Shown here: in pieces, positions 1 through 64,000 of the stretch
How positions within the stretch are numbered: the first letter of the stretch is position 1
Layout of the letters: every line of letters begins with the position of its first letter
NCBI GenBank assembly: GCA_016794525.1
Contig: JAEUJY010000006.1
Location: 1-64,000 of the forward strand
Length of the DNA stretch: 64,000 nt
Direction of reading: 5' to 3'
Origin: Myxococcales bacterium
Lineage (GTDB): Bacteria; Myxococcota_A; Polyangia; Haliangiales; Haliangiaceae
The notes under the pieces: model-generated
Database searches by the model: none
Told to the model about the DNA's origin: nothing
The model's input: only the letters and a program-made list of their open reading frames with translations
Program-made: the position numbers and the translations under genes

Positions 1-978
1 CTGCGCGCCGCGATCGCCGCCGCTGGCGACGTCGCCGCGCTCGATCCCGTGGCGCTGCTGCCGTTCGTCGACGAGCGCGCCCGCGCCGCGGCGCCCGACG
101 TCGTGCTGCTGTCGGTGCAGTGCACGTCGGTCGGCGCCGCCGGCACCGCCGACCTCACGCTGGCCAGCGGCCGGTGCAGCTACGAGTACCGCACGCCGGC
201 CGGCACCCGCCGCCCGCCCGACGTGCCGGTCGGCGTGGCCACCGATTACCCGTGCGCGGTCGAGCTCGCGGTCGACGCCGGCGTGACCCAGCCCGACGTG
301 CGGATCGCGCGGCGGTCCCTCGACCTGTGCCGGATCCACCACGCGGTGCGGCCGCCGGCCTGCACGTTCGCGGCGGCGTGGGAGCGCGCGCTCGCCGCCG
401 GCGCGCCGCGCGACGCGGTGGCGCGGGTCCGGTTCGCCGGGCGCTACCAGTCGGGCTACGACCCGGTCGATCCCGCCGACGACTTCGACGTGCCCGAGCG
501 CGGCCGGTGGTCGGTCGAGATCGCCCGCGACGGCCAGGACGACCTCCGCTACCAGTTCCGCGACGACTGCGGCGCGCCGCCGCCGTCGGCCGACGCGCAG
601 GCGCTGCGCGCGGTGATCGCCAAGGCCCGGCCGGCGCTGGCCCGCTGCCTGGCCAAGGCGGTCGGCAGCGCGCGCGCCGTCGAGGCGCTGGCCATGCGCT
701 GGCGGCTCGCCGTCGACCGGCGCGGCGCGGCGCGGGTCGAGTTCTTCGACGCCGACATCGACGTCGAGGGCTTCTTCGAGGGCGACCTCGACGGCATCCG
801 CGCGCGCTGGGCCGACTGCGCCAACGCGCTGCCGCCGCGCTGGCGGGTCGCGCCGGCGTTGACCGGCGTGGTCATCGACCTGCGGGTCGAGACCGCCGGC
901 GCGCAGACCGTCGAGCTCGAGCCGCCGGCGGCCGCCGCCGCGGTCGAGGCGGCCCCGCCCGCCGCGCCGCCGCGCTAG
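1..978 (+). CDS. Hypothetical protein, 5' end outside window
   Basis: Frame 1 is open from the first base to the TAG at 976-978, giving 325 visible residues; the true start lies upstream, so the GTG at 49 should not be taken as the start. The visible part has several scattered cysteines (GRCSYEY, YPCAVEL, LDLCRIHH, PPACTF, LARCLAK, WADCAN), suggesting a disulfide-bonded exported protein, and ends in an Ala/Pro-rich tail. The stretch RWRLAVDRRGAARVEF resembles the carboxy-terminal repeat found in many myxobacterial secreted proteins, but I cannot name a family. Its TAG stop also forms the first three bases of the TAGCAT element before the next gene. Confidence 0.7.
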   Translation: MRAAIAAAGDVAALDPVALLPFVDERARAAAPDVVLLSVQCTSVGAAGTADLTLASGRCSYEYRTPAGTRRPPDVPVGVATDYPCAVELAVDAGVTQPDVRIARRSLDLCRIHHAVRPPACTFAAAWERALAAGAPRDAVARVRFAGRYQSGYDPVDPADDFDVPERGRWSVEIARDGQDDLRYQFRDDCGAPPPSADAQALRAVIAKARPALARCLAKAVGSARAVEALAMRWRLAVDRRGAARVEFFDADIDVEGFFEGDLDGIRARWADCANALPPRWRVAPALTGVVIDLRVETAGAQTVELEPPAAAAAVEAAPPAAPPR

Positions 979-981
979 CAT
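976..981 (+). promoter_or_regulatory. -10-like TANNNT, leaderless, for gene at 988
   Basis: TAGCAT ends 6 bases before the ATG at 988. Its first three bases are the TAG stop codon of the preceding gene. Confidence 0.55.
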
Positions 982-987
982 CGGCGG

Positions 988-2388
988 ATGGGGAATCAGC
1001 TCGCGGCCGTGTGCGGCGTGCTCGGGATCGTCGCGGCCTGCGAGGGCGGGAGTCGCGCCGCGCGCGACGAGGGCGGCGCGACCGCGGCGGCGATCGGCCG
1101 CGACGCGTCGGCGACCCCGCGCGACGCTCCCGCGCCGCCGCTGCCGACCAGCGCGCCGCCGCCGCCGCTGCCGACCAGCGCGCCACCGCCCGCCGCGCCC
1201 CCGGCCGCCGCGGCGGCCGCGCTGCCCGAGCTGATCACCGACGCGCTGTACCGCGCGCCGGGTGGCGGCGCGCAGGTGCGGCTGCCGGGCGCCGAGCTGC
1301 TGGGCCCTGGCTGGACCCGCCAGCTGCGCCACGACGGCGGGGTCGCGGTGATCCAGCTGGCGTACGCCGCCGGCGGGCAGCGCGCGCAGCTCGAGCTGCG
1401 GTTCCCGCCGCACCAGCCCACCGCGATCGCGGCGCGCGCCCTCGCCGAGGCCAGCGCCGCGGTCATGGTCAAGCAGCTCCCCGGCGCCACCATCACCGGC
1501 GGCCAGGCGCTGCCGCTGCCCGGCGGCGACGCCTGGGGCGTCGCGCTCGCGACCACCGCGGCCGGCGCGGCGGTGACGCTCGGCGTCGTCGCGGTGACCG
1601 ACGGCGGCGACGCGGTGATCGTCACGACGATGGCGCACGCGGCGCTGTACGACGCGCCCGCGGTGAAGCCGGTGCTCGACGCGGTGTTCGCGGGCCTCCA
1701 GGTCGGGCGGAAGGTCGCGCGCGCGCCGTCGCTGACGCCGACGACGCCGCTGACCGGCGTGTTCATCCGGGTCGGCCCCGCGCTCGGCGAGCTCCACCTG
1801 GTGGCGTTCGATCCCCGCGGCTGGGCGCTCGACGAGCGCGACGCCGGCGCGATCGACGTCGACGCCGCCTACGCGATCCGCGGCGGCGCGCTGGCTCGCT
1901 ACCAGGTGGTCGGCGACACGGTCCAGGTGACGTCCCCCGCCGGCGGGCGCGACGACTTCGAGCGGCGCGGCGCCGATCTCACGCTCGCCGGCCGCCTCTA
2001 CTGCCACGCCGCGACCACCGACGGGCTGACCCTCGCCGGCCGGTGGGTGTCGTCGAGCTTCGCCGCCTCGACCAACGTCGTCGGCGAGACCTTCGCCGCC
2101 AGCGCGTCGTCGTCGTACACGTTCACCGCCGACGGCCGCTTCACCGACGCGTCGACGGCGTCGGCCACGCTGAGCCAGCCCGGCGCGCCCGGCGGGCCGG
2201 CGCGGCCGACCACCACCGCTGGCACCAGCGGCGCTGGCGGCGCCGGCGCCTACCGCATCCGCGACGATCGGCTGTGGCTCACCCGCGACGGCGCCACCCG
2301 CGCCGTGCCGTTCTACCTGCGCGCCTGCGGCAGCGACCCGCAGGCGATGCTGATCATCGACGGCGCGCTGTACCTGCGCGACGGCTGA
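988..2388 (+). CDS. Hypothetical lipoprotein
   Basis: A 466-residue protein with a hydrophobic N terminus ending in a lipobox-like VAAC (Cys18), so probably lipid-anchored, although the n-region (MGNQ) lacks a positive charge. Residues about 35-75 are a Pro/Ala-rich linker in which the nonapeptide-like unit LPTSAPPPP occurs twice (27-base direct repeat near 1135-1190). The rest is a soluble domain I do not recognise; its C-terminal third has alternating polar/hydrophobic strands (SYTFTADGRF, YRIRDDRLWL) suggesting a beta-rich fold. The ATG at 988 is supported by a TANNNT element 6 bases upstream and no Shine-Dalgarno. No function is assigned. Confidence 0.75.
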   Translation: MGNQLAAVCGVLGIVAACEGGSRAARDEGGATAAAIGRDASATPRDAPAPPLPTSAPPPPLPTSAPPPAAPPAAAAAALPELITDALYRAPGGGAQVRLPGAELLGPGWTRQLRHDGGVAVIQLAYAAGGQRAQLELRFPPHQPTAIAARALAEASAAVMVKQLPGATITGGQALPLPGGDAWGVALATTAAGAAVTLGVVAVTDGGDAVIVTTMAHAALYDAPAVKPVLDAVFAGLQVGRKVARAPSLTPTTPLTGVFIRVGPALGELHLVAFDPRGWALDERDAGAIDVDAAYAIRGGALARYQVVGDTVQVTSPAGGRDDFERRGADLTLAGRLYCHAATTDGLTLAGRWVSSSFAASTNVVGETFAASASSSYTFTADGRFTDASTASATLSQPGAPGGPARPTTTAGTSGAGGAGAYRIRDDRLWLTRDGATRAVPFYLRACGSDPQAMLIIDGALYLRDG

Positions 2389-2410
2389 CGCGCCGCCGGC
2401 GCGGTCGCGG

Positions 2411-3850
2411 TCACGGCGCGCCGGCCCGCGCGCGCGCGTGCGCGGCGACGTCGGGCATCGCGGCCGCCTCGAAGCGCGCCGCGGCGGCGGTCCACAGGGC
2501 GGGCGTCGGCGCGAGCGCGGCGCGGTGCCAGGCCAGCTCCGCGGCCGCCACCAGCGTCTCGGCGCGGTCGGGGGCGGCCGCGAACCCGTCGAGGTACAGA
2601 TCGTACAACCCGAGGGCGAGGTCGGCCGCCGCGGCGTCGCCGCGCGCGACCGCGTCGCGATGCCAGGCCCGCGCGGTGTGCCCGAGCAGCGCGCGGGTCG
2701 CGTCGGCGCACGCCCCGGAGGCGCGGTTCGCCGACGCGGTCGCGGCCAGCGCCGTGGCCGCCGCCGGTCGATCGTCGAGGGCCAGCGCCGCGTAGGCCGC
2801 CTCGGCGTGCCAGCGGCAGGCGGCCACGTCGTCGGGGCGCGCCGCCGCGAGCGCGCCGGCGAGGTCGATCACCTCGCGCTGCCGCCCGAGCTCGGCGGCA
2901 CGGACCATCGCCGCCTCCAGCATCGCCGGGGCGTCGGCGGCGGAGACGGCGGCGAACGCCGCGGGCGCGCCCGCGGCGGCGCCGTCGACCGCGTAGGCGC
3001 GCGCGTAGCCGTTCGCCGCGGCGGCGCGGATCTCGTCCAGCCCGAGCTGGGACGTCGTCGCGTGCACGGCGTGGGCGAACGCCGCCTGCGCGCCCGCGGC
3101 GTCACCGCGCTCCAGCCGCATCCACGCCAGATCGTAGTACGCATACGCGGAGACCCACGACTGCGGGAACCGCGACGCCTCGCCGTACAGCTGCTCGGCG
3201 GCTGGGAGGACACCCGCGGCGAGCTCGAGCTCGGCGGCCAGCAGGTGCGCCTCGGCGATCCAGCGCGAGTGCGGGTCGCGCATGATGCGCGCGTACAGGT
3301 CGAGCGCGCGGTCGGGCTGGCCGGCGTCGGTCAACACCTGCGCCAGCATCATCACCGCGTCATCGGCCTTGGCGTAGCTCGGGAACTGCTGCGTGATCTT
3401 CGTGAGCACCTCGATCGCGCGGCGCTGGGCCTGCTCCGCGCGGCGTCGGTAGCCATCGGCCTCCGCGGGGGCGAGGGTGGCGTCGGTCGCGCGCAGGAGC
3501 AACCAGCGTTGCAGCTCGGCGTAGGCCCAGCCGAGCCGGAACGAGGAATCCAGGTAGAGCCCGACGCCGTGCCCCGCCGTCCTGGCGAGCATGTCCTCGA
3601 GGCCCGCGATCTCATCGGCCGTTGCCTCCACGGCCCCCGCGCCTGGCAGGTAGCGACCGTCGGGCAGCAGCCGCGCGGGCGGGGCGGTCGCCGCGCGCGC
3701 CGGCGGGTCGCCAGCGTACGGCGGCACCAGGTACGGCGGCCGCTCGACGCGCACCGCGGTCGCGTTGGGGGGCGTCGGCCCGCTCGGCCCGACGGGGGCC
3801 GCCGATGACGCACAAGCGGCGAGGGCGACGACGAACGCGACGCAGCGCAT
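2411..3850 (-). CDS. TPR-repeat lipoprotein
   Basis: A 479-residue protein. The signal peptide ends in a lipobox with Cys13 (ALAAC), so it is probably an outer-membrane or periplasmic lipoprotein. From about residue 90 it consists of helix pairs of tetratricopeptide type, recognisable in repeated A-x-x-Y/W patterns such as PDRALDLYARIM and PAAEQLYGEASRFP. Such proteins usually scaffold envelope complexes; no enzymatic motif is seen. The start at 3850 is preferred over an in-frame ATG at 3862, because the latter lies inside a TATGCT element placed 7 bases before 3850. It lies downstream of and in the same direction as the TSP3 gene, but is separated from it by 260 bases with a hairpin. Confidence 0.8.
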   Translation of the reverse strand: MRCVAFVVALAACASSAAPVGPSGPTPPNATAVRVERPPYLVPPYAGDPPARAATAPPARLLPDGRYLPGAGAVEATADEIAGLEDMLARTAGHGVGLYLDSSFRLGWAYAELQRWLLLRATDATLAPAEADGYRRRAEQAQRRAIEVLTKITQQFPSYAKADDAVMMLAQVLTDAGQPDRALDLYARIMRDPHSRWIAEAHLLAAELELAAGVLPAAEQLYGEASRFPQSWVSAYAYYDLAWMRLERGDAAGAQAAFAHAVHATTSQLGLDEIRAAAANGYARAYAVDGAAAGAPAAFAAVSAADAPAMLEAAMVRAAELGRQREVIDLAGALAAARPDDVAACRWHAEAAYAALALDDRPAAATALAATASANRASGACADATRALLGHTARAWHRDAVARGDAAAADLALGLYDLYLDGFAAAPDRAETLVAAAELAWHRAALAPTPALWTAAAARFEAAAMPDVAAHARARAGAP

Positions 3851-3857
3851 GGCGGCG

Positions 3858-3863
3858 AGCATA
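3858..3863 (-). promoter_or_regulatory. -10-like TANNNT, leaderless, for TPR lipoprotein
   Basis: TATGCT on the minus strand ends 7 bases before the ATG whose first base is 3850. Confidence 0.55.
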
Positions 3864-4082
3864 CGCGCCGAGGCGCCGACGCACCGGTCGACGCGCGCCG
3901 ATCCTCGCGCCCTGGTGGGAGGCTCGGCGGGGCGGTGCGGCGACACGCCCTCCCGGGACTCAGAGGGTTGATCCAAACACCGATCCGCGATGTGGGCTCT
4001 CGCGTTTTGGGTGGGGGCCGTCCGACGTCCCCCTCGTGACGATGATGGTAGATGCAGTTCGGTGAGCCACCTGCCACCACCT

Positions 4083-4101
4083 GGGTCTTTGCGAAAGACC
4101 C
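4083..4101 (-). terminator. Hairpin terminator after the TSP3 gene
   Basis: A perfect 8-bp inverted repeat (GGGTCTTT / AAAGACCC) with a 3-base loop lies just beyond the stop of the minus-strand gene at 4111. There is no T-run, so it is not a textbook intrinsic terminator. The same core sequence recurs in the hairpin after 51633. Confidence 0.55.
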
Positions 4102-4110
4102 TCCAAGGTC

Positions 4111-7425
<3,315 letters not shown>

Positions 7426-7431
7426 CCGCCC

Positions 7432-7437
7432 ATCCTA
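7432..7437 (-). promoter_or_regulatory. -10-like TANNNT, leaderless, for TSP3 gene
   Basis: TAGGAT on the minus strand ends 6 bases before the ATG at 7425. Confidence 0.55.
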
Positions 7438-7482
7438 CGCCGGCCGCCCGCGCGGTGGATCACCCAGCTTGCGAAAACCGGC

Positions 7483-8463
7483 TCAGAAGCGGCCGACCAC
7501 CACGACGCCGGCGCTGTCGGCCGACGCGGTGGGCGCGACCTCGAGGGTGCGGGCCTTGGGCGCGGTCAGCCACAGCACCGCGCCGGCGGCGATCGCGACG
7601 GCGCCGACGCCGCCGACGATCGTGCCGACGGTGCCGAGCGAGCGGGCGTCGTTGGCGGCGTCGAGGTCTGCGGTGGTGGCGCAGACGCCGCCGTCGCAGC
7701 CGGCGTCGGCGTAGCGGCCCTTGGCCACCAGCCCGATCGCGACGCCCGCGCCCAGCCCGGCGACGCCGATCCCGCCGACGACGAGGCCCAGGCGCCGGCG
7801 GCCCGCGCCGGGATCGACGCTGGTCGTGGGGCGGGGCGGGGCCGGCGTGTCGATCGGGGTGTGGTCGTCGGGCGGCGCGGCCGTGGCCGGCGTCAGCACC
7901 GGGACGTCGACCTGCTGGTTCGACGCCGCCGTGGTGATGTCGACCACCTTGCGAAAGGTGGTGAAGCCCGGCGCCATCGCCTCGATCGTGATCGCGCCGG
8001 GATCGACCGCGATCGAGCGGCCGAAGTCGAGGGCGGTCACCGCGGCGCCGTTGCGGCGCACCTCGAAGCCGGCCGGCCGATCGCCTGGCGCCAGCGTGAT
8101 CGTCACCCGGGACACCCGGCCCTCGAGCGCGCGCGCGCGGTCGGCCGCGGCCACCTCGCGCTTCTTCTCGCCCAGCCGACGCGCCTGCTCCTCGGCGCTG
8201 CGGAACGCGGTGAGCGCCGACGCCAGGCGGCCGGTGCGCTCGTAGCAATCGGCCAGGTTCAGGAGCGTGCCGAGGCCGGGATCGAGGCGCTGGCTCTCCT
8301 CGAACTTCGGGCACGCCGCCGCGGCGTCGCCGCTGTCGAGCAGCTTGCGGCCCTCCTGGAACAGCGCGTCGGCCTTCTTCACGGCCTCGCTCGGCTGCGC
8401 CGCCGCCGTCGTCGCCAGCGCGCACACCAGCATCGTCGCGATCGCACGGACCTGTCCGCTCAT
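7483..8463 (-). CDS. TPR/PEGA-like exported protein with C-terminal membrane anchor
   Basis: A 326-residue protein with an N-terminal signal peptide (cleavage near AAAQ). A short TPR-type segment follows (ADALFQEGRKLLDSGD...KFEESQRLDP...YERTGRLASAL), then a PEGA-like beta domain (PAGFEVRRNGAAV...IAVDPGAITIEAMAPGF). Next is a Pro-rich linker and two hydrophobic Gly/Ala segments that look like membrane helices (about 225-250 and 285-305). This layout is common in myxobacterial proteins encoded next to Ser/Thr kinases, and the gene starts 23 bases after a kinase stop. It may nevertheless be transcribed alone, because a TACCAT element ends 7 bases before this ATG. An in-frame ATG at 8472 overlaps that element and is less likely. 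Confidence 0.75.
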   Translation of the reverse strand: MSGQVRAIATMLVCALATTAAAQPSEAVKKADALFQEGRKLLDSGDAAAACPKFEESQRLDPGLGTLLNLADCYERTGRLASALTAFRSAEEQARRLGEKKREVAAADRARALEGRVSRVTITLAPGDRPAGFEVRRNGAAVTALDFGRSIAVDPGAITIEAMAPGFTTFRKVVDITTAASNQQVDVPVLTPATAAPPDDHTPIDTPAPPRPTTSVDPGAGRRRLGLVVGGIGVAGLGAGVAIGLVAKGRYADAGCDGGVCATTADLDAANDARSLGTVGTIVGGVGAVAIAAGAVLWLTAPKARTLEVAPTASADSAGVVVVGRF

Positions 8464-8470
8464 CGCGGGC

Positions 8471-8476
8471 ATGGTA
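8471..8476 (-). promoter_or_regulatory. -10-like TANNNT, leaderless, for gene at 8463
   Basis: TACCAT on the minus strand ends 7 bases before the ATG at 8463 and lies in the 23-base gap after the kinase stop, so the downstream gene could be expressed independently. Confidence 0.5.
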
Positions 8477-8486
8477 ACGCGAAACG

Positions 8487-10217
8487 CTACTTGCGGCGGC
8501 CGAACACGTCGTCGTCGCTGCCGGTGCCCCGCCCGCCGCCGCCGCGCTTGCCGCCGCCGCGCTTGCCGCCACGCTTGCCGCTGCCGGCTCCCGGCTGCTT
8601 GATCGTCGCGCTGCCCGAGCCCACCGCCGAGCCCGCGCCCACCCCGGCGACCGATCCCGATCCCGTCGCGGATCCCGAGCCCGTTCCCGTCGCGGATCCG
8701 GATCCCGTCACCGATCCGGATCCCGATCCCGTCACGGATCCGGATCCCGTCACCGATCCGGATCCCGATCCCGTCACCGATCCGGATCCCGATCCCGTCA
8801 CGGATCCCGATCCCGATCCCGTCACCGATCCGGATCCCGATCCCGTCACGGATCCCGATCCCGTCACGGATCCCGATCCCGTCCCCGTCTCCGCCCCGGT
8901 CCCCGCCGCGCCGCTCGGGCTCGCCTCCTTCGCACCGCTCCCGCCGCTCAGCACCAGCACCGCCGCGACGGCGGCCGCGGTCACGACGATCGCGATCGCC
9001 GCGATGCGCCCGATCCGCTTGGGCGTCGTGATCGGCGCCGACGTGCGCGCCGGATACGCGGGCGCGGCCACCGGCCCGGTCGCGTCGGCGGGCATCGGCG
9101 TCATGCTCGGGTTCGAGCCCGGCGTCGTCCACGGCGTCGGCGTCGCCCCGGCGGCGCCCACCGCGGGCATCGCGCCGCCGCCGGCCCACGGCGTGGTCTT
9201 GCGCGGCGGGTACGCCGCGACCGCCTCGTCGGCGCGCGGCAGGTTGATCGCCGGCGAGCTCTTGCCGTCCCACGGGACGCTGGGCATCGACGCCCGCTGC
9301 AGCCGGCGCTCGATGCGCTCGACGGCCTGGCTCGCCGCCATCGGATCGCGGGCGAACGGCGCCAGCGCCGCCGCGACCTCGGCCACGGACGGATAGCGCG
9401 CGTCGGGGTTCTTCTCGAGGCAGTGGCGCACCACCGCGTCGAGGCCGGGCGGCAGCGGCACGGTGAACGGCGCCGGCGGATCCACCGCGACCTTCACGCA
9501 CATCTCGCTGAAGCTCTCGGCCTCGAACGGCCGCGTGCCCTCGATCAGCTCGAACAGCACCGCGCCCAGCGACCACACGTCGGTGCGCGCGTCGACCGTG
9601 CGCGCCGATCGCATCTGCTCGGGCGACATGTACGCCGGCGTGCCCAGCATCGACTGGGTCTGGGTCAGCGACACGTCGGTGTTGTTCGCGACCTTCGAGA
9701 TGCCGAAGTCGAGGAGCTTCACCAGCGGCGATCCATCGCTGCGCCAGGTGACGAAGAAGTTCGACGGCTTGACGTCGCGGTGGACGATGCCGAGCGCGTG
9801 GGCCTCGGACAGCCCCTCGCACGCCTGCACGATGAACTCGACCGCCAGCGCCGGCGCGATGCGCTGGCTCTGCTCGAGCATGTTGTCGAGGTCGACGCCC
9901 TCGAGGTGCTCCATCACCAGGTACGGCAGGCCCGTGTCGAGCGTGCCGACGTCGAGGACGCGGGCGACGTGCTCGTTCTTCAGCTTCCACGCGGCGTGGG
10001 CCTCGCGCAGGAAGCGCTGGTTGGCCTCGTCGTCGCCGGCGATGTCGGCGCGCAGGAACTTGATCGCGACCGTCTCGTTGAGGTGGAGGTGGGTCGCGCG
10101 CGCGACGACGCCCATGCCGCCCTGTCCGAGGATCGCGTCGATCCGGTACTTGCCGACCAGCACCGCGCCCAAGGCGACGCCGAGGTTCTCCTCGGCACTG
10201 GCAGTCGTCGCCTTCAC
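8487..10217 (-). CDS. Transmembrane Ser/Thr protein kinase with Gly-Ser repeat tail
   Basis: A 576-residue kinase. The N-terminal domain has the glycine loop GQGGMGVV (31-38), catalytic Lys53 (AIKFL), HRDVKPSN, DFGISK and GTPAYMSPEQ, so it should be active. A Pro/Ala linker follows, then one membrane helix (IAAIAIVVTAAAVAAVLVL). The C-terminal side is a long (G-S-V/A-T-G-S) low-complexity stretch ending in a basic GKRGGKRGGGKRGG segment and an acidic SDDDVFGRRK tail. The start is the GTG at 10217, because TACGAT ends 6 bases before it; an in-frame ATG at 10325 would add an unconserved-looking 36 residues. The C-terminal part is expected outside the cytoplasm and could sense or bind the envelope; this is inference. 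Confidence 0.9.
   Translation of the reverse strand: MKATTASAEENLGVALGAVLVGKYRIDAILGQGGMGVVARATHLHLNETVAIKFLRADIAGDDEANQRFLREAHAAWKLKNEHVARVLDVGTLDTGLPYLVMEHLEGVDLDNMLEQSQRIAPALAVEFIVQACEGLSEAHALGIVHRDVKPSNFFVTWRSDGSPLVKLLDFGISKVANNTDVSLTQTQSMLGTPAYMSPEQMRSARTVDARTDVWSLGAVLFELIEGTRPFEAESFSEMCVKVAVDPPAPFTVPLPPGLDAVVRHCLEKNPDARYPSVAEVAAALAPFARDPMAASQAVERIERRLQRASMPSVPWDGKSSPAINLPRADEAVAAYPPRKTTPWAGGGAMPAVGAAGATPTPWTTPGSNPSMTPMPADATGPVAAPAYPARTSAPITTPKRIGRIAAIAIVVTAAAVAAVLVLSGGSGAKEASPSGAAGTGAETGTGSGSVTGSGSVTGSGSGSVTGSGSGSVTGSGSGSVTGSGSGSVTGSGSVTGSGSGSVTGSGSATGTGSGSATGSGSVAGVGAGSAVGSGSATIKQPGAGSGKRGGKRGGGKRGGGGRGTGSDDDVFGRRK
8648..8886 (-). repeat. In-frame tandem repeat encoding (GSVTGS)n
   Basis: An imperfect tandem array built from the blocks GATCCCGATCCCGTCAC and GATCCGGATCCCGTCAC in units of 18 or 30 bases. 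All units keep the kinase reading frame and encode alternating GSGSVTGS steps. Length polymorphism by slippage would change the tail without a frameshift. Confidence 0.8.
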
Positions 10218-10223
10218 CGGTTC

Positions 10224-10229
10224 ATCGTA
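10224..10229 (-). promoter_or_regulatory. -10-like TANNNT, leaderless, for kinase at 10217
   Basis: TACGAT on the minus strand ends 6 bases before the GTG at 10217 and decides that start. Confidence 0.55.
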
Positions 10230-10350
10230 GCGTGGCGCCCCTGGCGCCACAAGCCGCGGACGCCGGATGGTTGGGCCACCCGGCCAGGGTGATTCTCCTG
10301 CGTCTTCGAGCGTATCGCCGCACACCCACGCCGGCCTGCGCCGCGGTGCC

Positions 10351-11769
10351 TCACACCACCTGGTGCACCTTCAGCAGGTTGGTCGACAGGCCCGCGCCGA
10401 CCGGCACGCCCATCGTGATCACGACGTGATCGCCCGAGCGCGCCAGGTTGCGCTGCACCAGCACCTGCTCGACCTGCTCGATCAGCTCCTCGGTGCTGGC
10501 CGACGGCGCGATCAAGACCGGGGTCACGCCCCACACCAGCGCCAGCCGGCGGAACTGCACGTCGGAGGTGGTCAGCGCGACGATGTTGGCCTCGGGGCGG
10601 TACTCGCTCATCAGCCGGGCCGCGCCGCCCGAGTCGGACACCACCGCGATCGTGCGCGCCTTCATCTTCTTGGCCGCGATGACGGCGGCGTGGGCGATCG
10701 CGTTGGCGCTGACCGCGAGGTCGAGCTGCGGCGGCTCGAGGTTCTGTCGGTAGTACGCGCTCTGCTCGATCTCGCCGATGATGCGCGCCATCGTGCGCAC
10801 CGCCTCGGCCGGGTACTTGCCCGACGCCGTCTCGCCCGACAGCATCAGCGCGTCGGTGCCGTCGAGCACCGCGTTGGCGACGTCCGAGGCCTCGGCGCGG
10901 GTCGGCCGCGGCTGCTGGATCATCGACTCGAGCATCTGGGTCGCGGTGATGACGATCTTGCCGTGGGCGTTGGTCTCGTCGATGATCCGCTTCTGGTGCA
11001 GCGGCACCTTCTCGGGGCCCATCTCGACGCCGAGATCGCCGCGCGCCACCATGATGCCGTCGGACGCGGCGATGATCGCGCCCAGCCGCTCGATCGCCTG
11101 CGGCTTCTCGATCTTGGCGATCACCGGGATGCTGACGCCGTCGACCGTCAACAGCCGCTTGGCCTCGAGCACGTCCTCGGGGGTGCGCACGAACGACAGC
11201 GCGACGTAGTCGACGCCCATCCGCAGGCCCCACTCGATGTCGGTCTTGTCCTTGTCCGACAGCGCCGGCGCCGACACCGCGACGCCGGGCAGGTTGATGC
11301 CCTTGTTGTTCTTGAGGATGCCGCCGGCGACGACGACGGTCTGGACCTCGCGATCGCCGACCGCGGTCACCGCCAGCGAGAGGTAGCCGTCGTCGAGCAG
11401 GATCTGATCGCCGACCCGGACGTCGCGCGGCAAGAGCGTGTAGCTGGTCGAGACGCGGTTGACGTCGCCGACCACGGTGGTGTCGGTGGTGATCGTGAAC
11501 GGCGCGCCGGGCTTGAGCTCGACGCCGGCGGGATCGGCGAACTTGCCGACGCGGATCTTGGGGCCCTGGAGGTCGAGCAGGATCGCCACCGCGCGGCCGC
11601 GCTTGTCGGCCTCGGCGCGGACGATCCCCATCAGCGCCTGGTGGTCGGCGTGGCTGCCGTGGGAGAAGTTGAGGCGCACGACGTCGAGGCCGGCCTCGAT
11701 CAGCTCGCCGATGCGCTCGGCGGTGTTGGAGGCCGGACCCAGGGTGCAGACGATCTTGGCGCGACGCAT
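10351..11769 (-). CDS. pyk: Pyruvate kinase
   Basis: A 472-residue cytoplasmic glycolytic enzyme that converts phosphoenolpyruvate and ADP to pyruvate and ATP. Family hallmarks are all present: N-terminal [14 protein letters not shown], the substrate-loop segment RLNFSHGSH, the active-site signature around IAKIEKPQA, the metal-binding segment [12 protein letters not shown], and TQMLESMI. The regulatory C-terminal domain ends at LLKVHQVV, and the length is normal for the family. It is separated from the downstream kinase by 133 bases, so it is probably a unit of its own. The upstream 200 bases are shared with the divergent 5'-nucleotidase operon. Confidence 0.97.
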
Positions 11770-11970
11770 CGGGCGCGGAGTTAACCACGAGCGCCGGATC
11801 GGTGCGACGGCGTGCCGCGCGTGATGCTCGGCCGGTGTCGCACCGCGGTCGCACGCCGCGGCGACGCACCTCCCGGAGGGCGATCGTCATCGACGCGTCG
11901 CGGCACCGTGACGATCGCCGTGCGCTTGTCCCTTGCGCCCGGCCGCGCTGCGCGCGTATACGACCGCGCT

Positions 11971-13887
11971 ATGCGTGCACAACCGCCTTGGTTGGCCTGC
12001 CTCGCCGCGCTGGGCGCGGCGGCGGCCGGCTGCACCGTCGAGCGCGAGGCGCCGGATCTGGTCGGTCAGGACGTCCACCTGACGATGATCCACACCTCGG
12101 ACATCCACTCGCGGTTGTTCCCCTACGAATTCGTGCCGAACCGCTTCGAGCGCGACGCCGGCCTGTTGTCGGTCAACGCGCCGTTCGGCGGCGTCGCCCG
12201 GATCGCGACGATCGCCAAGCAGATCCGCGCCACCTCGGGCCGCTCGCTGTGGCTCGACTCCGGCGACTGCTTCCAGGGCGCGCCGGTGTTCAACCTGTTC
12301 AAGGGCGAGGTCGAGATGCGGGCGCTGTCGCACGCCGGCATGGACGCCGCCGTGATCGGCAACCACGAGTTCGACCTCGGCGCGGTCAACCTCTACGAGC
12401 AGGTCGCGAACTGGTCGCAGTATCCGCTCCTGGCCGCCAACTACCTGTTCGAGGATCCCACCAACCCCGACGCGCCCAGCCTGAAGGACGTCGTCCAGCC
12501 GTTCGCGGTGTTCGATCAGGACGGCCTCAAGATCGGCGTCATCGGCATGGCCAACTGGTCGTCGATGACCGGCATCTTCGAGGGCGGCAACTCGCTGGGC
12601 ATCCGGCCGATCACCGACCGCGAGGCGGTCCAGCAGTACGTCCGCCTGCTGCGGCCGTCGGTCGATCTGATCGTGCTGGTCAGCCACCTCGGCCTCGACG
12701 AGGACGAGGGCCTGACCGTCAACGACGTCCAGGACGAGAACGAGGCGCTGCCGCTCGAGGGCGTCGACCTGATCCTCGGCGGCCACCTGCACATCGTCAC
12801 CAACCCGCCCAAGATCATCCCCCAGCCCGACGGCATCCACTCGACGGTGCTGGTCCACTCGGGCGCGTTCGCCAAGTACGTCGGCCGCCTCGACCTGGTG
12901 GTCCGGGTCGGCGAGGACAACGCCGACCCCGACAAGCGCAGCCGCATCACCAGCTTCGCCTACGACACGATCCCGGTCGACAGCACCGTCGCCGACGATC
13001 CCGACATCGCCCACATCCTCGAGCCGTACGCCCAGGTCATCGCCCGCGACATCGACCTCGAGGGCGTGTTCTCGTTCATCAGCGCCACCGCCAAGGTCAT
13101 CCGCAACGACCTGTCGGGCGGCGACTCGCAGCTGGGCAACCTGGTCGCGCGGTCGATGCAGACCTTCTCCGGCGTCGAGGCCGAGTTCGCGCTGACCAAC
13201 TCGCTCGGCATCCGCGCCGACTTCGAGCAGGGCAAGCTGACCAACGAGGCGATGTACAACGTCTTCCCGTTCGAGAACTCGATCACGGTGATGTACCTGT
13301 CGGGCTCGGAGATCCAGGAGACGCTCGACTTCGTCGCCCGCAAGTCGTCCGAGCGCGGCTGCCGCACCCAGGCCCAGGTCGCCGGCATCTGGTTCGACAT
13401 GGTGTGCCGGTCGACGACCTGCCCCGACCGCGACCCCAACGACGGCTTCACCCCCACCGCCTGCGCCAAGAACATCTGGCTGGGCGAGAACTGCCGCAGC
13501 AACAACCCCGACGGCCCGATCGACCCGGGGCGCAACTGCCGCCCGGTGGTGGCCACCGGCCTGTACCGCGTCGCGGTCAACGACTACATCGCCAAGGGCG
13601 GCTCGGGCTTCACCGTGCTCAAGCGCAACACGTCGAAGGTCGACACCGGCATCGCCCTGCGCGACGCGCTCACCGTCTACCTGCGCAACCTGCCCAAGTG
13701 CGGCGCGGACGCGCTCGATCACGTCGACCCGGTCGAGTGCCCGCTCACCTGCACGGTGGCGACTCCGGATCAGCCCGGCTCGCCCTGCGAGAAGTGCGTG
13801 AAGATCGTCGACCGCGTCGGCCCGGTGTCGTGCCTGAGCGATCTGACCGAGGCCCACGACGGCCGCATCCGCCCGGTGTTCGAGTGA
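11971..13887 (+). CDS. 5'-nucleotidase / UshA-type metallophosphatase lipoprotein
   Basis: A 638-residue protein with a lipobox (AAGC, Cys21). The N-terminal calcineurin-like metallophosphatase domain carries HTSDIHSR (41-48), DSGD (96-99), GNHEFD (130-135) and a C-terminal GGHLHI motif, the dimetal ligands of the UshA/CpdB family. The 5'-nucleotidase C-terminal domain follows (LGNLVARSM..., TNSLGIRADF). The C-terminal third is unusually Cys-rich (GCRTQ, VCRSTTCP, ACAKN, NCRSN, RNCRP, KCGA, ECPLTCT, CEKCVK), which is not typical of UshA and suggests several disulfides. It heads a three-gene operon with a lipoprotein and an outer-membrane protein. TATACGAC just upstream is a near match to the leaderless -10 pattern. 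Confidence 0.9.
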   Translation: MRAQPPWLACLAALGAAAAGCTVEREAPDLVGQDVHLTMIHTSDIHSRLFPYEFVPNRFERDAGLLSVNAPFGGVARIATIAKQIRATSGRSLWLDSGDCFQGAPVFNLFKGEVEMRALSHAGMDAAVIGNHEFDLGAVNLYEQVANWSQYPLLAANYLFEDPTNPDAPSLKDVVQPFAVFDQDGLKIGVIGMANWSSMTGIFEGGNSLGIRPITDREAVQQYVRLLRPSVDLIVLVSHLGLDEDEGLTVNDVQDENEALPLEGVDLILGGHLHIVTNPPKIIPQPDGIHSTVLVHSGAFAKYVGRLDLVVRVGEDNADPDKRSRITSFAYDTIPVDSTVADDPDIAHILEPYAQVIARDIDLEGVFSFISATAKVIRNDLSGGDSQLGNLVARSMQTFSGVEAEFALTNSLGIRADFEQGKLTNEAMYNVFPFENSITVMYLSGSEIQETLDFVARKSSERGCRTQAQVAGIWFDMVCRSTTCPDRDPNDGFTPTACAKNIWLGENCRSNNPDGPIDPGRNCRPVVATGLYRVAVNDYIAKGGSGFTVLKRNTSKVDTGIALRDALTVYLRNLPKCGADALDHVDPVECPLTCTVATPDQPGSPCEKCVKIVDRVGPVSCLSDLTEAHDGRIRPVFE

Positions 13888-13895
13888 GGTCCGCC

Positions 13896-15035
13896 ATGCT
13901 GCGCCCCCTGATCCTGGCCGCGCTCGCGACGGTCGGCTGCGTCGAGACGCTGCCGCCGCTCGACGAGACCACCTCGCTGGCGGTCGAGCTGATCGCGCCC
14001 GCCGACCCCGGCGCGCCGGATCGGCGGCTCGACGACAGCGCCCGGACCGTGATGATCCGGGTGACCGCCAAGGACGCCCAGAACCAGGTCGACACCGGCG
14101 TCACCCGCACGCTGCGCATCTACGTGCAGTTCCTCGGCTCGCTGACCCCGGCCCACGACGCGCTCTTGCCGCTGGCCACGATCGACATGACCGCCGGCGT
14201 CACCGGCGTCGCGACGCTGACCTTGCCGCCGGTGTTCGGGCCGACGACGATCTGGGTCGAGGACAACGGCGCGGGCGGCAGCTTCGCCGCCGGCGCGTCG
14301 CCGGCGCTGTGGTTCCGCGAGCCGACCACGTCGGACATCTCGACCCCGCGCGATCTGATGGCGCTCGACGCGCTGGCCGCGTCGCCGCTGCAGAACAAGC
14401 AGGTGACGGTCAAGACCTCGCGCTACGGCGCGCGCGGCCGGATGGTCGTGACCGGCACCTACGCGCAGGGCTACTCGGTGTCCGACGCGCAGTGCGCCGA
14501 CGAGAACGGCAACCCGCCGTGCGTGTCGGGCGCCTTCGACCACGTCCTGGTGTTCTCGTTCTCGCGGCCCAAGGACGAGGAGGGCCGCAACATCGAGGCC
14601 GGCCAGTTCATCGACGGCTACGCCGGCGCGGTCCAGGAGTTCAACGGCCTGACCGAGATGGGCTTCCCCCAGAGCTTCGTCTCCGACACATCGATCGACC
14701 TGGCGCGCATCCCGACGCCGCCGGTGGTGCAGGCGGCGTGGCTGTCGAACCCGATCGAGTTCGAGAAGTGGGAGTCGTCGCCGATCGCGATCGAGGGCGC
14801 CACCGTGTGCCCGCTCGACGACGACTACACCACCTACAAGCAGTGGAAGCTCGATCTCGGCCGCGGCTGCGGCTCGGCGGTCAACGTCATCACCAACGGC
14901 GTGATCGACTTCGATCCCGCGACCCGCGTCGGCCAGCCCGTCACCCGGGTGGTCGGCGTCCTGCGCCCCGTCAACATCGGGACGTTCAACGTGTTCATCA
15001 TCTTCCCGCGCAACAGCGCCGACCTGGTGCTGTGA
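13896..15035 (+). CDS. Hypothetical lipoprotein, operon partner of the 5'-nucleotidase
   Basis: A 379-residue protein with a short signal peptide and lipobox (TVGC, Cys15). It begins 8 bases after the 5'-nucleotidase stop, preceded by a GAGG ribosome-binding site. The N-terminal part (about 40-140) looks like an immunoglobulin-like/Big-type beta domain (RTVMIRVTAKDAQNQVD...FGPTTIWVEDNG). The second part, about residues 170-370, is a beta-rich domain with a conserved-looking FDHVLVFSFSRP and two Cys near DAQCADENGNPPCVSG, ending in NSADLVL. I do not recognise a family. The context suggests it works with the nucleotidase and the following outer-membrane protein, for example in nucleotide or DNA-derived phosphate scavenging; that is inference only. 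Confidence 0.75.
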   Translation: MLRPLILAALATVGCVETLPPLDETTSLAVELIAPADPGAPDRRLDDSARTVMIRVTAKDAQNQVDTGVTRTLRIYVQFLGSLTPAHDALLPLATIDMTAGVTGVATLTLPPVFGPTTIWVEDNGAGGSFAAGASPALWFREPTTSDISTPRDLMALDALAASPLQNKQVTVKTSRYGARGRMVVTGTYAQGYSVSDAQCADENGNPPCVSGAFDHVLVFSFSRPKDEEGRNIEAGQFIDGYAGAVQEFNGLTEMGFPQSFVSDTSIDLARIPTPPVVQAAWLSNPIEFEKWESSPIAIEGATVCPLDDDYTTYKQWKLDLGRGCGSAVNVITNGVIDFDPATRVGQPVTRVVGVLRPVNIGTFNVFIIFPRNSADLVL

Positions 15036-15051
15036 TGGCGTCGCTTCGTCC

Positions 15052-15056
15052 GGAGG
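15052..15056 (+). promoter_or_regulatory. Ribosome-binding site deciding the GTG at 15062
   Basis: GGAGG with 5 bases of spacing to GTG; the competing ATG at 15035 has no comparable site. Confidence 0.6.
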
Positions 15057-15061
15057 CTCCC

Positions 15062-16882
15062 GTGTCTCGTTCGCGTCTGTTCGTGTTCGTCGCCGGCGCC
15101 CTGCTGGCTCCCGCGGTCGCGGCCGCTCAGCCCGCTGGTCGCCGCCCGGTCCCGCCGGCGCCGCCGCCGACCCTCACCGAGGAGCAGGCCCGCACCATCG
15201 CCGACCTCGCCGCCGCCGACGCGGTGGCCAAGGAGCGCGCCCGGGCCGAGGCCGAGCAGGCCGAGAAGGACGCCGCGGCCGCCGCGGCGCTCGAGGCCAC
15301 CCGCGCCGAGCTGGCCGCGCTGCGCCAGCAGATCGACGGCTTCGCCGCCGCCCAGGCCCAGCACGATCAGGCCCAGGTCGACCAGGCCGCGGTCGACGCC
15401 GCCAAGGCCAAGGACCAGACCAAGGCCGACGGCGACGAGTACCTGCACGGCGCCGGCGGCTTCACCGACGTCCGGCTCAACCTGACGCTCACCAACGAGA
15501 ACATGCTGACCGAGCCCGGCGAGACCATCCCGTCGGTGCCGGGCTGGCGGTTCGGCCGGCCCAACTCGCTGGGCACGCTGTTCTTCGACAACTACGACAC
15601 CCGGTTCTCCGGCTACGAGACGCTGTCGCACGCGATCATGTACCGGAACTACCGCAAGGATCACCTCGAGGCCGAGGGCGGCCTGGTGATCCGGTTGAAC
15701 GAGCTGGCCGAGCGCAAGATCGATCTGTCCGACGCCGGCAGCTACGTGCTGGTGTCGTGGTGGAAGGATCCCGAGCACAAGGACCCGACCCGCTACACGC
15801 TGACCGCGTTCCCGGTGTCGTCGGACCGCATGCGCCTGGGCTACAGCTACCGGCTGTCGTGGGGCGGCAACGAGGAGTACCGCCGCAGCTCGCAGGCGGT
15901 GCCCGGCATCAAGTTCCAGATCGACCTGCCCAAGGTCTACGCGTTCATCGGCGCCAAGAGCTCGGTGATGCTCGACCGCGCCACCGCCGAGCAGGTCGCC
16001 AAGCTGGCGTTCCTCGGCGGCGCCGGCGTCGACCTGACCGAGATGGTCCGGGTCGAGGTCAACGGCGGCTACTTCAACCGCGGCTCGAACGAGCTCGAGG
16101 ACGTCAACACCGAGGACGTCCAGCTCTACGGCGTGTCGGCGCAGGTGGCGGCCCACAAGGGCATGCCGGTGTCGTCGTCGATCGACTACAAGCTCTACAA
16201 GTACGACCCCGAGCGCGTCGGTCGGGTGTTCCAGAAGGCGAAGTACCCGGGCGGCACGTCGTGGCTGGCGATGGCCGAGGTCACCTACCTGGGCCAGACG
16301 CTGAAGGACCCCGAGAAGTCGGGCTCGACCAAGGTCCAGCCGGGCATCGCCGGCGACGTCAACCTGCGCGCGATGATCGATCGGGTGCGGGTCCGCGCCG
16401 ACTTCCAGTACCGCGACCTCGCGTTCATCCTGCACTCGGTGCCGTCGCTGCCGACCTACAGCGACTTCCCGATGGGCTACGAGCGCAAGCCCAACCTGTT
16501 CGCCGCGATCGGCGCCGACCAGAACTTCGACGACAAGCTGACCGTCGGCGCGGTGGTGGGCATCGAGATGCCCGCGACCCTGACCACGCCGACCGGCCTG
16601 CCGGGCACCCAGATGACCGGCGAGTCGACCGCGGTGATCCGCAGCGCCGACGCCATCCCGGTGGTGCTGCCCGCCGGCGAGAAGGCCGCGCCGTCCTACG
16701 CGTTCAAGCTGTCGGGGCAGTACGACTTCGGCGAGGTGTTCGCGGCGCTGGTCGACGTGTACTTCACCTACGACCCCAACCAGACCCGGCTGGTGCGCAA
16801 CGACGCCGAGGACCTGTTCGAGTACGAGTTCGGCGACTTCAACCAGCTCGGCACCAACGTCACGCTGCAAGCCAAGTTCTGA
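15062..16882 (+). CDS. Predicted outer-membrane beta-barrel protein with N-terminal coiled coil
   Basis: A 606-residue protein with a Sec signal peptide ending AVAAAQ. Residues about 45-120 are Ala/Glu/Gln/Lys-rich and strongly coiled-coil-like (EQARTIADLAAADAV..., ELAALRQQIDGFAAAQA). The remaining about 470 residues alternate short hydrophobic strands with Gly/Asp turns and end in an aromatic Phe (LQAKF), as expected for a beta-barrel. A coiled coil before a barrel recalls trimeric porins of the OprO/SLH type that span to the peptidoglycan. The GTG at 15062 is chosen because GGAGG lies 5 bases upstream. An in-frame ATG at 15035, overlapping the previous stop as TGATG, would add 9 residues before the signal peptide. 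Confidence 0.75.
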   Translation: MSRSRLFVFVAGALLAPAVAAAQPAGRRPVPPAPPPTLTEEQARTIADLAAADAVAKERARAEAEQAEKDAAAAAALEATRAELAALRQQIDGFAAAQAQHDQAQVDQAAVDAAKAKDQTKADGDEYLHGAGGFTDVRLNLTLTNENMLTEPGETIPSVPGWRFGRPNSLGTLFFDNYDTRFSGYETLSHAIMYRNYRKDHLEAEGGLVIRLNELAERKIDLSDAGSYVLVSWWKDPEHKDPTRYTLTAFPVSSDRMRLGYSYRLSWGGNEEYRRSSQAVPGIKFQIDLPKVYAFIGAKSSVMLDRATAEQVAKLAFLGGAGVDLTEMVRVEVNGGYFNRGSNELEDVNTEDVQLYGVSAQVAAHKGMPVSSSIDYKLYKYDPERVGRVFQKAKYPGGTSWLAMAEVTYLGQTLKDPEKSGSTKVQPGIAGDVNLRAMIDRVRVRADFQYRDLAFILHSVPSLPTYSDFPMGYERKPNLFAAIGADQNFDDKLTVGAVVGIEMPATLTTPTGLPGTQMTGESTAVIRSADAIPVVLPAGEKAAPSYAFKLSGQYDFGEVFAALVDVYFTYDPNQTRLVRNDAEDLFEYEFGDFNQLGTNVTLQAKF

Positions 16883-16891
16883 GGCGGCGCG

Positions 16892-16908
16892 GGTCGCGCG
16901 CAGCGACC
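16892..16908. terminator. Possible bidirectional hairpin between convergent genes
   Basis: GGTCGC and GCGACC form a 6-bp stem with a 5-base loop in the 69-base gap between the operon ending at 16882 and the minus-strand gene ending at 16952. No T-run follows, so the assignment is weak. Confidence 0.35.
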
Positions 16909-16951
16909 TGACACGGGGCGGGCGGCGGGCGAGGCGCGCGGGCGGCGGCGG

Positions 16952-17500
16952 TCAGCGGCTCTCGGTGCGGCACTCGAAGAACTGCGGCCAGCAGGCGCCG
17001 CTGGCGTCGCACACCTGCTTGTGCAGCGCGACGCAGTCGTTGCGGGCCGAGCACGACCACGAGTCGAGGCCCTCGCAGGCGGCGGGGTTGAACGTCTGCG
17101 ACAGCGCGAAGCAGCCGAGGAACGGCTGCAGCGCGGTGCACGGGCCGTTGCCGGTCCAGCAGTCGTAGTCGTAGGCGGCCCGGCACCGATCGTCGACCAG
17201 GCAGGCGGCCTCGCCGAGCACGTCGCACGGCCCGCCGCACTCGCCCCACGCCGGGGCTGGCGCCTGATCGGCGGTGCCGTCGGCGAGCGGGCAGGGGCAG
17301 CCCGGCGGGCAGTCGCCGCCGCCGAACGACACGCACTGCAGGTTGTCGGGGTTGCGCAGCTCGAGCGGCGGGCCCGGGATGGGGGCGCCGCACGCCTCGC
17401 CGGCGTCGATGGTGGTGTCGTCGGCGTCGTCGCCGTCGTCCCAGTAGAGCGAGCAGCCGGTGGCGGCGAGGAGCGCGGCGAGGCCAAGCGAGCGAATCAT
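16952..17500 (-). CDS. Small cysteine-rich lipoprotein
   Basis: A 182-residue protein with a lipobox (ATGC, Cys16), an acidic Asp-rich spacer (WDDGDDADDTT), and at least sixteen further cysteines in the mature part (GEACGAP, NLQCVSF, GDCPPGCPCP, GGPCDV, AACLVDDRC, DCWTGNGPC, FLGCFA, ACEGLDSWSC, NDCVAL, VCDASGACW, FECRTES). This spacing indicates an extracellular disulfide-rich domain of the kind frequent in Kofleriaceae secreted proteins, but no named family is evident. The start at 17500 has a weak leaderless-type element (CACCGT, 6 bases upstream). It is divergent from the zinc-ribbon gene across 176 bases. Confidence 0.75.
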   Translation of the reverse strand: MIRSLGLAALLAATGCSLYWDDGDDADDTTIDAGEACGAPIPGPPLELRNPDNLQCVSFGGGDCPPGCPCPLADGTADQAPAPAWGECGGPCDVLGEAACLVDDRCRAAYDYDCWTGNGPCTALQPFLGCFALSQTFNPAACEGLDSWSCSARNDCVALHKQVCDASGACWPQFFECRTESR

Positions 17501-17662
17501 GGCCCCACGGTGAAGCAAGCCGCGCGCCCGGGGCAAGTCCGCGGAATCGGGAAGCCCCCCGCCGACGCGTGCCGGCGATCCCGCGACCGCGGGCGCGCCG
17601 GATCGCGGAATTCTGAGGCCGGGCCGCCCCGTGCCCGCCGCGATCGCGGGCGGACCGTGGCG

Positions 17663-17668
17663 TACGAT
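17663..17668 (+). promoter_or_regulatory. -10-like TANNNT, leaderless, for gene at 17677
   Basis: TACGAT ends 8 bases before the ATG at 17677. Confidence 0.55.
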
Positions 17669-17676
17669 CGGCGGCG

Positions 17677-18183
17677 ATGAGCGACCACGGGCCGTACCGC
17701 GACGCCGCCACCGAGGCCTGCCCGACCTGCGCGACGCCGCTCGTGATCGCCGGGCCGGGCGAGCTGCGCCCTTGCCCCCGCGGCTGCGGCGAGTGGGCCG
17801 CCGCCGCGCTGGTCGCCGAGCGCTGGGGCAGCGCGATCGACATCGACGGCGATCCCCGGCTGCGCTGGCGCAGCGGGCGCACGCCGGCGCCGTGCATCAT
17901 CTGCAAGCGCCCCATGCGCAACACCGTCCACCCGAGCTGGACCGTGCACCACTGCCACGGCCACGGCGCGTGGTTCGAGACCGACGCCCGCGCGCGCTTC
18001 GAGCAGCAGTTCGCGGCGATCATCGGCCAGCACCGCGCCGAGCGCCTCGAGGAGGCGCAGATGCTCGAGCTGGTGACCGCCGCGGTCGCCGGCAGCCCGG
18101 CCGCGGTGCGCGGCCTGGCCAACCGCCTGCTCGAGCTCGAGCGCGCGCTGCGCCGCCTGCGCGAGAGCGGCGTGCCGGTGTGA
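17677..18183 (+). CDS. Double zinc-ribbon (zf-TFIIB-like) protein
   Basis: A 168-residue cytoplasmic protein with two metal-binding knuckle pairs: CPTCATPL (15-22) with CPRGC, and CIICKRPM with a His-rich HHCHGHGAWFE. The second resembles the zf-TFIIB (CPxCxGxW) family. The C-terminal third is helical and charged (RAERLEEAQMLELV... LLELERALRRLRES), probably a coiled coil for dimerisation. Proteins of this kind are of unknown function; nucleic-acid or protein binding is possible. It is followed 41 bases later by a small gene in the same direction. Confidence 0.75.
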   Translation: MSDHGPYRDAATEACPTCATPLVIAGPGELRPCPRGCGEWAAAALVAERWGSAIDIDGDPRLRWRSGRTPAPCIICKRPMRNTVHPSWTVHHCHGHGAWFETDARARFEQQFAAIIGQHRAERLEEAQMLELVTAAVAGSPAAVRGLANRLLELERALRRLRESGVPV

Positions 18184-18224
18184 CCGCGCCGCCGCCGCCG
18201 CGCGCGTCGCCGTAGACGGGAGGC

Positions 18225-18476
18225 GTGCGCGCCGTCGATACCACCGCCGCCGCCGAGGCCGTCCAGCGGGCGGTGCTGCGGGAGATGACGCCGTCCCAGC
18301 GCTTCGCGATCGCCCTGGACAGGTCGGACGCCGCGCGCCAGACCGCGCTCGACGGCATCCGCGCGCGCCACGCGGGCGACGATCATCGCCCCGCGGTGCG
18401 CGCCTTGGTCCGGCTGCGCCACGGCGACGACCTGTGCCGTCGGGCCTGGCCGACCCTGCCGTTGCCCGAGCCATGA
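18225..18476 (+). CDS. Small conserved helical protein
   Basis: An 83-residue protein starting at GTG. The pattern AVDTTAAAEAVQRAVLREM-TPSQRFAIAL-RSDAARQTALDGIRARH matches, from memory, a widespread family of roughly 80-residue bacterial proteins (D-T-x-E...Q...LR-x-M...R...A...S-x-x-A/R...G-I-R-x-x-H). Such proteins are often encoded beside a nucleotidyltransferase-like partner; no such partner is seen here. The start is supported by TAGACG ending 6 bases upstream, a near match to the leaderless pattern. The purine-rich GGGAGG is only 1 base from the GTG, too close for a normal ribosome-binding site. Function unknown. Confidence 0.6.
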   Translation: MRAVDTTAAAEAVQRAVLREMTPSQRFAIALDRSDAARQTALDGIRARHAGDDHRPAVRALVRLRHGDDLCRRAWPTLPLPEP

Positions 18477-18526
18477 GCGCGAGCGACGTCGTCCGTCGCC
18501 AGCCGCGTTGGCGGTGAGGCGGTCGG

Positions 18527-18619
18527 TGTCCGGGGCTGGACATCGGCGGCTGTCCGGCGGACGGCCGGAACACGGACAATCCGGACAGAACCCCTGCTGT
18601 CTTGTCCGAGATTCGGACA
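18527..18619 (+). promoter_or_regulatory. Cluster of TGTCC/GGACA half-sites before the HNH gene
   Basis: Seven half-sites occur in 93 bases: TGTCC at 18527, 18551 and 18603, and GGACA at 18538, 18574, 18583 and 18615. Two form inverted repeats: TGTCC-6-GGACA (18527-18542) and the perfect TGTCCGA-GAT-TCGGACA (18603-18619). Such a cluster is typical of cooperative repressor binding or of a self-recognised nuclease region. The regulator is not identified. Confidence 0.5.
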
Positions 18620-18676
18620 GTCGGCGCGAGGTGTCGCGGCGTTGCGGCTGGCGCGCGGCTTGCTGAGGGCGTGGGC

Positions 18677-20035
18677 ATGCTGGATGGTGCGGCGGGTGGA
18701 CAGGAGGCGGGAACGGTGGCGGCGGCGGCCGCCGCGGCTGCGGCGGGTAGCGACGACTGGCGCGAGGTCGACCGGACGCTGCGCGGGCTGGCGCGGCGAC
18801 GGGCCGCGCTCGACGTCGAGGAGGCCGCGTGGTTGCGGCGCGCGCGGGCGCTTGGCGTCCATCGCGAGCTGGGCTTCGCGACGTTCTTCGAGTACGTCGA
18901 GCGCGTGCTGGGCTACGCGCCCGGGCCGGCGCGGGAGCGGCTGCGGGTGGCCGACGCGCTGGCGGTGCTGCCGAAGCTGCGCGCGGCGATGACCGCCGGC
19001 GAGGTCGCGTACAGCGCGGCGCGCGAGCTGACCCGGGTGGCTACCGTCGACACCGAGGCGGCGTGGCTGACGGCGGCGGCCAACCACACCGTGCGGGAGA
19101 TCGAGGACATGGTGAGCGGGCGGCGGCGGGGTGACGGGCCGGATGACCCGCCGGACCCCGCCGCGCGGCTGCACGAGCTGCGGCTGCTGCTGCCGGCGGC
19201 GGTGCTGGGCAAGTTCACCGCGGCGCGGCGCGCGCTCGAGGCTGCGTGCGGACATCCGCTGACCGACGGCGACATGATGGCGACCTTGTGCGATGCGCAG
19301 CTGGCGGGCGCCGGATCCCACGTGGGAGATGCTGCGGCGGGCTCCGCGGCAGCGTCCAGGCCCATGTATCAGATCGCGATCACGCGGTGCACCGACTGCG
19401 TGCGCGCGTGGCAGGACGTCGCCGGGCACACGATCGAGATCAGCGAAACCGAGCTTGCGCAGGCGTCGTGCGACGCGGAGCTGCTCGGGCGGGTCGACGG
19501 CGACAAGCCGGCGCGGGTGACCAAGACGATCCCGCCGCGGACCCGGCGCGCCGTGTTGCGGCGGGATCGCGGCCGGTGCGTCGTGCCCGGGTGCCGCAAC
19601 GCGCGGTACGTCGACGTGCATCACGTCGTGCCGCGGGCGCAGGGCGGCACGCACACGCCGAGCACACTCTCGGCGCTGTGCTCGGCGCACCACAAGGCCG
19701 CGCACGATGGCCGGCTGCGGGTCGAGGGGACCGCGCCGGGGAAGCTGCGGTTCACGCACGCCGACGGGCGCCCGTACGGGGCGCCACCGTCCCACGTGGG
19801 CGGCGGGGACGCCGTGGCGCCGCCGTCCACGGGAGATGGACCGGCGGTGCCTTCGCCGTCCCACGTGGGAGCCGAGGCCGCGGTGGCGGCGCCGTCCCAC
19901 GTGGGAGCGGATGCCGTGGTGCCGCCGCCGCACGTGGGCGTGGATGGGGCACCGACGGCCACAATCAGCCGCCGACGAGCCCGGGCCCCGGCGTGCAAGC
20001 GGACGCGGGGGCCCGCGAAGGCGGGTGGCGGCTAG
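18677..20035 (+). CDS. DUF222-type HNH endonuclease with palindrome-bearing tail
   Basis: A 452-residue protein. The N-terminal about 230 residues are a helical DUF222-like domain (WLRRARALGVHRELGFATFFEYVERVLGY...). The HNH nuclease domain around residues 290-345 has RDRGRCVVPGC, VDVHHVVPRAQGG and LSALCSAHHKAAHDG, i.e. the zinc-binding Cys pairs and the catalytic HH. The C-terminal about 85 residues are low-complexity, built from repeats of (P)SHVG encoded by the palindrome TCCCACGTGGGA, and end in a basic RRRARAPACKRTRG tail. DUF222-HNH proteins are abundant, often multicopy, putative homing-like nucleases. The start is the ATG at 18677 with GAGGG 7 bases upstream; a TTG at 18602 sits inside the operator-like repeats and is unlikely. 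Confidence 0.85.
   Translation: MLDGAAGGQEAGTVAAAAAAAAAGSDDWREVDRTLRGLARRRAALDVEEAAWLRRARALGVHRELGFATFFEYVERVLGYAPGPARERLRVADALAVLPKLRAAMTAGEVAYSAARELTRVATVDTEAAWLTAAANHTVREIEDMVSGRRRGDGPDDPPDPAARLHELRLLLPAAVLGKFTAARRALEAACGHPLTDGDMMATLCDAQLAGAGSHVGDAAAGSAAASRPMYQIAITRCTDCVRAWQDVAGHTIEISETELAQASCDAELLGRVDGDKPARVTKTIPPRTRRAVLRRDRGRCVVPGCRNARYVDVHHVVPRAQGGTHTPSTLSALCSAHHKAAHDGRLRVEGTAPGKLRFTHADGRPYGAPPSHVGGGDAVAPPSTGDGPAVPSPSHVGAEAAVAAPSHVGADAVVPPPHVGVDGAPTATISRRRARAPACKRTRGPAKAGGG
19316..19936. repeat. Repeated 12-bp palindrome TCCCACGTGGGA within the HNH gene
   Basis: Exact copies are at 19316-19327, 19859-19870 and 19895-19906. One copy has a single mismatch (19790-19801), and degenerate copies lie near 19825-19836 (CACGTG interrupted) and 19929-19938 (core CACGTG at 19931). 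All encode SHVG or its remnants in the same reading frame. The CCCACGTGGG core was not seen elsewhere in the window. Confidence 0.8.
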
Positions 20036-20039
20036 GTGC

Positions 20040-21203
20040 CTATGCCCGCTCGAACAGGCCAGCGGCGCCCTGGCCACCGCCGATGCACATCGTGACGACC
20101 GCGTAGCGGCCGCCCCGGCGGCGCAGCTCGTACAGCGCCGTCGCGGTGAGCTTGGCGCCGGTGCAGCCCAGCGGGTGGCCCAGCGCGATCGCGCCGCCGT
20201 TGACGTTGAGCTTCTCGTCGGGGATGCCCAGCTCGCGCTGGCAGTACACCGCCTGGCAGGCGAACGCCTCGTTCATCTCGAACAGGTCGATGTCGGCCAC
20301 GGTCAGGTTGTTCTTGGCCAGGAGCTTCTGCACCGCCGGCAGCGGGCCGATGCCCATGATCGCCGGGTCGACGCCGACGGTCACGAACGAGCGGAAGTAG
20401 CCGAGCGGCTTGACGCCGAGCTCCTTGGCCTTGGCCGCCGACAGCACCAGCGCGGCAGCCGCGCCGTCGGAGATCGGCGAGGCGTTGCCGGCGGTCACCG
20501 AGCCGCCCTGCGCGAACGCCGGCGGCAGCTTGCCCAGGCCCTCGAGCGTGGTCTCGGCGCGGGGCAGCTCGTCGACGGTGAAGTCCTTGTAGACCTTCTC
20601 GCCCTTGGCGTCGAACGACACCGCGCGCACCGGCACGATCTCGTCCTTGAACGCGCCCTTGTCGATCGCGGCCTTGGCCTTCTGCTGCGACCACAGCGCG
20701 AACTTGTCCTGGGCCTCGCGGCTGATGCCGAACTTCTTGGCGACGTTCTCGGCGGTGATGCCCATCGGCGTGTTGGCCGCGGGCAAGGACGCCATCAGCT
20801 CGGGCGACGCCGAGATGTGGAAGCCGGTCATCGGCACGTAGGTCATCGACTCGACGCCGCCGGCGATGACCGCGTCGCACGAGCCGATCGCGATCGCGCC
20901 GGCCGCGGTGGCGATGGCCTGCAGGCCGCTCGAGCAGAACCGGTTGATGGTCTGGGCCGGGACCTCGATGCCGAGGTCGGCCGACAGCGCGATCAGGCGC
21001 GCGACGTTGAGGCCCTGCTCGCCCTCGGGCATCGCGCAGCCCATGACCACGTCGTCGATGTGGCCCTTGGCCTGCGGCACCCGGGCGATCAGCCCGCGCA
21101 GCACGTCGGCGGCGAGCTCGTCGGGCCGCCGCAGCGACAGCGAGCCCTTGTGACCGCGGCCGACCGCGGAGCGAACAGCTTCAGCGATGATGATGTCGTT
21201 CAT
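20040..21203 (-). CDS. fadA: Acetyl-CoA acyltransferase (3-ketoacyl-CoA thiolase)
   Basis: A 387-residue thiolase, the last step of fatty-acid beta-oxidation (3-ketoacyl-CoA + CoA to acyl-CoA + acetyl-CoA). The nucleophile Cys90 lies in NRFCSSGLQ, the His motif is [15 protein letters not shown], and the C-terminal catalytic Cys is in CIGGGQGAA. The length is normal. It starts 17 bases after the multifunctional dehydrogenase/hydratase stop and forms an operon with it, with GGAG before the ATG. Its stop is only 4 bases from the convergent HNH gene, with no terminator between them. Confidence 0.95.
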
Positions 21204-21220
21204 GGTGGTTCGCTCCTCGG

Positions 21221-23590
<2,370 letters not shown>

Positions 23591-23719
23591 GATCGCTTCC
23601 GTGGTGCGAGTCAGGGTCGGGTGATCGGGCGCAGCCTAGCAGGTTCTTTCGAGGATCGACGCGGTGCGGCGCGACGTCGCGCTGGTTGGACCGAGGGAGA
23701 CTCAGCCGCCGGCGCCTGG

Positions 23720-23725
23720 TACCAT
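23720..23725 (+). promoter_or_regulatory. -10-like TANNNT, leaderless, for HDOD gene
   Basis: TACCAT ends 6 bases before the GTG at 23732. Confidence 0.55.
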
Positions 23726-23731
23726 GGTCGC

Positions 23732-24616
23732 GTGGGCGACGAGCTGAGGAGCGGGCAACGGACCACGATCGCGAAGCTGGAGCAGCGGCTGACCGAGCTG
23801 CCGGTGTTGCCGGTGGTCTTGCTCGAGCTGATGCGGCTGAACCCGCGCGCCGATGACCACTACGAGCAGGTGTCGCGCCTGATCGCCCGCGATCCCGCGC
23901 TCGCGACCCGGGTGATCCGCGTCGCCAACTCGGCGGAGATGTCGCGGGGCCGGGTCGTCGCCAACCTCGCCGGGGCGATCCAGCGGATGGGCAGCGTCAA
24001 CTGCGCCAACCTGGTCCTCGCCGACACGGTGGTCCGGGTGTTCGCCCCACGCCACGACTGGGAGCGCGCGCTGTGGCTGCACGCCCTCGGCGTGGCCGCG
24101 CTCGCCAAGGCGCTCGCGAGCAGCGCCCTGGTGCCTGGCGCCGATCCCGAGCTGTGTTACCTGGCTGGCCTGCTCCACGACTTCGTCCTGTACCTCGAGG
24201 CGCCCGAGGAGCTGCGCGCGGTCGACGAGACCGCGTGGACCACGCCCGAGGAGCTGCTGACGGCCGAGCAGCGCGTGTGCGGGTTCAACCACATCGAGCT
24301 CGGCTTCCGCGCGGTCAGCAAGTGGGGCCTGCCGCCGCCGCTGCCGCTGTTGATCCGGCACCACCATGCGCGGCCTCCGTACGCCAGCGAGCTGGGGAGC
24401 CTCGGGCCGGTGGTGGCGGCGATCGTGGTCGCCGATCACCTGTCGGTGGCGTCGCTGCAGACCGGCGAGTGGCCCGAGCTGTCGGCGGCCACGATCACCG
24501 CGCTCGGCGCGCGGGCCTTCCCGCTGACCGGCGCGGCCGCCACGGCGCGCGATCGCCTCCTCACCGCGACGTTCGCCGACGTCGCGCGGATCATGCGCGA
24601 GATCGGCCTCGGGTGA
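23732..24616 (+). CDS. HDOD-domain signalling protein
   Basis: A 294-residue cytoplasmic protein consisting of one HDOD domain. This is an HD-related output domain without the full phosphodiesterase ligand set, found in bacterial regulators of motility, secretion or stress. Typical pieces are LPVLPVVLLELMRL, the RDPALATRVIRVANSAEM helix pair, IQRMGSVNCANLVLADTV, LAGLLHDFVLYL (HD-like) and IRHHHARP. The GTG start is chosen because TACCAT ends 6 bases before it; no ATG is better placed. It stands alone and is divergent from the fad operon. Confidence 0.85.
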   Translation: MGDELRSGQRTTIAKLEQRLTELPVLPVVLLELMRLNPRADDHYEQVSRLIARDPALATRVIRVANSAEMSRGRVVANLAGAIQRMGSVNCANLVLADTVVRVFAPRHDWERALWLHALGVAALAKALASSALVPGADPELCYLAGLLHDFVLYLEAPEELRAVDETAWTTPEELLTAEQRVCGFNHIELGFRAVSKWGLPPPLPLLIRHHHARPPYASELGSLGPVVAAIVVADHLSVASLQTGEWPELSAATITALGARAFPLTGAAATARDRLLTATFADVARIMREIGLG

Positions 24617-24729
24617 GCAGCGCGCCCAGGGCGTCGCGGTCGCACCGGTCGCACGGTGTCGCACGTGTCGCGCCGACGGCAATCGTCGCGGTCGGCGCGC
24701 GCGGCCCTCGATCTCGCGACCGGCGCTGC

Positions 24730-24735
24730 TAGCCT
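24730..24735 (+). promoter_or_regulatory. -10-like TANNNT with short leader, for M16 protease
   Basis: TAGCCT would place transcription start near 24742, leaving a leader of about 20 bases with a CGAGGT ribosome-binding site before the ATG at 24762. Confidence 0.4.
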
Positions 24736-24761
24736 CGCGGCGTTCTCATTCGAGGTCTCCC

Positions 24762-27581
24762 ATGCAGCTCGCTCGCGCCATCCTCCCCCTCGCGTTGATC
24801 GCCGCCGCCGCGCCGATCGCGGCCGCCGCGCCGCCCAAGCCCGTCGAGATCGCCTACGACGAGTTCACCCTGCCCAACGGGCTGCGGGTGCTGGTCCACA
24901 CCGATCGCAAGGCGCCGATCGTCGCGGTGAACATCTGGTACCACGTCGGCTCGAAGGACGAGCCGCTGGGCCGCAGCGGCTTCGCCCACCTGTTCGAGCA
25001 CCTGATGTTCCAGGGCTCGGAGAACCACAAGGGCGAGTACTTCGATCCGTTCGAGCTGGTCGGCACCACCGATCAGAACGGCACCACCAACAGCGATCGC
25101 ACCAACTACTTCGAGAACGTCCCCACCACCGCGCTCGACATGGCGCTGTGGATGGAGTCCGATCGCATGGGCCACCTGCTCGGCGCGATCGATCAGGCGG
25201 TGCTCGACGAGCAGCGCGGCGTCGTCCAGAACGAGAAGCGGCAGGGCGAGAACCAGCCCTACGGCCAGGTCTTCGAGCGGATCTTCGCCGCCTCGTACCC
25301 GGCCAACCACCCCTACCACCACACGACGATCGGCTCGATGGCCGACCTCAACGCGGCGACGCTCGACGACGTCAAGAACTGGTTCAAGAGCTGGTACGGG
25401 CCCAACAACGCCGTGCTGGTGCTGGCCGGCGACATCGATCTCGCGACCGCCAAGACCAAGGTCGCGCGCTATTTCGGCGACATCGCGCCGACCGCCAAGG
25501 TGAAGCGGATGAAGCCGCAGGTCGCGGCGCGCTCGACGTCGACCCGCGACACGATGACCGATCAGGTGCCGCAGACCCGGCTGTACCGGGTGTGGAACAT
25601 CCCGGGCGCCGGCACGGCCGACGCCGATCGCCTGGCGGTGCTGGCCCAGGTGCTCGGCGGCGCGCGCTCGTCGCGGCTCGATCGCCGGCTGGTCCACCAG
25701 GACAAGCTGCTCGACGCGGTCTCGGCGTCGGCGTGGGGCAGCGAGCTGGGCGGCATGTTCTTCATCCAGGCCGACGTCAAGGCCGGCGTCGACCCGACCA
25801 CCGTCGAGAAGATCATCGACGAGGAGCTGAAGGCGCTGCTGGCCAAGGGGCCGACCGCGGCCGAGCTGGCGCAGGCCAAGACCGTCACCGAGGCCGGGTT
25901 CCTGCGCGGCATCGAGCGCATCGGCGGCTTCGGCGGCAAGGCGGACGTGCTGGCCGAGTGCACCGTGCTGGTCGGCAAGCCGACCTGCTACCGCGACTCG
26001 CTCAAGACCACCGCCGCCACCACCGCGGCGCAGGTCAAGGCGGTGGGCAAGAAGTGGTTGAGCAAGGGCGACTACACGCTGACCGTCACGCCGGGCGCCA
26101 AGGCCGCGCCGGTCGATCCGCCGGCGGTGGCCAACCTGCCGCCGACGACGGTGCCGCCGCCGGCCAAGGGGCTCAAGACCACGCCGAGCGACGTCGATCG
26201 CAGCGCCGGCCCGCCGACCACGACGACGTTCCCGCCGCTGGTGTTCCCGGCGCTCGAGCGCGGCACGCTCGCCAACGGCGCCAAGGTCGTGCTGGCGCGC
26301 CGCCCCGGGCTGCCGCTGGTGCAGCTGAGCGTGCAGGTCGCCGACGCCGGCTACACCTCCGATCCGGCCGGCAAGCCGGGCACCGCGGCGTTCGCGATGG
26401 GCATGCTCGACGAGGGCGCCGGCAGCTACGGCGCGCTGGCGCTCGGCGATCGCACCGAGGAGCTGGGCGCGGTGCTGGCGACCGGCGCGTCGTTCGACGG
26501 CGCGTCGCTGTACCTGTCGGCGCTGACCAAGAACCTCGAGCCGTCGCTGGCGCTCCTGGCCGACGTGCTCCTGCGCCCGACCTTCGACGCCAACGAGCTC
26601 GAGCGCGTGCGCGCGCAGTGGCTGGCCGGCCTCAAGCAGGAGAAGGCGCGGCCCGGCTCGCTGGCGCGCCGCGTGATCTACCCGATCCTCTACGGCGCCG
26701 GCCACCCGTACGCGACCTCGCCCAGCGGCACCGGCACCGAGGCCAGCATCGCCGCGCTGACCCAGGCCGAGCTCAAGGCGTGGGTCGCGGCGCGGCTGCG
26801 GCCGGATCGCGCGACCGTGCTGGTCGTCGGCGACATCACGCTGGCCGATCTGACCGCCAAGCTCGACGCCGCGCTGGCCGGCTGGAAGGCGCCGGCCGCC
26901 GCCGCGCCGGCGACGCCGCTGCCGTCGGTCGCGTTGCCGAAGAAGGCGCGGGTGTTCCTGATCGATCAGCCGGGCGCGGTCCAGGCGACGATCCTGGTGG
27001 CCCAGCTGGTGCCGCCGACGACCGACGCCGGCGCGACGTCGCTCGAGATCGCCAACGCGGTGCTGGGCGGCGAGTTCGGCTCGCGGCTCAACATGAACCT
27101 GCGCGAGGCCAAGCACTGGGCCTACGGCGCGTACTCCGGCGTCAGCGACGCGCTCGGCCAGCGGCCGTGGATCGCCAGCGCGTCGGTGCAGATCGACAAG
27201 ACCGCCGAGTCGGCCAAGGAGCTGGACCGCGAGATCCGCGAGTACGCCACCGGGGCGCGGCCGCCGCTGCCGGCCGAGCTGGCCAAGATCCAGGCGACCG
27301 AGGTGCGCGGCCTGCCCGGCAGCTACGAGACCGCGGGCGCGGTGCTCGGCACGCTGACCGGCATCGTGCGCTTCGGCCGCCCCGACGACTGGGCGGCCAA
27401 GCGCGCGGCGGCGGTGTCGGCGCTGACCCCGGCGCAGGTGCAGGCGGCGGCGGCGGCGATCAAGCCGGCCGCGCTGACCTGGGTGATCGTCGGCGACCTG
27501 AGCAAGATCGAGTCGGGCGTGCGCGCGCTCAAGCTCGGCGACGTCAAGGTGCTCGACGCCGACGGCGCCGTCGTGCGCTGA
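24762..27581 (+). CDS. M16-family zinc metallopeptidase, tandem-domain, exported
   Basis: A 939-residue protein with a Sec signal peptide (cleavage after about residue 23). The first M16 peptidase unit has the inverted zinc motif H76-L-F-E79-H80 and a third ligand in the E150/E158 region (VLDEQRGVVQNEKR). The second unit (from about 490; LANGAKVVLARRPGLPLVQLS) lacks HxxEH and is the usual inactive partner with the R/Y-type substrate-binding half (NLREAKHWAYGAYS). The two halves are joined by a Pro-rich linker around 450-485. It is expected to degrade peptides in the periplasm; being one chain, it resembles the pitrilysin-like long form. Confidence 0.92.
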   Translation: MQLARAILPLALIAAAAPIAAAAPPKPVEIAYDEFTLPNGLRVLVHTDRKAPIVAVNIWYHVGSKDEPLGRSGFAHLFEHLMFQGSENHKGEYFDPFELVGTTDQNGTTNSDRTNYFENVPTTALDMALWMESDRMGHLLGAIDQAVLDEQRGVVQNEKRQGENQPYGQVFERIFAASYPANHPYHHTTIGSMADLNAATLDDVKNWFKSWYGPNNAVLVLAGDIDLATAKTKVARYFGDIAPTAKVKRMKPQVAARSTSTRDTMTDQVPQTRLYRVWNIPGAGTADADRLAVLAQVLGGARSSRLDRRLVHQDKLLDAVSASAWGSELGGMFFIQADVKAGVDPTTVEKIIDEELKALLAKGPTAAELAQAKTVTEAGFLRGIERIGGFGGKADVLAECTVLVGKPTCYRDSLKTTAATTAAQVKAVGKKWLSKGDYTLTVTPGAKAAPVDPPAVANLPPTTVPPPAKGLKTTPSDVDRSAGPPTTTTFPPLVFPALERGTLANGAKVVLARRPGLPLVQLSVQVADAGYTSDPAGKPGTAAFAMGMLDEGAGSYGALALGDRTEELGAVLATGASFDGASLYLSALTKNLEPSLALLADVLLRPTFDANELERVRAQWLAGLKQEKARPGSLARRVIYPILYGAGHPYATSPSGTGTEASIAALTQAELKAWVAARLRPDRATVLVVGDITLADLTAKLDAALAGWKAPAAAAPATPLPSVALPKKARVFLIDQPGAVQATILVAQLVPPTTDAGATSLEIANAVLGGEFGSRLNMNLREAKHWAYGAYSGVSDALGQRPWIASASVQIDKTAESAKELDREIREYATGARPPLPAELAKIQATEVRGLPGSYETAGAVLGTLTGIVRFGRPDDWAAKRAAAVSALTPAQVQAAAAAIKPAALTWVIVGDLSKIESGVRALKLGDVKVLDADGAVVR

Positions 27582-27614
27582 ACCCGCGGGGTCGCGTCGC
27601 GATCGCCGGCGCGG

Positions 27615-28415
27615 TCACGGCGCGGCGGGCGGCAGGTAGGTGCCCTTGCGGGCGGCGCACGCCGCCTGCCACTCGGCCGCGCTCGCGAAGTCGGCGGTGT
27701 CGAGGCTCTCGTTGGGCGCGCCGCACCGCGCGAGGCACTGGCCGGCGGGCGTCGGCGGGCACGGCCCCTCGGCGTACGTGCCCTTGAGCACGTCGCAGGT
27801 CGCCTGGCCGTTGGTCGCGCCGGCGCTGCCGGTGAACTCCGAGCACAGCGACCCCTTGTCGGCGTACGGCGAGACGCAGTGGCCGTAGTGGCCGGCGGGG
27901 GTCGAGGTCGGCGTGCACGCCGCCGAGGACGAGGCCACGCTGGTCGGCATCGGCGCCTGGAACTTGTAGCTGCCGCGGGAACCGTCCATCCGCTCGACGT
28001 AGACGACGTAGTACTTGCCGCCGATCAGGCCCGCGAAGGCGCCGGTGCCGCTGGTCGCCCCCGGCGGCACCGTGTTCAGCCGGACCGGCGACGCGAACCC
28101 GCCGGGCGCGCTCACGTCCCAGACCACCGGGCGGGCCGCCAGGCTGTCGGCGGTCTCGTGCGCCAGCGCCGTGGTGACGTACAGGCGCTTCGCCGGCTGG
28201 TCGCCGGCCCAGGCGAAGGCGGCGGTGGTGTCGAGGTCGGTGACCGCGACCGGGAAGGCGGTGGCGCCGCTGACCATCCCGACGTTGGGCTTGGTGCTCA
28301 CGTGGCAGGCGGCGAGGGCCGCGCTCCCGAGCAGCGCCGTCGCCAGGGCGATGCGCGCGAGGCCGCGTGGGCGGCGTGACGTGGAGGAGGTCCGCGGGTG
28401 GCGAGGCTTGGTCAT
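27615..28415 (-). CDS. Hypothetical lipoprotein with Cys-rich C terminus
   Basis: A 266-residue protein. A long basic n-region (KPRHPRTSSTSRRPRG) precedes a hydrophobic core and a lipobox (LAAC, Cys37). The middle part, about 60-160, is beta-rich (FAGLIGGKYYVVYVERMDGS). The C-terminal about 100 residues carry three similar Cys units of about 25-35 residues (AACTPTSTPAGHYGHC; SLCSEF...ATCDVLKGTYAEGPCP; AGQCLARC...AACAARKGTYLPP), with KGTY occurring twice. The family is not recognised. It is divergent from the arrestin-like gene across 84 bases. Confidence 0.7.
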   Translation of the reverse strand: MTKPRHPRTSSTSRRPRGLARIALATALLGSAALAACHVSTKPNVGMVSGATAFPVAVTDLDTTAAFAWAGDQPAKRLYVTTALAHETADSLAARPVVWDVSAPGGFASPVRLNTVPPGATSGTGAFAGLIGGKYYVVYVERMDGSRGSYKFQAPMPTSVASSSAACTPTSTPAGHYGHCVSPYADKGSLCSEFTGSAGATNGQATCDVLKGTYAEGPCPPTPAGQCLARCGAPNESLDTADFASAAEWQAACAARKGTYLPPAAP

Positions 28416-28499
28416 GATCGGGCAAACAGGCGGCCGCGGCGATCGATCAGGAGAAACCTGCGGCGCCGGTCCGGCGCGCCGGCGTGGCAGACTCGAGCC

Positions 28500-29063
28500 A
28501 TGCCGACCGACGACGAGATCATCGACGCCGCCAACAAGTTCTTTCGGTCGATCGGCGGCGCGGTCAAGAAGGGCGCGACCACCGCGGTCAAGGCTGGCCA
28601 GTCGGTGGTCGGCGTGGGGCGGGGCGAGGTGCGGGTCGCGCTCGACGAGCTGCGGGTCCGCGCCGGCGGCGACGTCCGCGGCAAGGTGACGGTGGCCCTG
28701 ACCGAGCCGATCGACGCGCGGCGGCTGGTGGTCGAGCTGCGGGCCAGCCAGCGCGGCGTCGAGACCCGCGGCGGCGTGCGCACCCCGACCGCGACCACGC
28801 TGTACAAGTTCGAGCACGAGCTGGCCGGCGCGACCCGGTTCCACAAGGGCGAGTTCAGGTTCGCCCTGCCGGCGCCGCGCACGCTGGGCGGCGGCCGCGC
28901 GGCGCCGCCGGCCGGGCGGCTGGGCGACGTGGCCCGCGCGGTGTCGGCGGTGGTCGCGCCGACCACCGGGCCGGTCGAGTGGCGGGTGATCGCGCGGCTG
29001 GTGGTGCCGATGGCGCGCGACCTCGAGCACGCGGTCGACGTGATGATCGACGGCGTGGGCTGA
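28500..29063 (+). CDS. Arrestin-like / Spo0M-like beta-sandwich protein
   Basis: A 187-residue cytoplasmic protein. After a 30-residue helical N terminus (DEIIDAANKFFRSIGGAVKKG), it has the pattern of arrestin-like beta-sandwiches, including sporulation-control protein Spo0M: EVRVALDELRVRAGGDVRGKV, a strand-turn-strand REP (DARRLVVELRAS) and later KGEFRFALPAP...VEWRVIARL. The match is by pattern only. ATG 28500 is the first base of ATGCCG, with CAGACT ending 6 bases upstream (a near match to the leaderless element). Its stop is 8 bases from the convergent acyltransferase. Confidence 0.65.
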   Translation: MPTDDEIIDAANKFFRSIGGAVKKGATTAVKAGQSVVGVGRGEVRVALDELRVRAGGDVRGKVTVALTEPIDARRLVVELRASQRGVETRGGVRTPTATTLYKFEHELAGATRFHKGEFRFALPAPRTLGGGRAAPPAGRLGDVARAVSAVVAPTTGPVEWRVIARLVVPMARDLEHAVDVMIDGVG

Positions 29064-29071
29064 GCCGCGGG

Positions 29072-30127
29072 TCAGGCGGCGGCGCGGCGGGCGGCGGCGC
29101 GCTGGGCCCGCCACGTGAGGATCGGCTTCTCGATCAAGTAGTACGACGCCACCGCGCAGGCGAACGCCAGCGCCAGGTTGAGCGGGTAGGTCGTCGCGCG
29201 GCTCGGCCGGAAGTGGTTGAGGAACGGCTCCTGCCACAGGTACAGCGAGTACGACAGCGTCCCCAGCCACACCAGCGGGCGCCAGTTGAGCACCCGGCCG
29301 ATCGGATCGTCGTGGCAGCGCACGGCGCGGTCGACGATCAGCGCGACGCCGAGGTTGGCGGCGGTGGTGGCGATCGTGAACTGGAACGCGGGGTGGGCCT
29401 GCGACTGGCCGAGCGCCACGACCACCGGCACCAGCAGGAACCACGGCGAGCGCAGGAAGCGCTGGTAGGCGGCCGACGCGTCGAGCCGCCGCGCCAGCCC
29501 GGCCATCAGGCAGCCGACCGCGATCGAGTCCATCACGCACGGGTAGGCCTCCTCGGCGAGGTTGTCCGAGCGCAGCACGAACCACACCAGCGCGCGGCAC
29601 ACCAGCGCCAGCGCGATCATCGCCGTGGCCGCCGCGACGACGCGGCCGCGGCCGACCAGCACGAACACGAACGGCCACACCAGGTAGAACTGCTCCTCGA
29701 TCGACAGCGACCAGATGTGGCCGAGCTCCCACGAGCGGTCGTAGTGGTAGTTCATCGTGTAGGTGACCGCGGCCAGCAGGTCGCCGTGGTTGAGCGCCAC
29801 GACGCCGATCGCCCACCCGAGCAACATCACCGCGACGAACGCGTAGAACGCGGGGAAGATGCGCCACACCCGCCGCACGTAGAAGCCCTTGAGCGACACC
29901 CGGCCGGTGCGCTCGTCCTCCTTCATCAGCAGCGTCGTGATGAGGTAGCCCGAGATGACGAAGAACACCTTCACGCCCAGGTAGCCGAAGTCGCCCACCG
30001 TGCCGACCGCCCGGGTGCCGAACGGGAACCCGCGGGTGCCGAGCAGGTGCGACAGGATGACCAGCGAGATCGAGAGCGCGCGCAGGCCGTCCAGGGACGG
30101 GATCCGGGGCGCGGGGGTGCTCGACAT
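29072..30127 (-). CDS. Acyltransferase family 3 (OafA/YrhL-like) membrane protein
   Basis: A 351-residue integral membrane O-acyltransferase. Typical motifs are PSLDGLRALSISLVILSHLLG (catalytic His in the first helix), GYLGVKVFFVISGYLITTLL and the cytoplasmic basic loop FYVRRVWRIFPAFY. About nine or ten membrane helices follow. Family members acylate cell-surface polysaccharides or lipids with acetyl or other acyl groups. No glycan cluster is near, so the substrate is open. It ends in a basic tail (WRAQRAAARRAAA). Confidence 0.92.
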   Translation of the reverse strand: MSSTPAPRIPSLDGLRALSISLVILSHLLGTRGFPFGTRAVGTVGDFGYLGVKVFFVISGYLITTLLMKEDERTGRVSLKGFYVRRVWRIFPAFYAFVAVMLLGWAIGVVALNHGDLLAAVTYTMNYHYDRSWELGHIWSLSIEEQFYLVWPFVFVLVGRGRVVAAATAMIALALVCRALVWFVLRSDNLAEEAYPCVMDSIAVGCLMAGLARRLDASAAYQRFLRSPWFLLVPVVVALGQSQAHPAFQFTIATTAANLGVALIVDRAVRCHDDPIGRVLNWRPLVWLGTLSYSLYLWQEPFLNHFRPSRATTYPLNLALAFACAVASYYLIEKPILTWRAQRAAARRAAA

Positions 30128-30262
30128 GCGGGCGCGTGACCTATCACGCGATCGGTTGCCGTACTAGCCCCCCGGGCGCGGCGCCGGGCCCCGGCCGGGC
30201 GGGCGACGGCGGCCCCGCGATCGGTTTAGATCTACGTAGGAAGGACGGGGCACACTGTCACC

Positions 30263-30925
30263 ATGTCGGACCGCGTACTGCTGATCGAGGACGATCGCGA
30301 GCTGGGCGCCCAGATCGTCGCGACGTTGCACAAGGCAGGGTTCGGCGTGACCTGGTGGACCGAGGGCCGGGTGCCCGATCCGACCACCATCGACCTGCTG
30401 ATCGTCGACCTGATGCTGCCCGGCATGTACGGCCTCGACATCCTCAAGGCGCTGCGCGCCACCTCCGACACGCCGGCGCTGGTGCTGTCGGCGCGCAACG
30501 ACACCAGCGACAAGATCCGCGCGCTCAAGCTGGGCGCCGACGACTACATGACCAAGCCGTTCTGGCCCGAGGAGCTGGTCGAGCGGGTCCGGGCCCGGCT
30601 GCGCCGGCCGACGCTGGCGCGCAACGACGTGATCGAGGTCGGCCCGCTGCGGATCGGCCTGGCCGAGCGGCAGGTGTGGGTCGGCGAGCGCGCCGTCGAG
30701 CTGACCCGCGCCGAGTTCGAGCTGCTGGCGACGCTGGCCCGCCGCCCGGGCGCGGCGGTCACCCGGGCCGCGCTGGTCGACGCCGCGATCGACGCCGACC
30801 GCGACGGCGCCGAGCGCACGCTCGACGTGCACGTCTCGCGGCTGCGCAAGAAGCTCGGCGACGCCGGCATGATCCAGACGGTCTGGGGCGTGGGCTACCG
30901 CCTCGCCGGAAGCGCGCCGACGTGA
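30263..30925 (+). CDS. OmpR-family response regulator
   Basis: A 220-residue protein with an N-terminal receiver (acidic E9, D10, D11; phosphoacceptor D49 in LLIVDLMLPG; K98 in YMTKPF) and a C-terminal winged helix (LTRAEFELLATLARRPGAAV... RTLDVHVSRLRKKLGD...VWGVGYRL). It overlaps the histidine kinase gene by GTGA, so both are translated together. The 135 bases upstream contain TAGATC/TACGTA near 30226-30237 and a GGAAGGA purine run, suggesting an ordinary leadered promoter. Target genes are not known; the following lipoprotein genes are the nearest candidates. Confidence 0.95.
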   Translation: MSDRVLLIEDDRELGAQIVATLHKAGFGVTWWTEGRVPDPTTIDLLIVDLMLPGMYGLDILKALRATSDTPALVLSARNDTSDKIRALKLGADDYMTKPFWPEELVERVRARLRRPTLARNDVIEVGPLRIGLAERQVWVGERAVELTRAEFELLATLARRPGAAVTRAALVDAAIDADRDGAERTLDVHVSRLRKKLGDAGMIQTVWGVGYRLAGSAPT

Positions 30926-32427
30926 ACCTGCGGCTGCGGTTGTTGCTCACCACCGCCGCGGTGGCGGTGCCGATGGTCGCCGGGCTGGTGTGGCTCGACG
31001 CGCGCAGCCGTCACCGCGCCGCCGAGGAGGCGCTGGCGCGGCTGACCCGCGAGCGGTTCGAGCGGCCCGAGGCCCAGGCTCGCTGCGAGGCCGATCCCGT
31101 GGCGTGGGGCGTGCCGCGCATGCCCGGCGCGATGGGCGACCGCCCGCCGGGGCCGACCCCGCCGCCGGGCGGGCCGCCGACGCCGGGGGGCCCGCCGGCG
31201 CACGGGCCGGGCGGGCCGCCGCCGGGCATGCCGCGGGCCGCGCCGCCGCGCTTCTTCGCCTACGATCGCGCGCTGACGTCGCGCGATCCGGCGGCGCCGC
31301 GGCTCGCCGCCGGCACCGCCGCCGCGCTGGCCGAGGGCGACTGGGCGGCGGTCGATCGCGCGACCTTCGACGAGCGGGTCGAGGTGCTGCTGCGGTCGCC
31401 GTGGCCCGACGGGCCGTGCGCCTACGTGCTGGTGCGCGGCACGACGCCGCGCGGCTTCATCGGCGCGATCCTGCCGGCCTCGGAGCTGTGGCTGGCGCCG
31501 CTGGCGGCGACGCTGATCGCGGTGCTGGTCGCGGTGGGCCCGGTGGTCGGGCGGATCCGCCGCCTGACCGCCGACGTGCGCCGTTCGGCGGCCGGCGGGT
31601 TCGTCGAGGCGCCGGCGGTGGCGGGCGCCGACGAGGTGCGCCAGCTCGGCGACGCGTTCGTCGCCGCCTCGGCCGAGGTCCGGCGGCAGCTCGCCGCGCG
31701 CGACGATCGCGAGCGCGCGCTGCGCGAGTTCCTGGCCAACACCACCCACGACGTGATGATCCCGCTGACCGTGCTGACCCAGCACCTGGCGTCGCTGCGC
31801 GCCGACGTGCGCACCCGCGAGCCGGCCGAGCTCGACGAGGTGGTGGCGCGGGCGATGGACGAGGCCCACTACCTCGCGGCGCTGATCCACAACCTGTCGG
31901 TGGCGGCGCGGGTCGACGTCGCCGAGCCGCGGCTCGAGCGCGCGCCGATCGATCTCAACGCGCTGGTGGCCCGGGTGGTGGCGCGCCACCGCCCGGTCGC
32001 GGCCGAGCGCGGCATCGAGCTCGACAGCGGCGTGCCCGAGGCGGCGGTGATCGTCGACGCCGACCTGACGCTGCTCGAGCAGGCGGTGTCGAACGTCGTC
32101 TACAACGCGATCCGCTACAACCGCCGCGGCGGCCACGTCGCGGTCGTGCTCGATCGCGACGACGGCCGGTTCGTGCTGCGGGTCCTCGACGACGGCCCCG
32201 GCATCCCGCCGCCCGATCTCGGCAGCCTGATCCGCCGCGGCTTCCGCAGCGACGCCGCGCGCACCCGCACCACCGGCGGCCACGGCGGCCACGGCATCGG
32301 CCTGCACATCACGCACACCGTGGCCCGGCTCCACGCCTACCAGCTGACGTTCACGAACCGCGAGCCGTCCGGCCTCGAGGTCGAGCTGGCCGGCCCGTTG
32401 CCACCGCCGGCGGCCGCGACCGCGTAG
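30922..32427 (+). CDS. Sensor histidine kinase
   Basis: A 501-residue protein starting at GTG inside the overlap with the regulator stop. The first membrane helix spans about 7-25 and the second about 190-212. Between them is a periplasmic sensor of about 165 residues whose centre (about 68-110) is almost entirely Pro/Gly (PPGPTPPPGGPPTPGG). A HAMP-like segment follows, then the DHp helix with phosphoacceptor H276 (NTTHDVMIPLTVL) and the ATPase domain (NVVYNAIRYN, DDGPGIPP, GGHGGHGIGLHIT). The ligand is unknown. The TAG stop starts the TAGACT element of the next gene. Confidence 0.93.
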   Translation: MNLRLRLLLTTAAVAVPMVAGLVWLDARSRHRAAEEALARLTRERFERPEAQARCEADPVAWGVPRMPGAMGDRPPGPTPPPGGPPTPGGPPAHGPGGPPPGMPRAAPPRFFAYDRALTSRDPAAPRLAAGTAAALAEGDWAAVDRATFDERVEVLLRSPWPDGPCAYVLVRGTTPRGFIGAILPASELWLAPLAATLIAVLVAVGPVVGRIRRLTADVRRSAAGGFVEAPAVAGADEVRQLGDAFVAASAEVRRQLAARDDRERALREFLANTTHDVMIPLTVLTQHLASLRADVRTREPAELDEVVARAMDEAHYLAALIHNLSVAARVDVAEPRLERAPIDLNALVARVVARHRPVAAERGIELDSGVPEAAVIVDADLTLLEQAVSNVVYNAIRYNRRGGHVAVVLDRDDGRFVLRVLDDGPGIPPPDLGSLIRRGFRSDAARTRTTGGHGGHGIGLHITHTVARLHAYQLTFTNREPSGLEVELAGPLPPPAAATA

Positions 32428-32430
32428 ACT
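32425..32430 (+). promoter_or_regulatory. -10-like TANNNT, leaderless, for lipoprotein at 32438
   Basis: TAGACT ends 7 bases before the ATG at 32438; its first three bases are the TAG stop of the histidine kinase. Confidence 0.55.
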
Positions 32431-32437
32431 CGCGCCG

Positions 32438-33049
32438 ATGTCCGCGCGTGGTCGTTCGTGGTGCGCCTTCGCCGGCGCGCTGGCCTGCGCGCTGGTGGGC
32501 TGCCGCGATCGCGGCGGTGCCCGGCCGGCCCGCGACGCCGCGGCCGCGGCCGTGGTCGACGCCGCGTCGCCGATCGCGCTCGACGCGGCGGCGCTGCGCC
32601 GGGCGGCGGCGATCGCGGTGGCCGACGCGCAGGTCCGCGTGCTGGCCCAGGGCGAGCGCGACCTGGCGCTGGCGGTGACCGCCGCCGACGCCCGGGTCAC
32701 GGTGACGATCGCCGGGTGCCTGCGCTGCGTGCCGATCGACCTGGCGGCGTGGACGACGCGGCGGGCCGAGCTGGTCGCGCTGTGGGCGCCGGGGGTCGAC
32801 GCGGCGCCGCCGCTCGATGGCGCCAGCCTGACGGTCGCGGTGCGCCCGCTGGCCGGCACGCCGACCATCGCCATCGACGCCCGCCGCGGCGCCGGCGCCG
32901 GCGCCACCTGGATCGGCCAGTGGAACGACGGCGCGACCCAGGTGGTCGCCACCTGCGAGCTGCCGACCCTGGCCGCCGGCGCGCCAAGCCCGTGCGCCGG
33001 GCGGGTCGACGCGGCGCTGGCCGCCGTCCTGGCGGCGCTGCGGGGGTGA
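32438..33049 (+). CDS. Small hypothetical lipoprotein
   Basis: A 203-residue protein with a signal peptide and lipobox (LVGC, Cys22). The mature part begins with an Ala/Arg/Asp-rich spacer, then a compact domain with beta-strand patterns (LALAVTAADARVTVTIAGCLRC, SLTVAVRPLAG, PTIAIDARRG) and a few cysteines. Family not recognised. It starts 11 bases after the two-component operon and could be cotranscribed with it, although the TAGACT element suggests its own promoter. Confidence 0.65.
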   Translation: MSARGRSWCAFAGALACALVGCRDRGGARPARDAAAAAVVDAASPIALDAAALRRAAAIAVADAQVRVLAQGERDLALAVTAADARVTVTIAGCLRCVPIDLAAWTTRRAELVALWAPGVDAAPPLDGASLTVAVRPLAGTPTIAIDARRGAGAGATWIGQWNDGATQVVATCELPTLAAGAPSPCAGRVDAALAAVLAALRG

Positions 33050-33157
33050 CGAACCAAGCGTCAGACCTTGGGCGTCCAGGGCCTGACAGATCGTTGTAAG
33101 CCATCGAAACTGCTGGCCCGGTCGACTGGTCCGACCTTCGCAATACGCCAGGGCATC

Positions 33158-33784
33158 ATGCGCACCTCGCTGCTCGTCGCCGCCGCCCTCGCCACTGCCT
33201 CGCTGACCACCGCCTGCAACCACTCGGCGGTGGTGAAGCGCCCGGCCGACCCCAAGCTCGACGCCGCCTACACCACGATGTGGGTGCGCGATCTCCACGC
33301 CCACGTCCAGGACGGCGACATCGTGCTCCGCCGCGGCTACGCGGTGCTGTCGGACATCATCCTGCTGGTGACGCCGGGCGCGCCGATGAGCCACGCCGCG
33401 ATCTACGACGCCTCGACCGACCACTTCATCGACGCGGTGTCGAGCGGCGTGCGCGAGGTGACCGCCGAGCAGTTCCTCGGCGCGTCGCACCGCTGGATGA
33501 TCGTCCGCCCGAACCTGCCCGCCGCCGAGCGCCACGCCGCGGTGGCCCGCGCCCGGGCCGCGCTCGGCACCGGCTTCGACTTCTCGGGCTTCGTCGGCCT
33601 CGACAACGCCGACCGCTTCTACTGCTCGGAGCTGGTGGCCTGGGCGCTCGGCGTGCGCGACACCGTCTTCGCCGACGACATCCTGGTCACGCCGGCCGAG
33701 CTCGAGGAGGTGGGCCCGACGATCTACGCCTCGGCCGACCGCGGCGACCTGCCGACCGCGCAGGTCGACCCGTACTGGCAGTGA
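33158..33784 (+). CDS. YiiX-like permuted NlpC/P60 cysteine amidohydrolase, lipoprotein
   Basis: A 208-residue protein with a lipobox (TTAC, Cys20). The mature domain matches circularly permuted NlpC/P60 proteins of the YiiX/YaeF group: DGDIVLRRG (52-60), His79 in MSHAAIYDAS and Cys156 in FYCSELVAWA, with His before Cys as expected for the permuted fold. Such enzymes cleave amide bonds in peptidoglycan or act on lipids/polyamine amides. A signal-peptide-bearing, lipid-anchored form suggests action on the cell wall. The ATG at 33158 has no clear Shine-Dalgarno. Confidence 0.82.
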   Translation: MRTSLLVAAALATASLTTACNHSAVVKRPADPKLDAAYTTMWVRDLHAHVQDGDIVLRRGYAVLSDIILLVTPGAPMSHAAIYDASTDHFIDAVSSGVREVTAEQFLGASHRWMIVRPNLPAAERHAAVARARAALGTGFDFSGFVGLDNADRFYCSELVAWALGVRDTVFADDILVTPAELEEVGPTIYASADRGDLPTAQVDPYWQ

Positions 33785-33836
33785 CCGCCGGCCCGCCGTC
33801 GCCGCGCGCTGCCACCCGTTGCCAGCGCCGCTCCGC

Positions 33837-33842
33837 TATCGT
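33837..33842 (+). promoter_or_regulatory. -10-like TANNNT, leaderless, for gene at 33849
   Basis: TATCGT ends 6 bases before the ATG at 33849, supporting that ATG, upstream of the in-frame TGA, as the true start. Confidence 0.55.
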
Positions 33843-33848
33843 CGGGGC

Positions 33849-34832
33849 ATGAACCACCGCTGGTCGCGCCTCCTCGTCGTCGTGCTCGCCGTCGCCGTCG
33901 CCGGGGCCGGCTGAAAGGGCATGAAGCCCAAGCCCAAGGAAGATCCCAAGGCCGAGGGCTCGACCACCGACGTCACCAGCGATCGCTCGATGCAGGTGAT
34001 GAACTACTACGTCGAGTTCTTCAACGATCTGATCGACGAGATCCCCGACCTGACCCGCAGCTACTGGGAGCGCGCGGGGGACGCCGGCCTCGACGTCGAG
34101 ACGATGACCAAGTGGGGCAACGTCGTCTGCGCCGGCGCCGGCTGGATGAAGATGAAGCGCGAGGAGGCCAAGACCCGCGTCGGCCAGATCGAGAAGCAGT
34201 CGAGCGGCGAGTTCGCCAAGATGCCGCCGCTGGCCAAGGCCATGTACGACGCCGCGGTCGCCTACGCCGAGAAGCGCGACGCGATGTGCGCCTACGTGAA
34301 GGGCGGCGAGTTCAAGAACGACGCCGGCGCCAAGGCCAAGGCGCTGCACACCGACCTGGTCGCGGCCAGCGAGGCCTGGGGCAAGGCGGTCGACGCGCTG
34401 GCGGTCGATCTGGAGCGCGTCGAGGACGCGCAGTCCAACGCCGAGCTGGCCAAGCACGAGGCCGGCAAGAGCTACGGCTACTGGTTCCGGCTGGCGACGA
34501 TCCGCTCCAACGAGTTCCTGCGGGTGGCGCGCCGCGACGGCGCCAAGGCCGAGGCCGGCCTGCCCAGGCTCGAGGAGGCCATCGCCGGCTTCGTCGCCTT
34601 CGCCAAGGACAAGCCCAACGCCCACGCGTCGTTCGTCGGCTTCGGCAAGCAGGTCGATCGGATGCAGCAGGCGCTCACCAAGCTCAAGCCGGCGCTGGCC
34701 AAGGCCGCGACCCCGGCGGCCAAGGCCGCGGCGATCGAGGCGGCGATGGAGAACCTGCTGTCGATCTACAACACGATGGTCAGCCTCCACAACACGCTGG
34801 TCGAGGCCGAGGGCAACGGGCAGCTGAAGTAG
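33849..34832 (+). CDS. DUF3829-like lipoprotein with in-frame TGA at the lipobox Cys
   Basis: Reading from ATG 33849 gives a signal peptide (MNHRWSRLLVVVLAVAVAGAG), then TGA at codon 22 (33912-33914), then 305 more residues in the same frame, starting KGMKPKPKED. TGA sits exactly where a lipobox cysteine (TGC) would be. The downstream domain (VMNYYVEFFNDLIDEIP..., CAYVKGGEFKNDAGAKAKALH) resembles DUF3829/YiiG-type lipoproteins, which are normally lipid-anchored. Options are selenocysteine at the anchor, a TGC-to-TGA mutation or sequencing error, or a start at ATG 33921 (303 residues, no signal peptide). The TANNNT element favours 33849. A weak SECIS-like fold is possible: AGCCC 33931-33935 with GGGCT 33956-33960, enclosing GGA-AGA-TCC. 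Confidence 0.6.
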
Positions 34833-34915
34833 CACGCGCGTCAGCGAGGCCGTCGCGCAGGGGCTGCGCTGGACGAGCCGCTAGCGGCCGCGGCGCCGCG
34901 TGGTACAGGTACCAG

Positions 34916-35386
34916 GTGCGCTTCCTGGTCCTGTTCGCGCTGGCGCTGATCGCCGAGGTGTCCAGCCTGGTGTGGGCGGGACGGTGGTTCGGCGGGTGGA
35001 CGTACCTGGCGCTGGCCGCCGGCGTCGTGGTCGGGATGGCGGTGCTGGCCGGCCGCGGCGTCGCGATGGTGCAGGCGGCGATCGCCGCGCTGGGCAGCGG
35101 CCAGTCGCCGACCGCGGCGATCGTCGACGGCGCGATGCTCGCGTTCGCCGGCATCCTGTTCATCATCCCCGGCTTCGCCTCGGACGCGGTCGCGCTCGTG
35201 CTGGTGGTGCCGCCGCTGCGGCGCTGGTGGCGCGATCGCTTGATCGCCGCCGGCCGCGCCCGGCTGATGCGCGACGGCGTGGTCGTGGTCGACGCCGGCG
35301 GTCTCGGCGACGACGGCGTGATCGACGTCGACGGGGTCGAGGTGCGGCCGCCGCCGCCCGCCGGCCGCCGGCTCATCGACGGCTGA
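34916..35386 (+). CDS. fxsA: FxsA-family membrane protein
   Basis: A 156-residue inner-membrane protein. The pattern RFLVLFALALIAEVSSLVWAG, then a helix around GWTYLALAAGVVVGMAVL, and the diagnostic segment GAMLAFAGILFIIPGFASDAVAL followed by PPLRRWWR, identify FxsA. FxsA overexpression relieves F-plasmid exclusion of phage T7 in E. coli; the physiological role is unknown. The GTG at 34916 is chosen; TACAGG ends 6 bases before it (near match to the leaderless pattern). Its stop is 3 bases from the convergent glutathione transferase stop. Confidence 0.85.
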   Translation: MRFLVLFALALIAEVSSLVWAGRWFGGWTYLALAAGVVVGMAVLAGRGVAMVQAAIAALGSGQSPTAAIVDGAMLAFAGILFIIPGFASDAVALVLVVPPLRRWWRDRLIAAGRARLMRDGVVVVDAGGLGDDGVIDVDGVEVRPPPPAGRRLIDG

Positions 35387-35389
35387 CGG

Positions 35390-36052
35390 TCACCGCGTGA
35401 TGATCGCCGCGCCGGTCTGTTCGACGTCGGCGGCGGTGCGCGGCGGCGTCGGCACGGCGAGCCCGCGCTGCACCGCCGGGCGCGCGGCGATCTCGCCGAG
35501 CCAGCGCGCCAGGTGCGGCAGGCCGTCGATCGCGACGCCCGACCACGCGTGGGTGCGCACCCAGGGGAACGTCGCGACGTCGGCGATCGAGTAGTCGCCG
35601 GCCAGGTAGGCGTGGTCGGCGAGCCGGCCGTCGAGCACCTCGAACAGGCGGCGGCTCTCCTTCTGGTAGCGGTCGATCGCCGCCGGCAGCTTCTCGGGGA
35701 AGTACCGGTAGAAGACGTTGGCCTGGCCCATCATCGGGCCGACCGCGCTCATCTGGAACATCAGCCACTGCATCACCACCGAGCGGCCCTTGGCGTCGGT
35801 CGGCAGGAGCTGGCCGGTCTGCTCGGCCAGGTAGATCAGGATCGCCCCCGACTCGAACACGACGAAGTCGTCGGCGCCGTGGTCGACGATCACCGGGATG
35901 CGGCCGTTGGGGTTGAGCGCCAGGAACCTCGGCTGCTTCTGATCGAGCTTGCCCAGCGACAGCGCCTCGACCTGGTACGGCAGGGCCAGCTCCTCGAGGG
36001 CGATCGAGACCTTGTGGCCGTTGGGCGTGGGCGCGGTGTAGAGCGTGATCAT
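35390..36052 (-). CDS. Glutathione S-transferase-like protein (YfcG/Ure2p type)
   Basis: A 220-residue protein with an N-terminal thioredoxin fold beginning [20 protein letters not shown] (NGHKV replaces Ser/Cys at the catalytic position, as in YfcG-like proteins). It continues to [12 protein letters not shown] and [12 protein letters not shown], which bind glutathione, and ends in a helical domain ([17 protein letters not shown]..., [13 protein letters not shown]). Probable role: disulfide reduction or detoxification with glutathione in the cytoplasm. The start is supported by TACCGT ending 6 bases upstream. Confidence 0.93.
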
Positions 36053-36058
36053 CGCGAC

Positions 36059-36064
36059 ACGGTA
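36059..36064 (-). promoter_or_regulatory. -10-like TANNNT, leaderless, for GST gene
   Basis: TACCGT on the minus strand ends 6 bases before the ATG at 36052. Confidence 0.55.
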
Positions 36065-36110
36065 GCGCACGCGCCGGCGCCGACCAGGGGCCGCGATCAC
36101 CGCGCCGGCG

Positions 36111-37721
36111 TCACGGCCCCGGAGTCACCGCGATCCCGCGCTCGGTCAAGAGCGCGCCGGTGGCGTACAGCCGGGTCGCCAGCGCCTTCTGGTGGTCGAG
36201 CAGCGCGGTCAGCTCGGCGACCTGCGCCGCGGCCAGCTCCTCTTGCCGCTGCGCGATCAAGAAGTTCGACGACGTGCCGTTGAGGAAGCGGCGCTGCTCG
36301 AGCTCGAGCCCGTCCTCGGCCAGCTGGCGGAACCGCGCGGCGGCGGCGACCTCGCGGGCGGCGCCGTCCTGCGCGCGCACCGCGTCCTTGACCTCGATCC
36401 AGATCCGCTGCAGCGCGGCGTCGCGCTGGGTCACCCGCTGGGCCGCGCGGCTGCGCTCGATCGCCAGCGCGGCGTCGGCGCGCCGCCCGAGCGGCGTCCA
36501 GGTCAGGTCGAGCATGACGGTCCACCCGCGGGCGTCGGCGCCGCCCAGGTCGCGCAGGCTGGCGCCGGCCCGCTCGGCCTGCCCGATCAGCGTGCCGCTG
36601 ACGCCGAGATCGAGCTGCGGCAGCCGGTCGTTGCGCGCCTGGCGGACGCCGAGCTCGGCGTCGGCCACCTCGCCGGCGAGCTGGGCCGGCTCGGGGCGGT
36701 TGCGCAGCGCCGCCGCCAGCGCGTCGTCGAGCGACTGCGCGGTGGGCGCGAAGGTCGGCCGCTCGACCGGCACGATCGCGCGGCGCCACTCGGCGCGCGG
36801 CAGGTTCATGACCGCGCGCAGCCGATCCCACGCCGCGTCGACCGCCTGCTCGGCCTGGAGCTGCTGGAGCTGGCGCTGGGCCAGCGTGCTCTCGGCGCTG
36901 ATCCGGTCCGACGGCGGCAGCACGCCGGCCTCGATCTGCCGCGCGGTCAGCGCCAGCTGCGCCTCGGCCCGGCTGGCCGAGCGCACCGCGAGGTCGTGGC
37001 GGTACAGCGCCGCGACGACGTCCCAGTAGGCGGTCTCGGTGCGCAGCACGACCTCGGCGAGCACGACCTCGAGCTGGCCGCGCTCGCGCGCCGCGCCCAG
37101 CCGCGCGCGCAGGATCGCCAGCCGCGGCACGACCAGATCGGTCGAGAACCCGCGCAGCAGCGGCTGGGTCACGCGCAGCGTCGCGGTCGAGCGGACGTTC
37201 AGGTCGGCGACCGCCGCGCTCGAGGTGGAGCGGTCGCGCGCCAGGTCGAAGTCGGCGCCCAGCGTGAGCCCGGTCGCGAACCGCTGCTGGTAGCTGAGCG
37301 CGACCGCGTCGCCGACCGAGGTGTTGATCGTGTCGGGGCTGCCCTCGAGGATGCTCGACGACGGCGTGCGCACGTCGCCGTGGCGGTAGCTGACCCCGAG
37401 CGTCGGCTCGCGCTCGCCGACCGCGAGGTCGACGCCGCGATCGGCGATCGTGACCGCCTCGCGCTCGAGCACGACGTCGAGGTTGTTGCGCACCGCCAGG
37501 CGGATCGCCTCGATCAGCTCGAGCTGCCACGCGCCGGCGGGATCGACCCCCGGCGGCAGCGCCGGCGCCGCGGTGATGAACTCCGGCGGCTGGTAGGCGT
37601 CGGGCGCCGGCAGCGACGGCGCCGGCAGCGGCGGCGCGGCCGGCTGGGCCGCGACCGGCGCGGCGACGAGGGCGGTGGCGAGCACGGTGGCGGGCACGGT
37701 GGCCAGGTGGCGAGGCGTCAC
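36111..37721 (-). CDS. TolC-family outer-membrane efflux channel
   Basis: A 536-residue protein with a signal peptide (AAPVAAQ) and a Pro-rich N-terminal spacer. Two repeated halves of long amphipathic helices typical of TolC/OEP follow ([49 protein letters not shown]). Starts at GTG. It is the last gene of a six-gene minus-strand operon that supplies the ATPase, three adaptors and permease, so it should form the exit duct of that exporter. The gap to the permease is 48 bases, larger than the other junctions. Confidence 0.92.
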
Positions 37722-37769
37722 GGGCGGCTCCGGGGCGAGAGAGGAGGGCGGGCGATCATGCGGCGCCGG

Positions 37770-39008
37770 TCATTCGCTGTGCAGCGCGGCGATCGGGTCG
37801 AGCCGCGCGGCGCGCACCGCGGGGTACAGCCCGGACGCGACGCCGACCGCGACCGACACGCCCAGCGACAGCGCCAGCGACCACGTCGTCACGACCGTCG
37901 GCCAGCTGGCGTAGGCGGCGACCGCGCGCGCGATGCCGACGCCGATCGCGACGCCGAGCAGGCCGCCGAGCAGCGCCAGCGCGAACGCGGTGACCAGGAA
38001 CTGGAAGCGGATGTCGGCGCGGGTGGCGCCGACCGCGCGGCGGACGCCGATCTCGCGGGTCTGCTCGAGCACCGACGCCAGCATGATGTTCATGATGCCG
38101 ATGCCCCCGACCAGGAGCGAGATGCCGGCGATCAGGCCCATCACCAGGCTGAACAGCCGCTGGGTCTGCGCGCTGTGCTGGAGCAGCGCCTCGGGCACGA
38201 CGATCTCGTAGTCGACGACGCCGCCGTGCAGGCGATCGAGCAGCGTGCCGACCACCGCCCCGGTCTCGCGCGCCGGCGCCTTGGGCGTCAGCCGCACGAC
38301 GATCTCGGTGAGCGGCGACTTGAGCGGATCGCGGTCGAGCTTGCGCAGCGCGGTCGTGAGCGGCAGGTAGATCTCGCGCTCGGTCGAGTTGACCGCGACG
38401 CCCTGGACCGCGCTGGCCGGGGTGGCCTCGGGCGCCAGCACGCCGACCACCTCGAACCAGACGTCGTTGATCTTGAGGTCCTTGCCGAGCGCCGGGTCGG
38501 CGCCGAACAGCTCGCGCCGGACCGCGGCCCCGATCACCGCGACCTGGGCGTGGTCGCGCTCGTCGGCGGCGTCGAACATCCGGCCCTCGGACAGCGCGAA
38601 CGGCGTGACCTCGCGGTGGCGGTAGCCGACGCCGAACACCCGGGCCTTGGTCTTGCCGCCGCCCGACAGCACCTTGTACGGCTCGATCTCGAGCCGGGCC
38701 GCCGCGAAGTCGACGCCGGGCACCGCCTCCTCGATGGCCTCGACGTCGCGCTGCGACAGGCCGATCGACTTCTTGCGGATCTCCTCGAGCTCGTCGGGCT
38801 TGTAGGTCTTGGCCCGGACCACGACGTTGCGGATGCCGAGCCGGTCGATCAGCGTCAGCGCCTCGCGCTCGGCGCCGGCGCCGATCGACAGCATCGCGAT
38901 CACCGCGCCGACGCCGAACATCATGCCCAGCGTGGTCAGCAGCGTCCGCAGCTTGTGGTCGGCGAGGTTGTCGAACGCGACGCCGAGCGCGTCGAGCAGC
39001 CGCCTCAC
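37770..39008 (-). CDS. MacB-like ABC permease
   Basis: A 412-residue permease of the MacB/FtsX type without a fused ATPase. There is one N-terminal membrane helix after the cytoplasmic start (LRTLLTTLGMMFGVGAVIAMLSIGAGA), a large periplasmic MacB-PCD domain (to about 280), and three C-terminal helices of the FtsX domain (VMGLIAGISLLVGGIGIMNIMLASVLEQTREIG is the signature). The family exports peptides, macrolides or lipoproteins by mechanotransmission. It starts at GTG in a 4-base GTGA overlap with the adaptor stop. Confidence 0.92.
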   Translation of the reverse strand: MRRLLDALGVAFDNLADHKLRTLLTTLGMMFGVGAVIAMLSIGAGAEREALTLIDRLGIRNVVVRAKTYKPDELEEIRKKSIGLSQRDVEAIEEAVPGVDFAAARLEIEPYKVLSGGGKTKARVFGVGYRHREVTPFALSEGRMFDAADERDHAQVAVIGAAVRRELFGADPALGKDLKINDVWFEVVGVLAPEATPASAVQGVAVNSTEREIYLPLTTALRKLDRDPLKSPLTEIVVRLTPKAPARETGAVVGTLLDRLHGGVVDYEIVVPEALLQHSAQTQRLFSLVMGLIAGISLLVGGIGIMNIMLASVLEQTREIGVRRAVGATRADIRFQFLVTAFALALLGGLLGVAIGVGIARAVAAYASWPTVVTTWSLALSLGVSVAVGVASGLYPAVRAARLDPIAALHSE

Positions 39009-40303
39009 GGCGCGCCCCCGCCGGGCGCGGCCGCCGCCGACCCCGAGCCCGAGCCCGAGCCGCGGCCGAGCGCGGCGTCGGCCGACATCGTCGGATCGCG
39101 CAGCGCGATCCGATCGCCGGCGGTCAGGCCCTTGGTGACCACCACCCGCCCGGCGGTGGCGGCGCCCAGCTCGACCGGCACCGCCTCGAAGCCGCGCGGC
39201 CCCTGGCGGTAGACCAGGTTCTGCTCGCCCTTGATGATCACCGCCTGCCGCGGCACCACCAGCGCGTCCTCGTCGGCCAGGGTCAGCGTCGACTGCACCC
39301 GCTGGCCCGGCTTCATGACCGCGCGATCGGTGGTCGCGAGCGCGATCACCACCGCGAAGTACTGCACCGGCGAGCTGGCCAGGCGCGGCTTGGCCAGCTT
39401 GTCGACCAGCCGGATCGTGCCCGGCCAGGTCTGGCCCGGGCGCGCCTCGATCGTGACCTCGGCCGGCTGGCCCTCCTTGAGCCCGTTGGCGTCGATCTCG
39501 AGCACGAAGACCTCGGCCTCCATCTCGTCGAGCAGCGGGATCTCGGCCACGCCCTGGCCCGGCCACAGCTGATCGCCGACCCGCGGCACCGCGCCGCGCC
39601 AGCCCCGGCGCAGCACCAGGATGCCGTCGTGGGGCGCCCGCACCTCCATCTTCTCGAGGGCCGATCGCGCGTGGCTGATCGTCATCTCGGCCTTGGCGCG
39701 CTCGACGTCGATCACGCTGGCCTTCGACTGCGACAGCGAGCGCTCGATCTGCTTGACCCGCTCGGCGTGGGCCTGGCGCGCGCCGGCCAGCTGCTCGTCG
39801 ATGCCCGACTCGACGATCTGGTTGCGCGAGAAGATCGCCTGGTCCTTCTGCTGGAACTGCCGGGTCCGCGCCAGCTCCTCGCCGGCCAGGGTCGCGCTGG
39901 CGTCGCGGCCGGCCACCGCGGCGCGCGACTTGAGCTGCTCCTGGGTCAGCCGCGCGTCGGCCACGGCGAGGTCGGCCTCGCCGTCGCGCAGCGCCCGGGT
40001 CGGCCCGCTCTGATCGAAGCGGATGACGACGTCGCCGGCCTTGACCAGCGTGCCGTCCTCGACCAGCCACGCCAGCTTCATCGGGCCCATGTCGCCGCCG
40101 CTGTTCTGCGGCACGGTCAGCGGCGTGGCCTTGACCGCGCGCAGCGCGCCCTCGGTGGTGACCTTGCGGACGAACCGCTCGCTGCGCACCACCATCGTCG
40201 GGACCTCGGCCGGCGCCGCGGCGCGGGTGAACCGCCGCCACCCGGCCCAGCCGCCGGCGCCCAGCGCGGCCAGCACCAGCATCGTGATCGCGAACCGCTT
40301 CAT
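39005..40303 (-). CDS. Periplasmic adaptor (HlyD/MacA family), third in operon
   Basis: A 432-residue protein with an N-terminal membrane anchor (AITMLVLAALGAGGWAG). The barrel-sandwich half begins GALRAVKATPLTVP and GTLVKAGDVVIRFD. A long hairpin coiled coil of about 100 residues follows (AVADARLTQEQLKSRAAVA... ERVKQIERSLSQSKASVIDVERAK), then the returning lipoyl half (VRAPHDGILVLRRGWRGAV) and beta-barrel/MP domains. The C-terminal tail is GSGSGSGS-rich. It is the adaptor next to the permease gene and is joined to both neighbours by 4-base overlaps. Confidence 0.9.
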   Translation of the reverse strand: MKRFAITMLVLAALGAGGWAGWRRFTRAAAPAEVPTMVVRSERFVRKVTTEGALRAVKATPLTVPQNSGGDMGPMKLAWLVEDGTLVKAGDVVIRFDQSGPTRALRDGEADLAVADARLTQEQLKSRAAVAGRDASATLAGEELARTRQFQQKDQAIFSRNQIVESGIDEQLAGARQAHAERVKQIERSLSQSKASVIDVERAKAEMTISHARSALEKMEVRAPHDGILVLRRGWRGAVPRVGDQLWPGQGVAEIPLLDEMEAEVFVLEIDANGLKEGQPAEVTIEARPGQTWPGTIRLVDKLAKPRLASSPVQYFAVVIALATTDRAVMKPGQRVQSTLTLADEDALVVPRQAVIIKGEQNLVYRQGPRGFEAVPVELGAATAGRVVVTKGLTAGDRIALRDPTMSADAALGRGSGSGSGSAAAAPGGGAP

Positions 40304-41496
40304 CGCGCGCTCCGGGTCGGATCGAGCTTCGCCACCCGGTCGCCGACGGCCAGGCCGGCGGTGACCTCGATGGTCGTGGCGTTGCGACGGCCGAGCGTGA
40401 GCGGCACCGCGGCGACGTCGTCGCCGCGCACCCGGTACGCGACCGGGCCGGCGGCGGTGACGAACACCGCCTCGACCGGGATCAGCACGGCGCCGGCGAC
40501 CCGCCCGGTCTCGATCTCGCCGCGGAACCGCATGCCCGGGCGCAGCGGCTGGCCGCTGGTGTCGGTCAAGGTCAGCTTGACCTGGGCCACCTTGCTGGGG
40601 TCGGTCTCGGATCGCCCCTCGACGTTCTTGGCGATCGTGTCGACCACGCCGTGCAGCTGGACGTCGGGCAGCGCGTCGAGGCGCAGGCTGACCGGCTGCT
40701 GGACCGCGACCCGCGCCAGGTCGACCTCGTCGACCAGGCCCTTGCCGACCATCTGGTCGAGGCTGACGATCTTCAGCACGGTCTGCATCCGCCAGACGCT
40801 GTCGCCGACCTTGCTCTTCTCGCCGCGCCACGAGGTCGGGTACACGACGGTGCCGGCCCGCGGCGCCGCGATCGCCATCCGCGCGATGTTGGCCTCGACC
40901 CGGGCCAGCCGCCCGGTCGCGTACGCGAGCTGCTCGCTCAGGCTGGCCAGCTCGGCGGCGTCGGCGCGCGCGGTCGACGCGGCGTGGTTGCGCGCCCGCT
41001 CCAGCGCCATCTGCGCCAGCTCGCGATCGGCGATCAGCAGCTTGAGCTCGATCGCGGCGGTCTGATCGGCGGCGGCGCTGGCCTTCAGCTCGGCCTTGCG
41101 CAGCGCGGCGGCGGTCTCCTCGAGCCGCAGCGCCTCGTCCTGGCGGGTCAGCGCCGCGTCGATCTTGCGCTTGGCCAGCTTCTTGGCCGCGGCGTCGGCC
41201 TCGTTGCGCAGGCCGTCCAGCTCCTGCTCGAGCGTCGACGCGTCGAACGCGACCACCGGCTCGCCGGCGGCGACCTCGGCGCCCTCGTCGGCGAGCTGCG
41301 CCAGCTTGAACTCCCAGACGTCGGGCAGCGGCGGCGGCATGACGTCGGTCGAGTCGACCGCCTCCAGCTCGCCGGTGACCTCGACGGTCAGCACCAGATC
41401 GCCGCGGGTGATCGTGGCCAGCGCGTCGCCGGCCGGGGCGTCGCCGCACCCGACCGCCAGCGCCACCAGCGCGGCCAGCATCGCGCGCCGGATCAC
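40300..41496 (-). CDS. Periplasmic adaptor (HlyD/MacA family) lipoprotein, second in operon
   Basis: A 398-residue adaptor with a lipobox (AVGC, Cys17), so anchored to the membrane by lipid. The lipoyl half (GELEAVDSTDVMPPPLPDVWEF...GAEVAAGEPVVAFD) is followed by a coiled coil of about 110 residues (LRNEADAAAKKLAKRKIDAAL... ALERARNHAAS), AAPRAGTVVYPTSWRGEKSKV, and a barrel domain. It starts at GTG in a GTGA overlap; a second in-frame ATG lies 5 codons later. It differs clearly in sequence from the adaptors on both sides. Confidence 0.88.
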   Translation of the reverse strand: MIRRAMLAALVALAVGCGDAPAGDALATITRGDLVLTVEVTGELEAVDSTDVMPPPLPDVWEFKLAQLADEGAEVAAGEPVVAFDASTLEQELDGLRNEADAAAKKLAKRKIDAALTRQDEALRLEETAAALRKAELKASAAADQTAAIELKLLIADRELAQMALERARNHAASTARADAAELASLSEQLAYATGRLARVEANIARMAIAAPRAGTVVYPTSWRGEKSKVGDSVWRMQTVLKIVSLDQMVGKGLVDEVDLARVAVQQPVSLRLDALPDVQLHGVVDTIAKNVEGRSETDPSKVAQVKLTLTDTSGQPLRPGMRFRGEIETGRVAGAVLIPVEAVFVTAAGPVAYRVRGDDVAAVPLTLGRRNATTIEVTAGLAVGDRVAKLDPTRSAR

Positions 41497-42710
41497 GGCG
41501 CACCGCCCAGCTCGACGGTGTCGCCGGCGGCCAGCCCGCGGGTGACGACGCACGCCTGGGCGTCGCACGGGCCGACCTCGATCGCGCGGGTGGCGCCGCC
41601 GGGCAGGCGGACCCGGGCGCCGTCGGCGCTGCGCTCGATCGCGCCGCGCGGCGCCAGCACCGCGCCCGGCACCGGGGGCCGGCGCAGCACGACCTTGACC
41701 GACATCCCGGGGCGGAGCTCCTGGCCGGCGGTCGGCGTCAACGTCAGCGTCACGTCGAACGTCTTGCGCAGCGACGTGCGGACGTCGCCGCGGGCCACCG
41801 GCGTGATCGCGGTGACCGTGCACGGCAGCGCGGCGTCGGGGTAGGCGTCGGGCACGCAGGCGCCGACCGCGCCGACCTCGATCTTGCCGTCGTCGACGTC
41901 GGACAGCGCGGCCGCGACCTCGAGGCCGGCGCTGAGGTCGGGCAGCGTGATCACCGGCCAGCCCGGCTGGGTGGTGTCGCCGGTGTGGAGCTTGCGCCCC
42001 TCCCACGGGTGGTCGGCGACCAGGATCACGCCGGCCTTGGGCGCGGTCAGCACCAGCTCGGCCATCGCCGCGGTGGTGTCGTCGATCGCGCGCTGCGCCT
42101 TGTCGAGCTCGATCTGCTTGACCCGCTGATCGAGGCTGGCGGCCTTGCGCGCGGTGGTCAGCTCGCGCTCGGCGGCGGCCACCGCGGCGTCGGCGCGCTG
42201 CAGCTCGAGCTGGCGCTCCTGGGCGGTGCGGCCGTCGAGCAGATCGGCGGGCACCGCGGCCAGCGTGGCGGCCTTGCCGCGCGCCACCGTGCGCTCGCGC
42301 AGCTCGGCCTCCTTGTCGGCGATCGCGACCGCGGTCAGATCGCGGGCGCTGCGCAGATCCATCTGCGCCTGGCGCAGCGCCAGCTTCTTCTGCTCGAGCT
42401 GGGTGGCGAACGCCGAGTTGTCGAACTCGAGCACGCGTTCGCCGGCCGCCACCGTCGCGCCGTCCTCGGCCATCCACCGGATCGACAGCTGCCAGGTGTC
42501 GGTGCGCGGCGTGGCCAGCTCGACCGCCGCGGTCGCGCGCAGCGCGCCGGTGAGCAGCACCCGCGGCGCCAGGTCGCCGGTCGTGACCTGGACCCGGCGC
42601 GGCGCGCCGGCGCGGCCGCGCCCGGCGCCGGCCCGGGCGCGATCGCAGGCCGCGGTCGAGACCAGCGCCGCCGCCAGCGCGGCCACCCGCACCACGCCGG
42701 CCGCGCTCAT
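41493..42710 (-). CDS. Periplasmic adaptor (HlyD/MacA family) lipoprotein, first in operon
   Basis: A 405-residue adaptor with a lipobox (TAAC, Cys22) and a basic linker. The lipoyl half (TGALRATAAVELATPRTDTW... GATVAAGERVLEFD) precedes a helical hairpin (LEQKKLALRQAQMDLRSARDL ... AQERQLELQRADAAVAAAERE). Then come LTAPKAGVILVADHPWEGRKLH and a barrel domain with three extra cysteines (GACVPDAYPDAALPCT, PCDAQACVV), unusual for this family. It overlaps the ATPase stop by ATGA. Confidence 0.88.
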   Translation of the reverse strand: MSAAGVVRVAALAAALVSTAACDRARAGAGRGRAGAPRRVQVTTGDLAPRVLLTGALRATAAVELATPRTDTWQLSIRWMAEDGATVAAGERVLEFDNSAFATQLEQKKLALRQAQMDLRSARDLTAVAIADKEAELRERTVARGKAATLAAVPADLLDGRTAQERQLELQRADAAVAAAERELTTARKAASLDQRVKQIELDKAQRAIDDTTAAMAELVLTAPKAGVILVADHPWEGRKLHTGDTTQPGWPVITLPDLSAGLEVAAALSDVDDGKIEVGAVGACVPDAYPDAALPCTVTAITPVARGDVRTSLRKTFDVTLTLTPTAGQELRPGMSVKVVLRRPPVPGAVLAPRGAIERSADGARVRLPGGATRAIEVGPCDAQACVVTRGLAAGDTVELGGAP

Positions 42711-43423
42711 CGCGGCACCGCCGCGTACGCCACGTCGCGGCCGGGGCCGTCGGCCACCACCTTGCCGTCGGCGATCCGGATCGCGCGCTGGCAGCGCGCC
42801 GCGATCGACGGCTCGTGGGTGACCATCACGATCGTGTTGCCCTCGGCGTGCAGCGCGTGGAACAGCCCCATGATGTCCTCGCTGGTGTTCGAGTCGAGGT
42901 TGCCGGTCGGCTCGTCGCACAACAGCAGCGACGGCTCGGTCACCAGCGCGCGCGCGATCGCGGTGCGCTGGCGCTGGCCGCCGGACATCTGGTTGGGGCG
43001 GTGGCGGGTGCGCTCGGCGAGGCCGACCTTGGCCAGGGCCGCGGCGGCGCGGGCCAGCCGCTCGCGGGCCGGCACCCCGCGGTACACCAGCGGCAGCGCG
43101 ACGTTCTTGACCGCGGTCGACCGCGGCAACAGCTGGAAGCTCTGGAACACGAACCCGATCTGCCGGTTGCGCGCCCGGGCCCGCTCGTCGTCCGACAGGT
43201 CCTGGACGTCCTTGCCGTCGAGGCGGTAGTGGCCGCTGGTGGGCGTGTCGAGGCAGCCCAGGATGTTGAGCAGCGTGCTCTTGCCCGAGCCCGACGAGCC
43301 GATGATGGCCACCATCTCGCCGCGCGCGATCTGGAACCCGACCCCGGCCAGCGCGGCGATCCGCTCGTCACCCATCTGGTAGTAGCGAGTGATCTCGCGC
43401 AGCTCGATCAGCGGTCCCGTCAC
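42707..43423 (-). CDS. MacB/LolD-type ABC transporter ATPase
   Basis: A 238-residue ATPase with Walker A GSSGSGKST, Q-loop VFQSFQLLPR, signature MSGGQRQRTAIARAL, Walker [13 protein letters not shown] and switch His in MVTHEP. The LLNILGCLDTPTSG segment marks the MacB/LolD/FtsE branch. It starts at GTG with GGAGGAG 5 bases upstream, a classical ribosome-binding site, and heads the operon running to 36111. Confidence 0.95.
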   Translation of the reverse strand: MTGPLIELREITRYYQMGDERIAALAGVGFQIARGEMVAIIGSSGSGKSTLLNILGCLDTPTSGHYRLDGKDVQDLSDDERARARNRQIGFVFQSFQLLPRSTAVKNVALPLVYRGVPARERLARAAAALAKVGLAERTRHRPNQMSGGQRQRTAIARALVTEPSLLLCDEPTGNLDSNTSEDIMGLFHALHAEGNTIVMVTHEPSIAARCQRAIRIADGKVVADGPGRDVAYAAVPR

Positions 43424-43680
43424 GTTCTCCTCCAAGCGTGCTCGCGTCGCCCGCATTCCCGGTCGTGGCACCGGTCGTATCGTTCTTTGCAGCGTCCGTG
43501 CCAGCGCGGACCGTGCGCTGCACGTGCGGGCCGCGGCGCGCGGCCCTGGCGCTGCGCCATTCTGGCAGCACCGGCGAGCGATGTTGCCACGTGACACGCG
43601 CGCGGCGGCGCGGTTGCGGGGCGGCCGTGACCGACGCACGCCAGGGGCGACCGCCGCGCCGACCCGCGCCGATTCCGAGG

Positions 43681-43686
43681 TACTGT
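43681..43686 (+). promoter_or_regulatory. -10-like TANNNT, leaderless, for lyase at 43694
   Basis: TACTGT ends 7 bases before the GTG at 43694; the alternative GTG at 43685 overlaps it. Confidence 0.5.
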
Positions 43687-43693
43687 GCGCGCC

Positions 43694-45664
43694 GTGAAGA
43701 CGTACCTGCGTGCTCGCTCCATCGCGGTGATCCTCGGGCTGGGCGCGACGGCGGTCGCCGCGTGCGGCGGCGACGACGGCGGCGGGCCGATGTTCGCCGA
43801 CGACCACCCGCGGATCTACCTGCAGCGCAACCGCGACCGCCTGGCGGCGCAGGTCGCCGCCAACGATCCGGCGTGGACCCGCTTCAAGCGCATCGTCGAT
43901 CTGCAGCTCGACGGCAGCGACATCTACGCGTTCCAGGCGTGGTACGCGGCGCTGGTCGGCAAGCTGACCGACGACCCGCGCTACTGCGCCGCCGCGGTGG
44001 CGCAGATCGACGAGTTCGTCTCGGCCGAGGAGGCCAAGATCGCCGCCGGCGAGCGCCCCGACGTCGCCTTCGACAGCTACCTCGAGGTCGGCCCGCTGAT
44101 CGGCGACCTCGCGCTGACCTACGACTGGTGCTTCGACGCGGCGTCGGCCGGCCAGCGCACGCGGTGGATCACCTACGCCAACCAGGCGGTGTGGAACGTC
44201 TGGCACCCCGACGAGGCCACCTGGGGCGGCACGGTGATGCCGTGGAGCGGCTGGTCGATCGACAACCCGTCGAACAACTACTACTACTCGTTCCTGCGGG
44301 CGACGATGCTCCTGGGGATCGCGACCCGCGGCGAGACCCCCGAGGGGCAGCAGTGGATCGACATGTTCCGCGACGCCAAGATCGGCGGCCAGCTCCAGCC
44401 GACCTTCGCCCGCGATCTGGTCGGCGGCGGCTCGCGCGAGGGCACCGGCTACGGCGTCGCGATGAAGAACCTGTTCGAGCTCTACGACTTCTGGCAGGGC
44501 TCGACCGGCGAGGCGCTGGCCGCGAGCAACGGCCACGCCCGCGCGTCGATGCTGCACATGATGCACTCGACGGTGCCCACCCTCGATCGGATCGCGCCGA
44601 TCGGCGATCACGCCCGCGACTCCGAGGCGCTGTGGTTCGACTACCACCGCCACTACCTGCAGACGCTGGCCTACCTGTTCGCCGACGACCCGATCGCGGC
44701 GCGCGCCACCGCGTTCCTCGCCGACACCTCGGTGCCGGAGATGGACCAGCCGTTCATGTACGTCTACGACTTCCTGTACTCGGGCGGCATCACGCCGACC
44801 GCCTACGCCGACCTCGGCCGCGCCTACTACGCGCCGGGCGTCGGCCAGCTCTACGCGCGCTCGGGCTGGACCCCGACCGCGACCTGGATGTCGTTCATCG
44901 CCGGGCCGTACACCGAGTCGCACGCCCACCAAGATCAGGGCTCGTTCATGATCTTCAAGGGCGCGTGGATGGGCTACGACGGCAACGTCGACTCCGCCGA
45001 CGGCCTGCGCCAGGAGCCCGAGGCCCACAGCCTGATCCGCTTCGTCGACGGCGGCGCGACCGTGCCGCAGCGGGCCGACACCACGTCGCAGATGGCGGCG
45101 GTGGCGCGCGGCGCCGGCTGGGTCTACGCCGCCGGCGACCTGAGCGCGGCGTTCGGCGCGGCGAGCCCGATCGACCGCTGGCAGCGCGAGGTCGTGTTCC
45201 TCGAGCCCGACGTCATCGTCGTCTACGATCGGGTCGCGACCGACCCCGGCGTCGAGCAGGTCTGGCAGCTGGTGGCGCCGGCCGGCTTCACCGTCGCCGG
45301 CGCCGCCGCGACCAGCACCCACGACGGCCACGCGCTCAAGGTCGAGCGGCTGCTGCCGGCCACCGCCACCGCCAGCGCCGCGGCGCTGAGCGGCGACTTC
45401 CGCGGTGGCTTCCGCTACGACGAGCGCACCACCGGCACCGGCCACCACCTCCACGTGCTGTCGCTCGACGGCGCGGTCACCGCGGCCACCGCCAGCGGCG
45501 CCAGCGGGCAGGACGGCGTCGCGCTGACCCTGGCCGACGGGCGGACCGCGACGGTGCGCTTCGCCCAGGCCGCGATCGGCGGCACGCTGGCCATCCGCGG
45601 CGGCGGCGGCGACGTCGACGCGACGCTCAGCGCCGGGGTGCAGGCGCTGCCCGAGCGCGAATGA
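43694..45664 (+). CDS. Heparinase II/III-like polysaccharide lyase lipoprotein
   Basis: A 656-residue protein with a lipobox (VAAC, Cys24). The N-terminal about 350 residues are an alpha/alpha-toroid (RIYLQRNRDRLAAQVAAN..., SYLEVGPLIGDLALTYDWCFD). The C-terminal part is the heparinase II/III-like beta domain with the metal/active-site segment TESHAHQDQGSFMIFKGAWM and DGGATVPQRADTT. Such enzymes cleave uronic-acid-containing polysaccharides by beta-elimination. A surface-anchored form would suit glycan scavenging or prey attack; this is inference. Start at GTG 43694 by the TACTGT element; a GAGG 4 bases before GTG 43685 argues for the longer form. The stop overlaps the next ATG (ATGA). Confidence 0.82.
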   Translation: MKTYLRARSIAVILGLGATAVAACGGDDGGGPMFADDHPRIYLQRNRDRLAAQVAANDPAWTRFKRIVDLQLDGSDIYAFQAWYAALVGKLTDDPRYCAAAVAQIDEFVSAEEAKIAAGERPDVAFDSYLEVGPLIGDLALTYDWCFDAASAGQRTRWITYANQAVWNVWHPDEATWGGTVMPWSGWSIDNPSNNYYYSFLRATMLLGIATRGETPEGQQWIDMFRDAKIGGQLQPTFARDLVGGGSREGTGYGVAMKNLFELYDFWQGSTGEALAASNGHARASMLHMMHSTVPTLDRIAPIGDHARDSEALWFDYHRHYLQTLAYLFADDPIAARATAFLADTSVPEMDQPFMYVYDFLYSGGITPTAYADLGRAYYAPGVGQLYARSGWTPTATWMSFIAGPYTESHAHQDQGSFMIFKGAWMGYDGNVDSADGLRQEPEAHSLIRFVDGGATVPQRADTTSQMAAVARGAGWVYAAGDLSAAFGAASPIDRWQREVVFLEPDVIVVYDRVATDPGVEQVWQLVAPAGFTVAGAAATSTHDGHALKVERLLPATATASAAALSGDFRGGFRYDERTTGTGHHLHVLSLDGAVTAATASGASGQDGVALTLADGRTATVRFAQAAIGGTLAIRGGGGDVDATLSAGVQALPERE

Positions 45665-46542
45665 CGGTGCTGGCGATCGGCGCCGCGATCGGCGGCCGCT
45701 ACCAGGTCGAGCGCGTGCTCGGCCACGGCGGCATGGGCGCGGTCTACGCCGTGACCACCGCCGACGGCCGGCGCTTCGCGATGAAGACCGCGCTGCCGGA
45801 TCTCGACGACGACGGCCAGGCGGCGCGGCGGCTGGCGCGCGAGGCCAACGCGCTGCAGCTGCTCGACCACCCGCACATCGTCGGCGCGGTCGAGCTGGTG
45901 GCCGACGGCGGCCGGCTGTACCTGGTGGTCGAGCTGGTGGCCGGGCGGCCGCTCGGCGAGCTGATCGTCGGTGGGCCGCTGCCGCCGCGGCGCGCGCTGG
46001 TGCTGGCGCGGCAGCTGCTCGACGCGCTCGAGCACGCCCACGATCGCGGCGTCGTCCACCGCGACCTCAAGCCCGACAACGTGCTGGTCACCGCCGCCGG
46101 CTCGCCCCACGATCCCTACGACCACGTCAAGGTGCTCGACTTCGGGCTGGTCAAGCTGTTCGACCAGGCCGCGGCGATCGTCGGCGGCGATCGCCTGACC
46201 CGCACCGGCATCGCGTTCGGCACGCCGGCGTACATCGCGCCCGAGGCCGCGCTCGGCCGCGCGATCGATCGCCGCGTCGATCTGTACGCGGTCGGCGTGA
46301 TCCTGTTCGAGCTGCTGACCGGCCGGCTGCCGTTCGTCGCCGCCGATCCGCTGGGCTACCTGCGCGCCCACGTCGGCACGCCGCCGCCGCGGCTGGCCGA
46401 CGCCGCCGGCGCCCAGCCGTGGGTGACGCCGGCCCTCGAGGCGCTGGTCGGCGGCGCGCTGGCCAAGGCCCCGGCCGATCGCTTCGCGAGCGCCGCGGTC
46501 ATGCGGGCGTGCCTCGACGACGCGTTCCTCGCGCTGCCGTGA
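45661..46542 (+). CDS. Soluble Ser/Thr protein kinase
   Basis: A 293-residue kinase consisting of little more than the catalytic domain: GHGGMGAVY glycine loop, AMKTALP Lys, HRDLKPDN, DFGLVK and GTPAYIAPEA. No membrane helix or sensor domain is seen. The ATG lies in an ATGA overlap with the lyase stop, so lyase and kinase are translated together. A cytoplasmic kinase coupled to an exported polysaccharide lyase is unusual. Confidence 0.93.
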   Translation: MTVLAIGAAIGGRYQVERVLGHGGMGAVYAVTTADGRRFAMKTALPDLDDDGQAARRLAREANALQLLDHPHIVGAVELVADGGRLYLVVELVAGRPLGELIVGGPLPPRRALVLARQLLDALEHAHDRGVVHRDLKPDNVLVTAAGSPHDPYDHVKVLDFGLVKLFDQAAAIVGGDRLTRTGIAFGTPAYIAPEAALGRAIDRRVDLYAVGVILFELLTGRLPFVAADPLGYLRAHVGTPPPRLADAAGAQPWVTPALEALVGGALAKAPADRFASAAVMRACLDDAFLALP

Positions 46543-46554
46543 TCGGCGCGGCGG

Positions 46555-47859
46555 TCAGGGCTGGCGCTCGAGCCACGCGCGCAGCCGCGCCGTCTCGTCG
46601 GTCGCGCCGTGCTTGCGCTCGAACTCGCGCAGCTTGTTGAGCGCGGCGCCGAACTCGCGCTCGGCGACCTTCTCGGCGATCTTGCGCCAGTCGCGCGCGC
46701 CCTTGTCGTCGAGACCGGGCGGCGCGGCGAACGTCAGCGGCTCATCGTCGTCGGCGCTCGGCGGCCCGCCCAGCGGCCGCGGCGTCGGGCCGGCGCTCGG
46801 CGGCGCGGCGTCGCAGCGCAGGCCCAGGCCGATCAGGCCGATCAGCAGCACCGCGCCGACACCCAGCGCGGCCAGCCGCAGCCGGCTACGCCGCGGCGGC
46901 TCGGGCAGGGCCACCAGCGACGCCGCCGCCGACACCGGCGGCGGGGCGGTGAACGGCAGCGGCGCGGTGATCGTGCCCGGCGGCGGCGTCGCCAGCGTGC
47001 CGGCCGGCGGCGTCACCAGCGTCCCCGGCGCCGGCGTCGCGATCGGCCCGCTGGCCCGCGCCGGATCGGCGAGCAGCGCGGCCAGGCCGCTGGCGTCGGG
47101 GCGACGATCGGGCGCGATCGCCAGGCCGGCGGTGATCGCCGGCGCCAGCGGACCCAGCCGCGCCAGCGCCCGCTCGTCGATCACCGGCTCGTCGCTGCGC
47201 GCGATGACGTCGGCCAGCGTCAGGTCGCCGCGCGGGCGCGCGCCGGTGGCGGCCTCGAGCAGCGTCGCCGCCAGCCCGAACACGTCGGACTGCGGGCTGA
47301 ACCGCCCCAGCGTCAGCGCCTCGGGCGCGGCGTACGACGGCGTGCCCAGGAACTGCCCGGTCAGCGTCACCGCCGAGTCGGGCAGGTGGGCCACGCCGAA
47401 GTCGATCAGCTTCCAGCTGCCGTCGGCGGCGCGCACGACGTTGGCCGGCTTGATGTCGCGGTGGAGGATGCCGCGGGCGTGGGCCGCCTCGAGCGCGCGC
47501 GCCAGCTGGATGCCGATCGCCGCCACCTCGGCCGGCGGCTTGGGGCCGCGCGCGATCAGATCGTCCTTCAGGCTCGGGCCGGCCAGCAGCTCCATCACCA
47601 GGAACGGCTGCTCGTCGTCGACGCCCGAGTCGTAGACCGCGACCACGCCGGGGTGCGACAGCGCCGCCAGCGCCCGCGCCTCGGCCTCGAACCGCGCCAG
47701 GAAGATCGCCGCGGTCAGGCCGTGGACGTTCTTGACCCGCTTGATCGCGACGTCGCGGCCGAGCCGCTCGTCGCGCGCGCGCACCAGCGTGCCCATCGCG
47801 CCCGCGCCGATCGCGTCGAGCACGCGGTAGCGACCGATCATCGGCGGGGCGTCGGCCAT
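46555..47859 (-). CDS. Transmembrane Ser/Thr protein kinase
   Basis: A 434-residue kinase. The N-terminal domain has GAGAMGTLV, AIKRVK, HRDIKPAN, DFGVAHL and GTPSYAAPEA. A Pro/Thr-rich linker contains near-repeats (PAPGTLVTPPAGTLATPPPGT). One membrane helix (LAALGVGAVLLIGLIGLGL) and a small C-terminal extracytoplasmic helical segment follow (DWRKIAEKVAEREFGAALNKL). The ATG overlaps the stop of the acyltransferase gene by ATGA, so it is translationally coupled to it. Confidence 0.93.
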   Translation of the reverse strand: MADAPPMIGRYRVLDAIGAGAMGTLVRARDERLGRDVAIKRVKNVHGLTAAIFLARFEAEARALAALSHPGVVAVYDSGVDDEQPFLVMELLAGPSLKDDLIARGPKPPAEVAAIGIQLARALEAAHARGILHRDIKPANVVRAADGSWKLIDFGVAHLPDSAVTLTGQFLGTPSYAAPEALTLGRFSPQSDVFGLAATLLEAATGARPRGDLTLADVIARSDEPVIDERALARLGPLAPAITAGLAIAPDRRPDASGLAALLADPARASGPIATPAPGTLVTPPAGTLATPPPGTITAPLPFTAPPPVSAAASLVALPEPPRRSRLRLAALGVGAVLLIGLIGLGLRCDAAPPSAGPTPRPLGGPPSADDDEPLTFAAPPGLDDKGARDWRKIAEKVAEREFGAALNKLREFERKHGATDETARLRAWLERQP

Positions 47860-49268
47860 CAGCCCGCCGCGGCCCCCAGCGCCAGCTCGTGCTCGAGGGC
47901 CGCGACCTCCTCGCCGCTGTAGACCGCCAGCTTCTGCAGGCTGGGCACCGCGTCGCGGCAGCCGGTGAAGCCGACGTTGATCGTCCCGGCGTAGCCGTTG
48001 ATCGTGATGTTGAGGCCCTGCCCGTGGTACGGGATCGACACCGGGTACAGGGCGTCGAGGCGGCAGCCGCGGAAGTACAGCGGCTGCTCGGGGCCCGGCA
48101 CGTTGGAGACGACGACGTTGAACGCCGGCCGCATCCAGCTGGCCGCGGTCGGCACCTGCTGCATCACCAGCGGCGCCATCAGCGCGGCGCTGTACTGCAT
48201 GATCGCCGAGCGCGACAGCCCGGCCAGCTGCTCCTTGGCCCGGCGGGTCGACGCCACCACCGCGGCGAGCCGCTCGGCCGGCGCCTCGACGTCGGTGGCC
48301 AGCGAGCACAGGATCGCGCCGACCGCGTTGCCGCCGCCGGGATCGTCCTTGGGCCGCACGTTGACCGGCAGCATCGCGGTCAGCGGCTCGAGCGGCAGGC
48401 CGCCGCGCTCGTGCAGGTAGCGGCGCAGCGCGCCGCCGCACACCGCCAGCGCGACGTCGTTGATCGTGCCGCCGCCGGCCCGGGCCAGCGCGCGCAGCCG
48501 ATCGATCGGGTACTGCTGGGTGGCGAAGCGGCGGTTGCGCGAGATGCGGCGGTTGATCAGCGTCTTGGGCGCGCCCATCGGGCCGACCAGCGTGCGGTCG
48601 CCGGCGCGCTGCGCGCGGACGACGTTCATGATCGCGCGGCCGGCCTCGCGGGTGGCGCTGAGCTGGCCGCGGACCGCCTCGAGCACCCGCTCGAGCGTCG
48701 GCGCCGGGTCGGCCTCGACCTCCGCGGTGATCGACCGCGCCCGCGGCGGCCGCGCGAAGAACATCGGCGTGTCGCGGTCGTCGGGGTCGTGGGCCAGGCT
48801 GCGCGCCAGCAGCTTCATGCTGGTGTAGCCGTCGACCAGCGCGTGGTGGATCTTGAAGTACATCGCGAACCGCCCGCCCTCGAGGCCCTCGATGAAGTGG
48901 ACCTCCCACGGCGGGCGGTGGAAGTCGATCGGGATCGAGTGCAGCCGCGACACCAGGATGCCCAGCTCGCGCTCGTCGCCGGGCGCCGGCAGCGCCGACC
49001 GCCGCACGTGGTACTCGAGGTCGACCTGCGGCTCCTCGACCCACGCCTGCAGCGGGTTCTTGAGCAGCTCCGGCGTCCACAGCCGCAGGTTCCACGGCGC
49101 GTAGACCGCGACCGAGTCGCGTAGCTCGTCGGCGAGGTGGCGCAGGAGCTGCGGGTGGGCGTCGGCCGGCGGCGAGAAGATCAGGAGGCCGCCGACGTGC
49201 ATCATCGCCTCCCGGGTTTCGGCCGCCAGGAAGAACGCATCGAACACCGAGAGCTTCTTGCCGGCCAT
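47859..49268 (-). CDS. Wax ester synthase / diacylglycerol acyltransferase (WS/DGAT)
   Basis: A 469-residue enzyme that uses acyl-CoA to esterify diacylglycerol or long-chain alcohols, making storage lipid. The catalytic HHxxxDG motif is HHALVDG in MYFKIHHALVDGYTS, and the C-terminal conserved segments are NVVVSNVPGPEQPLYF and YHGQGLNITINGYAG. Length and N-terminal LSVFDAFFLAAE are typical. A leadered promoter is likely: TACAAT at 49287-49292 on the minus strand and GGAGG 6 bases before the ATG. It is divergent from the dus gene across 61 bases. Confidence 0.92.
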   Translation of the reverse strand: MAGKKLSVFDAFFLAAETREAMMHVGGLLIFSPPADAHPQLLRHLADELRDSVAVYAPWNLRLWTPELLKNPLQAWVEEPQVDLEYHVRRSALPAPGDERELGILVSRLHSIPIDFHRPPWEVHFIEGLEGGRFAMYFKIHHALVDGYTSMKLLARSLAHDPDDRDTPMFFARPPRARSITAEVEADPAPTLERVLEAVRGQLSATREAGRAIMNVVRAQRAGDRTLVGPMGAPKTLINRRISRNRRFATQQYPIDRLRALARAGGGTINDVALAVCGGALRRYLHERGGLPLEPLTAMLPVNVRPKDDPGGGNAVGAILCSLATDVEAPAERLAAVVASTRRAKEQLAGLSRSAIMQYSAALMAPLVMQQVPTAASWMRPAFNVVVSNVPGPEQPLYFRGCRLDALYPVSIPYHGQGLNITINGYAGTINVGFTGCRDAVPSLQKLAVYSGEEVAALEHELALGAAAG

Positions 49269-49274
49269 CGCGTG

Positions 49275-49292
49275 CCTCCGGCGCCGATTGTA
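49275..49292 (-). promoter_or_regulatory. -10 element and ribosome-binding site for WS/DGAT
   Basis: TACAAT (49287-49292) and GGAGG (49275-49279) on the minus strand. Here the start codon is about 18 bases from the -10, an ordinary leadered arrangement that contrasts with the leaderless genes. Confidence 0.5.
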
Positions 49293-49329
49293 TCCGGCGG
49301 GGCGGCGCCCGTGTTACACGCGGCCGCCG

Positions 49330-50292
49330 ATGTCGCACGCCGCCACCATCGCCGCGCTGTTCGCGGCCTCGCCGGTCATCCTGGCGCCGATGGAGGACAT
49401 CACCGATCACGTCTTCCGCCGGGTGTGCCGATCGCTGGGCGCGCGGCTGTGCGTCACCGAGTTCGTGCGCGCCGAGCAGATGATCGCCCGGAGCAAGCTG
49501 GCCCGGCGCAAGGCCACGCTCGGCCCCGACGATCGCCCGACCGCGATCCAGATCTACGGCGCCGACGCCCGGCTGCTGATGGAGGCGGCCGAGATCGCCG
49601 CCGCCGCGGCGCCGGCGTATGTCGACGTCAACTGCGGGTGCTGGGTGCCGCGGGTGGCCCGCGGCGGCGCCGGCGCGGCGTGGCTGCGCGACCCGGCCAA
49701 GATGGTGGCGATGGCGGCCCAGGTGGTCGGCGCGGTCGGCATGCCGGTGACCGTCAAGACCCGCATCGGCTGGGGGGCCGAGTCCGAGATGCCGATCGTC
49801 GACCTGGCGCGGCGCCTCGAGGACGTCGGGGTCGCCGGGCTGACCATCCACTGCCGCACCGCCCAGCAGGGCCACGGCGGCAAGGCCGACTGGAGCTGGG
49901 CCCGGCGCGCGCGCGAGGTCGTGACGATGCCGGTCGTGGTCAACGGCGACGTCGCGACCGCCGACGACGCGGCCCGGGCGCTGGCCGAGACCGGGTGCGC
50001 CGCGGCGATGATCGGCCGCGCCGCGATCAGCAACCCGTGGGTGTTCCGCGAGGCGACCGCGTGGCTCGAGCGCGGCGAGCGGCTGCCGCCGGCCACGCCC
50101 GCCGAGCGCCGGGCGATGTACCGCGACCTGCTCGCCGCCAACATCGCCGCCCGCGGCCCGGTCCACGGGGTCCGGTGCACCCGCCGCCACGTCCCGGTGG
50201 TCGCGCCGCTCATCGACGAGGCCACCCGGCGGGCGCTGTACGTCGCCGAGACCGCGGAGCAGGCCCTCGCGCTGATCGGGATGGAGGGTTAG
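49330..50292 (+). CDS. dusB: tRNA-dihydrouridine synthase (DusB-like)
   Basis: A 320-residue FMN enzyme reducing uridine to dihydrouridine in tRNA. N-terminal APMEDITDHVFRRVCRSLGA, the catalytic-Cys segment NCGCWVPRVARGGAGAAWLR, VKTRIGWG, IHCRTAQQGHGGKADW, and VNGDV...AMIGRAAISNPWVF identify the Dus TIM barrel and the DusB group. The normal NxGCP motif has Trp instead of Pro after the Cys, a rare change. The C-terminal helical domain is shorter than usual. TACACG precedes the ATG by 9 bases (near match). The TAG stop begins the TAGACT element of the next gene. Confidence 0.9.
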   Translation: MSHAATIAALFAASPVILAPMEDITDHVFRRVCRSLGARLCVTEFVRAEQMIARSKLARRKATLGPDDRPTAIQIYGADARLLMEAAEIAAAAAPAYVDVNCGCWVPRVARGGAGAAWLRDPAKMVAMAAQVVGAVGMPVTVKTRIGWGAESEMPIVDLARRLEDVGVAGLTIHCRTAQQGHGGKADWSWARRAREVVTMPVVVNGDVATADDAARALAETGCAAAMIGRAAISNPWVFREATAWLERGERLPPATPAERRAMYRDLLAANIAARGPVHGVRCTRRHVPVVAPLIDEATRRALYVAETAEQALALIGMEG

Positions 50293-50295
50293 ACT
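50290..50295 (+). promoter_or_regulatory. -10-like TANNNT, leaderless, for PPIase lipoprotein
   Basis: TAGACT ends 9 bases before the ATG at 50305; its first three bases are the dus stop codon. Confidence 0.5.
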
Positions 50296-50304
50296 GCGCG
50301 CCTC

Positions 50305-51633
50305 ATGCGTGCACTCCCTGTGTCCTCCCGCTGGTGCGCGGCGCTCGCGCTGACCGCCAGCCTGTTCGTCGGCGCCTGCCAGCGCGACAAGGCCAAGAAC
50401 GAAGCCGGCGGCTCGACCGGCAACACCCCGACCATCACGGTCAAGGATCTCGGGCAGCCCGGCCCCGACGGTGTCTACGACATCGACTCGAAGGACATCC
50501 TGGCGCGGACCAAGTTCGCGCCGTCGGTCGACGTCAAGCACGTGCTGATCGCCTGGGACAAGCTGGCCGACGTCTACGGCGGCCGGATGGATCCGCGGGC
50601 GCAGAAGCGCACCAACGAGCAGGCCGCGATCCTGGCCAAGACGATCGCGGCGCAGCTCAAGGCCGCGCCCGATCGCATCGACGAGCTGGTCAAGCTGCAC
50701 GGCGAAGACCCAGGCGCCGCCGCCGGCGAGCCCTACCAGATCACCGCCGACGCGCCGTTCGTCCCCGAGTTCAAGAACCTCGGCCTGCGCCTCGAGCCCA
50801 AGGAGGTCGGCATCGTCAAGACCCGCTTCGGCTACCACGTCATCGAGCGCATGACGCCGCCGCCGCCGGACCCGCTCGAGTCGGCCGCGATCCTGGCGCG
50901 CCCGGCCGGCACCGAGACGGTGATCGTGCAGCACGTGCTGATCGGCTGGAAGGACGTGCCGGCTGGCAAGCAGCGGCCGCTCGATCCGCGCGCCCAGAAC
51001 CGCACCAAGGCCGAGGCCGACAAGCTGGCGCAGGAGGTGCTGGCCAAGGCCAACGCGCCCGGCGCCGACATGGCGGCGCTGATGAAGGAGTACTCGGAGG
51101 ATCCGGGCTCGAAGGACAGCGGCAAGCCCTACGACGTCGGTCCCACCACCGGCTTCGTGCAGCCGTTCAAGGACCTCGCGCTGCGCCTCAACATGAACGA
51201 GGCCGGCCTGGTCAAGACCGTCTTCGGCTGGCACGTCATCAAGCGCGTGCCGCCGCCGCCGCCCGACGCGCTCGAGTCGGCCGACGTCCTGGCCCGCGCG
51301 CCGGTGACCGACAAGTGCAAGGTCAAGCACATCCTGCTCGGCTTCGACGGCCTCAACGCCGGCGACGAGCGCGGCAAGAAGCGCACGCGCGCCGACCTCG
51401 ACGCGCTCGTCGCGAAGACCGTCGCGGCGCTCAAGAAGGGCGACAAGATCGAGCCGCTGATGAAGGAGCTGTCGGAGGATCCGGGCTCGGCCGCCAACGG
51501 CAACAGCTACGACGTCACCCCCGACGCCGGCCTGGTCGCCCCGTTCAAGAACCTCTCGCTGCGCCTCAACGTGGGCGAGGTCGGCGTCGTCAAGACCGAC
51601 TTCGGCTTCCACATCATCCAGCGGACGGAGTAA
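50305..51633 (+). CDS. Lipoprotein with three tandem parvulin-type peptidyl-prolyl isomerase domains
   Basis: A 442-residue protein with a lipobox (VGAC, Cys25). Three rotamase-like repeats lie at about 70-195, 205-325 and 335-442. Each begins with a VKHVLI/VQHVLI/VKHILL strand, has a helical insert and SEDPGSK/SEDPGSA-type segment (GEDPGAA in the first), and closes with VKTxFGxHxIxR (TRFGYHVIER, TVFGWHVIKR, TDFGFHIIQR). Parvulins of this kind assist folding of outer-membrane proteins. A triple, lipid-anchored form without SurA-type N domain is unusual. It is followed directly by two strong hairpins. Confidence 0.88.
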   Translation: MRALPVSSRWCAALALTASLFVGACQRDKAKNEAGGSTGNTPTITVKDLGQPGPDGVYDIDSKDILARTKFAPSVDVKHVLIAWDKLADVYGGRMDPRAQKRTNEQAAILAKTIAAQLKAAPDRIDELVKLHGEDPGAAAGEPYQITADAPFVPEFKNLGLRLEPKEVGIVKTRFGYHVIERMTPPPPDPLESAAILARPAGTETVIVQHVLIGWKDVPAGKQRPLDPRAQNRTKAEADKLAQEVLAKANAPGADMAALMKEYSEDPGSKDSGKPYDVGPTTGFVQPFKDLALRLNMNEAGLVKTVFGWHVIKRVPPPPPDALESADVLARAPVTDKCKVKHILLGFDGLNAGDERGKKRTRADLDALVAKTVAALKKGDKIEPLMKELSEDPGSAANGNSYDVTPDAGLVAPFKNLSLRLNVGEVGVVKTDFGFHIIQRTE

Positions 51634-51635
51634 CA

Positions 51636-51659
51636 GGGAGGTCTTTCGCAAGACCTCCC
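51636..51659 (+). terminator. Hairpin terminator after PPIase gene
   Basis: Perfect 10-bp stem GGGAGGTCTT/AAGACCTCCC with a TCGC loop, starting 3 bases after the stop codon. Shares the core GGTCTTTCGCAA(A)GACC with the hairpin at 4083-4101. Confidence 0.7.
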
Positions 51660-51686
51660 CTCGATCCCGGCGAAGCCGGGATCGAG
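51660..51686 (+). terminator. Second hairpin, adjoining the first
   Basis: Perfect 12-bp stem CTCGATCCCGGC/GCCGGGATCGAG with a GAA loop. Directly adjacent to the previous hairpin, in the gap between convergent genes; may be a repetitive intergenic element rather than a terminator. Confidence 0.6.
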
Positions 51687-51780
51687 CCTCCCCTCCGAGA
51701 CGGCTGTCCGCCCGGCCTCCCGGGTGACGCGTGACGGTCGGGCGGGTCGAGCGGCGTGTACCAGACCCGGCGCGGTCTCC

Positions 51781-51894
51781 GCGGTCGCGGTCACGGCCAC
51801 GGTCGCGGTCGCGGTCGCGGCCACGGTCGCGGTCGCGGTCACGGTCGCGGTCGCGGCCACGGTCGCGGTCGCGGTCGCGGCCACGGCCGCGGTC
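51781..51894. repeat. Tandem hexanucleotide array RCGGYC x19
   Basis: Nineteen uninterrupted 6-base units of (A/G)CGG(T/C)C. Variation is restricted to positions 1 and 5 and consists only of transitions. The array lies in the convergent intergenic region and ends 3 bases before the stop codon of the minus-strand adaptor gene. No function is known. Confidence 0.85.
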
Positions 51895-51897
51895 CGC

Positions 51898-53079
51898 TCA
51901 CCGGGCGGCGACCCGCACGCCGTCGCCGATGCGCTCGCCGGGGTGCAGGATGACGCGGTCGCCGGCGGCGAGCCCGGCGGTGATCTCGGCGGCGTCGCGG
52001 TTCTTGTGCCCGAGCTGCACGCCCCGGCGGTGCGCGACGCCGTCGGTGACGACGAACACCGACCAGCCCTCACCGTCGCGGCGCAGCGCGCCCAGCGGCA
52101 CGGTGATCGCGTCGGGCACCTCGACCGTCACGATCTCGACCTCCACCCGCCAGCCGTCGCCCATCCCGGCCCACGCCGCCGGCGGCGCCGCCAGGTCGAT
52201 CACCACCGCGACCCGCTGCTCCTCGACGCCGAGCGCCGACAGCCGGGTGGTGGCCGACGGCTCGACGCGGCGCACCCGGCCGGCGACCGGCGCGCCGCCC
52301 CAGCTGGTGATCGTCACCGGGGCGCCGGCGTGGATCGCCACCGCGTCGGCGGTCAGCACGTCGGCGACGATCTCGAGCCGCTGCGGGTCGCCCAGCTCGA
52401 GCAGCGGCGTGCCGGGGCCGACCACGCCGGCGCTCTCGGTCAGCACCCGCAGCACCTGGCCCGACACCGGGGCCTCGACGACGACCTCCTCGTCGCCCGG
52501 CTTGCCGGCGCGGGCGGCCATCGCCTGCGCGGTGGTCAGCGCGTGGCTGGCCACCGCGGCGGCGAACTGCGCCGAGGCCAGATCGCGCGCGGCCACCTCG
52601 GCCGACAGCGCCGCGCGATCGAGCTCGATGCCGGGCACGGTCCGCGTCGTGACCAGCGCGGCCAGCCGCTCGCGCTCGTGGGTCGCGAAGTCGGCGGCCA
52701 GCCGCGCGCGCTCGACCGCGGCCTCGGCCTGCCGGCGCTGGGCGCGGGCCACGTCGACCCGGCCGGTCAGCTCGGTGCGGGTGCGCGCGTCGAGCAGCGG
52801 CGCCGGCAGCGGCGCGATCCGCGCGACCACCGCGCCGGCCGCCACCGGATCGCCGGCGCGCAGCTCGCTGCGGCCGACGGTGCCCGCCAGCGGCGCGGTG
52901 ACCAGGTAGCGATCCTCGACCACCGCGCGGCCGTCCTCGACCACGCTGACCTGCAGCGGGCCGCGGCCGACCGTGGCGAGCTCGACCGGCACCGGCTGCG
53001 GCCGCATCGACCACACCAGCGTGGCGACGATCGCCCCGAGCACGACGATCAGCACGATCCGGTTGATCCAGCGTCGCAT
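51898..53079 (-). CDS. Periplasmic adaptor (HlyD/RND family) of second ABC exporter
   Basis: A 393-residue adaptor with an N-terminal membrane helix (RIVLIVVLGAIVATLVWSM). The lipoyl half is GRAVVEDRYLVTAPLAGTVG, and a hairpin coiled coil follows (LTGRVDVARAQRRQAEAAVERARLA... AAREL type). Then come EAPVSGQVLRVL, a beta-barrel (ADVLTADAVAIHAGAPVTITSW) and the MP domain (ITVPLGALRRDGEGWSVFV). It overlaps the permease stop by ATGA. It is the last gene of a three-gene operon; no TolC-like gene is nearby, so it may use the channel encoded at 36111-37721 or another. Confidence 0.9.
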   Translation of the reverse strand: MRRWINRIVLIVVLGAIVATLVWSMRPQPVPVELATVGRGPLQVSVVEDGRAVVEDRYLVTAPLAGTVGRSELRAGDPVAAGAVVARIAPLPAPLLDARTRTELTGRVDVARAQRRQAEAAVERARLAADFATHERERLAALVTTRTVPGIELDRAALSAEVAARDLASAQFAAAVASHALTTAQAMAARAGKPGDEEVVVEAPVSGQVLRVLTESAGVVGPGTPLLELGDPQRLEIVADVLTADAVAIHAGAPVTITSWGGAPVAGRVRRVEPSATTRLSALGVEEQRVAVVIDLAAPPAAWAGMGDGWRVEVEIVTVEVPDAITVPLGALRRDGEGWSVFVVTDGVAHRRGVQLGHKNRDAAEITAGLAAGDRVILHPGERIGDGVRVAAR

Positions 53080-55430
53080 CAGTCCCTCGCTTTCAGCGCG
53101 TCGTTGAGGTCGAGGCGATCGAGGCGGCGTCGCACCAGCGCCGCGGTCGCCAGGGCCGCGCCGCCGATCACCAGCGCGGCGAAGCCGTAGGTCTGGGCCG
53201 AGATGACCACCGGGAAGCGGTACTGCTCGGGATCGCTGGCCGACATCAGCGCGCTGGCCAGGGCCCAGCCCAGCCACAGGCCGATCGGCACCGCCACCGC
53301 CACCTGGATCGCCAGCTGCCCGATCAGCACCACCGCGACCTCGCCGCGGCGGTAGCCGAGCACGCGCAACGTCGCCAGGTCGCGGGCCCGCTCCGACAGC
53401 GCCACCCGCGCGTTGTTGTAGACCACGCCGACCGCGATCACGACGCCGAGCGAGACCACCAGCCAGGTGAAGAACGTCATGCTGTCGCCCGACTGCGCCG
53501 CGAACGCGTCGCGGAAGCTCGACACCTCGATCACCTGGACCACCGCCGGCACCTCGGCCAGGGTCGCCATCAGCCGGTCGCGCTGCCGGTGGTCGATCGT
53601 CATCAGCACCTCGGAGAGCTGGGGCGCCTCGCCCAGCGCCGCGGCCAGCGCGTCGAGCTCGAGGTACGCCTGCATGCCGAGGCGGTCGTCGACGGTGGCC
53701 GCGATCGGCAGCACCAGCTGCCGGTGATCGCCGTCGCGGCGCTCGACCCGCACGCGATCGCCGACCGCGAGGCCCAGCCGGCGGGCCAGGATCTCGCTCA
53801 CCAGCAGCCCGTCGCGCGGGATCGGGACCCGCGCGCCGCGGCCGTCGAGCACCTGCCGCAGGTGATCGCCGGGGCGCAGGCCGGTCACGACCACGTCGCG
53901 GTAGCCGCGCGGGCCGGTCAGGCGCACCGGCACCGCGTGGGCCGGCTCGGCCGCCAGCACCCCGGGCGCGTGGGCGAACCAGCCCAGCTCGCCGATCGGC
54001 GCCGGCTTGGCCAGCACCACCGCGACGTCCTCGCGCATCGATCGCGCCATGACGTCGTCGAGCAGCACGTCCAGCGAGTCGCGCGAGAACCGCCCGATGA
54101 TCACGATCGCCAGCGCGAAGCCCACGCCGACCACCGACAGCGCCATCGCCAGCGGCTTGCGCTCGAGCTCGCGCACGATCATCCGGCCCAGCGGCCCGGC
54201 CAGCCGCGCCACCGGCCGGAGCCCGAGCACGCCCTTGCGGTAGCGCGCCGGCGACGGCGTCCGCATCGCCTCGGCCGGCACCAGCCGCAGCACCCGGCGC
54301 ATCGCCGCCAGCGCGCCGGCCAGCGTCGCGGCGGCCGACACCGCCAGCGCCAGCCCGATGAGATCCGCCTCGAGGTGGAACGTCAGCTCCGGGAAGTGGA
54401 AGAACCGCACGTACAGCTGGGTCATCGCGCGGCCCAGCGCGACGCCGCCGGCCACGCCGACCGCGCCGCCGCCCAGCACGATCACCGCCGCGAACGCGCC
54501 GACGTGGCGGGCGATCGCCGCCTTGGTGTAGCCGAGCGCGCGCAGCACCGCGAGCTGCTCGCGCTGCAGCTGGATCAACCGGCCCAGCACGACGTTGAGC
54601 AGGAACGCCGCGACCAGCAGGAACACCACCGGCACCCGGGTCGCCAGCACCTCGAGCTGCTCGAGCTCCTGGCTGACGAAGCGGTGCGACAGCTGCTGAT
54701 CGCGGCCGTACGCGCCCAGCCCGCCCCACGGCTCGAGCGCGCGATCGATCGCGGCGATCACCGCGCGCTGATCGGCGCCGCGCACCAGCGTGAACGTCGC
54801 GTCGTTCCAGCTGCCGTCGGCGCCGGTGCGCGCGGCCAGCGCTGGGCGCGGCATCCACACCACGACGACGCCCGACGGGTTGACCACGCCGGCGGCCACC
54901 GGGAACACGTACTCGGGCGACAGCACCGTGCCGGTCACGCGCAGCCGATGGCGGCGCCCCGCCATCACCACCTCGAGGCGATCGTCGGGGGCCAGGTGGT
55001 GCGCGGTGGCGAAGCTGTCGAGCACGACCACCTCGTCGGCGCGCGTCGGATCCGGCCCGCGCCCCAGGCGCAGCACCAGCCCGCGCAGCGAGCCGTCGTC
55101 GGGCAGCGACAGCGCGGTGCCGGTCGCCGGCCGGGCCTGCCCGGGCATCCACGCCGCCAGCGGCTCGACCAGCCGCGGCGTGACGGTCGCGACGCCGGGG
55201 ATCGTCGCCAGCCGCGCCGCGACCGCGTCGGGCGCGCGCTCGACGTGGACGAACAGGTCGGGGAAGTCCTGCGCGGCGTAGTAGTCGTCGCGCGCCGCCC
55301 CGAGCGCGCGGTAGGTGCCGGTCAGCGTGACGGTCGCCGCGACGCCGGCGGCCAGCACCAGCGCGATCGTGATGACCTGGCCGCGCATGCGGCCCAGGTC
55401 GCGCAAGAGCTTGCGATCGATCGCGCGCAC
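53079..55430 (-). CDS. Large FtsX-type ABC permease
   Basis: A 783-residue permease with two FtsX-like core modules. There is a first membrane helix (GQVITIALVLAAGVAATVTL), a periplasmic MacB-like domain of about 200 residues, then three helices (VPVVFLLVAAFLLNVVLGRL; VLGGGAVGVAGGVALG; ...). A second helix set follows a further periplasmic loop (TWLVVSLGVVIAVGVVYNNARVAL...). The duplicated layout matches lipoprotein/peptide exporters of the ABC-4 (FtsX) family rather than four-helix MacB. It starts at GTG; the gap after the ATPase stop is 3 bases. Confidence 0.9.
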   Translation of the reverse strand: MRAIDRKLLRDLGRMRGQVITIALVLAAGVAATVTLTGTYRALGAARDDYYAAQDFPDLFVHVERAPDAVAARLATIPGVATVTPRLVEPLAAWMPGQARPATGTALSLPDDGSLRGLVLRLGRGPDPTRADEVVVLDSFATAHHLAPDDRLEVVMAGRRHRLRVTGTVLSPEYVFPVAAGVVNPSGVVVVWMPRPALAARTGADGSWNDATFTLVRGADQRAVIAAIDRALEPWGGLGAYGRDQQLSHRFVSQELEQLEVLATRVPVVFLLVAAFLLNVVLGRLIQLQREQLAVLRALGYTKAAIARHVGAFAAVIVLGGGAVGVAGGVALGRAMTQLYVRFFHFPELTFHLEADLIGLALAVSAAATLAGALAAMRRVLRLVPAEAMRTPSPARYRKGVLGLRPVARLAGPLGRMIVRELERKPLAMALSVVGVGFALAIVIIGRFSRDSLDVLLDDVMARSMREDVAVVLAKPAPIGELGWFAHAPGVLAAEPAHAVPVRLTGPRGYRDVVVTGLRPGDHLRQVLDGRGARVPIPRDGLLVSEILARRLGLAVGDRVRVERRDGDHRQLVLPIAATVDDRLGMQAYLELDALAAALGEAPQLSEVLMTIDHRQRDRLMATLAEVPAVVQVIEVSSFRDAFAAQSGDSMTFFTWLVVSLGVVIAVGVVYNNARVALSERARDLATLRVLGYRRGEVAVVLIGQLAIQVAVAVPIGLWLGWALASALMSASDPEQYRFPVVISAQTYGFAALVIGGAALATAALVRRRLDRLDLNDALKARD

Positions 55431-55433
55431 GGG

Positions 55434-56168
55434 TCACCAGTCCAGCGCCGCCGGCGGCGTCCGGCTGGGGTTGACGCGCTCGCTGGCGATGCGCCCGTCG
55501 CGCATCGTCACGACGCGATCGGCCATCGCGCCGATCACCGCGTTGTGGGTGATGATCGCGGTGGCGGTGCCGAACCGCTGGTTGACCGCGAGCAGCGCCT
55601 CGAGCACCAGCCGGCCGGTCTTGCCGTCGAGCGCGCCGGTCGGCTCGTCGCACAAGAGCATCGCCGGCCGCTTGGCGATCGCCCGGGCGATCGCGACCCG
55701 CTGCTGCTCGCCGCCCGACAGCTGCGCCGGGAAGTGATCGAGCCGCGCCCCCAGCCCGACCACCGCCAGCGCCTCCTCGGGCGGCATCGGCGCGGCGACC
55801 AGGTCGGCCGCGAGCTGCACGTTCTCGCGCGCGGTGAGGCTGGGCACCAGGTTGTAGAACTGGAAGACGAAGCCGACGTGGTCGCGGCGGAAGCGGGTCA
55901 GCTCGTCGTCGGTGGCGCGGGTCAGCTCCTGCGCGCCGTGGTGCAGCGTGCCGGTGGTCGGCGTGTCGAGGCCGCCCAGGATGTTGAGCAAGGTCGACTT
56001 GCCCGAGCCCGACGGGCCGAGCAGCGCGAGGATCTCGCCGCGCGCCAGCGTGAAGTCGACGCCGTCGAGCGCGCGCACCTCGGTGGCGCCGGCGCCGTAG
56101 ACCTTGGTCAGGCCGCGCGCGCTCAGGATCTCGGCGCGAGGTTCTGCCGCCATGACCACCACAGCCAT
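55434..56168 (-). CDS. LolD/MacB-type ABC ATPase
   Basis: A 244-residue ATPase with Walker [11 protein letters not shown]-loop [11 protein letters not shown], signature [17 protein letters not shown], Walker [13 protein letters not shown] and switch His IITHN. The ATG at 56168 has GGAG 8 bases upstream and is preferred over the in-frame ATG at 56153. It heads the operon with permease and adaptor. No TANNNT element is seen, so cotranscription with the upstream P-type ATPase/lipoprotein pair (118-base gap) is possible. Confidence 0.94.
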
Positions 56169-56271
56169 GATCACCACTCCAGCAAGCCGCGCGCCATCGT
56201 GGGCGAGGCGGGCCCGCGGCCCCACCGCAAAGCTCGCGGTGGGCGCGGGGGTGAGCGCAGCGGTTGCGCGG

Positions 56272-56736
56272 TCAGGGGTGGTTGGCCGGATCGAGCCACT
56301 TCAGCCGGGCGCGGGTCTCGGCGACCAGCGCGTCGACCTGGGTCGGATCGTCGGCCAGCACGACGACGCGCACGCCGCCGCCGATCTCGGTGATCGTGAC
56401 CGACGTGCCGCTGTGGACGATCGGGCAGTGCCCGACGTCGCCGGGGCCGCCGTGCTCGCCGGTGTGCGGTCGCGCCGCCGGATCGGGCGGTCCGTCGTCG
56501 GCGTGGCGCGCGCGCGCGACGATCTCGCGGGCCGCGCCCAGGTCCTGCGCGGTGATGTCGAGCGAGACGCCGCCGGCGATGCGCGACATCGCGGTGACCG
56601 CGCCGTCGACCGCGGCGGGGCAGTTGCCCATCTGGTGCTCCATGTGGCCAGCCGGCCCGCTGGGCGCGGGGGGCGCCGCGGTCGGCTTGCAGGCAGCGAA
56701 CAGCGTGAGCGCGAAGACGATTCCCAGGGTCCGCAT
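56272..56736 (-). CDS. Small His/Met/Cys-rich lipoprotein beside P-type ATPase
   Basis: A 154-residue protein with a lipobox (FAAC, Cys16). Just after a Pro-rich spacer it carries [11 protein letters not shown] and later [12 protein letters not shown], both rich in His, Met and Cys, the kind of residues that bind copper or other soft metals. The remainder is a small alpha/beta domain ([16 protein letters not shown]... [15 protein letters not shown]). It is preceded by GGAGG 5 bases before the ATG, and starts 36 bases after the P-type ATPase stop, so the two are probably cotranscribed. A periplasmic metal-sensing or carrying role is inferred. Confidence 0.72.
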
Positions 56737-56772
56737 ACGTGCCTCCTCGGACACCTCCACGCGGAGCAAGCG

Positions 56773-59481
56773 CTATGCCGCGTCGGCGCGCGGCGTGGGA
56801 GTCGCGGCGCGACGGCGCGCGAACCACTTGCGCAGCTCCTCGACCCACAAGACCAGGCTGGCCACCGCGCCCAGCGCGATCGCGACCGGCAGGCCGAACG
56901 GCGTGGTGTGGAACAGCCGCCCGAGCGGCGCCCAGTACACGACCGCGAGCTGCAGCAGGTTGCCGAGCACCAGGCCGCCCAGCAGCCAGCGGTTGGCGAG
57001 CGCGTGCAGGCCCAGCGCGGTCTGGGTCTGCGAGCGGCAGTTCAGCACGTTGAACCACTCGCACAGCGCCAGCAGCGTGAACGCCTCGGTCTGCACCTGC
57101 GCGGCCGGCACGCCGGCGCCGGTGCGGTACGCGAACCACCCGAGCGTGACCCCGGCGATCGTCGGCACCATCAGCGCCATCCGCGTCACCAGCGCGCGGG
57201 TGATCAGCGGCTCGTCGCGCGCGATCGGCGGGTGGCCCATCTCGTCGCCCTCGGGCGGATCCATCACCAGGTTGACCGTGACCAGCCCCTCGGTGACCAG
57301 GTTGTTCCACAGGATCTGCACCGCGGCGAACGGCGGCGGGTAGCCGAGCAGGATCGCGACCAGCAGCACCAGCACCTCGGCCGCCGAGGTCGACACCAGC
57401 AGCAGCACCGCCTTCTTGAGGTTGCGGTAGACGACGCGGCCCTCCTCGGCGGCGGCCACCACGCTCGCGAAGTTGTCGTCGACGAGGATCAGCTTGGCCG
57501 CCTCGCGCGCGACGGCGGTGCCGCTGCCGCCCATCGCCACCCCGACGTCGGCCTTGACCAGCGCCGGCGCGTCGTTGACGCCGTCGCCGGTCATCGCCAC
57601 CACCTCGCCGCGGCGCTGCAGGGCGTCGACGATGCGCAGCTTCTGCTCGGGGTGGACCCGCGCGAACACCGCGACCCGCGCGATCCGCGCGTCGAGCTCG
57701 GCGTCGGACAGCGCGGCCAGCTCGGCGCCGTCGAGCGCCTCGTCGCCGGGCCGGGCGATGTCGAGCATCGTCGCCACCGCCAGGCCGGTGGCCTTGTGAT
57801 CGCCGGTCACGACGACGGTGCGGATGCCGGCGGTGCGGCAGCGCGCGATCGCGGCCGCCACCTCGGGCCGCGGCGGATCCAGCTGCCCGACCAGGCCGAG
57901 CAGCGTCGCCCGGCCGGCCAGCGCGGCGAACCCGGCGGTCGGGTCGAGCGTGGCGGCGTCGACGCGGGCCAGCGCCAGCACCCGCAGCGCCCGGCCGGCC
58001 AGCGCCTCGACCGCGGCCCGCACCGCGGCGCGATCGGCGTCGGCGCACAGCGCCAGCACCTCCTCGGGCGCGCCCTTGATCAGCACGACCTCGCGGCCGT
58101 CGGGTCCGGCGTGGGCGGTGGCCATCAGCTTGGTCGCGGCCGTGAACGGCAGCTCGCCGCGCCGCGGGTGCCGCGCGCGCAGCGCGTCGACGTCGACGCC
58201 GCCCTTGGCCGCCAGCGTGCACAGCGCCACCTCGGTCGGATCGCCGATCGGCTTCCACTGATCGCCGTCGTGGTGCAGGTGCGCGTCGTTGCACAGCGCG
58301 GCGGCCTCGAGCAGCGCCTGCACCGCGGCCGGGGGCGGCGCGGGCAGCGGCGCGTCGCCGTCGCGCAGCGCGCCGGTCGGGGCGTAGCCAACGCCGGTGA
58401 CCGTGAGCGCGCGCCCGTCGGGCAGCCACACCGCGGTCACGGTCATCTCGTTGCGGGTCAGCGTGCCGGTCTTGTCGGTGCAGATGACGGTGGTCGAGCC
58501 CAGCGTCTCGACCGCGGTCAGCCGGCGCACGACGACCCGGCGGCGCGCCATCCGCTGCACGCCGATCGCCAGCGCGATCGTCATCGCCACCGGCAGGCCC
58601 TCGGGGATGACCCCGACGACCTGGCTGATCGCCACCATCACCACCGCGCCGATCGGCAGGCCGCGGGCCAGGCCGATCGCCAGCACCAGCGCGAAGGTCG
58701 CGGCGGCGACCACCACCAGCGCGCGGCCGAACTGGCCGATCCGCCGCTCGAGCGGCGTCGGCGGTTGCACCGCGCGCTCGGCGAGCGCCGCGATCTGGCC
58801 GATCGCGGTGGCGCCGCCGGTCGCGACCACCACGGCGTGGCCGCGGCCCGCGGTCACCAGCGTCCCGGCGTGCAGCATCGACGCGCGATCCGCCACGGAC
58901 GCGTCGGCCGGCACCGCGGCGACGTCCTTGTCGACCGGCACCGACTCGCCGGTCAGCGCGGCCTCGCTGACCTGCAGCGCCGAGGCGTCGACCAGCCGGG
59001 CGTCGGCGCCGACCGCGTCGCCGGCCGCCACCACCAGCAGGTCGCCGGGCACCAGCTCGCGCGCCGCGATCACCTGGGCCCGCCCGTCGCGCACCACCCG
59101 CGCCTCGGCGACCGCCAGCGAGCGCAGCGCCGCCAGCGACCGCTCGGCGCGGCCCTCCTGGAACGCCCCGATGACGGCGTTGATCGTCACCACCACCGCG
59201 ATCACCGCCGCGTCGCCGCGGTGGCCGAGCACCAGCGCGATCGCCGCGGCGGCCAGGAGCAGGTAGATCAGCGGGCTGGCGAACTGCCGACCCAGCACCG
59301 CCCACGCCGACCGGCGCGGCGCCTCGGGCAGCGCGTTGGCGCCGTGCCGGGCCCGCCGGGCCACGACCTCGGCGGCGGCCAGCCCGTGGGCGACCTCGAC
59401 CCCCTGCGTCGCGGCCACGTCGTCGCCCGCCCGCGCGTGCCAGGGCGCGGGCGGCTGCGAGGGCGCAGGGCCGCCGGCCAT
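56773..59481 (-). CDS. P-type cation-transporting ATPase (Ca2+/P2 type)
   Basis: A 902-residue inner-membrane ion pump. TGES (177-180) of the actuator domain, PEGLP (293-297) in helix M4, and DKTGTLT (336-342) with phosphoacceptor Asp336 are present, followed by the nucleotide-binding domain and TGDGVNDAPALVKADVGVAMG hinge. PEGLP and the C-terminal cation-ATPase helices place it with Ca2+-like P2A pumps, not with CPx heavy-metal ATPases. The substrate is therefore probably Ca2+ or another divalent cation. CACATT ends 6 bases before the ATG (weak leaderless match). An adjacent gene encodes a metal-binding-looking lipoprotein. Confidence 0.94.
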   Translation of the reverse strand: MAGGPAPSQPPAPWHARAGDDVAATQGVEVAHGLAAAEVVARRARHGANALPEAPRRSAWAVLGRQFASPLIYLLLAAAAIALVLGHRGDAAVIAVVVTINAVIGAFQEGRAERSLAALRSLAVAEARVVRDGRAQVIAARELVPGDLLVVAAGDAVGADARLVDASALQVSEAALTGESVPVDKDVAAVPADASVADRASMLHAGTLVTAGRGHAVVVATGGATAIGQIAALAERAVQPPTPLERRIGQFGRALVVVAAATFALVLAIGLARGLPIGAVVMVAISQVVGVIPEGLPVAMTIALAIGVQRMARRRVVVRRLTAVETLGSTTVICTDKTGTLTRNEMTVTAVWLPDGRALTVTGVGYAPTGALRDGDAPLPAPPPAAVQALLEAAALCNDAHLHHDGDQWKPIGDPTEVALCTLAAKGGVDVDALRARHPRRGELPFTAATKLMATAHAGPDGREVVLIKGAPEEVLALCADADRAAVRAAVEALAGRALRVLALARVDAATLDPTAGFAALAGRATLLGLVGQLDPPRPEVAAAIARCRTAGIRTVVVTGDHKATGLAVATMLDIARPGDEALDGAELAALSDAELDARIARVAVFARVHPEQKLRIVDALQRRGEVVAMTGDGVNDAPALVKADVGVAMGGSGTAVAREAAKLILVDDNFASVVAAAEEGRVVYRNLKKAVLLLVSTSAAEVLVLLVAILLGYPPPFAAVQILWNNLVTEGLVTVNLVMDPPEGDEMGHPPIARDEPLITRALVTRMALMVPTIAGVTLGWFAYRTGAGVPAAQVQTEAFTLLALCEWFNVLNCRSQTQTALGLHALANRWLLGGLVLGNLLQLAVVYWAPLGRLFHTTPFGLPVAIALGAVASLVLWVEELRKWFARRRAATPTPRADAA

Positions 59482-59581
59482 GGCTCCAATGTGGGGAGCG
59501 CCGCCACGGGCGCAAGGCCCGGCGGCAGGACGCCGCGGCCCCGGCGCCGGCCGAAACCGCGCACCCCGCGCCGCGCGGTGT

Positions 59582-59587
59582 TACGAT
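59582..59587 (+). promoter_or_regulatory. -10-like TANNNT, leaderless, for kinase at 59597
   Basis: TACGAT ends 9 bases before the ATG at 59597. Confidence 0.5.
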
Positions 59588-59596
59588 CGACGGCCG

Positions 59597-60703
59597 ATGC
59601 GCGCCCGCTACACCATGCTCGAGCGTCTCGGCGGCGGCGGCCAGGCCGAGGTGTTCAAGGGCGTCGCCGAGACGCTGCAGGGCTTCCGCAAGTCGGTCGC
59701 GATCAAGCGGGTCTTGCCCAACCTGGCGACCAACCCGCGGTTCGTCGCGATGTTCCTCGACGAGGCGCGCCTGTCGCTGTTCCTGCAGCACGCCAACGTG
59801 GTCCAGGTCTTCGACGTCACCAAGGCGCCCGACGGCGCCTACCTGCTGATCATGGAGTACGTCGACGGCTGCGACCTCAAGGCCGCGATCGAGCGCGAGG
59901 CGCAGCGCGGGCGGCTGATCGATCCGCGGCTCGCGGTGTACATCATCGTCGAGAGCTGCAAGGGCCTGCACTACGCGCACACCCTCGAGCACCCCGAGAC
60001 CGGGCAGCCGCTGCACATCGTCCACCGCGACGTCTCGCCGCCCAACATCATGCTGTCGAAGAACGGCGAGGTGAAGATCGTCGACTTCGGCCTGGCCAAG
60101 GCCAACAGCCAGGTCGAGCAGACCGACCAGGGCGTCGTGAAGGGCAAGTTCAGCTACCTGTCGCCCGAGGCGGCGTGGGGGCTCGAGGTCGACGCCCGCA
60201 CCGACGTCTTCGCGATCGGCATCATCCTGTGGGAGATGCTGTCGGGGCGGCGGCTGTTCTACGGCGACACCGCCTACGCGACGGTCGAGCTGGTCCGCGA
60301 GGCGCGGGTGCCGTCGCTGACCGCGCTCAACCCCAACATCGACGCCGAGCTCGACGGCATCGTCCGCACCGCGCTGGCCCGCGATCCGGCGCAGCGGTTC
60401 CAGTCGGCGGCCGACGTCGGCGACGCGCTGGCCCACTACCTGTTCTCGCGCGAGTGGAAGGTGACGTCGCGCGACGTCGCCAACCTGGTGCGCGACGGCC
60501 GGGTCGCGGCCGCCCGCAGCGGCTCGACGCGGCTGTCGCTGATCGACGCGCTGGTCGCCGACGAGCGCGCCCAGATGCTGGCCGACGTCGCCGCCGAGCT
60601 GGCGCGGGGCGCGACCGGCGCGGGCGCGGCGTTCGGCAACGAGATCACGACCACCAGCACGCGCGACTGGGTCGCCGAGCTGGGCCTCGATCACCTCGAA
60701 TGA
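59597..60703 (+). CDS. Soluble Ser/Thr protein kinase
   Basis: A 368-residue kinase with an atypical glycine loop (LGGGGQAEVF), AIKRVLP, HRDVSPPN in place of the usual HRDxKxxN, DFGLAKA, and an activation segment ending KFSYLSPEA. The Ser in the catalytic loop is a variant common among myxobacterial kinases. The C-terminal about 100 residues are helical and charged, without a membrane helix. The gene for the TerB-like protein follows after 27 bases. Confidence 0.9.
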   Translation: MRARYTMLERLGGGGQAEVFKGVAETLQGFRKSVAIKRVLPNLATNPRFVAMFLDEARLSLFLQHANVVQVFDVTKAPDGAYLLIMEYVDGCDLKAAIEREAQRGRLIDPRLAVYIIVESCKGLHYAHTLEHPETGQPLHIVHRDVSPPNIMLSKNGEVKIVDFGLAKANSQVEQTDQGVVKGKFSYLSPEAAWGLEVDARTDVFAIGIILWEMLSGRRLFYGDTAYATVELVREARVPSLTALNPNIDAELDGIVRTALARDPAQRFQSAADVGDALAHYLFSREWKVTSRDVANLVRDGRVAAARSGSTRLSLIDALVADERAQMLADVAAELARGATGAGAAFGNEITTTSTRDWVAELGLDHLE

Positions 60704-60719
60704 ACGCGGGCGGCGGGGG

Positions 60720-60725
60720 TAGAGT
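60720..60725 (+). promoter_or_regulatory. -10-like TANNNT, leaderless, for gene at 60731
   Basis: TAGAGT ends 5 bases before the ATG at 60731. Confidence 0.45.
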
Positions 60726-60730
60726 AGGGC

Positions 60731-61129
60731 ATGGACGTCCCGCGCCTGCCTGACCCGGTCGCCCGCGCCTACGCCGGCGCGCTCCACGCGGTGGCGCTCG
60801 CCGATCGCGAGCTGGGCGCCGCCGAGAGCGCGCGCCTCGATCAGCTGCTCGAGCGCCGCTGCCCTGGCGTCGATCGCGAGGACCTCTTCTTCGAGCGGAC
60901 CACGCCCGAGGCGTTCGCCGCCGCGGTGCGCAGCCACGCCGCCGCCGAGCGCGCGGCGATCGGGCTGGCGTTCGTCGCCGACGCGGTCGAGCTGGGCACC
61001 GTCGACGGCGAGCTGACCAGCGCCGAGGCCCACGCGATCCTGCGGGTGGCGCGCTGCTTCGGGCTGACGCTCACCGAGGTCGGCGGCGTGACCAACGCGC
61101 TCGACGAGTGGCTCGGCAGCCTGAGCTGA
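60731..61129 (+). CDS. TerB-like domain protein
   Basis: A 132-residue all-helical cytoplasmic protein. The acidic pairs ADRELGAAESARLDQLL and TVDGELTSAEAHAILRVARCFGL are typical of the TerB/DjlA fold (DxELxxxE), which may bind metal at the membrane inner face. It follows the kinase and could be its partner or substrate; this is context only. Its stop is 39 bases from the convergent outer-membrane gene. Confidence 0.75.
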   Translation: MDVPRLPDPVARAYAGALHAVALADRELGAAESARLDQLLERRCPGVDREDLFFERTTPEAFAAAVRSHAAAERAAIGLAFVADAVELGTVDGELTSAEAHAILRVARCFGLTLTEVGGVTNALDEWLGSLS

Positions 61130-61168
61130 ATCGCGGCGAAGGTCTGTCGACAGCCCGGGCGCGGGCGC

Positions 61169-62524
61169 TCACTGCCCGGGCGCGGGGCCGGCCGGCGCGA
61201 CCTCTTCGCCCACCGGCGTGTTGTCGCTGCGATCGACGCGCAGGCTGTCGCGCATCGGGATCTCGGCGGCCAGCCGCTCGGGGAACCGCCACGTGGCCTG
61301 CAGCACGACGGTCGTGCGGTCGTACTCGAACGCGGCGACGCCGACGCTGTCGCCGGGGATCTGCCGCAGGTGCTGGGCCCGCAGCGCCAGCGTCACGTCG
61401 CCGCGCGGCGCGTAGGTCAGCGCGACGTCGGCGTTGACGACGTTGATCGTCGACGTCACCTCGTCGCCGCGGATGACCTGGCTGCGGCTGGCGCCGAGCG
61501 CGCCCGACGCCGTCAGCTTGGGCAGGTTGGGATCGTCGGTCAGCCACGGCAGCGGCAGGCTGGCGTTGACGAGCGCGAGGTCGCTGATCGTGTTCTCGGC
61601 GATGTACAGGTTGGGCGCCGTCGTCCGCCGCACCTGGAACCCGGCCATGCCCCACACCGGCGCGTAGCTGACGCTGAGGCCGACCGTCGGCTGCACCATC
61701 GAGGGCGCGTCGTCGAGCGACGCCACCCACACGACGCCGCCGTCGGCCATGCCGTTCCACCGCGGCGTGAAGTCGCGCCGGTACGACAGCGTCAGCGCGT
61801 TGTTGAGCGAGCGGGCGTCGCCGGCGACCTGCTCGAGCGTCACGTAGCGGGTCTGCGCCGACAGCGCGATCGCCGAGTGCTTCCAGCCGCGATCGGCGCC
61901 GAGGCCGCCGCCGATCTCGTAGCCGCCGGTGCTGACGTCGGGCGCGCCCGCCAGGCCGTCGATCGTGCTGCTGAAGCGGCGCACCTGCAGGCCCTGGGTC
62001 AGGCGCAGCTCGGGCGTCACGCCGTAGTGCAGACCCTGGCCGCCGTCGAGCGCCCAGTAGCGGCCGTTGCCGCTGATCGTCGCCTGGGGCTGGCCCTCGA
62101 CCGGCGCGGCGCGCGTCGACAGCGCGGCCAGCGTGCCGCTGGTGAACGTCGCCGAGGTCTGGACCTCGGTGCGCGGCGACGTCAGGAAGAAGCCGCGCCA
62201 CGTCGCGACGTGGCCGAGCGACCGCGCCTCGTCGTGATCGAGGTACAGGTTGGCCTCGAGGTCGTACTCGAGGTTGTGGATCGTCCGCGGCGTCTCGTAG
62301 GTGCCGAGCACGCCGGGCCGGAACTGCAACAGGACGTCGCCCTCGTGGGGCGGTAGCGGCGCGGCCGCGTCGTCGGGGACCGCGAAGATGTTGTCGGTCC
62401 ACGACGCCTGGGTCGAGCCGATCACGTGGAGGCTGTAGTTGTCATCGGCGCCCGCGACCTGCGGCGACCCCAGCGCGACCCCTGCGAGGGCGAGCTCGAC
62501 CGGAAACCTGATGCGACGTCCCAC
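61169..62524 (-). CDS. Predicted outer-membrane beta-barrel protein
   Basis: A 451-residue protein with a signal peptide (cleavage near VAGAD). The rest is a series of alternating strands with Arg/Tyr/Thr-rich turns typical of beta-barrels (YSLHVIGSTQASWTDNIFAV, HNLEYDLEANLYLDHDEARS, YGVTPELRLTQGLQVRRFSS), similar in feel to the outer-membrane-beta-barrel proteins of exopolysaccharide export loci, but no such genes are near. The C-terminal tail (VGEEVAPAGPAPGQ) is not the usual final aromatic strand. Start at GTG, supported by TAGCTT 6 bases upstream. It is divergent from the kinase at 62774. Confidence 0.72.
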   Translation of the reverse strand: MGRRIRFPVELALAGVALGSPQVAGADDNYSLHVIGSTQASWTDNIFAVPDDAAAPLPPHEGDVLLQFRPGVLGTYETPRTIHNLEYDLEANLYLDHDEARSLGHVATWRGFFLTSPRTEVQTSATFTSGTLAALSTRAAPVEGQPQATISGNGRYWALDGGQGLHYGVTPELRLTQGLQVRRFSSTIDGLAGAPDVSTGGYEIGGGLGADRGWKHSAIALSAQTRYVTLEQVAGDARSLNNALTLSYRRDFTPRWNGMADGGVVWVASLDDAPSMVQPTVGLSVSYAPVWGMAGFQVRRTTAPNLYIAENTISDLALVNASLPLPWLTDDPNLPKLTASGALGASRSQVIRGDEVTSTINVVNADVALTYAPRGDVTLALRAQHLRQIPGDSVGVAAFEYDRTTVVLQATWRFPERLAAEIPMRDSLRVDRSDNTPVGEEVAPAGPAPGQ

Positions 62525-62530
62525 GGGCCG

Positions 62531-62536
62531 AAGCTA
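62531..62536 (-). promoter_or_regulatory. -10-like TANNNT, leaderless, for gene at 62524
   Basis: TAGCTT on the minus strand ends 6 bases before the GTG at 62524. Confidence 0.5.
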
Positions 62537-62773
62537 GCGTGGTTGTGTCGGTTCCGCACGCTGTCGATGTGCCGGACGTACGCCAGCTTGCGGCGCCCCG
62601 CGGGGGCGACCGCGCCACGATGACGCACCGGGGTGTCCACTGGCAGTCACGCTGGCCGCCGCGGTCGCCGCGCACGGGTGAGCCGCGCCCAGCCGAGCCG
62701 CGCCAGCGCTTCCTCGCGCCGCCGCGGGCGGGCCGGCACCATCTGGCCTCACGCTTGCACCATCTGTCCCGCG

Positions 62774-64000
62774 ATGGGATCGCGCGGCGCACAGGTCGGT
62801 CGGTACCGAGTGGTCCGGCGACTCGCGATCGGCGGCATGGGCGAGGTGTTCCTGGCCGAGAACCCGGACGAGCGCCAGCGGCCGGTCGTGGTCAAGACGC
62901 TGCGCGAGCCCGACGACGGCGCCCAGCGCCTGATGTTCCTCGACGAGGCGCGCATCGCGTCGTCGCTGGTGCACGACCACCTGGCCCAGGTCTACGAGGT
63001 CGGTCGCCACGCCGGCGGCTACTTCCTCGCGATGGAGTACGTCGACGGCGAGTCGGTGCGCACGGTGCTCGAGCGCGCGTCGCTGCGGCGGCGGCCGCTG
63101 CCGCTCGACTTCTGCCTGACGGTGATCGCCGCCGCCGCCGCCGGGCTCCACCACGCGCACCAGCGGCGCGGGCCCGACGGCGCGCCGCTCGGCATCGTCC
63201 ACCGCGACGTGACGCCGTCGAACCTGATGGTCGGTTTCGACGGCGCGGTCAAGGTGATCGACTTCGGCATCGCCAAGGCGGCGCGGCGCGCGACCTCGAC
63301 CCAGGGCGGCGCCATCAAGGGCAAGACCGCGTACCTCGCGCCCGAGCAGCTGCTCGCGCAGCCGGTCGATCGCCGCGCCGACGTGTTCGCGCTGGGCGTC
63401 GTGCTCTACGAGCTGTGCACGCTCAGCCGGGCGTTCGTCGGCGCCAACGAGTACGAGACGATGCAGCGGGTCGTGAAGGTCGACCTGGTGCCGCCGTCGC
63501 TGCGGGTGCCGGGCTTCCCGCTCGCGCTCGAGGCGGTGATCGCCCGGGCGCTGGCGCGCGCGCCCGCCGATCGCTTCCCCGACACGCTGGCGCTGCGGCG
63601 CGCGCTGCTGGCGGTGGCCGACACCCAGCGGCTCGAGCTGGGGCCGGCCGCGGTGCGGCGCTGCCTCGCCAGCCTGTTCGAGCCGGTGGTGGCGCCGGTC
63701 GTCGACGAGACCTCGTCGGGGCGCCGGCGGCGGCTGGCTCGCGGCACCGGCGCGGCGGGGCTGGCCCCGGACTTTCCCGACGACGACGATCCCGCGTGCA
63801 CGACGCTGCGCTGGGAGTGGCTGCCGCCGGCGGCGCTGCTGGCCGGCGGCGCCAGCGGCCCGATCGTCGCCGCGCCCACGCCGCCGGTCGTCGCGGCTGC
63901 GGCCGAGGTGGTGGCCCCGGCGCCGTCGCGGCGCGGCCGCATCGCCGCACGGATCGGCGTGGTCGCGGCGCTGGGTGCGGCGATCGCGATCGCCATCGCC
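62774..64000 (+). CDS. Ser/Thr protein kinase, 3' end outside window
   Basis: Open from ATG 62774 to the window edge (409 codons). It has IGGMGEVFL glycine loop, VVKTLREP with the catalytic Lys, HRDVTPSN (Thr in place of the catalytic-loop Lys), DFGIAKA, and GKTAYLAPEQ. A Pro/Ala-rich linker follows the kinase domain, and a hydrophobic Ala/Ile segment that looks like a membrane helix is just reached at the end (VVAALGAAIAIAIA). It is divergent from the outer-membrane gene across 249 bases; no stop is present, so the C-terminal domain is not known. Confidence 0.9.
   Translation, partial: MGSRGAQVGRYRVVRRLAIGGMGEVFLAENPDERQRPVVVKTLREPDDGAQRLMFLDEARIASSLVHDHLAQVYEVGRHAGGYFLAMEYVDGESVRTVLERASLRRRPLPLDFCLTVIAAAAAGLHHAHQRRGPDGAPLGIVHRDVTPSNLMVGFDGAVKVIDFGIAKAARRATSTQGGAIKGKTAYLAPEQLLAQPVDRRADVFALGVVLYELCTLSRAFVGANEYETMQRVVKVDLVPPSLRVPGFPLALEAVIARALARAPADRFPDTLALRRALLAVADTQRLELGPAAVRRCLASLFEPVVAPVVDETSSGRRRRLARGTGAAGLAPDFPDDDDPACTTLRWEWLPPAALLAGGASGPIVAAPTPPVVAAAAEVVAPAPSRRGRIAARIGVVAALGAAIAIAIA

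Follow-up and report, generated by a model that had tools for sequence, protein, structure and literature searches.

An in-frame TGA in place of the lipobox cysteine codon in a Kofleriaceae DUF3829 lipoprotein gene is probably the result of a TGC-to-TGA change

Organization of the locus

The stretch of DNA analyzed (64,000 nucleotides, hereafter the window) comes from a Kofleriaceae MAG of 9.8 Mb in 177 contigs, 96.7% complete. The features of the gene at 33849-34832 are given in Table 1. Codon 22 of its open reading frame is a TGA, in frame with ATG 33849, and the same frame continues past it as 305 intact, strongly coding codons. The read-through product was found to match PF12889 (DUF3829) over residues 48-311 with an E-value of 6.5e-17 and a score of 62.5 bits (cut-off 26.8), which bore out the DUF3829-like continuation described in an earlier note on this DNA. 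An AlphaFold model based on three sequences was all-helical with a mean pLDDT of 80 and with residues 1-31 disordered; the start of the body (residues 1-30) is K/P-rich and had a pLDDT of about 25. Thus, of the marks of a DUF3829 lipoprotein, the domain and the signal peptide are present, but the codon for the lipobox cysteine is TGA.

Table 1. Coordinates of the features of the DUF3829 gene in the window
Feature	Position	Strand	Basis
TATCGT, -10-like element of the leaderless class (TANNNT, 6-7 bases before ATG)	33837-33842	+	Sequence; TANNNT enrichment before 443 confident ATG starts
Signal peptide, 21 codons, MNHRWSRLLVVVLAVAVAGAG	33849-33911	+	Translation; alignment to the signal peptides of the orthologues, which end in AAAC
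TGA in frame in the codon position of the lipobox cysteine	33912-33914	+	TGC in both orthologues
Expected bSECIS region; sole fit to the spacing and G rule is the 3-bp stem GGA-AGA-UCC	33915-33962	+	Enumeration, fold scan
Body, 305 codons and stop (TAG 34830-34832), intact, DUF3829 (PF12889), all-alpha	33915-34832	+	Translation, Pfam, alignment, structure model
Next in-frame ATG, 6 bases past the TGA, putative start	33921-33923	+	Open reading frame list

TANNNT elements were found to end 6-7 bases upstream of ATG in 44 of the 443 confident starts of this genome (about 10%), against a background of 0-4 starts at each offset beyond 12 and about 1-2 per offset further upstream. This peak indicates that leaderless transcription is common in this genome. 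Since the TATCGT in front of ATG 33849 has a spacing of 6 and fits the TANNNT class, the start that had been considered probably used is credible. The likeness of TATCGT to the leaderless promoters of other genes held for the class but not for the exact hexamer, which is rare in this genome. Judging by the own-genome stretches and the window, this Kofleriaceae lineage appears to use leaderless transcription often, beside SD-like motifs at 4-6 bases.

Restart at ATG 33921 appears possible from the sequence despite a poor ribosome-binding site (AAGGG lies one base from the ATG) and is predicted to give a DUF3829 protein of 303 aa that would stay in the cytoplasm without a lipid anchor.

The product of the adjoining upstream gene (33158-33784) is lipoprotein-like, and its lipobox (TTAC) is intact. 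Its CSELVAWAL stretch appears reminiscent of NlpC/P60-like (YiiX-type) peptidases.

Orthologues and state of the gene

Among 144 relatives and 30 genomes of the family, close orthologues were found in only two genomes, namely, G003 of the same genus (54-55% identity to the window protein) and G010 of the same family (60-61%). Both have AAAC-KK at the site with TGC as the cysteine codon, and the TGA of the window gene falls exactly in that Cys column, as the earlier note had placed it. No UGA-bearing relative was present in the 144 genomes. A single-sequence scan over 84,980 species returned no relative, and an alignment-based scan over 84,980 species returned the same two orthologues only, both with Cys. 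Therefore, the proposed alternation of TGA and TGC, or recurrence of UGA in other family members, was not seen in the two orthologues available. Because five of the six genus-mates, four of these five being 94-99% complete, have no copy, the DUF3829 gene is patchy and dispensable in the clade.

Past the TGA, GC3 was 0.98. Body columns in which exactly one of the three sequences was odd were counted; the window sequence was the odd one in 14, G003 in 58 and G010 in 40, and relaxed selection on the body was not seen in this three-sequence column comparison. In the signal region, the window was the odd sequence in 8 of 24 columns. Directly before the TGA, the lipobox reads GAG in the window and AAA in the orthologues, positions -3 and -1 being changed to Gly. 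Gly at -3 had been regarded as not ideal, but it occurs in 3 of the 46 Cys lipoproteins detected in this genome, and it is therefore tolerated. The absence of decay in the body means that the change is recent, that it is an assembly error or that the body is still made. It had been proposed that Sec insertion would be refuted by orthologues with TGC only, together with a copy otherwise decayed; the former was observed in both orthologues, whereas the latter was not.

Selenocysteine machinery of the genome

The genome was found to contain selA (536 bits against a cut-off of 268), a tRNA-Sec with the anticodon TCA (72.9 bits) and a selD with one in-frame TGA (GGG-TGA-AAKL). Of the genes that the earlier note had named for a search, only selB was absent from the assembly above the cut-off, the two best matches being one ordinary EF-Tu and one protein of 388 aa that resembles EF-Tu. 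selB was found in 25 of the 36 genomes of the relatives set, including five of the six genus-mates, and in three genus-mates it belongs to a conserved cluster in which a serS-like gene (name read from the sequence) is no more than about 10 kb away. For serS, an essential gene, this assembly gave only a stray match of 23 bits against a cut-off of 302. Because this cluster neighbour is also missing, the lack of selB is best explained by a gap in the assembly, probably a region of roughly 10 kb left unassembled together with serS, and it was rejected as a refutation of Sec. With selA, tRNA-Sec and a UGA-containing selD present, missing sel genes do not refute Sec, and the organism very probably decodes UGA as Sec.

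Several further observations were made on these genes. Among relatives with SelD over the cut-off, UGA was present in 20 of 28 genomes and absent from 8; within one genus of the family (g5), it was present in G010, G013 and G018 and absent from G015, G017, G019, G020 and G021. This alternation suggests repeated Sec/Cys exchange. The EF-Tu-like protein of 388 aa, divergent and additional to the ordinary EF-Tu, is encoded at L004:1216-2382 (G000:C102), and matches to the selB model with a similar score, about 147-162 bits, were obtained in several relatives. One relative has two tRNA-Sec genes of equal score 7 kb apart (G019:C163:3030-3125 and 10027-10122), reflecting a duplication or an assembly repeat.

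Search for a bSECIS element

The bSECIS model (PMC13188914) specifies a loop of 3-9 nt, G in the first two positions, an upper stem of at least 4 bp, a distance of 16-37 nt from the UGA and an MFE of at most -7.5. No such element was detected by fold scan after TGA 33912-33914, and exhaustive enumeration yielded only the 3-bp stem listed in Table 1. The weak SECIS-like fold that had been noted at 33931-33960 was rejected, as its upper stem has only 3 bp and enumeration offered no alternative. The hairpin GGGC-AUGAA-GCCC was also rejected because it begins 3 nt past the UGA, far too near.

As controls, all 13 SelD TGA contexts extractable from these genomes passed the model with stems of 6-8 bp. 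Random Cys-codon contexts of this genome (n=600) passed by chance in about 48% of cases, and in 18.5% with a stem of at least 6 bp. Considering that every SelD context and about half of the random ones passed, the failure of the candidate is real evidence against Sec insertion. The local fold near the TGA was not unusual, with z-scores of -1.56 (33912-33960, against shuffles), -1.25 and -0.37.

Stop codons at lipoboxes and the odds of the position

The own-genome scan covered 2.33 of 9.8 Mb (24%), sampled by stretches. Uniform scanning for lipoboxes gave 221 with Cys, one with TGA (the window gene), none with TAA and one weak match with TAG, which had low hydrophobicity and was judged to be due to chance. 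The sensitivity of a first, slightly stricter version of the scan was about 0.69. A second, weak TGA lipobox from an earlier scan fell below the stricter coding score and was rejected. In about 288,000 coding codons of the 2.33 Mb, no clear open reading frame was convincingly interrupted by an internal stop; other same-frame stops between coding segments are succeeded by a start within 0-8 codons and were read as gene boundaries.

The earlier note held that random mutation would strike the lipobox codon in only about 1 of 327 positions, a figure that proved misleading. With TGC taken as the earlier codon, there are 101 paths by which a single step creates a stop in the gene. Nine of these make TGA (six start from Trp codons and three from Cys codons), and five precede the in-frame ATG 33921; the lipobox accounts for one in each case. 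There are only five early paths because no single base change turns CTC, GTC, GCC or GGC into a stop. The chance of hitting the lipobox is thus about 1 in 100 nonsense paths, 1 in 9 TGA paths (unweighted) or 1 in 5 paths before the next ATG. The 1-in-327 figure thus makes the coincidence look about 3 to 60 times greater than it is, according to which of these conditions is applied. Some coincidence remains because the assembly contains few nonsense codons. In GC-rich signal peptides, where almost no other codon is one step from a stop, nonsense changes would hit the lipobox Cys surprisingly often.

Interpretation of the TGA

The earlier note had left a choice between Sec insertion and a TGC-to-TGA change. 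The latter is better supported: with a probability of about 0.88, a single C-to-A change occurred at the lipobox Cys of a DUF3829 lipoprotein gene, as either a real recent nonsense allele or an error in the MAG consensus. This is favored by TGC in both orthologues, the lack of a bSECIS beside an unremarkable local fold when the SelD and many random contexts pass, the dispensability of the gene, the single TGA against 221 Cys lipoboxes and the small number of competing mutational targets. Against it stand the rarity of other nonsense codons, which makes the lipobox position a coincidence, the undecayed body and the very probable ability of the organism to decode UGA as Sec.

Of its two forms, the real recent nonsense allele is the more likely. 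The C-to-A change would turn the lipobox TGC into TGA, and translation from the leaderless start would stop after the 21-residue signal peptide, so that export of a lipoprotein would not occur. The most that might be made is a cytoplasmic protein lacking the lipid, via restart at the ATG at 33921, or traces of product via leaky reading of UGA-A; no Sec would be inserted at UGA 33912. The other form, in which the TGA is a consensus or sequencing error only, the codon in the cell is TGC and a normal, working lipoprotein is made, is a tentative possibility. It is consistent with the intact and conserved body, the TGC of the orthologues and the origin of the sequence in a MAG of many contigs, where C-to-A concerns one base, but the consensus looks good, since no other clear open reading frame in the 2.33 Mb is interrupted.

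It was also considered that the gene had been re-purposed, so that the signal peptide now forms a short leader open reading frame and the functional product is a cytoplasmic protein started at ATG 33921. The closeness of this ATG to the TGA, the conserved body and the change of lipobox positions -3 and -1 to Gly agree with this; however, the poor ribosome-binding site and the K/P-rich start, which has the character of a lipoprotein linker, make it improbable.

Least probable of all is that a very weak or non-canonical SECIS directs Sec insertion at UGA 33912 and that this Sec, as the N-terminal residue, carries the diacylglyceryl modification of a selenoether-anchored lipoprotein; such a lipid-anchoring role would be the first structural one for Sec. 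For it speak the Sec machinery, with selB probably in the gap, the exact Sec/Cys column and the undecayed body. Against it speak the lack of a bSECIS fitting the model, Cys in both orthologues with no UGA relative in the genomes and species scanned, and the uniqueness of the TGA lipobox in the 24% of the genome covered. In addition, the site is a lipid-attachment residue and the lipobox Cys is not redox-active. The title of one study (PMC1794560) frames Sec as evolving from redox-active cysteines, and no description of Sec at a lipobox, or of lipidated Sec, was found in the literature searched.

Therefore, the candidate is not supported as a new kind of selenoprotein. If Sec were lipidated here, it would have a non-redox, structural role, and it would have to be asked how a selenol is processed by Lgt and Lsp. 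An in-frame UGA in the Cys/Sec column of homologues, one mark of a bacterial selenoprotein, is present in the window gene; caution is needed, as such a UGA, even in a Sec-decoding genome, is insufficient to call a selenoprotein.

Comparison with known systems

SelD of the clade (example L047) shares with the window gene an in-frame TGA aligned with the Cys of homologues, in an organism with selA, selC and selD. In contrast to the window gene, which has no bSECIS, this SelD has one of 6 bp (GGACCU-CGUGC-AGGUCC) at a spacing of 26. Among solved DUF3829-like structures, 3rh3 of B. thetaiotaomicron (Foldseek probability 1.00, E-value 0.05) and 4yjw (probability 0.84, E-value 1.5) resembled the window model in their helical fold, with weak E-values and 14-16% sequence identity. 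The Kofleriaceae DUF3829 lipoprotein orthologues (L019/L090 and L020/L091) have in common with the window gene the signal peptide, the Lys-rich linker and the all-helical DUF3829 domain at 54-60% identity, but their lipidation site is encoded by TGC (Cys), whereas that of the window gene is TGA.
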